Shown in pieces: positions 1-32,402 of a DNA stretch of 32,402 nucleotides. Position numbers and translations under genes: made by a program. Where the stretch lies: NCBI GenBank assembly GCA_012960465.1, contig DUBF01000053.1:1-32402 (forward strand). Direction: 5' to 3'. The stretch's first letter is position 1, and each line of letters begins with the position of its first letter. The notes under the pieces were generated by a model, which saw nothing but the letters and a program-made list of their open reading frames with translations, made no database searches and was not told the DNA's origin. This DNA is from Rhodospirillales bacterium. GTDB taxonomy: Bacteria; Pseudomonadota; Alphaproteobacteria; Rhodospirillales; UBA2165.

Positions 1-1
1 T

Positions 2-565
2 GTAATATTTGCTTTTTGTTTACTATTCATCAGCAATTATATTGGAAACGCTCTTATACCTTCATCTAACACTAATCATGTGACCAAAAGCATAAACCGC
101 GATTGGATAAAATGGCCCGAGCCAAAGAATACACCGGCTGTAGAACCAAAAGATAAAAAAAGTGATGTGAGGGTTGTAAATACAGAAAAAATACCCCCTA
201 CATCAGAAAAATCTGTTACAGCGCTTTTATTATCTGTTGGCTCTGTTAAAGGAGAAAAAGTCGCAAGAAAATGCGTCGCATGCCATAGCTTCAAGAAGGG
301 TGGTAAAAATAAAATTGGACCAAATTTATATGGAATTATGGGTCGTAAACGCGCGACAACTGTTGGATACAATTATTCAAAAGCTCTAAAAAAAATGGGC
401 GGCAAATGGGGCTTTACTGACATGGATAAATTCTTACTGAAACCGAGAAATTTCTTACCAGGAACTAAAATGTCATTTAGAGGTATTAAAAGTGCAAGTG
501 ACCGCGCGGCAATAATTATGTATCTCAGAAGTTTTGCTGAAATACCACTCACCTTGCCAAAATAA
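2..565 (+). CDS. Membrane-anchored class I cytochrome c (5' end outside window)
   Basis: The frame is open to the left edge, so the gene is partial. The first codons encode a hydrophobic stretch (VIFAFCLLFISNYIGNAL) that looks like an uncleaved N-terminal membrane anchor, followed by a charged Pro/Lys/Glu-rich linker and a cytochrome c domain. The domain has one haem-binding motif, CVACH, a GPNLYG segment after it, and a PGTKMSF motif whose Met is the likely sixth haem ligand. A GTG at 80 would give a 161-residue protein but would cut off the anchor, so I prefer the longer reading. The arrangement matches alphaproteobacterial membrane-bound cytochromes of the CycM/c552 type, which carry electrons from the bc1 complex to terminal oxidases in the periplasm. 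The subfamily is inferred. hisN follows 25 bp later on the same strand, and may be co-transcribed. Confidence 0.85.
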   Translation, partial: VIFAFCLLFISNYIGNALIPSSNTNHVTKSINRDWIKWPEPKNTPAVEPKDKKSDVRVVNTEKIPPTSEKSVTALLLSVGSVKGEKVARKCVACHSFKKGGKNKIGPNLYGIMGRKRATTVGYNYSKALKKMGGKWGFTDMDKFLLKPRNFLPGTKMSFRGIKSASDRAAIIMYLRSFAEIPLTLPK

Positions 566-590
566 AATAATATAGGATGTAAAGTGATCA

Positions 591-1373
591 ATGCCAGTAC
601 CTTTATCTTATATTGAACTTGCAGAAAAATTAGCTGACATTGCACGGCCCATCGTTACTAATTATTTTCGCAGTGATATTAAAATCCTGGACAAAGAAAA
701 TTTAACCCCGGTGACTGCTGCTGATCGTGAAGCTGAAACCGCTATCCGAATAGTTTTGGAATCTGAATGCCCAAAACATGGTATTCTAGGAGAAGAGTTT
801 GGTAGTCATAATTTAGATGCTGAATATGTCTGGATAATAGACCCTATTGACGGAACAAAGGCTTTCGTTACGGGAAAACCACTTTTTGGGACCTTGATTG
901 CCCTATGTAAAAACGGCAGCCCAGTACTTGGCATTATTGATCAGCCCATCCTAAAAGAGAGATGGATTGGAGCGATTGGGCACCCAACAACTCATAACGG
1001 GAATTTAATTTCAACGCGCGCATGCAAGCGCATTGGCGATGCGTGGCTCTCCGCAACGTCTCCTGATATGTTCAAAGGGAAACATGAAACAGCCTTCAAG
1101 CAGCTTGCCGGAAAAGTAAAATTTCCTCTTTATGGCGGAGATTGCTACTCTTACGGACTTTTGGCTTCAGGTTTTTCTGACATTATATGTGAAGCTACAA
1201 TGCAACCTTATGACTATTGTGCCCTTGTTCCTATTATTGAGGGTGCTGGCGGAAAAATATCCAATTGGGCTGGTGAACCTCTTAAAATATCCTCAGACGG
1301 TACAGTTCTGGCAACAGGTGATGCAATACTACACGAAATAGCTATTGAAATACTCTCGCAACAATTAATTTAA
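591..1373 (+). CDS. hisN: Histidinol-phosphatase, inositol-monophosphatase family
   Basis: 260 residues, full length for the family. Visible Li-sensitive phosphatase motifs are GEEFG (residues 67-71), DPIDGT (84-89, metal-binding aspartates D84 and D87) and the C-terminal QPYDYCAL (205-212), where D208 replaces the usual WDxA aspartate context. GGDCYSYGLLASG (182-194) is typical of the HisN branch rather than of true inositol phosphatases. HisN removes phosphate from L-histidinol phosphate in the penultimate stage of histidine synthesis, using Mg2+. The ATG at 591 has an AGGATG sequence about 13 bp upstream. The downstream neighbour is convergent. No other his genes lie in the window, so the assignment to histidine synthesis rests on family resemblance. 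Inositol- or nucleotide-phosphate phosphatase activity is the alternative. Confidence 0.85.
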   Translation: MPVPLSYIELAEKLADIARPIVTNYFRSDIKILDKENLTPVTAADREAETAIRIVLESECPKHGILGEEFGSHNLDAEYVWIIDPIDGTKAFVTGKPLFGTLIALCKNGSPVLGIIDQPILKERWIGAIGHPTTHNGNLISTRACKRIGDAWLSATSPDMFKGKHETAFKQLAGKVKFPLYGGDCYSYGLLASGFSDIICEATMQPYDYCALVPIIEGAGGKISNWAGEPLKISSDGTVLATGDAILHEIAIEILSQQLI

Positions 1374-1404
1374 AAAAACCACAATACAGAAACTATTTAA
1401 AGAC

Positions 1405-1431
1405 GGATTAGGATAACAATTATCCTAATCC
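1405..1431. repeat. Perfect 12-bp inverted repeat between convergent genes
   Basis: The arms GGATTAGGATAA and TTATCCTAATCC are separated by CAA, giving a perfect 12-bp stem with a 3-nt loop. It lies 32 bp after hisN and 126 bp past the end of the convergent transporter gene. Neither side carries a good run of T, so it is not a textbook Rho-independent terminator. It could still be a 3'-end stabilising or bidirectional termination hairpin, or a protein-binding palindrome. Confidence 0.6.
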
Positions 1432-1556
1432 TTGGTCTCCCATACAAATTCAGATTGCATGGCAAAACGTCTGAAATTGAACAGCGATTAACAGTTCAAA
1501 CTATAATTATTTTAATTGTATTAACCGTTTCCTAAGATTGTGCTAGGAGCAAAAAA

Positions 1557-3167
1557 TTAATCAGTGGTTTGAAAACTGCTTCGCTGAATAAAAAATACAG
1601 CGCCAATTGGAAGGGCAAGCGTGATAATGGCTACTGTTATTAATAGTAATCCAAGCTCCGAATAGTCTGCGGTAGATACTATTTCGCTAGTTACCTTATT
1701 TTTTATTTCCCTAGTAACAACAAAAATTTCGTTGAGATATTTTGTAAGAAGGGCACTTGCTGAAAGCGCCAGATTTGTAAAAGATGCAAAAACCGCGAAA
1801 AAGGTTGCTTTCATATTTGAAGGAGCATTTTTGGCAATCCAAGCTAAAAGGGGTATCATTGCAACCTGACCTAAAGGTGATTCCACGGCGGTATTAATTA
1901 TCGCAATAAACTTAGCATCAACTATTCCGGTCGTGATTGAAGCTGTCCAATTATGAAAACCATAGTACATTCCAATACTAGGTAAGAACAATATGGTTCC
2001 GGCAACTGAGAGAACAACTATGACTTTAGCTATTGAGTTTCTGCTAATGAAAGGTCGTAGGAGAATAATACCGCAGAGTGTTAAGACCGAAGACAATAGC
2101 GATAAAATGGAAAAGAATTGTTCATTAAACCCAAGTTTATCAATTTCAAACCAACTTAAACCTGGTCCTGGGCTGGGAATTGCTCTGAATACAAAAATTA
2201 TTATTGCAGTTCCTACAATCATCAGTCTTTGGTTTTCTGGAAGTTCATAAATAAGTTTACTCATCAAAAAAAGAATAATTGCGACTGAACCAAAGAATAC
2301 TAGCTCTTGCGCAAACGGTATATTAAATGACCCTACTGTTACCGAGAATATAACAAAAACAAGACTACCAATTAAAATTGTCCAGTTAATGTCAGGCCTT
2401 TCTTCCTGTCCATTGGACTCTGTATCAAAGTTACCTTTTTCTTTCAGAGCCGTATGTCTGCGCTTTTTAAGATAAATTGCCAGTAACACTCCCAGAACGG
2501 ATACGAAGGGAATGATCAACGCGTAGAGATACATAGTAGCATAAAGCTGGATCCTCTCCGTCTCAGCCAGGTCTTCAACTCCTTGAAATAATATTATATT
2601 AGCAAACGCTACAAGAACCGTACCACCAATTATAGCAAATCGGCCAAGGGTTTGCATTGTTGTGTGCATCTCTTTAATTGTTTCTTGGCTAAATTTCTGG
2701 CCGTTTTCATCTTCTAGCGGTACCGCTTCAACTGTCATAGCATCAGCTACAACATCTTGAATTACATAACCTACCGGTGTTAGAATTACACTTAAAACAA
2801 ACCAAGTCTCTACACGGAGAATATTTGCCATATCTTCGGTATGAGCAATTAATCCATACATAATTAGTAGGCTCGATGCGATTATAGTCGCGCCGCAATA
2901 AACCATGTAGTTTTTATGTTTCCAAATAAGATCAACAATATGGCCAAGAGGCATCTTAAGTGCCCATGGAAGCCCCGCCCAAAAACCAAGGCCGGCTAAA
3001 AAAGCTGCAGATAGGTCCAAATATTCTTTTATGAAGAAAGTACCAACTATACCTGTCAACCCAGAAATACCTGCCGCAACATATACCATTAATGGGGGCA
3101 AATAACTCCATTTGAACTGTTTTCCCAACCCTAAAATTGTTTCTTTCAGATAATCAGACACTGTCAT
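1557..3167 (-). CDS. MFS-type membrane transporter, possibly BT1/folate-biopterin-like
   Basis: 536 residues with about twelve hydrophobic segments and a long charged loop in the middle (residues about 235-260, with KKRRH), the usual layout of a 6+6 major facilitator protein. The motif LGFWAGLPWALKMPLGHIVD near residues 60-80 and DVVADAMTVEAV near 140-152 recall the BT1/folate-biopterin branch, in which an LPW-K-P-G-D motif and a D-V-D motif are typical. A transmembrane helix also bears Pro-Ser-Pro-Gly-Pro-Gly. The substrate cannot be read from the sequence. The ATG at 3167 was kept because the first hydrophobic segment begins soon after it. It faces hisN tail to tail and is followed upstream by uppP on the same strand, 193 bp away, so the two are probably separate transcripts. 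Confidence 0.7.
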   Translation of the reverse strand: MTVSDYLKETILGLGKQFKWSYLPPLMVYVAAGISGLTGIVGTFFIKEYLDLSAAFLAGLGFWAGLPWALKMPLGHIVDLIWKHKNYMVYCGATIIASSLLIMYGLIAHTEDMANILRVETWFVLSVILTPVGYVIQDVVADAMTVEAVPLEDENGQKFSQETIKEMHTTMQTLGRFAIIGGTVLVAFANIILFQGVEDLAETERIQLYATMYLYALIIPFVSVLGVLLAIYLKKRRHTALKEKGNFDTESNGQEERPDINWTILIGSLVFVIFSVTVGSFNIPFAQELVFFGSVAIILFLMSKLIYELPENQRLMIVGTAIIIFVFRAIPSPGPGLSWFEIDKLGFNEQFFSILSLLSSVLTLCGIILLRPFISRNSIAKVIVVLSVAGTILFLPSIGMYYGFHNWTASITTGIVDAKFIAIINTAVESPLGQVAMIPLLAWIAKNAPSNMKATFFAVFASFTNLALSASALLTKYLNEIFVVTREIKNKVTSEIVSTADYSELGLLLITVAIITLALPIGAVFFIQRSSFQTTD

Positions 3168-3360
3168 ATTCCCAACACCCCATAGTTTTATCCGAAGCTT
3201 ACTTATGTTGATCTGTTACAAGTATATCTTACTTAATGTTTTATTCTTAACTTTCGGTGTTCATACTATTAATATCAAAGGCTGGCATCACCAATCTCTA
3301 TTAAGATTAATATGTGAAAATAAAAAACCTGATGGCAGAGCAAAAAGAAGTTATTGAGGC

Positions 3361-4206
3361 CTAAAAACCAAAATTCGGACCATAATACACAATGCCTAAA
3401 AGCACTCCGCCAAGTAAAATACGATAAATCACAAACGGCGTAAAACTAGCCCGACGTAGCCACACCATTAATAATGAAATTGCCACCAGTGCAAAAAGAA
3501 ATGATAGGCCAGTCACGGTTAATACATCATAAAATAAAACCCTATCGGTTGATTCACTGAGTTCATAACCTTTCAAAACACCAGCTCCAATAATAGTTGG
3601 AATAGAGAGTAAGAGCGAGAAACGGGCTGCATCTTGACGTTCAACGCCTAAAAAGCGAGCTGCCGTCATTGTAATTCCGGCACGACTGGTGCCTGGAACT
3701 AAAGAAATAGCTTGCATAAGACCAATAAAAAAGGCGCCACCAAAAGAAATATGTTCCATTTTACGGACAGTCATATTTATTTTATCAGCCACAAAAAGTA
3801 AAATACCAAAACACAGGGTTGCCCACCCTATTATTTCTAACGTGCGGAGATTTGCGCCCATATATTTATTAACATACAACCCAACCCCTATTGCAGGTAG
3901 TGCTGCCAGAACCAATTTACAAAATAGCCAAAACTCCGCGTCAAGCTTCCGGTAATTTAATATTCGCTGAAAAATACGAGACAAAGCGCTAGCCATACCA
4001 AACACATCACGCCAGAAATAGAGGATCACAGCCACCAATGTCCCCACATGAACAGCGACGTCCAACATCAAGCCTTGATCCGTTAAACCAGTTAATTTTG
4101 GCACTAAAATTAAATGACCCGAGGAAGATATTGGCAAGAATTCAGTAATTCCCTGGATAGCAGCAAGAATTAATATTTGTGTAAATGGCACGTCGATATC
4201 ACTCAA
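3361..4206 (-). CDS. uppP: Undecaprenyl-diphosphatase (bacitracin resistance protein)
   Basis: 281 residues, normal for BacA/UppP. Both signature motifs are present: QGITEFLPISSSGH (residues 18-31, with E22, the Ser-rich P-loop-like stretch and H31) and PGTSRAG (171-177, R175 being the catalytic arginine). Seven to eight hydrophobic helices follow the family pattern. The integral inner-membrane enzyme removes a phosphate from undecaprenyl diphosphate on the periplasmic side, recycling the lipid carrier for peptidoglycan and surface polysaccharide. It is divergent from fzlA (215 bp between starts), so promoters for both must lie in 4207-4421. Downstream on the minus strand a weak CTG-CCAT-CAG stem followed by six T may end its transcript near 3325-3340. 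Confidence 0.95.
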   Translation of the reverse strand: MSDIDVPFTQILILAAIQGITEFLPISSSGHLILVPKLTGLTDQGLMLDVAVHVGTLVAVILYFWRDVFGMASALSRIFQRILNYRKLDAEFWLFCKLVLAALPAIGVGLYVNKYMGANLRTLEIIGWATLCFGILLFVADKINMTVRKMEHISFGGAFFIGLMQAISLVPGTSRAGITMTAARFLGVERQDAARFSLLLSIPTIIGAGVLKGYELSESTDRVLFYDVLTVTGLSFLFALVAISLLMVWLRRASFTPFVIYRILLGGVLLGIVYYGPNFGF

Positions 4207-4421
4207 ATTTTATGACAGACACTAAAATTAAACAAGTGAATAGCTCTTGTTTCACGTAGCTAACAGCAGTAGTACTAATTTTGTATTAAGTGGTGGATCT
4301 TTATTAACGGTTCAACTGTATTATATCGTTAAATATCCCAATTTGCTATGGTCTCCATACTATGTGCGTTTTGGTTAACATAGTTGGTTGGCTCATTCAA
4401 CTAGGAATGTATTATAAAATT

Positions 4422-5090
4422 ATGCGAACGCTTTATCACCTTTGGTTATCTCCATTCTCACGTAAAGTACGTATTATTTTAATGGAAAAAGATCTCACCT
4501 TCCAAATGGAAGTTGAGGAGACGTGGGAGCGAAGACACAACTTCTTGGCGTTAAACCCAGCGGGTGAAGTGCCCGTATTAATTGAACCTGATAATACGGT
4601 ATTAGCAGACTCAATGGCGATCTGTGAATATCTCGAGGAGAAATACCCTGAACCAAATTTAATTGGAAAAAGTCTATACGATCGCGCAGAAGTAAGAAGG
4701 CTAGTCGCTTGGTTTGATCAAAAATTTAACAAGGAAGTAACCAATAAACTATTAAATGAAAAAGTTATGAAACGCTTTTTAGGTCTAGGAGAGCCCAATT
4801 CAAGGGAAATTCGTGCAGCTCAATCAAATATTCATACTCATCTAGATTATATTACATTCTTAACCGATCGTCGATTTTGGTTAGCTGGAGACCATCTGAC
4901 CCTAGCCGATATTGCCGCAGCAGCCCATATCTCGGCTATTGACTATCTAGGTGACGTGCCATGGAATGACTACAAATCCGTAAAAAATTGGTACGCCCGC
5001 ATTAAATCTCGGCCAAGCTTCCAAGATATATTATCGGATCGCATTCCAGGTTTACCTGCACCCAAAAACTATAAGAATCCTGATTTTTAA
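4422..5090 (+). CDS. fzlA: FzlA-type GST-fold cell-division protein
   Basis: The frame is open from an ATG at 4362, but homologous GST folds start at MRTLYHLWLSPFSRKVR, so the ATG at 4422 is chosen, giving 222 residues. A thioredoxin-like N-domain (SPFSRKVR, then NPAGEVPVLI with the cis-Pro, and DSMAICEYLEEKYP) is followed by an all-helical C-domain (WLAGDHLTLADIAAAAHISAID). The last residues, DRIPGLPAPKNYKNPDF, resemble the conserved C-terminal tail of Caulobacter FzlA. That protein binds FtsZ filaments and couples the Z-ring to septal peptidoglycan synthesis, and is not thought to act as a glutathione transferase. The neighbours fit an envelope role: uppP upstream and an SDR protein downstream. 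Assignment to FzlA rather than a generic GST rests on the tail and the ADIAAAAHISAIDYLG segment as I recall them. Confidence 0.8.
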   Translation: MRTLYHLWLSPFSRKVRIILMEKDLTFQMEVEETWERRHNFLALNPAGEVPVLIEPDNTVLADSMAICEYLEEKYPEPNLIGKSLYDRAEVRRLVAWFDQKFNKEVTNKLLNEKVMKRFLGLGEPNSREIRAAQSNIHTHLDYITFLTDRRFWLAGDHLTLADIAAAAHISAIDYLGDVPWNDYKSVKNWYARIKSRPSFQDILSDRIPGLPAPKNYKNPDF

Positions 5091-5171
5091 TAGTCAAAAA
5101 TACAAATTGGTAGTTTCCAATCATAACGCAACACCCATAAAGACAATCAATTCCAATTGTGAGAAATAACT

Positions 5172-6032
5172 ATGAAAATTAGCAAAAAAAAACTTTTTTG
5201 TCTCGGGACTGGTTATTCAGCAAAAGTGATAGCGCGCATGCTACTAAACAATAGTGAGCCAAATAAATGGTTAGTTTACGGGTCATATCGCAAAAAAGAC
5301 CAAGCCAAGGCCCTATCGAAAATAGGTATAATACCGATTAACTTTAACGATGTTACCGATACGTTGATAATCTCAGATGCTATCTTATCATCAATCCCTC
5401 CCAGTCAAGAAGGTGATCCGGTCCTAAAAAAATATGGTGGTTTATTATCTGAACTTAAAAATAACTCCTGGATTGGATACTTTTCAACTACGGGGGTTTA
5501 TGGCGACACAAAAGGCGTATTGATTGATGAAACAGCCCCCCTAAACCCAACAAGCGACCGCAGTCGGCGCAGGGTTGTCGCCGAAAGCGGTTGGCTGGAA
5601 TACGCCGCACATATATTTAGACTTCCAGGCATCTATGGACCAGGAAGATCTAGTTTAGATAGGCTAAGGAAAGGACTTACTCGGCGCATACATTATCCCA
5701 ATCACCTTTTCTCACGCATCCATGTTGATGATATTGCTCAATCCGTCATCTCCTCGATTAATAAACCAAACCCGAGTAGCATCTACAATATTTGCGATGA
5801 TGAGGCTGCAGAACAGCAATTAGTTGAAGCTTACGCATCCAAATTACTCGGCATTAAACCACCACCTCTGGTTTCTTTCGAACATGCTATTAAAGAGATG
5901 TCACCCATGGCCCAAACTTTTTGGCAAGACAATCGACGTGTCAGCAACACAAAAATGAAAAGCGAATTAAGTATTGAATTATTTTATCCAACTTTTAGAG
6001 AAGGACTAAAGTCGCTTCATCAAAGTAGTTAG
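5172..6032 (+). CDS. NAD(P)-binding SDR/epimerase-like protein (YeeZ-like)
   Basis: 286 residues. The N-terminus has a Rossmann motif, GTGYSAK (residues 12-18), with the pattern GxGYxA seen in the YeeZ branch of extended SDR proteins instead of the classical GxxGxxG. FSTTGVYGDTKG (around 109-120) is the central strand and Ser/Thr-Tyr region. RLPGIYGPGR (about 156-165) and HVDDIA (about 185-190) are typical of the nucleotide-sugar epimerase fold. The substrate is unknown. It follows fzlA by 81 bp and probably shares its transcript. The last 27 bp overlap the end of the convergent hydrolase gene. Function in envelope metabolism is only a guess from context. Confidence 0.75.
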   Translation: MKISKKKLFCLGTGYSAKVIARMLLNNSEPNKWLVYGSYRKKDQAKALSKIGIIPINFNDVTDTLIISDAILSSIPPSQEGDPVLKKYGGLLSELKNNSWIGYFSTTGVYGDTKGVLIDETAPLNPTSDRSRRRVVAESGWLEYAAHIFRLPGIYGPGRSSLDRLRKGLTRRIHYPNHLFSRIHVDDIAQSVISSINKPNPSSIYNICDDEAAEQQLVEAYASKLLGIKPPPLVSFEHAIKEMSPMAQTFWQDNRRVSNTKMKSELSIELFYPTFREGLKSLHQSS

Positions 6033-6794
6033 CGTGTCGATTAGACACCTTAAACTGGAAGCTTCACTTAATCGGTGATCACCATTTTTAACTAGAGTAA
6101 TTTCCACATCTGTCCCCCGCAGTTTTTCCTGAATGGTAAGTGCTGTCTGCCACGGTACAACATCATCATTTAATCCGTGCAAAAGACGTACGGGGCAATC
6201 AATCGGAATCTCATCACGAAGCACCAAAAGTTTGCGTCCTTGATCAAATAAGGCCTTCGTATAAATATAATCGCCTTCAAAATCACTTGGGCTTATAATA
6301 AAGCCTTTGTCGTTAACTTCTGCTAATTGATCTGACGTTAATTCCTTGCGTAATAAATCTTCGGTAAAGTCCGGCGCAGCAGCTAAACCTATTAAACCCG
6401 CTATCCGCTCGGGCCTAGCTATAGCGGTTAGAAACATTAACCATCCGCCCATCGAAGAGCCAACCAATAACTGCGGGCCCTCTGTCAATTCATCCAGCAC
6501 TGCCAATGCATCTGCGGCCCAAATTCCAATATGACCATCTTTGAATTCTCCTGATGAAGACCCGTGTCCGAAATAATCAAATCGAACAAAAGACTGGCCA
6601 AATTCTCGAGCAAAATTTTCAATTGTTAGCGCTTTTTCTCCATTCATATCAGACATGAATCCTGGCAAAAATATTATTCCTGGCCAGCTATTTAATGGAG
6701 AACCAGAAAATGCCCGATATGCAATCGAGGCACCAGAAGGACGGATCAAATTTTGATAGGATTGATCAGGAGCTATGGTATTGTTTGACATCAA
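6006..6794 (-). CDS. Alpha/beta hydrolase
   Basis: 262 residues with the full alpha/beta-hydrolase set: an oxyanion-side LPGF (43-46), the nucleophile elbow GSSMGG (112-117, S114), an acid in GLNDDVVPW (D210 or D211) and a final histidine in NGDHRLSE (H240). A cap insert lies between about 140 and 190. The protein resembles the ABHD10-like serine esterase or thioesterase group, which acts on acyl esters. The true substrate cannot be deduced. No signal peptide is seen, so it is probably cytosolic. Two consecutive ATG codons could start it (6794 or 6791). Its 3' end overlaps the SDR gene by 27 bp tail to tail, and its start is divergent from the GT4 gene only 62 bp away. Confidence 0.85.
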   Translation of the reverse strand: MMSNNTIAPDQSYQNLIRPSGASIAYRAFSGSPLNSWPGIIFLPGFMSDMNGEKALTIENFAREFGQSFVRFDYFGHGSSSGEFKDGHIGIWAADALAVLDELTEGPQLLVGSSMGGWLMFLTAIARPERIAGLIGLAAAPDFTEDLLRKELTSDQLAEVNDKGFIISPSDFEGDYIYTKALFDQGRKLLVLRDEIPIDCPVRLLHGLNDDVVPWQTALTIQEKLRGTDVEITLVKNGDHRLSEASSLRCLIDTLTTLMKRL

Positions 6795-6856
6795 TTATCC
6801 ATTAGTGAGAAATAGGTTAAACAAAATCAACTTTAACAAATTTATTAGGTTTATCT

Positions 6857-8074
6857 TTGGACGCTGACAATAACATCAACCAACTAGTTTCGGAAACCTC
6901 CTTAGTGCAAAAAGAAGGTCAAAATTATAACCGTCGCCAACCAACAGTAATGCAAGTATTACCCAAATTAATAACAGGTGGGGTTGAACGGGGTACTGTA
7001 GATATTGCAAGTGCTGTTGCCGAAGGTGGAGGTCGCTCTTTGGTTGTTTCTGCTGGTGGGCCTATGGTTCACGAATTAAAACGCTCAGGCGTAGAGCATT
7101 TTGAGCTACCCGTCTCTAGCAAAAATCCCCTAACCATGAAACAAAATGTAAAGCGTCTGATAAACATAGCACAAGACCAAAAAGTAGATATTATACATGC
7201 CCGATCACGCGCTCCAGCCTGGAGTGCTTGGCACGCCGCTCGTAAAACTAACAAATTTTTTGTCACCACATTTCACGGAACATATGGACATAGCAATTGG
7301 TTTAAAAGACGGTATAATGAGATCATGACTAAAGGTGATAGAGTTATCGCTATCTCAGATTTTATCGCCGGTCATATTCTAAGAATTTACGGTATCCCGT
7401 CTTCTAACATCAGAATAATCCCTCGTGGCATTGATATTAAAAAATTTAGCCCTAATAACGTTAGCCAAGAGCGGCGTATCAAACTAGCTAGTGAATGGCG
7501 CCTACCCGATGACAAACCAATCATTATTTTACCCGCCCGACTCACACGTTGGAAAGGACACACAGTTTTTTTAAAAGCAATAAAAAAGCTTGGCCGAAAC
7601 GACATACAATGCCTAATCGTGGGGTCAGATCACGATCGCAAAGATTATCGGCGTGAACTAGAACGTCAAATCGAAATTTACGGAATGCAGGAAAATATCC
7701 ATGTCGTAGGACATTGCAATGATATGCCAGCGGCATACATGTTGACCGATATAGTCATTTCTGCCTCGACGGATCCGGAAGCCTTTGGCCGAATAATGAT
7801 TGAAGGACAGTCACTCGGTCGCTTGGTAATTGGCACTAACCATGGTGGCTCAACGGAGACTGTCATAGAAGGTCAAACTGGCTGGCTGATAAAACCTAAC
7901 GACCCTGACATATTGGCTGAAACTATAAACAAAGTTCTAAACTTAACGGAACTACAAAGGGGGAAAATTTCCAAAACCGCAAGTGAGCATATTCAAAGAT
8001 ATTATTCCAAGGAAATAATGTGTGCTAAAACGCTTGATGTTTATAATGAGTTGATTTTAGGCAACCGTTCATAA
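6857..8074 (+). CDS. Glycosyltransferase family 4 (GT-B fold)
   Basis: 405 residues from a TTG start. An ATG at 6950 just before QVLPKLITGGVERG would be a shorter alternative of 374 residues. The sugar-acceptor half starts with the GGVERG loop (about 41-46). The donor half contains ILPARLTRWKGH and the retaining GT4 signature EAFGRIMIE (E308 and E316, the EX7E pair), then GTNHGGSTETV, typical of nucleotide-diphosphosugar binding. It presumably transfers a hexose to a lipid-linked or LPS-core acceptor at the cytosolic face of the membrane. The GT9 gene starts 2 bp after its stop, so the two are co-translated and probably act in one glycan pathway. Confidence 0.88.
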   Translation: MDADNNINQLVSETSLVQKEGQNYNRRQPTVMQVLPKLITGGVERGTVDIASAVAEGGGRSLVVSAGGPMVHELKRSGVEHFELPVSSKNPLTMKQNVKRLINIAQDQKVDIIHARSRAPAWSAWHAARKTNKFFVTTFHGTYGHSNWFKRRYNEIMTKGDRVIAISDFIAGHILRIYGIPSSNIRIIPRGIDIKKFSPNNVSQERRIKLASEWRLPDDKPIIILPARLTRWKGHTVFLKAIKKLGRNDIQCLIVGSDHDRKDYRRELERQIEIYGMQENIHVVGHCNDMPAAYMLTDIVISASTDPEAFGRIMIEGQSLGRLVIGTNHGGSTETVIEGQTGWLIKPNDPDILAETINKVLNLTELQRGKISKTASEHIQRYYSKEIMCAKTLDVYNELILGNRS

Positions 8075-8076
8075 CC

Positions 8077-9015
8077 GTGGTCGATGCACAAAAAATTCTA
8101 GTAATTAAATTGGGTGCCCTTGGTGATTTTATTCAGGCGGCTGGGCCCTTTAAGGCCATCCGCCTTTATCACCGAGCTGAGAGAATTACTCTTTTAACAT
8201 CGGCAGATTTCGCGGATCTAGCTAATGCTTCTCCTTGGTTTGATCAAGTTAAAATTGATTATAAGCCGAAGGCCCGAGAAATTACAAAGTGGTTATCACT
8301 TCGGAAATGGATTCGTAACGCTGGTTTTACACGTATCTATGATTTGCAAACTTCTGATCGCAGTAATTTTTATTACAAAATGATCAAACCCATAAATAAA
8401 TTAAACCCGAGACCTGATTGGTCTGGTATCGCTCCCGGTTGCTCTCACCCACACAATAATCTCGATCGTGATTTAATGCATACGATTGAACGTCAAAAGG
8501 AACAACTCCTATTAGCTGGTATTGATAATGTACCATCAGGAGATTTTTCCTGGATCAATACAGATATTGAACATTTTGACTTAAATAATACCTTTGCGCT
8601 TCTTGTTCCAGGCGGGGCTACCCATCGGCCTGCCAAACGTTGGCCTAGCCAATACTACCAGCAATTAATCCAATATTTTGCATCAAAAAAAATTCAAGTT
8701 GTTTTAATCGGCGGGAAAGAAGAAGAACCATTATTAAATAAGCTGGCAACAACAGATCCAACTTGCGTCTCCCTAGCAGGGGCTACAACCCTTCTTGATT
8801 TATTTTCTATAGCGCAAAAATCACAAGTCGCAATTGGTAATGACACAGGTCCGATGCATGTGGCGGCCGTAAGTGGGTGTAAAACAATTGTTTTATATGC
8901 CTCTGAATCTGACCCCGTACTCTGTGCCCAGCGGGGTGATGACGTAACAATCTTCCGAAAAAATACCTTATCTGATATAATGCCAAGTCAAATAATAAAA
9001 TCCATAGCCCGATAG
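8077..9015 (+). CDS. Glycosyltransferase family 9 (heptosyltransferase-like)
   Basis: 312 residues, starting with GTG 2 bp after the GT4 stop. The N-terminal ILVIKLGALGDFIQA (residues 6-20) and the C-terminal GNDTGPMHVAA with GCKTIVLYASESDP are the classical ends of the ADP-heptose:LPS heptosyltransferase family (WaaC/WaaF/RfaF). LLVPGGATHRPAKRWP in the middle is the donor-domain entry. Family members add heptose to Kdo or to inner-core heptose on the cytosolic side of the inner membrane. The exact sugar is not certain, since many alphaproteobacterial GT9 proteins are uncharacterised. The adjacent GT4 gene suggests a small LPS-core or surface-glycan operon. Confidence 0.88.
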   Translation: MVDAQKILVIKLGALGDFIQAAGPFKAIRLYHRAERITLLTSADFADLANASPWFDQVKIDYKPKAREITKWLSLRKWIRNAGFTRIYDLQTSDRSNFYYKMIKPINKLNPRPDWSGIAPGCSHPHNNLDRDLMHTIERQKEQLLLAGIDNVPSGDFSWINTDIEHFDLNNTFALLVPGGATHRPAKRWPSQYYQQLIQYFASKKIQVVLIGGKEEEPLLNKLATTDPTCVSLAGATTLLDLFSIAQKSQVAIGNDTGPMHVAAVSGCKTIVLYASESDPVLCAQRGDDVTIFRKNTLSDIMPSQIIKSIAR

Positions 9016-9032
9016 CGAGGATACAATCAAAC

Positions 9033-9060
9033 TTGACACCTTGTAAAAACTAACTACATT
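9033..9060 (+). promoter_or_regulatory. Candidate sigma-70-type promoter for thrS
   Basis: TTGACA at 9033-9038 is a perfect -35 hexamer. TACATT at 9055-9060 matches the -10 consensus at four of six positions, with a 16-bp spacer. Transcription would start near 9067, leaving a leader of about 53 nt before thrS. No T-box stem or specifier loop fits in such a short leader. Confidence 0.5.
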
Positions 9061-9119
9061 CCGCGCCTACTTAAAATCTGTATAAAAAGCGAGAAATTAA
9101 ACGAGTTTGCAACAATAAC

Positions 9120-11033
9120 ATGGTAAAATTAACATTGCCAGATGGGCAGGTCCGTGAGTATGACGCCCCTATTTCAGGTGCCGATGTTGCGGCTGATATT
9201 GGCCCAAGCCTCACAAAAGCAGCTCTTGCCGTTCGTATCAACGGCGAAATGAAAGATTTGTCTTCATTAGTTGACGAAAATTGTAAATTTTCGATCGTGA
9301 CTGCCAAGGATGAGGATGCTCTTGATCTGCTCCGCCATGATGCGGCACATGTAATGGCCCAAGCGGTCCAGGAGTTGTTCCCTGGTACACAAGTAACAAT
9401 CGGGCCATCAATCAAGAATGGTTATTATTATGACTTTGCAAGAGAGAAACCCTTCTCAACTGACGATTTTGAAATAATTGAAACTAAAATGGCTGAAATT
9501 ATTGATCGTGATTTGGAATTTATTCGAGAAATCTGGGAACGCGATGAAGCCATCAAATTTTTCAAAGACAAAGGTGAAGTTTATAAAGCCGAACTCATTG
9601 AGGCTATCCCATCTGGTGAAGAGGTCTCTATTTATAAACAAGGCGATTGGATTGACCTCTGCCGTGGACCACATCTGCCTTCAACAGGTAAGCTTGGTAA
9701 ACATTTCAAACTGATGAAACTAGCTGGCGCTTATTGGAGAGGCAATTCAGACAATGAAATGTTACAACGAATATATGGAACAGCTTGGGCTGATAAAAAA
9801 CAATTAAACTCATATCTTAATATGCTTGAAGAAGCTGAAAAACGTGACCACCGTCGCTTAGGACGCGAAATGAACTTATTCCATATTCAGGAAGAGGCGA
9901 TCGGTGCCGCATTTTGGCATCCAAAGGGCTGGGAACTTTATCAAAAAGTACAATTTTATATGCGCAACCGCCTTAAAAAAGCTAATTATGTTGAAGTCAA
10001 CACACCTCAATTAGTTAATCGCTCTCTATGGGAAGACTCAGGACATTGGGAAAAATTCCGAGACGCTATGTTTATAACTGAAGCAGAAGACAAGGTGCTC
10101 GCCATTAAACCAATGAACTGCCCTTGCCATGTGCAAATTTTTCGTCAAGGCACAAAAAGCTATCGTGATTTACCACTACGAATGGCAGAATTCGGCTCTT
10201 GCCATAGGAATGAACCTTCTGGAGCGTTACACGGATTAATGCGAGTTCGCGCCTTCACTCAAGATGACGCGCATATATTTTGCACCGAGGAACAAATCAC
10301 CGAAGAAACCAAAATATTTTGTGACTTACTCATGGGCGTATATCAAGATTTTGGATTTACAGATATTATCATTAAGTTTTCTGATCGCCCGGAAGTTAGG
10401 GCCGGCGATGACGCAACGTGGGATAAAGCAGAAGACGCTCTGGTGGAGGCCGTTCGGGTAGCCGGTTATGAATATGATCTAAATCCCGGTGAAGGTGCGT
10501 TTTATGGTCCCAAACTTGAATTTGTACTCCGCGATGCAATAGGGCGGGACTGGCAATGCGGGACGCTTCAAGTTGATTTTGTTTTACCTGAAAGATTGAA
10601 TGCGGCATATGTAGGTGAAGATGGCGTAAAACATCGTCCCGTAATGCTACACCGAGCCATCCTTGGATCATTTGAACGTTTTATTGGCATCCTAATTGAG
10701 CACTATGCGGGCCGTTTTCCATTTTGGTTAGCACCTCTTCAAATTGTTGTAGCCTCAATCACAGATGAAGCGGAGCTCTATGCCAAAAAAGTGCAGACTG
10801 ACCTGATCAAAGCAGGATTAACCGTCGAAGCTGATCTGCGCAATGAAAAAATAAACTTCAAGGTTCGAGAACACTCCATTGCAAAGGTTCCAATAATCTT
10901 GGTTGTTGGCAACAAAGAGACAAAAGATAATACAGTGTCTATGCGTAGGCTTGGTGGAAAGGATCAAGAAATACTTACGCTTGAAACAGCTGTTGCTAAA
11001 CTGCGTACAGAAGCTATTATTCCAGGCAATTAA
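9120..11033 (+). CDS. thrS: Threonyl-tRNA synthetase
   Basis: 637 residues, full length. Domains in order: TGS domain (1-62), the editing domain with HDAAH (about 75-79) and the [12 protein letters not shown] motif, the class II catalytic core, and the C-terminal anticodon-binding domain (about 535-637). Zinc and substrate residues are visible in MNCPCH, in DDAHIFC and in [11 protein letters not shown]. The arginine of motif 2 lies in [20 protein letters not shown]. It charges tRNA-Thr and deacylates mischarged Ser-tRNA-Thr. A clear TTGACA promoter lies 85 bp upstream, but there is no strong Shine-Dalgarno before the ATG. infC follows after 135 bp, as in many alphaproteobacteria and in E. coli. 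Confidence 0.97.
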
Positions 11034-11087
11034 TACTATTTATTGAAACAATTATAATAATAGAATTTTGAGGAGAAAGACCTTCGC

Positions 11088-11153
11088 ATTCCAAAGGGCA
11101 AAGCATTGAAAGATTATGCAAGTTATAACCCTCAGGAACGTGAGGGCTTATAA
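11088..11153 (+). other. Possible short upstream ORF in the infC leader
   Basis: An AGGAGA sequence at 11071-11076 is followed, 11 nt later, by an ATT codon opening a 21-codon frame (I-P-K-G-K-A-L-K-D-Y-A-S-Y-N-P-Q-E-R-E-G-L) that ends in TAA at 11151-11153, just before the infC Shine-Dalgarno. The frame is the same as that of infC. A canonical start codon is missing, so this is weak. It would place a translated leader across the hairpin at 11129-11146. It may equally be an eroded N-terminal extension of infC. Confidence 0.2.
11129..11146 (+). promoter_or_regulatory. Leader hairpin just upstream of the infC ribosome-binding site
   Basis: CCCTCA and TGAGGG form a perfect 6-bp stem around the loop GGAACG. 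No T-run follows, so it is unlikely to be a terminator. It ends 8 nt before the infC Shine-Dalgarno and may shape ribosome access or mark a processing site between thrS and infC. Confidence 0.45.
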
Positions 11154-11154
11154 G

Positions 11155-11171
11155 AGGAGAAAAAAAGAATC
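11155..11171 (+). promoter_or_regulatory. infC Shine-Dalgarno and ATC start codon
   Basis: AGGAGA at 11155-11160 is a strong ribosome-binding site, separated by 8 nt from ATC at 11169-11171. The frame is closed by TAA at 11151-11153, and no ATG, GTG or TTG occurs in frame before 11253. Starting at 11253 would delete the conserved IF-3 N-terminal segment ([13 protein letters not shown]). So the ATC is the likely start, the class of rare start that IF-3 itself discriminates against. Confidence 0.75.
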
Positions 11172-11705
11172 GCACGCCCAACCTTTAATGCCACCCCATC
11201 AAAAGATGGTCCGGCAATCAATGAAGATATTAACGCAGAAAATGTAAGACTAGTGCTCGCTGATGGAGATATGGCCGGTGTAGTTTCAAAAGAAGAAGCA
11301 ATAGAGCGCGCATATGAAGCTGGCTTAGATTTAGTAGCAATATCACCAAATGCTGATCCACCCGTTTGTAAAATTCTTGATTATGGCAAATATAAATACG
11401 AGGCACAAAAAAAGAAAAACGAAGCCAAAAAAAAGCAAAACGTAATTATTGTCAAAGAAATCAAGATGCGCCCGGGCATAGAAACACATGATTATCAAGT
11501 CAAACTGCGCGCCATGAGTAAGTTTATAGGTGAAGGAGACAAGGTCAAAGTTACATTGCGCTTCCGGGGACGAGAAATGACGCACCAGGAATTAGGTGGT
11601 AAAATCCTAGATAGGGTCCGCGAAGACCTGGATGGGGTTGCTAAAGTTGAGCAATTTCCAAAAATTGAAGGGCGCCAAATAACCATGGTTCTATCGCCCA
11701 AGTAA
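11169..11705 (+). CDS. infC: Translation initiation factor IF-3, rare ATC start
   Basis: 178 residues when started at ATC 11169, the usual IF-3 length. The N-domain carries GPAINEDI, then [29 protein letters not shown], which is the family signature. A Lys-rich linker ([10 protein letters not shown]) leads to the C-domain with [29 protein letters not shown] and [21 protein letters not shown]-3 binds the 30S subunit, prevents 50S joining and proofreads the start codon. In E. coli infC begins with AUU, so that IF-3 represses its own synthesis; the ATC here implies the same feedback. The first in-frame conventional start (GTG 11253) would give only 150 residues and lose the N-terminal strand. 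The leader also contains a hairpin at 11129-11146. Confidence 0.93.
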
Positions 11706-11753
11706 CATTTACAATCTAAATGTAACTATTGGCCAACCGACCACCCCTTAATT

Positions 11754-11786
11754 AACTAGCCTCCCTTAATTATGAGGCACCTAGTT
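11754..11786 (+). terminator. Bulged hairpin downstream of infC, possible weak terminator
   Basis: AACTAGCCTC pairs with GAGGC and TAGTT, with an ACC bulge between the two right-hand pieces and a 10-nt loop. It lies 49 bp past the infC stop codon. The following sequence is not a T-run, so a Rho-independent terminator is doubtful. It may protect the 3' end of the thrS-infC mRNA. Confidence 0.3.
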
Positions 11787-11833
11787 GAACGCTAGACCTT
11801 ATTTGTGATTAATTATTAAACTGAACTGAACTT

Positions 11834-12031
11834 TTATTGTTCGTTATCTGAAATTTGATGAAATGAAACATTGGGTAAAATTAATACTATCAACCGGGAT
11901 AGTATCAAAAATACCAAGCTAGCGATTAGACAGAAATATATAGCTCGTAATCGATATGCCAAGCCTGAAGTCAAAGTCCCAGCCAAACGACCCATGCGGC
12001 CAGAACCATTTATACCAACTTTCACTGTCAT
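11834..12031 (-). pseudogene. Relic of a GAPDH-like gene start
   Basis: Read on the minus strand from ATG 12031, the first 18 residues are MTVKVGINGSGRMGRLAG, which closely copy the start of glyceraldehyde-3-phosphate dehydrogenase (consensus VGINGFGRxGRLA, the NAD-binding Rossmann loop), except for Ser in place of Phe. After about residue 18 the similarity ends, and the remaining residues are unlike any part of the enzyme. A second reading frame at 11967-11984 gives G-W-D-F-D-F, faintly like the Trp-containing segment that follows in some GAPDHs, which hints at indels. There is no Shine-Dalgarno. GAPDH normally has about 335 residues, so at most the first tenth survives. A DapB start (GxxGRMGR) was considered, but the spacing G-I-N-G-x-G-R fits GAPDH better. 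Confidence 0.4.
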
Positions 12032-12067
12032 GATGATACTCTGTTTAGCATAAGTTTTACGAACAAT
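11836..12067. repeat. 9-bp inverted repeats flanking the GAPDH-like relic
   Basis: ATTGTTCGT (11836-11844) and ACGAACAAT (12059-12067) are exact inverse copies. A direct repeat AACTTTTAT also occurs just outside or overlapping them (11829-11837 and 12074-12082). The arrangement resembles a tiny element with terminal inverted repeats and a target duplication, but the repeats are short and AT-rich and could be chance. Confidence 0.25.
11884..11905. repeat. 8-bp inverted repeat, possible minus-strand terminator
   Basis: ATACTATC and GATAGTAT flank the loop AACCGG as a perfect 8-bp stem. On the minus strand it is followed by TAATTTTACCC, a weak T-rich tract, so it could act as a terminator for anything read in that direction. 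It lies inside the GAPDH-like relic. Confidence 0.3.
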
Positions 12068-12129
12068 ACATTAAACTTTTATGACGGTCCTGAACCCATA
12101 CGGTTATATAAAATAGTAGGCAGAAATAC

Positions 12130-12158
12130 TTGCATTTATAACAGTTTCTAAGTATAAA
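12130..12158 (+). promoter_or_regulatory. Candidate promoter for rpmI-rplT
   Basis: TTGCAT (12130-12135) and TATAAA (12153-12158) are spaced by 17 bp. The -10 matches five of six consensus positions; the -35 matches only the TTG. A start near 12165 gives a leader of about 120 nt before rpmI, long enough for ribosomal-protein feedback structures, although I could not identify one with confidence. Confidence 0.4.
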
Positions 12159-12288
12159 CCGCGCTTCATCAAACGGTCTGGTGGAATGATGTTTTCCAGG
12201 CATACCTAGCCGTTTTAGATACGAGCCTTTTAATAAACCCGTTTAAGGCCAAAGGGTCACTCAAGGGCGCAGAAAATAAGGAATTAAA

Positions 12289-12495
12289 ATGCCTAAACTC
12301 AAAACAAAATCGAGCGCCAAAAAGCGTTTTCGAACGACGGCTTCGGGCAAGGTTCGAGGCAACCCAGCTTGCAAACAACATTTTCTTCGCAGACGTCCCC
12401 AAAAAATGAAGCGTAATACCCGTGGAACGATGATCATGGCAGAAGCGGATGCCAAAAAGATCTTGTCGTTCATGCCTTATCATAGGGGGAGATAG
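12289..12495 (+). CDS. rpmI: 50S ribosomal protein L35
   Basis: 68 residues, very basic, beginning [14 protein letters not shown], the universal start of bL35, then [20 protein letters not shown] and ending in MPYHRGR. It is a late-assembling small protein of the large ribosomal subunit. AAGGA lies a few bases before the ATG. rplT starts 2 bp after its stop and takes its Shine-Dalgarno (GGGGGA) from the end of this gene, so the two are translated as a unit. The large gap to infC is explained by the decayed stretch upstream. Confidence 0.96.
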
Positions 12496-12497
12496 AT

Positions 12498-12863
12498 ATG
12501 TCACGAGCTCAAGGGAAAGTAGTAAGTCGTGCGCGCCGTAAAAAAGTTGTTGCAATGGCTAAAGGCTACCGGGGCCGAAATAAAAATAATTTCCGCATTT
12601 CAAAGCAGCGGGTCGAAAAAGGTTTGCAATATGCTTATCGAGATCGCCGCGTAAAGAAACGCAGCTTTCGGGCATTATGGATCCAACGCATTAACGCTGG
12701 TGCCCGTCTGCACGGTATGAACTACTCAAAATTCATGAACGGCTTAAAAGAAGCTGGTATTGAACTCGACCGTAAAGTGTTATCTGATATTGCAATCCAT
12801 GAACCGGAGTCGTTTAAAAGCTTAGTTACACAAGCCCAAAACGCCCTAAGTAAAGCTGCTTAA
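12498..12863 (+). CDS. rplT: 50S ribosomal protein L20
   Basis: 121 residues. Begins with the basic extension ([26 protein letters not shown]) that threads into 23S rRNA, followed by the globular domain with [21 protein letters not shown] and [17 protein letters not shown], all diagnostic of bL20. It is needed early in 50S assembly and in several bacteria represses its own rpmI-rplT operon by binding the leader. It ends 36 bp before a strong terminator hairpin, so the rpmI-rplT transcript probably stops there at least partly before pheS. Confidence 0.97.
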
Positions 12864-12899
12864 AAACTGAATTCAATGCGGATTTACTCTATTTTCGAA

Positions 12900-12927
12900 G
12901 GGGGCGGCTCAAAAGCAGCCCCCTTTT
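12900..12927 (+). terminator. Rho-independent terminator after rplT
   Basis: GGGGGC (12900-12905) pairs with GCCCCC (12918-12923); inside, after one G-A mismatch, GCT pairs with AGC around a CAAA loop. TTTT follows at 12924-12927. This GC-rich stem in an AT-rich neighbourhood is the clearest terminator in the window. It separates rpmI-rplT from pheS-pheT. Confidence 0.85.
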
Positions 12928-12974
12928 CCTATTAAGTGAACCATTCTATTACTAATATTTAGGTTATTTAAACG

Positions 12975-14051
12975 ATGGATAATATAAACACCCTGCAATC
13001 AGAATTAGAGAACATGATAGCTAATGCTGAAGATATGGACGCTCTGGAACAGATCCGAATATCTGCACTCGGCAAGAAAGGTCAAATCACCGCACTGATG
13101 AAAGACCTAGGAAAATTGGATCCAGAAAAACGCAAAGCTGCCGGAAAAGAACTTAACATCCTAAAACAGATAGTTTCTAATCTACTTGATGTTCGCAAAA
13201 ATGATCTTGAGAATATAAACCTCGAATCCCGCCTCGCAGGGGAAAAGATCGATGTCACACTACCAATACGTCCCGAGGAAATGGGAACCATTCATCCAAT
13301 TAGTCAAACTACGGATGAATTAATTTCCATATTTGGCGAAATGGGTTTTGTAGTAGCCGAGGGTCCCAGCATTGAGGAAGATTGGTATAATTTTACAGCA
13401 CTTAACATTCCTATTGATCATCCTGCGCGCCAAGAACATGACACCTTTTATATCAATGCGAAAAAAGAAGGCCAGCGGATGGTATTGCGCACACATACGT
13501 CGCCTGTACAAATCAGAACAATGCAATCGCAAAAACCCCCAATCCGTATTATTGTTCCGGGTCGAACCTATCGTTGTGACCACGATGCTACACATTCCCC
13601 AATGTTTCACCAGCTTGAAGGTTTGGTAATCGATGAAACCACGCATATGGGCCACCTCAAAGGTTGCTTGATTGAGATGTGTAAGACCTTCTTCGCTATG
13701 GACGAACTCCCTGTTCGTTTCCGACCCTCTTACTTCCCTTTCACCGAACCCTCAGCAGAGGTTGATATTGGGTGTTCCTTTAAAGGTGGTACACTTAAAA
13801 TAGGTGAAGGCGAAGACTGGTTAGAAGTCCTTGGCTCCGGCATGGTTAATCCAAACGTATTGGAAAATTGTGGAATAGATTCAAACAAATACCAGGGTTT
13901 TGCTTTTGGTATGGGTATTGAGCGAATGGCAATGTTAAAATATGGAATTCCTGATCTTCGCACGTTCTACGAATCAGATTTACGATGGCTTAAACATTAT
14001 GGTTTCCAGCCCCTTGACGTCCCCTCGCTTGTGGGAAGGGCTGGGCTATGA
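12975..14051 (+). CDS. pheS: Phenylalanyl-tRNA synthetase alpha subunit
   Basis: 358 residues. An N-terminal coiled coil (about 1-90, binds tRNA-Phe) precedes the class II catalytic domain. Visible signatures: [24 protein letters not shown], motif 2 in [36 protein letters not shown], and motif 3 in [11 protein letters not shown]. With PheT it forms the heterotetramer that attaches Phe to tRNA-Phe. The stop codon overlaps the pheT start by 4 bp (ATGA), which couples their translation. A terminator lies between this gene and rplT, and the 50-bp gap after it is too short for a full attenuator with leader peptide. Confidence 0.97.
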
Positions 14052-16456
14052 AATTTAGTCTAAGCTGGCTCAAAGAATACCTTAAAACGGATAAGAATTT
14101 AGAGGAGATTCTACATTGGTTAACAATGGTAGGTCTCGAAGTTGAAGGCGTTGAAGATCGTGCTGAACTCTTAAAAGAGTTTGTCGTTGGATATGTACAA
14201 GATGCAAAACCCCACCCAAATGCTGACCGACTGCAGGTACTCCAAGTTCAAAATGGTGTTGAAACATTGGAAGTTGTTTGCGGTGCACCTAACGCACGAG
14301 CTGGAATGAAGGGTATATTTGCTGCTAACGGTACCTATATTCCTGGTATTGACCTAACGCTCAAGACTACAGAAATTCGCGGCGTAACGTCTAATGGAAT
14401 GATGCTTTCAGAGCGGGAAATTGGACTTTCTGATGAACATGATGGGATTATTGAGGTTGCTCAAGAAGCGGAGATTGGCTCCAGTGCCGCAGAAGCACTC
14501 GGTTTAACGGATCCAATAATAGATATTGCGATTACACCAAATCGAGGAGACTGCCTCGGCATTTACGGTATCGCTCGTGACTTAGCGGCGGCTGGTGTCG
14601 GTTCACTGAAACCGCTCGAAATACCAACGGTCAAAGAAAGCTTTGAAAGCCCCATTAAGGTACACCTCGATTTTGATGATGAATTTAAAGATGCATGCCC
14701 AATGTTTGTCGGTCGTTATTTTAAAGGTGTAAGGAACGGTGAAAGTCCACAATGGTTAAAAGATAAATTACTCGCGGTTGGGCTTCGTCCAATATCTGCT
14801 TTGGTTGATATTACTAATTATTCTACTATTGCCTTAAATCGACCCCTGCATGTCTTCGATGCAGATAAAATAAAAGGTAATATTCATATACGCATGGCAA
14901 AAGAGGGCGAGAAAATGCTCGCGCTCGATGGAAAAGAATACACCTTAGATAGAGAGATGACCGTTATTGCTGATGATCAAAATGCGGAAGCGTTGGCAGG
15001 CGTAATGGGTGGAGAAAATACAGGCGTATCAGCAGACACAGGGAACGTTATGCTGGAAACCGCCTACTTTAATCCTGTTAGAACGGCGATGACTGGTCGT
15101 AAACTTAATTTAACTTCGGATGCCCGTTTTCGGTTTGAACGTGGCGTAGATCCAGCCTTCTTAGAAGATGGGACGGAGATTGCCTCCCAATTGATACTTG
15201 ATCTGTGTGGTGGCGAAGCAAGTAGAATTATTAAAGTAGGTTCTGAGCCCGATTGGAGAAAAAAATACTTCCTACGGGATTCTCGTGTAGAAGATCTCGG
15301 TGGTATAAAAATTAAGCCGGACCGTATACAAAAAATATTAAAAATTCTTGGGTTCAAGGTCGTTAAAACCAAAGGCGGTTGGGATGTGACAGTTCCATCC
15401 TGGCGTTATGATGTCGTGGGTGAAGCTGACCTCGTTGAGGAAGTTTTGCGAATAAATGGTTTTGATGCTATTCCGACTATAGCTATGGAAAGGGAAACGG
15501 CCCTCCCGCGGGGAGCTATTAATTTAACTCAAAATCGCAGATCCCGTGCGAGACGAACTTTAGCAAATCGCGGAATGAACGAAGTCGTAACCTTCTCCTT
15601 TCTACATTCAGATCAAGCAAATTTATTCGGCGGATCTCCTGAAAGCATCAAGTTGATTAATCCAATCAGCGCGGATCTCAATATTATGCGACCCTCAATC
15701 CTACCCAATCTAATCGCAGCAGCAGGGCAAAATGTAGACAGAGGATTTGATAATTTAGCCTTTTTTGAAGTCGGCCCTCAATTCAAAGGGGAAAACCCTG
15801 AGGACGAAATCACAGTGGCATCAGGCATCCGTAATCTTGACGCAATTCCCCGTAATTGGAATGTAGCAACACGCAGCGTCGATGTATTTGATGCGAAGGC
15901 GGACACTTTATCTGTACTCGATCAAATTGGTGGTCCAGCAACTAACGCACAAATCGTTCAGGGAGGCCCAAACTGGTACCACCCGGGTCGGTCTGGTACA
16001 ATGCAGTTAGGTCCAAAAGTAATTCTCGCTCATTTTGGCGAATTGCACCCAGCAGTTTTAAAAGCGATGAGCATCGAAGGGCCTGTTGTTGGGTTTGAGA
16101 TTTATCTTGATAATATTCCGTTGCCCAAAGAGAAAGTTGGAGCAAAAACCCGACCAGCTTTAGAGTTATCACCACTACAAACTGTTGAGCGGGATTTTGC
16201 TTTCTTAGTGGATACTAGCGTCAGCGCACAAAGCTTAATAAATACGGCTTCGTCGGCCGACAAGAAACTAATTAAAAACGTTATGGTTTTTGATATTTTT
16301 GTGGCCAACTCACTTGAAGACAATAAACGATCGGTGGGTATTACGGTCACGCTTCAACCAAAAGAGACAACGTTAACAGATGCAGAAATTGAGATTGTAT
16401 CAGACAAAATAATTAGTAACGTATTAGAAAAGACGGGTGGTATCTTGAGAGGATAA
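14048..16456 (+). CDS. pheT: Phenylalanyl-tRNA synthetase beta subunit
   Basis: 802 residues, full length. Domains in order: the N-terminal B1 part and tRNA-binding OB domain (about 39-148, with [13 protein letters not shown] and [14 protein letters not shown]), the B3/B4 editing domain (about 210-375, with LVDITNY and [12 protein letters not shown]), B5 (about 400-470), the inactive catalytic-like core (about 490-690, with [15 protein letters not shown]), and the C-terminal ferredoxin-fold anticodon-binding domain (about 708-802, with ERDFAFLVD). It overlaps pheS by 4 bp. The next gene, a MetE-core-like protein, starts 5 bp after its stop and draws its Shine-Dalgarno (AGAGGA) from the last pheT codons. 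Confidence 0.97.
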
Positions 16457-16461
16457 AATTT

Positions 16462-17502
16462 ATGACCAACCTAAATAATATAGCACATTTTGTTGGCAGT
16501 ATTCCTTTAAACTCTTCTGAAGAAGTATTTTGTTCTATCTGTGATACACTCGGTAGCCATGTTAAGCGAGTTCCAGATGGCGAGACAGGCGAGCGAACCA
16601 ATTGGATCTTTTTTCAGCGCCAAATGTTAGTAAAACACCCTGATATGGAACCTGATACTGGTATCCCAAAATTTAAGTTCAAACAATGGGATGGCAAAAT
16701 AATACGCGAAGTTGAGTTGCTAAAGATTAAAGATAATGTAGATCTAGACAAACTAATCTTTCCAATTGGTTATTCAGAACATGCTATAGAATCTTTCAAA
16801 GATTTTGACCGGCTCCAATTGGATGGTAAAATCCCATCGGATATTAAATTTCAGGTAAGCCTTCCGACACCTTTTGCAACCGGTTATAATTATATAAGTC
16901 CTAATGGACGCAAAGAATTCCTAAAAGTCTATGAAAAGTCCTTCGCCGTCGATGTGCAGAAAATTCTTGAGTCAATTCCCCATAAAAAACTGGCAATCCA
17001 ATGGGATGTCTGCCAAGAAATTCTAATATTTAATAATTATTTTCCTGGTCGATCAGAAAATTACAAAGATGAGATCTTTAGTCAGTTGACTCGAATTGGC
17101 AACATAATCCCGGCAGATGTAGAGCTTGGTTACCATATGTGTTATGGAAGCCCCGGCGATGACCACGTTGTTAAACCAAAAGACTTTGCAATGTCGGTTG
17201 AATTTGCCAATGGCATCTTCAATAACATTGATCGGTCTGTTGAATTTATTCACCTACCAGGCACTCATGGACAACCCGGAAATGAGTTTTATGAACCCCT
17301 CAAAGATCTAGAAATGCCAGAAAACTGTGAAATCTACCTCGGTCTTCTATTTTTTGACGATATAGAAGGTGACAATAAGCGTATCGCAGCTGCTCGGAAA
17401 GTCCTACCCAACTTTGGAATATCAACTGTGTGCGGCTGGGGGCGTGCAAACCCAGAACGAGTGCCAAGCTTGCTTAACAGTCACAAAGTAATTTTTAATT
17501 AG
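16462..17502 (+). CDS. MetE-core-like (cobalamin-independent methionine synthase C-domain) protein
   Basis: 346 residues. I recognise the UROD/MetE-like barrel rather than a named enzyme. The start VGSIPLNSSEEVF, with RVPDGETGER soon after, is typical of stand-alone proteins of this fold. The zinc site of MetE seems kept: HMC (H225 and C227, compare the HMC of E. coli MetE), a glutamate candidate (E247 or E261) and C324 in VCGWGR. It lacks the N-terminal half of full MetE, so it would not work alone with folylpolyglutamate as MetE does. Core-MetE proteins in other microbes transfer methyl groups from other donors, but the donor and acceptor here are unknown. It starts 5 bp after pheT with AGAGGA 9 bp before its ATG, so it is probably the last gene of the pheST operon. 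Confidence 0.7.
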   Translation: MTNLNNIAHFVGSIPLNSSEEVFCSICDTLGSHVKRVPDGETGERTNWIFFQRQMLVKHPDMEPDTGIPKFKFKQWDGKIIREVELLKIKDNVDLDKLIFPIGYSEHAIESFKDFDRLQLDGKIPSDIKFQVSLPTPFATGYNYISPNGRKEFLKVYEKSFAVDVQKILESIPHKKLAIQWDVCQEILIFNNYFPGRSENYKDEIFSQLTRIGNIIPADVELGYHMCYGSPGDDHVVKPKDFAMSVEFANGIFNNIDRSVEFIHLPGTHGQPGNEFYEPLKDLEMPENCEIYLGLLFFDDIEGDNKRIAAARKVLPNFGISTVCGWGRANPERVPSLLNSHKVIFN

Positions 17503-17533
17503 AAAATTAATGCTTTCTTCTGGAGAGTTTTGA

Positions 17534-17576
17534 TGATCGGGGAGAGAGGATTCGAACCTCCACCCCTCTAACCAAG
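17534..17576 (-). pseudogene. 3' fragment of a tRNA-Pro gene
   Basis: On the minus strand the sequence GGAGG-TTCGAAT-CCTCT (T-arm) followed by CTCCCCG, A and TCA matches the 3' part of bacterial tRNA-Pro (E. coli proK ends GGAGGTTCGAATCCTCT, then acceptor, ACCA). A CTTGGTT further upstream may be what is left of a TGG anticodon loop (CCA at 17572-17574 on the plus strand), but the anticodon stem no longer pairs. The 5' half (a CGGGGAG acceptor strand and D-arm) is absent; the bases there are AT-rich and run into the end of the amidohydrolase gene. So this is a truncated tRNA or an attachment-site scar, not a working gene. Confidence 0.7.
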
Positions 17577-17603
17577 ATTTTTAATTCAATTCAATAGTCC
17601 TGA

Positions 17604-18695
17604 TTAAACTTTGATAGGCACTTCGATGCCCAATAAATGAGCAGCATTTTTACCCATTACTAACGCCTTATCATCTTCACTAAGGCCTTGGACCGAATTG
17701 ACGTGACCAACAGGATCAGTTTCCGCCATATCATAAGGATAATCAGTCCCCATCACAATATGGTCAGGACCCCACGTTTCGACTAAATAGCGTAATTGAT
17801 GTTCCGTAAAAACAACACTATCAAAATAAAGTTTCTTAATATATTCAGATGGGGGCTTACTAATTACTTCACGACAATCATCACGAAGATAATATGGGTG
17901 ATCGAAACGCCCGGCATATGAAGGTATATAGCCCCCACCATGGGCTATACAAATTTTAAGGCCAGGGTATTTCTCAAGATAACCATCAAAAACCAAATGA
18001 CCAACGGCAAGAGCCGATTCTAAAGGGTGGCCAATAGTGTTGCGAAAATAGTGGTCATCCATACGCTCAACGTAACTGGTGCCAATAGGATGAATAAATA
18101 TCATCACATTTTTTTCCTCGCAACGAGCAAAAAATTTCTCAAGTCCGGCGCGGGTCAAATCTTTGCCATTTACATTTGTCGATATTTCTACACCTTTGAA
18201 ACCAAGTTCATCAATACACCGATCAAGTTCTGTCACAGCCATTTCGGGGTCCTGCAAAGGTGCTGTTCCTAGTCCAACAAATCTATCGGGATGCATAGCA
18301 ACGACCTCGGCAATACGATCATTCACAACCCGAGAAGTGTCTCGACCAAACCCAGCGTCATAGCCATAATTGTAGTGAAAAGGCGAAGTTGAAATGGCTT
18401 GCACATCGATTCCTTGGGCATCCATATCCTTTATGCGAATTTCTGGCTCTGTTAACTTTGGCCAAATAGTTTCTTGCTGTGCTGAATTAATCTTTGCCGT
18501 CATTGGATTTGTATCAACCATTTTACGACCAGTGTCACCTGGCGCCAACTGGTTCAGCATTTCATCGGCTTCGGGTACTTGAATATGACAGTGAATATCG
18601 ACAGTAAAATGCTTATTACTACGAGATACCGTATGACCTTGAGTTTGATCGGCAGGAGCATGGTTAGCGCATTTAAAGAACATGATTTTATCCAT
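17604..18695 (-). CDS. Amidohydrolase-superfamily protein, ACMSD/decarboxylase-like
   Basis: 363 residues. The metal-binding signatures of the superfamily are present: HCH (H35 and H37) near the N-terminus, a histidine in FIHPIG, HGGG in CIAHGGGYIPSY, and an aspartate in MGTDYPYD. The mix of these with RFDHPYYL is typical of the amidohydrolase_2 group, which includes aminocarboxymuconate-semialdehyde decarboxylase, gamma-resorcylate decarboxylase and 5-carboxyvanillate decarboxylase. These are zinc- or manganese-dependent, nonoxidative decarboxylases or hydrolases of aromatic-derived acids. The substrate here is not clear. The gene stands alone between a convergent MetE-core gene and a divergent CinA gene. 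It may be transferred cargo, as it abuts the tRNA fragment. Confidence 0.8.
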   Translation of the reverse strand: MDKIMFFKCANHAPADQTQGHTVSRSNKHFTVDIHCHIQVPEADEMLNQLAPGDTGRKMVDTNPMTAKINSAQQETIWPKLTEPEIRIKDMDAQGIDVQAISTSPFHYNYGYDAGFGRDTSRVVNDRIAEVVAMHPDRFVGLGTAPLQDPEMAVTELDRCIDELGFKGVEISTNVNGKDLTRAGLEKFFARCEEKNVMIFIHPIGTSYVERMDDHYFRNTIGHPLESALAVGHLVFDGYLEKYPGLKICIAHGGGYIPSYAGRFDHPYYLRDDCREVISKPPSEYIKKLYFDSVVFTEHQLRYLVETWGPDHIVMGTDYPYDMAETDPVGHVNSVQGLSEDDKALVMGKNAAHLLGIEVPIKV

Positions 18696-18855
18696 TTTAT
18701 AAAATTAAGGTAGTAAATTAAATAGCTCTATCCGCACATAAACAAGTATTATTATTTAAAATTAAGTGTACGACTAAATTATTTTTGATCATATTATAGC
18801 GTTAGAATGTTAATAAATTAAATCATAGCTTTATAAAAAGTAAGGATAAAAAAAC

Positions 18856-19287
18856 ATGCAGCTTACCCAACTAGGTAATAAGCTTGGTATACTTCTAAAA
18901 AATAATAAAGAGACTGTATCAATTGCAGAATCGTCGTCAGGAGGCCTAATTTCTGCTGCATTGCTCTCTATACCAGGAGCGTCGTCATATTTCGTAGGTG
19001 GAGGGATAATCTATACTCAAGAAGCTAGACGAGAGCTTCTTAACTTACCAAAAGAAATAGCAACGATGCGCGCGGCAACTGAAGAATATGCAGCCCTCGT
19101 TGCTCAAGCCATTCAGAAAAAGATGAATACAACATGGGGTCTCTCAGAGAGCGGTGCTAGCGGTCCGAGCGATAATCGTTATGGGGATGACGCCGGCCAC
19201 GTTTGCGTAGCAGTCTCTGGTCCAGTCAAAAAATCAGTTACGTTCGAAACATCTAGTAATTCCAGAGAAGAAAATAGTTTTGAGTAA
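18856..19287 (+). CDS. CinA C-terminal-domain protein (nicotinamide-nucleotide amidase-like), short
   Basis: 143 residues. TVSIAESSSGGLISAALLSIPGASSYFVGGGIIYT is the start of the CinA/PncC domain, with S26 of AESSSGG as the nucleophile (the usual motif is AESCTGG). GASGPSDNRYGDDAGHVCVAVSGP is the second conserved block. PncC-type enzymes convert nicotinamide mononucleotide to nicotinate mononucleotide. The protein ends at SREENSFE, where relatives have another 10-15 residues of a last helix, so it is slightly truncated. I did not find the missing helix in the other frames of the next bases. AAGGA sits 10 bp before the ATG. The stop lies 16 bp from the end of the convergent GST gene. Confidence 0.7.
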   Translation: MQLTQLGNKLGILLKNNKETVSIAESSSGGLISAALLSIPGASSYFVGGGIIYTQEARRELLNLPKEIATMRAATEEYAALVAQAIQKKMNTTWGLSESGASGPSDNRYGDDAGHVCVAVSGPVKKSVTFETSSNSREENSFE

Positions 19288-19303
19288 GAATAGGCTTATT
19301 TAT

Positions 19304-20113
19304 CTAAAACTGTTCTAAATAATCTTTATGACGTGCTGAAACCTGTTCTTTTATATTAAGCCCAGATTTCTTCATCTCTGATACTTCTCCAGGTTTAAAA
19401 TGCTCCATAACACCCTGGATAAAACTCCGATGATTTTTAGCTCGCTCCCACCAACCCTCTACACGTGGTCTTTTAAACACCCAGATATCCAGCAAATCTA
19501 GATAATATAGACGTGCGACAAGAGGCATAAGGTTAATGTCCGCAAGTGTGAATTGGTCTCCCATTAACCAATGACGACCATCGCTTAAATCATCCTCCAT
19601 AGTCTTAAACGCCTTTTCATAAGCTGCAATGCCGTGAAAAACATAAGGCGAAGCAACACCATCTTGATAAGTCGACATAAAACGGTCCCGACGTCGCGGA
19701 TCACCAACATTAGCAAACCTTACTGCGCGTTGCTCGTCTGTCATATTCTGCATACGTTGCCGAAACATTGCCGAAAAACTTAATTCTACAACACCCTCAA
19801 AGAGGCCTTCATCAACAGCTTTACTCCATAATCGCATACGAGACCGACCGAGGGGATCTCCTGGCGTTAAACTAGGATCTGGATACGTCTCATCAAGATA
19901 TTCACAGATGAGTGTTGATTCAATTACAGGTTGACCGCTCGTAATTAATGTCGGCACGACACCTTTAGGATTTATTTTGAGGTATTTTGGCGAATATTGT
20001 TCACTAGTGAAGAGATTAACCTCATGTGTTTCCCAATCGAGGCCTTTTTCAATCATCGTTATACGAACTTTCTGTGCGCACACGGAATTACCAAACTGAT
20101 AAAGCTCTAACAT
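19304..20113 (-). CDS. Glutathione S-transferase family protein
   Basis: 269 residues, longer than a typical 200-230-residue GST. The thioredoxin-like half has YQFGNSVCAQKVRI (S9 or C11 at the place of the catalytic Ser/Cys), the cis-Pro segment NPKGVVPTLI and ESTLICEYLDETYP for glutathione binding. The helical half contains the N-capping motif HWLMGDQFTLADINLMP. Roughly 30 extra residues are spread in the helical half (MFRQRMQNMTDEQR and others) and at the C-terminus. It could conjugate or reduce an electrophile using glutathione; no partner suggests a substrate. It begins immediately after the stop of the SpoIIAA-like gene, so both probably follow lpd on one transcript. Confidence 0.85.
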   Translation of the reverse strand: MLELYQFGNSVCAQKVRITMIEKGLDWETHEVNLFTSEQYSPKYLKINPKGVVPTLITSGQPVIESTLICEYLDETYPDPSLTPGDPLGRSRMRLWSKAVDEGLFEGVVELSFSAMFRQRMQNMTDEQRAVRFANVGDPRRRDRFMSTYQDGVASPYVFHGIAAYEKAFKTMEDDLSDGRHWLMGDQFTLADINLMPLVARLYYLDLLDIWVFKRPRVEGWWERAKNHRSFIQGVMEHFKPGEVSEMKKSGLNIKEQVSARHKDYLEQF

Positions 20114-20470
20114 CTAATCCTTAATCCAAATTAGGGCTTCTGTTGTTTCTTTTCTATCAAAGAAGCGCACCTCCGCCTTATTAATTTTATCAGCTACCTG
20201 AGCTGAAAACTTTTCCCAGCGCTTCTCTCCAACCAAAGCCAACTTGGTGAAGTTATTCCAATGCTTGATGCCAAACGCAAAATCATCCCAGGCCACGCGC
20301 CACTCCCAGCCATCCATATCTAGCATGTCAACATAGAGCTTAATAGCACCAAACTCATTAATAACGGACTCTACCTTAGGAATAAAATTCTTATATTCAG
20401 CATCAGTCAACTTACCAGAAACCTTAATACAAATTAAAGACCCCATACTTTCTGGAAGGATATGAATCAT
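20114..20470 (-). CDS. SpoIIAA/STAS-like small protein
   Basis: 118 residues from the ATG at 20470. The frame is open 14 codons further back, but that start would overlap the end of lpd by 32 bp and adds a hydrophobic piece unlike the family, so 20470 is preferred. The pattern GSLICIKVSGKLTDAEYKNFIP, then IKLYVDMLDMDGWEWRVAWDDF and KLALVGEKRWEK, fits the SpoIIAA-like family, small proteins with a STAS-type fold of unknown role, often membrane-associated or stress-linked. It lies between lpd and the GST gene with almost no gaps (10 bp and 0 bp). Function is unknown. Confidence 0.7.
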   Translation of the reverse strand: MIHILPESMGSLICIKVSGKLTDAEYKNFIPKVESVINEFGAIKLYVDMLDMDGWEWRVAWDDFAFGIKHWNNFTKLALVGEKRWEKFSAQVADKINKAEVRFFDRKETTEALIWIKD

Positions 20471-20480
20471 GACTATACTA

Positions 20481-21887
20481 TCAGCTATGAAGCGCCCGAT
20501 TATCAACATCAAGGGCTGCTTCTTTAACTACTTCGCTGAGCCCAGGATGACCGTGGCAGGTTCTAGCTATGTCTTCAGCAGAACCACCAAATTCCATAGC
20601 AACAATACATTCTTGGATCAACTCACCGGCAGAGGCTCCAACAATATGGACACCTAAAACCTCATCAGTTTCACTATCTGCAAGTATTTTAACGAAGCCA
20701 TCGGTAGAACTCATCGCACGGGCCCGGGCATTAGCGGTAAAATTAAATTTACCCACATTATAAGCCACGCCCGCTTTTTTGAGCTGTTCTTCGGTTTTTC
20801 CAACGGTCGCAACTTCTGGCCAAGTGTAAACAATACCAGGTACAGCATCATAATTAATATGACCAGATTGGCCAGCCAACATTTCCGCTAAAATAACGCC
20901 CTCATCCTCGGCTTTATGCGCTAACATCATTCCGCCAATTACGTCGCCAATCGCATATATTCCGTTAACATTAGTCTTAAAACCATCTGTAGTTTTAATA
21001 AAACCACGATCCATTTCAACACCAATTTTCTCCAGCCCCAGACCATCCGTATAAGGGCGACGACCGATCGCCACTAGAACACAATCTGCTTTTATTTCTT
21101 CAATGTCGCCACCATCTCTAGGCTCCACTTTAAGGGTTACACTCGATTTACTTGTTGTGGCCCCAATAACCTTACTTTTCATTCTAAATTTTAAGCCCTG
21201 CTTTTTTAGAGAACGTTGCGCAATCTTTGAGACCTCTGCATCCGATCCAAACAAACAAACATCGAGAAACTCAATAACTTCAACGTCTGCACCTAAACGG
21301 CGCCAAACTGACCCAAGTTCTAGACCAATCACACCGGCTCCAATAACAATCATTCTCTTTGGTACTTTTTTTAAAGTTAGGGCTCCAGTTGAGCTTACTA
21401 TCAACTTTTCATCTATTTCTACACCTGGCAGCGGTGCAACGTCGGAGCCCGTAGCAACTACAATATTTTTTGTTGTTATCGTCTTAGACTCACCTTTGTC
21501 ATCAGTCACATTTACTGAACCAGGAGCAATAATAGAACCCGTACCAAAAAATCTCTCAATTTTATTTTTCTTCATCAGATAATCAACGCCATTGACAGTA
21601 TCACTCACAACACTATCTTTGTGACCCATCATAGATTTAAGGTCGAGTTTTACGTTACTGGCAATTACGCCGTGTGCCGCCATACCCTCAGTAGCCTCTT
21701 CAAAGAGGTGCGAAGAATGAAGTAATGCTTTTGAAGGAATACACCCAACATTAAGGCAGGTGCCGCCGAGGGTTGGGCGTTTTTCGATAATCGAAACTTT
21801 TAAACCTAACTGGGCAGCGCGAATGGCCGAAACGTAGCCGCCAGGTCCAGCTCCGATATACGTGACGTCGTTAGTTGTGTCAGCCAT
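20481..21887 (-). CDS. lpd: Dihydrolipoyl dehydrogenase (E3)
   Basis: 468 residues. The FAD motif GAGPGGY (12-18) opens the protein. The redox-active pair C44 and C49 lies in GGTCLNVGCIPSK. The NAD motif GAGVIGLELGSVW is in the middle, and the His-Glu pair of the partner active site is H447 and E452 in HPGLSE. E3 reoxidises the lipoyl arm of 2-oxoglutarate (and usually pyruvate) dehydrogenase, reducing NAD+. It is the last subunit of the suc block, starting 34 bp after the sucB stop. A second lpd for pyruvate dehydrogenase may exist elsewhere. The SpoIIAA-like gene follows 10 bp later. Confidence 0.96.
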   Translation of the reverse strand: MADTTNDVTYIGAGPGGYVSAIRAAQLGLKVSIIEKRPTLGGTCLNVGCIPSKALLHSSHLFEEATEGMAAHGVIASNVKLDLKSMMGHKDSVVSDTVNGVDYLMKKNKIERFFGTGSIIAPGSVNVTDDKGESKTITTKNIVVATGSDVAPLPGVEIDEKLIVSSTGALTLKKVPKRMIVIGAGVIGLELGSVWRRLGADVEVIEFLDVCLFGSDAEVSKIAQRSLKKQGLKFRMKSKVIGATTSKSSVTLKVEPRDGGDIEEIKADCVLVAIGRRPYTDGLGLEKIGVEMDRGFIKTTDGFKTNVNGIYAIGDVIGGMMLAHKAEDEGVILAEMLAGQSGHINYDAVPGIVYTWPEVATVGKTEEQLKKAGVAYNVGKFNFTANARARAMSSTDGFVKILADSETDEVLGVHIVGASAGELIQECIVAMEFGGSAEDIARTCHGHPGLSEVVKEAALDVDNRALHS

Positions 21888-21921
21888 TGTCTAATTCCTT
21901 ATTTGTACATTAAAATTTAAC

Positions 21922-23451
21922 CTACATATCAAGCATAATACGTTGTGGGTTTTCAATACATTCTTTAATTCGCACCAACATAGATACAGCTTCACGGCCA
22001 TCAACAATCCTATGATCGTAACTATGGGCGAGATACATAATTGGACGTACTTTAATATCCTCACCCACAACCCATGGGCGCTTAACAATATTATGCATGC
22101 CAAGGATACCAGATTGCGGCGCATTAATAATTGGCGTTGAGAGCATCGACCCGTAAATACCACCGTTGGTAATAGTAAAACTACCATCAGTCATCTCATC
22201 AAGAGACAGCTGACCATCTCGCGCGCGTCGACCAAAATCTTTTATGTTCTTTTCAATATCTGCAAAACTCATTTGATCAGCGTTCTTTAGAACAGGCACG
22301 ACCAACCCTGTTGGCGTTCCGACAGCCACACCTATATTGTAATAATTCTTGTAAACAATTTCATCACCCTGAATTTCAGCATTTACAGCAGGAAATTCTT
22401 TTAAAGCGACGATAGCAGCTTTGACAAAATAACTCATAAAACCAAGCCGCACCCCATGTATTTTTTCAAATTTTTCCTGGAATTCGGCGCGTGCGTCAAT
22501 AACAGCTGACATATCAACTTCATTAAACGTAGTCAGCATAGCCGCTGTGTTTTGTGCTTCTTTTAAACGTCCAGCAATTACTTTTCGTAGGCGAGTCATT
22601 TTTACTCGTTCCTCACGAGGGCCTGCTGGTATCGAAGGGATCTGAGTACGCGCAGAATCCGCAACGTCTGGGGAATGTGCTAGTGATACGGCTTCTGTGA
22701 CCGATTTAGAAATACCCAATCCACTATTTACTTTCTGGAACGCCAATACATCACCTTTTGTTAGACGTCCGTCTTTGCCCGTGGCAGGGATCTTCGTCGC
22801 GTCAAAACCTTGGTCTTCAATAATTTTTCTAACGGCTGGAGACATTTGGATGTCATTGCTCAAAACCATCTCCGAAGGTTCAGATGCAGATACCGTCGAG
22901 GCGGGTATTTTAGCCCCATCAGAACTGCCAAGCCTCCCGAGAGCCGCGCCGACCTCCACCTCGTCTCCAACGTTAGCGAGTATTTCAATCAGGTTTCCGG
23001 CGATTGGCGCATTCACCTCGATTGTAACTTTGTCAGTTTCGAGCTCCAACAGTGGTTCATCGAGAGCCACTGCATCTCCAACGACTTTAAGCCAATTCGC
23101 AACAGTACCTTCGGTTAAACTTTCACCAAGAACTGGGACAACAACATCGATAGATTTTCCATCACTTACAACGAGATCAGCCTCTTTAGCACGCGTAGGC
23201 GCGTTTGCTTCAACACTCTCGTCAATCAATCCTAAAATACCGCCAACTTCAACCTCTGCACCAGCAGCAGCAGTGATTTCTGTTAGTGTGCCAGCGACCG
23301 GTGCGTTAACTTCCATTGTAACTTTATCAGTTTCAAGTTCGAGAATAGGCTCATCAATGGCAACAGTATCACCTACAGATTTTAGCCAATTTGCAACCGT
23401 ACCCTCGGTCAGAGACTCCCCTAATGTCGGTACTTTAATTTCAGTAGCCAT
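21922..23451 (-). CDS. sucB: Dihydrolipoyl succinyltransferase (E2o) with two lipoyl domains
   Basis: 509 residues, against about 400-420 for most proteobacterial E2o. The excess is a second N-terminal lipoyl domain: residues 1-77 and 101-175 are two copies, each with the lipoylated lysine in ETDKVT (K43 and K141). By hand count about 53 of 73 aligned residues are identical. A linker leads to the peripheral-subunit-binding domain (around MSPAVRKIIEDQGFDATKI, then ATGKDGRLTKGDVLAF), which holds E3. The catalytic domain ends with HRIVDG (H480 and D484). The enzyme transfers succinyl from the lipoyl arm to CoA. It lies between sucA and lpd, as expected of the 2-oxoglutarate dehydrogenase complex. 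Confidence 0.96.
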   Translation of the reverse strand: MATEIKVPTLGESLTEGTVANWLKSVGDTVAIDEPILELETDKVTMEVNAPVAGTLTEITAAAGAEVEVGGILGLIDESVEANAPTRAKEADLVVSDGKSIDVVVPVLGESLTEGTVANWLKVVGDAVALDEPLLELETDKVTIEVNAPIAGNLIEILANVGDEVEVGAALGRLGSSDGAKIPASTVSASEPSEMVLSNDIQMSPAVRKIIEDQGFDATKIPATGKDGRLTKGDVLAFQKVNSGLGISKSVTEAVSLAHSPDVADSARTQIPSIPAGPREERVKMTRLRKVIAGRLKEAQNTAAMLTTFNEVDMSAVIDARAEFQEKFEKIHGVRLGFMSYFVKAAIVALKEFPAVNAEIQGDEIVYKNYYNIGVAVGTPTGLVVPVLKNADQMSFADIEKNIKDFGRRARDGQLSLDEMTDGSFTITNGGIYGSMLSTPIINAPQSGILGMHNIVKRPWVVGEDIKVRPIMYLAHSYDHRIVDGREAVSMLVRIKECIENPQRIMLDM

Positions 23452-23492
23452 GATTTCCTCATTTTACAGAATTGATTGTATCCTTTAACAAA

Positions 23493-26414
23493 CTATTTTA
23501 TCGGGATGTATGGTTGCACAATATCGCTTTCTTTTCCATTTAAAGCCTGATCTATCAAGAAAGCTTGTTCTTTATTATGTATTTTTAGTGCACCCGTGGC
23601 CGGGGATGCAGAGGCCCGGCGACCAACGTATATAACGTTTCTACGTCGCTTGGTTTTTTGATCCAAGTTATTTAGGATATAATTTAAGCGATCGCTCACA
23701 AAATGCCACGAACCTTGATTTGAGGGCTCTTCCTGCGACCAAACAACGTCAGCATTAGAGTACTTGGAAATTTGCTCGGTTATACTGCCTCGAGGCCATG
23801 GATAAAGCTGTTCAACGCGTATAATTACTACATCCTTGATGTTTTGTTGACGCCGCGCTTCAAGTAAATCAAAGTAAACCTTACCTGAACATAAAATAAC
23901 CCTTTTGATCTCACTATCCTCTTGAAGAGTATCAATCTCAGGAATGATCCGACAGAACCCTGTGCCGGGACCCATCTCATTCAACCTCGAAATGTTGAGC
24001 TTATGGCGTAGCAAAGATTTTGGCGACATAACTATTAACGGTTTGCGAAAATTTCTTTTGACTTGGCGACGCAAAGCATGAAAAAAGTTCGCGGGTGATG
24101 TGATGTTTACAACCTGTAAATTATCTTCGGCACAAAGTTGCAAAAAACGCTCTAACCTGGCTGAGGAATGTTCCGGACCTTGGCCCTCCATACCATGGGG
24201 CAGAAGCATAACAAGACCCGACATACGCAACCACTTAGATTCACCAGAAGCAATAAATTGATCAAATATAACTTGAGCGGTATTTGCAAAATCACCAAAC
24301 TGGGCTTCCCAGATTGTTAGCGTCTCAGGCTCAGCTAAAGAATAACCATATTCATACCCTAATACAGCAAACTCTGAGAGTGGGCTGTCCATGACTTCAA
24401 AAGGCGCCTGTTTACTTGGATTAATTTGGCTAAGTGGAAAGTAACGATTTTCATTTTCCTGATCGGTGATCACTGCATGGCGATGTGAAAACGTGCCTCT
24501 ACCAGAGTCCTGACCCGATAATCTCACGGGATGCCCATCCATGAGAAGCGATCCGTAGGCCAAAGCTTCGGCCATGGCCCAGTCGATACCCTCTCCTGTA
24601 TCCATCATTATAGATTTAGCTTTGAGTTGCCGAATGAGTTTGTTATTTACATTGACTTCTTCGGGCACGCGCGCCAGTGAATTACCAATCTCTGTGAGCC
24701 TACCTAACTCAACAGCTGTATCATCATCACGTTTTTCTTCTTCGCCTTCTAAAGCAGAAAGACCTTCCCATTTACCTTCAAGCCAATCGGCCTTATTGGT
24801 TTTATAATTTGGTGCAGCCTCAAATTCATCATCAAGGTGAGAACGAAAAGTAGCCTCAACGCGTTCTATTTCTTCAAGCGTTATCAACTCTTCTTTAATC
24901 AATTTTTTCCGGTAAATTTCTCTTGTCGTTGGATGCTTGGCAATCGCCGTATACATTTTAGGCTGGGTGAACATAGGTTCATCGCCTTCGTTATGACCAT
25001 GCCTGCGATAACAAAAAAGATCAACGATTACGTCTCGTTTAAACTTTTGGCGAAACTGGGCTGCAAGGTCAGCCACCCTTACCACGGCTTCAGGATCATC
25101 TCCATTAACATGAAAAATAGGCGCTTGCATACCCTTTGCAATATCCGTTGGATATGGCGTTGAGCGCGAGCTAGAGGGGTTCGTGGTAAAACCAATTTGA
25201 TTATTCACAACGACATGGATCGTACCACCAGTTCGATAACCCTTAATTTGGGATAAATCGAGACTTTCTGGAACAATGCCTTGCCCCGCAAAAGCTGCAT
25301 CACCATGCATTAAAAGACCCATGACTTTATCCCTCGCCTCGTCACCCCGTTGTGCTTGTTTAGCTCGCACCTTACCAAGTACAACTGGATTAACACATTC
25401 TAAATGAGAAGGATTTGCTGTTAATGAAAGATGCATTAAACCTTCTGTAAAATCTCTATCGGCGGAAGCCCCCAAATGATACTTTACGTCCCCAGAACCT
25501 TGTACATCTTCTGGGTGAGCTGAGTTTCCCTGAAATTCGCTAAAGATGGCCACATAAGGTTTACCCATGGTGCGCGCGAGGACATTCAATCTACCTCGAT
25601 GCGGCATACCAATAACAACTTCCTCAACTCCTACAGACGCTGCAGATCGAAGCACACGTTCCATAAATGGGATAAGGCTTTCACCGCCATCCAAACCAAA
25701 TCGTTTGGTCCCGGTATGTTTCATCTGGAGATAAGTTTCAAATCCTTCAGCCTCAACTAAATCTTTATAAATTGCTCTCCTTAGATCCGGTGAATAATTA
25801 GACTTATAATCTACACCTTCGATATTTTGCTGAATCCAAGCGCGCTCCTCCATCTCTTGAATATGCATATACTCAACGCCAATAGAACTACAATAAGATT
25901 CACGCATAGTATCCAAAATCTGTCGTAAGGTAGCTATTTTTTTACCACCCATAGCTGTGATGGTGTCGAGATAAATTTCCTTATCAAGATCTTCTTCAGT
26001 AAATTCGTAAGATTTATAATCAAGCTCCTTGTGGTAGCCTGCCCCTACTAAACCTAATGGATCAAACTGCGCATGAAGATGACCCCTCACTCGATAAGAG
26101 CGAATAAGTATCCGTGCCCGAATAGAACGTTTTGCAATTTCATTAACCTGATCTGATGAAACATTGGAACTCACATGATTAGAGTGCTTCACAGCTTGAT
26201 CTGGCTCACCCGCACCAATTATGAATGTATTAGAACGCGCCCAACTGGCTCCTTTAATATCGCTTTTGATCAAGAGCGGATCATCATCTAAGTCAGTAAA
26301 CACATTAACCCAACTCGGATCCACTGAGTTTGGATTTTCTAGGTACCGCTCATACAATTCAGATATGAAAGCTCCATTTATTCCGGTGAAGATTGTATCC
26401 ACGGATTCCACCAT
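23493..26414 (-). CDS. sucA: 2-oxoglutarate dehydrogenase E1 component
   Basis: 973 residues. The N-terminus MVESVDTIFTGINGAFISELYE binds E2 in the family. Core motifs for the thiamine-diphosphate site include MPHRGRLNVLA, GDAAFAGQGIVPESLDLSQ with the metal-binding NNQIGFTT, and RRHGHNEGDEPMFTQP. RLSGQDSGRGTFSHRHAV and the C-terminal VWSQEEPSNQGSW complete the transketolase-like half. E1o decarboxylates 2-oxoglutarate and succinylates the lipoyl arm of SucB. It lies between sucD and sucB with short gaps (39 and 41 bp). Its length is a little over the E. coli protein (933), with the extra residues spread through the protein. Confidence 0.97.
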   Translation of the reverse strand: MVESVDTIFTGINGAFISELYERYLENPNSVDPSWVNVFTDLDDDPLLIKSDIKGASWARSNTFIIGAGEPDQAVKHSNHVSSNVSSDQVNEIAKRSIRARILIRSYRVRGHLHAQFDPLGLVGAGYHKELDYKSYEFTEEDLDKEIYLDTITAMGGKKIATLRQILDTMRESYCSSIGVEYMHIQEMEERAWIQQNIEGVDYKSNYSPDLRRAIYKDLVEAEGFETYLQMKHTGTKRFGLDGGESLIPFMERVLRSAASVGVEEVVIGMPHRGRLNVLARTMGKPYVAIFSEFQGNSAHPEDVQGSGDVKYHLGASADRDFTEGLMHLSLTANPSHLECVNPVVLGKVRAKQAQRGDEARDKVMGLLMHGDAAFAGQGIVPESLDLSQIKGYRTGGTIHVVVNNQIGFTTNPSSSRSTPYPTDIAKGMQAPIFHVNGDDPEAVVRVADLAAQFRQKFKRDVIVDLFCYRRHGHNEGDEPMFTQPKMYTAIAKHPTTREIYRKKLIKEELITLEEIERVEATFRSHLDDEFEAAPNYKTNKADWLEGKWEGLSALEGEEEKRDDDTAVELGRLTEIGNSLARVPEEVNVNNKLIRQLKAKSIMMDTGEGIDWAMAEALAYGSLLMDGHPVRLSGQDSGRGTFSHRHAVITDQENENRYFPLSQINPSKQAPFEVMDSPLSEFAVLGYEYGYSLAEPETLTIWEAQFGDFANTAQVIFDQFIASGESKWLRMSGLVMLLPHGMEGQGPEHSSARLERFLQLCAEDNLQVVNITSPANFFHALRRQVKRNFRKPLIVMSPKSLLRHKLNISRLNEMGPGTGFCRIIPEIDTLQEDSEIKRVILCSGKVYFDLLEARRQQNIKDVVIIRVEQLYPWPRGSITEQISKYSNADVVWSQEEPSNQGSWHFVSDRLNYILNNLDQKTKRRRNVIYVGRRASASPATGALKIHNKEQAFLIDQALNGKESDIVQPYIPIK

Positions 26415-26453
26415 TCTCTAACCTCTATTAATAAGCTGCATAACAGGCTATAG

Positions 26454-27329
26454 TTAGCGCTTCATTGTTTCTAGCATGGTACTACCCAAAGTGGCTGGTG
26501 AATCAGCAACATTAATACCGGCGCTACGAAGCGCCTCAATCTTGTCCATCGCACCACCTTTTCCACCAGCTATAATCGCTCCAGCATGACCCATACGACG
26601 CCCTGGAGGTGCCGTAACACCGGCTATAAAGCTAACCATTGGTTTTTTTATTTTCGATGATTTTATAAAATCAGCGGCCTCTTCTTCTGCAGAGCCACCT
26701 ATTTCACCAATCATAATTATACCTTCAGTTTCTTTATCTCCAAGAAACAATTCTAAACAATCAATAAAATTAGTGCCATTAACGGGGTCACCGCCAATAC
26801 CAATACATGTCGTCTGACCTAAACCGACTTTCGTGGTTTGTCCAACTGCTTCATAAGTCAACGTGCCAGACCTCGAGACAACACCGATTTTTCCTCGTTG
26901 GTGGATATGACCTGGCATAATACCTATCTTACATTCTCCTGGGGTTATAATACCGGGGCAGTTTGGGCCAACCAGCCTAGTCGATGAGCCTTCTAACGCG
27001 CGTTTAACTTCAACCATATCTAAGACAGGAACACCCTCGGTGATACATGTCACCAGAGGAATTTCACAATCGATAGCTTCAAGAATAGCTTCCGCCGCAA
27101 AAGGTGGCGGCACATAAATTACAGTGGCATCAGCACCAGTTTCTTGGACGGCATCAGCAACTGTATCAAAAACAGGAAGATCAAGGTGGATTGAGCCTCC
27201 CTTGCCTGGAGTTACTCCACCGACCATGTTTGTACCATAAGCAATTGCTTGCTCAGAATGGAAAGTCCCTTGGGAGCCAGTGAAACCCTGACAAATCACT
27301 TTAGTATCTTTATCAACTAAAACAGCCAT
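26454..27329 (-). CDS. sucD: Succinyl-CoA synthetase alpha subunit (ADP-forming type)
   Basis: 291 residues. The CoA-binding Rossmann half shows [16 protein letters not shown] and [14 protein letters not shown]. The phosphorylated histidine is H248 in [14 protein letters not shown], near E. coli H246. It forms the SucCD heterotetramer that makes succinate, CoA and ATP (or GTP) from succinyl-CoA. It starts 1 bp after the sucC stop, so the two are translationally linked. sucA follows at 39 bp. Confidence 0.97.
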
Positions 27330-27330
27330 T

Positions 27331-28530
27331 TTATGCAGCCTCCGCTACAGCTTTAACTACTTTTACAGCTGCATCACCTAGGTCATCCCCTGAAATAATC
27401 GGTAACCCTGATTTCGCTAATATCTCTTTTCCACGGTCAACATTTGTACCTTCAAGACGAACTACGAGCGGCACGTTAAGCGATACTTCTTTAGCAGCAG
27501 CAACAACTCCCTCGGCTATCACGTCACACCGCATAATACCGCCAAAAATATTTATAAGAATTCCTTCGACATTAGGATCAGATAAAATAATTTTAAAAGC
27601 TGTGGTTACCCGCTCCTTAGTAGCCCCGCCACCAACGTCCAGAAAATTTGCTGGATCACCTCCGTGAAGTTTAATAATGTCCATGGTAGCCATAGCCAAC
27701 CCTGCGCCATTAACCATACAACCAATGCTACCATCTAATTTAATATAATTTAGATCGTGACGTTCTGCCTCGAGTTCTGCAGCATCTTGTTCATCTCCAT
27801 CACGCATCTCTTCAACATCTTTATGACGATAAAGCGCGTTATCATCAAAGTTCATTTTTGCATCGAGTGCCACTACTTCACCTGCTTTTGTGACAACCAT
27901 CGGATTAATTTCAATTTGACTGGCATCCATGTCGACAAATGCTCTATACATAGCCATCAAGAATTGCACAGCAGATTTAACTTGATCGCCAGAGAGACCA
28001 AGCCCAAAAGCAATTTTGCGAGCGTGGAAATTTTTTATTCCTGTCGCTGGGTCAATAGCAATCGTTTTAATTTTTTCAGGAGTTTTGGCAGCAACCTCCT
28101 CAATATCCATACCGCCTTCTTGACATGCGATTATAGTCACCCGTGACGTTGACCTATCAATCAACAAACTGAGATAAAGCTCACGATCAATATCACAACC
28201 ATCCTCAATATAAACACGCTTAACCTCTTTACCCTCAGGCCCAGTTTGATGGGTTACCAACGTTGCACCAAGCATTTGATTAGCAGCTTTTTTGACATCA
28301 GCAACAGATTTTACAACCCTAACACCACCTGCACTGCCAGCGGTGTCTTCTTTAAATTTACCCTTACCGCGGCCACCTGCATGGATTTGCGATTTAACGA
28401 CCCAAATTGGCCCGCCAAGCTCCTTAGCGACTGATTCGGCTTCCGCTGCAGTATATGCAACTGCACCTTTAACTACGCTTACACCGCATTTGGATAAGAC
28501 TTGCTTTGCTTGATATTCATGAATGTTCAT
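27331..28530 (-). CDS. sucC: Succinyl-CoA synthetase beta subunit
   Basis: 399 residues, in line with the family (about 390). It begins with [17 protein letters not shown], the standard N-terminus of the ATP-grasp nucleotide-binding domain. GGRGKGKF is the glycine-rich nucleotide loop, and EINPMVV plus [12 protein letters not shown] provide the Mg-ATP ligands. [15 protein letters not shown] and [16 protein letters not shown] form the C-terminal CoA-ligase half. It pairs with SucD. It follows mdh after 63 bp. Confidence 0.97.
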
Positions 28531-28593
28531 CTGACCATAGCCCTTAAATTAGATTACGAGCCACCCACTTGGTTAGACTCTTAAAATAAATTT

Positions 28594-29658
<1,065 letters not shown>

Positions 29659-29882
29659 TCACTATACGCACCCCGGCAAGCAAACATATAGCTTATCCAG
29701 TATCGCTTAAAATAGATAAATATACTCGAACCTAACACGAAATTACACTCGCGGTTCGTAAAGCAAAATGAGTTTGAGAGCAAGCCTAGAAGCCCCGGAA
29801 TTGCCTAAAAGGGCGGCTCGAGTTTTAATTTAGTTAATGTCACAAATATAGCATTACTCAGATTGTGCACGTATTTTATAAA

Positions 29883-31025
29883 TTATTCATAGCAATGTGG
29901 GAGAGAAAGATATTCCTCAGATTGCATTTCCATTAAGCGAGAAACTAGTCGCTCAAATGCAAATATACCTTCTCCTAAAATATAGAGTTCTTTGGGCGGT
30001 GCATCCGCCGAACATATTAAATTAACTTTATTCTCATAAAGGGCATCAATCAGAGTAATAAAACGTTGAGCTTCATTTTTTAACGCTTCGCCCATCCGGG
30101 GTATCTCTTCTAAAATTAGTGTATGATATCGAGCAGCTATCTCAAGATAATCTGCCGGCCCCAAGGCTTCTGCGCATAATTTCTCAAAACTAATACGCCC
30201 AACTCCGCCGGCTGCCATTGTAATTTCAACAACTCTTCCCTTTACCCTGATTTGGTCAGGCTCTGCTGTGTAACCTTTTGTGAGTTCGAGAAAATATCTA
30301 TCCAAATTTTCATTGGTCTCTGGTCCCAAGGGCTGATGATAAACTCTCATACCCAACATTCGCTCCAACCGGTAATCCCTAGAAGCACCCAGCTGAAAAA
30401 TATCTAAACGTCCCGTAATCAAATCTATGAAAGGTAGAAATTTTTCGCGCTGCAACCCATCTTTATAAAGATCACTAGGTGGCCGATTAGACGTTGCTAT
30501 AATTATTACATTGCGCTCAAACAAACCTTCAAATAAACGACCTAAAATCATTGCATCAACAATATTAACAACCTGCAATTCATCAAAACAAAGAAGCCAC
30601 GTTTCATCGGCAATTGATTTTACAACACTTGGAATTGGATCGCCGCCTTCTAAATTTTTTGCGCGAAAATCATTAAAACGAACATGAATATCTTGTAAAA
30701 AAGAATGAAAATGGACACGGCGTTTACACTCAAATGGTATTGTCTCAAAGAACAAATCCATTAACATTGATTTGCCTCGCCCTACATCACCATAAATATA
30801 AAGGCCCTTAGGAAGTTCAATTTTCTCGCGCGTTAATCCTAGACGTTCTTTCCAAGTAACTGATCCAGAAGTGGGCTGGTAGCCTTCAAGGGCTCGGTAT
30901 AGGTTTTGTAATTTCTCAGCCAAGGCTTCCTGAGCTGGATCCGCATTCAGATCACCGTCTTCCACCTTATTGCGGTACTTATTGAGCGGACCATCGGAAC
31001 TATTGTTAATCTTATTACCCAACAT
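29883..31025 (-). CDS. zapE: Cell-division ATPase of the ZapE/AFG1 family
   Basis: 380 residues. Walker A is GDVGRGKS (79-86), Walker B is LLCFDE (D148 and E149), and ATSNRPPSDLY is the sensor-like segment conserved in AFG1/ZapE. E. coli ZapE binds FtsZ at the constricting septum; mitochondrial AFG1 helps turn over respiratory subunits. The neighbourhood, 11 bp behind sdhB and upstream of mdh, is common in alphaproteobacteria and hints at a role near respiratory-complex quality control as well as division. The start was taken as the ATG close to sdhB; the first 25 residues are polar and variable. Confidence 0.93.
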   Translation of the reverse strand: MLGNKINNSSDGPLNKYRNKVEDGDLNADPAQEALAEKLQNLYRALEGYQPTSGSVTWKERLGLTREKIELPKGLYIYGDVGRGKSMLMDLFFETIPFECKRRVHFHSFLQDIHVRFNDFRAKNLEGGDPIPSVVKSIADETWLLCFDELQVVNIVDAMILGRLFEGLFERNVIIIATSNRPPSDLYKDGLQREKFLPFIDLITGRLDIFQLGASRDYRLERMLGMRVYHQPLGPETNENLDRYFLELTKGYTAEPDQIRVKGRVVEITMAAGGVGRISFEKLCAEALGPADYLEIAARYHTLILEEIPRMGEALKNEAQRFITLIDALYENKVNLICSADAPPKELYILGEGIFAFERLVSRLMEMQSEEYLSLPHCYE

Positions 31026-31036
31026 AAAATGCTAAA

Positions 31037-31813
31037 TTACATACGTTCAACCATTAGCTTTTTAGTCTCTGCTATAGCTAAAGCCGGATTGAGTGACTTC
31101 GGACATGTATTCGTACAATTCATAATCGTATGACAACGATACAGCTTGAAAGGATCTTCAAGGGCATCTAAACGCCCGCCAGTATTTTCATCCCTAGAAT
31201 CCACAATCCAGCGATATGCTTGCAATAAAATAGCAGGGCCAAGATAGCGGTCTCCATTCCACCAATAGCTAGGACAAGAAGTTTGACAACAAAAACATAA
31301 TACACATTCCCATAAACCATCAAGCTTAGCCCTCTCTTCCGGTGACTGTAGGCGCTCTGAACCAGGCGCTGGGGTATCAGCCTGAACCCACGGCTTAATC
31401 GATGTATATTGGGCGTATGGCGTCGATAAGTCAGGCACTAAGTCTTTAATTACAGGCATATGTGGCAATGGATAAATCAAAACAGCACCCTTAATTTCAT
31501 CAATATCTTTTATACACGCAAGCGTATTAGTTCCATCAACATTCATTGCACAAGAACCACAAACACCTTCTCGACATGAACGTCGAAAAGTCAACGTCGA
31601 ATCTATTTCATTTTTAATTTTAATAAGTGCATCCAGCACCATTGGACCACAGCTGTCCATATCAACTTCATAAGTATCAAGTTGAGGGTTTTTACCCTGA
31701 TCGGGATCATACCGATAAACCTTGAACTTTTTAATATTAGTCGTACCGTCAGGAGCCTTATATGTTTGGCCTTTGACAACCTTAGAATTACGAGGAAGGG
31801 TGAACTCAACCAT
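31037..31813 (-). CDS. sdhB: Succinate dehydrogenase iron-sulfur subunit
   Basis: 258 residues. The [2Fe-2S] ligands are C80, C85, C88 (CREGVCGSC) and C100. The [4Fe-4S] and [3Fe-4S] clusters use C170, C173, C176, C180 and C227, C233, C237 ([11 protein letters not shown] and [11 protein letters not shown]). [18 protein letters not shown] is the usual N-terminal plant-type ferredoxin fold. SdhB passes electrons from SdhA to the quinone site held by SdhC and SdhD, which would lie beyond the window. It starts 25 bp after sdhA and ends 11 bp before zapE. Confidence 0.97.
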
Positions 31814-31838
31814 ATTATTCTCCGTGCCTTATTATCAT

Positions 31839-32402
31839 TTAATAAACCCGAGCCCGAGGCGTAATATATTCGACTTCATCGGTCAGAGTATATTCATGAA
31901 CGGGGCGATAATCTATTTTTACATCCCATTTTTCATCAACCCAAGTCAGGGTGTGTTTCATCCAATTTTCATCATCACGATCAGGATAATCTTCATGGGC
32001 ATGGGCACCGCGGGATTCATGTCTGGCTTCAGCGCTATGCATAGTCGCTTTGGCGCAAGCCATAAGATTTTCAAGTTCCAGTGTCTCAACTAAATCCGAA
32101 TTCCAAATCAAGGATTGATCACTAACGTTTAGATCCGCCAAATTTTCTGCCGATTTATCAATTAATTCGACACCCTCTTTCAAAACTATAGAATTTCTAA
32201 AGACAGCGGCGTTATTTTGCATGATACGCTGCATACCAATACGGACGTCGGCAGTTTTTTGGCGACCTTTTGCATGACGCAATTTATCAAAACGTTCAAT
32301 CGCTTCTTCACCTGTTTTAGCCTCAGCAGATTTAATAGCTTTGTTTTTATCTACAATATCTGCTGCACGAAGTGCTGCCGCGCGGCCAAATACCACAATA
32401 TC
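31839..32402 (-). CDS. sdhA: Succinate dehydrogenase flavoprotein subunit, C-terminal part
   Basis: The frame is open to the right edge, so about 187 C-terminal residues are seen. VVFGRAAA is the end of the FAD-binding domain. The rest is the helical C-terminal domain with MQNNAAVFR, LVETLELENLM and EARHESRGAHAHEDYPDRDD, the last carrying the His and Arg residues near the dicarboxylate site. It oxidises succinate to fumarate using covalent FAD. The complete protein would be about 590-600 residues. sdhB follows at 25 bp. Confidence 0.97.
   Translation of the reverse strand, partial: DIVVFGRAAALRAADIVDKNKAIKSAEAKTGEEAIERFDKLRHAKGRQKTADVRIGMQRIMQNNAAVFRNSIVLKEGVELIDKSAENLADLNVSDQSLIWNSDLVETLELENLMACAKATMHSAEARHESRGAHAHEDYPDRDDENWMKHTLTWVDEKWDVKIDYRPVHEYTLTDEVEYITPRARVY

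Follow-up and report, generated by a model that had tools for sequence, protein, structure and literature searches.

In Escherichia coli, the E2 component (E2o) of the 2-oxoglutarate dehydrogenase complex, a central enzyme of the citric acid cycle, has one lipoyl domain. The sucB gene of a Rhodospirillales bacterium (genome G000) encodes an E2 with two, raising the questions of what kind of E2 this is, what a second lipoyl arm would do, and when the second domain arose. The gene was examined in the window, meaning here the whole 32,402-nucleotide stretch of DNA analyzed, and in related genomes. We consider it very probable that the protein is a normal E2o in which an old tandem duplication doubled the N-terminal lipoyl domain, earlier than the separation from the sister genome G002 and probably earlier than the diversification of the genus, and that both arms would be lipoylated and redundant.

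Architecture and identity of SucB

The sucB gene lies on the minus strand, a detail absent from the original prediction made for this DNA. Pfam recognized two Biotin_lipoyl stretches, one E3_binding domain, and one 2-oxoacid_dh domain in its product, and the features are as follows.

21922–23451, minus strand: sucB, E2o dihydrolipoyllysine-residue succinyltransferase, 509 amino acids, two lipoyl domains (PRK05704 and TIGR01347 scores)
23224–23442, minus strand: lipoyl domain 1 (LD1), residues 4–76, K43 codon at 23323–23325 (best stretch of Pfam PF00364, residues 4–74)
23149–23223, minus strand: linker between the lipoyl domains, residues 77–101 (pLDDT below 50 at residues 80–98)
22930–23148, minus strand: lipoyl domain 2 (LD2), residues 102–174, K141 codon at 23029–23031 (second PF00364 stretch, 22933–23145)
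22744–22848, minus strand: peripheral-subunit/E3-binding domain, residues 202–236 (Pfam PF02817)
21931–22617, minus strand: catalytic succinyltransferase core, residues 279–507 (Pfam PF00198, 2-oxoacid_dh)

SucB scored 640 bits against PRK05704 (curated NCBIfam cut-off, 449) and 592 bits against TIGR01347 (NCBIfam equivalog cut-off, 378.65), well above both, and fell below the cut-offs of the pyruvate dehydrogenase (PDH) E2 models PRK11854 (396 against 722 bits), TIGR01348 (281 against 552), and TIGR01349 (255 against 445). Actinobacterial SucB-type E2 proteins (TIGR02927) have several lipoyl domains; the score against that model was 414.1 bits, just under its cut-off of 423.45 and far lower than the score as a proteobacterial SucB. 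The third-ranked Foldseek match was the E. coli E2o core (1scz), with further fold matches to 1e2o and 1c4t, and H480 and D484, which we take to be the catalytic His/Asp motif, are invariant in 29 of 29 aligned two-domain E2o proteins. SucB is a normal 2-oxoglutarate dehydrogenase E2 with an E2o-type catalytic core. It shares this core, the E3-binding domain, the E2o-type lipoyl domain, and the sucAB-lpd neighborhood with proteobacterial SucB/OdhB (TIGR01347, PRK05704), and differs from them in having two lipoyl domains instead of the single domain that is usual for, but does not define, this type.

The original prediction described tandem copies at residues 4–76 and 102–174, identical at about 53 of 73 positions and each bearing an ETDKVT lysine. 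A gap-free alignment returned exactly that count, and K43 and K141 both lie within the motif. The local alignment of the copies scored 272, and the best of 500 shuffles of the second copy scored 63. Domains, family scores, and alignment thus bear out a tandem duplication within the gene for a genuine E2o. The likeness is real, but “nearly identical” overstated it, with 73% of residues and 139 of 219 bases (63%) shared. The accessible part of one review puts the number of lipoyl domains per E2 chain at one to three depending on species (PMC6270654). The nearest described parallel is E. coli PDH E2p (AceF), whose lipoyl domains are given as 73% identical and able to act redundantly in the part of the source available (PMC8421416); as in SucB, they stand in tandem ahead of the binding and catalytic domains, but AceF has three of them and is an acetyltransferase, and SucB stays below the PRK11854 cut-off.

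The neighboring genes are on the same strand, with sucA, sucD, sucC, and mdh upstream of sucB and lpd downstream. The identities of sucC, sucD, lpd, and the sdh genes beyond mdh are presumed from their sequences.

23493–26414, minus strand: sucA, E1o, 973 amino acids, with a 2-oxogl_dehyd_N N-terminus (Pfam)
26454–27329, minus strand: sucD (open reading frame and translation)
27331–28530, minus strand: sucC (open reading frame and translation)
28594–29646, minus strand: mdh, malate dehydrogenase (Pfam Ldh_1_N and Ldh_1_C)
20481–21887, minus strand: lpd, dihydrolipoamide dehydrogenase (E3) (open reading frame and translation)

The sucA-sucB and sucB-lpd adjacencies are kept in eight relatives wherever the contig reaches, and the order of sucC and sucD is the same where reached. 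Directly after lpd lies a SpoIIAA-like gene (PF11964; 20114–20512, minus strand), whose position is kept in seven of the eight relatives, the contig of the eighth ending inside sucB. Past its Pfam domain, the mdh product extends by about 35 residues into a C-terminal tail rich in lysine. The gene was reached in three relatives, and in these the match ended at residue 303, perhaps in part an effect of low-complexity filtering. A 346-residue open reading frame (16462–17502, plus strand) has no Pfam match, a 263-residue open frame antisense to sucB (22697–23488, plus strand) was taken as a by-product of codon use, and Rfam returned no match over the window.

Proposed working of the two lipoyl arms

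In an AlphaFold model of SucB alone, LD1 and LD2 are each built of seven strands, with the lysine in a turn between strands 35–40 and 45–49 in LD1 and strands 133–138 and 143–147 in LD2. Ten-residue pLDDT means are 85–92 in LD1 and 86–91 in LD2 up to residue 170, falling to 69 for residues 171–180. Low-confidence linkers occupy residues 80–98 and 178–200. With an overall pTM of only 0.43, no meaning attaches to how the domains are positioned relative to one another. K43 and K141 are invariant in the alignment of 29 two-domain E2o proteins, and among the 43 distinct two-domain E2o proteins listed, every one has the lipoyl lysine in each copy; the second copy reads ETEK rather than ETDK in two of them (L071 and L173).

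Judged from these sequences, both domains are most likely lipoylated and act redundantly. Either arm would carry succinyl groups from E1o to the E2o core and be reoxidized by Lpd. The E2o core is a 24-mer, and with K43 and K141 both modified, a two-domain version would display 48 arms rather than 24. The accessible part of PMC7448341 gives 24 lipoyl domains for the 2-oxoglutarate dehydrogenase complex. A higher lipoyl-arm capacity, as the original prediction proposed, is plausible, and any benefit would probably be small, a matter of reach or redundancy. The gains and losses described below fit equally well with a domain number that rises and falls without strong selection. One congener, G003, whose only domain is of the LD1 type, is among the seven single-domain genomes of the 21 in the family that have an E2o, which indicates that the second arm is dispensable.

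Such one-domain congeners and relatives, and the lability of domain number, would also suit a protein in which only one domain functions and the other is a relic or spacer. This is very unlikely given that the lysine is retained in an ET[DE]K context in both copies of 43 of 43 proteins and that both domains of the window protein appear complete in the model.

Lipoyl domains of pyruvate dehydrogenase and the question of a hybrid E2

The original prediction also raised the possibility of a hybrid E2 serving more than one E1, and the PDH genes of the same genome bear on it. Their order is, by our assignment, pdhA, pdhB, pdhC, and lpd, followed by a lipA-like gene, and two of them are relevant here.

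L037 (contig C164 of G000), 7261–8232: PDH E2, 323 amino acids, without a lipoyl domain (Pfam)
L037, 5887–7251: PDH E1beta with an N-terminal lipoyl domain, upstream of the PDH E2 gene (Pfam)

Pfam found an E3-binding domain (residues 25–60) and a catalytic domain in this PDH E2, and no lipoyl domain. The genome, about 99% complete, yielded no second PDH E2, and the PDH contig yielded no other lipoyl match. The sister genome G002 (L205) has the same pattern up to its contig end. Twenty genomes of the family gave a PDH E2 match; 17 of these proteins have a lipoyl domain, those of G000 and G002 do not, and that of G014 is a fragment at a contig end. Nine further genomes of the order were opened for PDH, eight of them chosen for short frames among the matches listed. 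G235 and G237 (f29) and G031 (f9) have a lipoyl domain on E1beta and none on E2, so the pattern probably arose more than once. G236 has no lipoyl domain on E2, and E1beta is absent from the piece examined; the loci of G044 and G045 run into contig ends, as does G042, where part of a lipoyl domain remains. The G175 piece contains an E2p-like and an E1-like frame, neither with a lipoyl domain, and G232, from the same genus as G235–G237, has lipoyl domains on both PDH subunits. Among the open-access titles and abstract openings listed in the literature searches, none reported a PDH E2 without a lipoyl domain, which is weak evidence of absence.

Proteins of another kind were met among the two-lipoyl matches. 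L201 (G446, C1:1473000–1477000, minus strand) is a 436-residue frame that contains two lipoyl domains, and inspection by eye suggests an E3-binding-like stretch as well; none of the three E2 catalytic references matched it. Similar matches of 423–459 residues occur in G502, G415, G908, G912, G867, and G1024. We regard these proteins as reminiscent of protein X of mitochondrial PDH.

A hybrid E2, in which LD2 would serve the PDH or a branched-chain E1, could be called for by a PDH E2 that lacks a lipoyl domain in G000 and, in its visible part, in G002. Hybrid complexes are known; actinobacterial OdhA is described as using E2p lipoyl groups in trans in the part of PMC10415282 available. The reading is nonetheless decidedly unlikely. 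The PDH E1beta of G000 has a lipoyl domain of its own, and the genome encodes a separate branched-chain- or acetoin-type E1alpha/E1beta/E2 set. The mean score of LD2 was 227 against 71 single E2o domains, 168 against 6 branched-chain-type domains, 132 against 17 E2p domains, and 116 against E1beta domains, of which only 2 were compared. Both SucB domains contain LGESL, in contrast to LSPTM in the E2p and E1beta domains shown. Both domains score far nearer to E2o lipoyl domains than to those of PDH or branched-chain type, and by score and LGES loop the added arm resembles another arm of E2o. In the congeners G001, G004, and G005, E2p bears a lipoyl domain and E2o nevertheless bears two; a two-armed E2o thus occurs alongside a normal PDH E2, and the traits are not coupled. 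A broader scheme, in which the lineage moves lipoyl arms between complexes, with E2o having gained one, PDH E2 having lost its only one, and pyruvate oxidation running on the E1beta arm and perhaps borrowing E2o arms in a joint PDH/2-oxoglutarate dehydrogenase assembly, would be highly improbable. The PDH E2 without a lipoyl domain is more interesting than the two-armed E2o.

Age and distribution of the second domain

The preferred reading, an old tandem duplication in a normal E2o, differs from the original prediction over age, because that prediction took the duplication to be recent. LD1 and LD2 agree at only 33% of third codon positions and use the same codon at 16 of 52 identical residues (Met and Trp excluded); synonymous sites look saturated. 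The original prediction proposed comparing the DNA identity of the repeats with that of orthologues, and this comparison went against recency, with 84% for LD1-LD1 and 78% for LD2-LD2 between G000 and G002 and 63% for LD1-LD2 within G000. Amino acid identities across genomes, calculated in a 72-residue frame, were 90% for both orthologous pairs and 74% for LD1-LD2 within G000. Because the orthologous domains are closer than the two copies within G000, the duplication predates that split. For the same reason there is no sign, against G002, of gene conversion homogenizing the copies within species.

Deeper in the genus the signal weakens. Orthologous domains are 83–89% alike and cross pairs 74–82% alike in comparisons with G001, G005, and G008, and one cross pair, LD1 of G000 with LD2 of G001 (82%), is as similar as some orthologous pairs are. 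Against the far congeners G004 and G007, the values are 65–71% for orthologous domains and 64–65% for cross pairs, a difference so small that identities alone no longer decide. In a lipoyl-domain tree (calculated without L152, L116, and L129, and with the two halves of the G006 protein entered separately), the LD1s of the genus group together (82/70), as do its LD2s (99/72), neither branch being starred. With this moderate support, the duplication probably occurred before the genus diversified, a dating that is less sure than the one before the G002 split. Tree tests left three hypotheses unrejected: a single origin of all second domains (p 0.197), a single origin for the family (p 0.478), and a duplication on the stem branch of the window's genus (p 0.23). 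In family f49, the LD1s are sister to the LD2s (92, unstarred), a topology for which an independent duplication and an old conversion would both account.

A recent duplication confined to this organism, for which the 73% protein identity of the copies might speak, is hardly credible given the third codon positions, the closer orthologous domains in G002, and the presence of the two-domain form at full length in six of eight congeners and split over contig ends in G006. As for an artefact of assembly, the genome is fragmented into 245 contigs, one of which makes up the entire window, but the copies differ at 37% of bases, and the same architecture in separately assembled relatives, some on few contigs (about 3 in G015, 1 in G039), makes a duplication by assembly very unlikely, and we give it almost no credence.

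Among 24 genomes of the family, 13 have two domains in one frame, seven have one, and three have no E2o-like match; in the remaining genome, G006, LD1 and LD2 lie at the ends of two contigs, making it a probable 14th two-domain genome. The original prediction named a form common across Rhodospirillales as counting against it, and this holds in part: among 317 genomes of the order, at least 33 (G006 included), spread over four families, have two domains. Outside the window's family these are one genus of f17 (6 of 6), genera g48 (8 of 8), g47 (1 of 3), and g49 (3 of 5) of f21, and f26 (1 of 3); two of these 19 genomes have incomplete frames (G085, 362 residues; G088, 180 residues). Relatives include the metagenome-assembled Rhodospirillales/Rhodospirillaceae TMED23, RIS_SAG_35, and SI053_bin87. 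A class-wide draw of 387 genomes contained at least 16 others, all 16 of which, when opened, had two lipoyl domains and an E2o-type core; one, G339, was recognized only on opening. In a phylum-wide draw of 396 genomes, at least 59 besides the window's gave a single match that extended across both domains, in a frame of at least 488 residues, many in f49 and some outside the class (f199, f210, and f222). Of these, 29 were opened, and 29 of 29 had two lipoyl domains and scored best as E2o. Other f49 genomes gave one-domain matches only (e.g., G526, G832, and G971). The counts for order, class, and phylum are lower bounds; one two-domain protein may appear as two entries. An apparent E1o-E2o fusion in G032 (1,061-residue open frame) was discarded, its upstream part being, by eye, an out-of-frame read-through.

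On a catalytic-domain tree, domain number changed at least 11 times. The tree holds 98 of 125 E2o sequences, with Pelagibacteraceae thinned to one in ten, drawn from best-match lists and not a random sample; it was a quick tree with SH-aLRT support only, 41 of 95 inner branches starred, and some long-branch warnings. Within the window's genus, the single domain of G003 (L020/L107) is identical in protein to LD1 of G005 and G008 and is followed by a linker resembling the one after their LD2, as if LD2 had been cleanly deleted. G010, with two domains, and G020, with one, also share a genus. Separately, LD2 of f17 (L021, L072) groups with LD2 of f116 (L168, L197, L199) at 100/99, and their catalytic domains lie apart; one lipoyl domain may have been transferred or exchanged between the lineages.

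None of the open-access titles and abstract openings listed in the literature searches reported a two-domain proteobacterial E2o, which is weak evidence of absence. The statement in the original prediction that proteobacterial E2o has one lipoyl domain describes most matches listed but has many exceptions in the order, class, and phylum. The two-domain E2o recurs among lineages and is an ordinary form of a known enzyme, no new system. The shorthand of one lipoyl domain per proteobacterial E2o is thereby corrected, as the number is labile and both forms occur within single genera. The one- and two-domain pairs within genera (that of G003, and G010 with G020) are natural material for asking whether extra arms matter.
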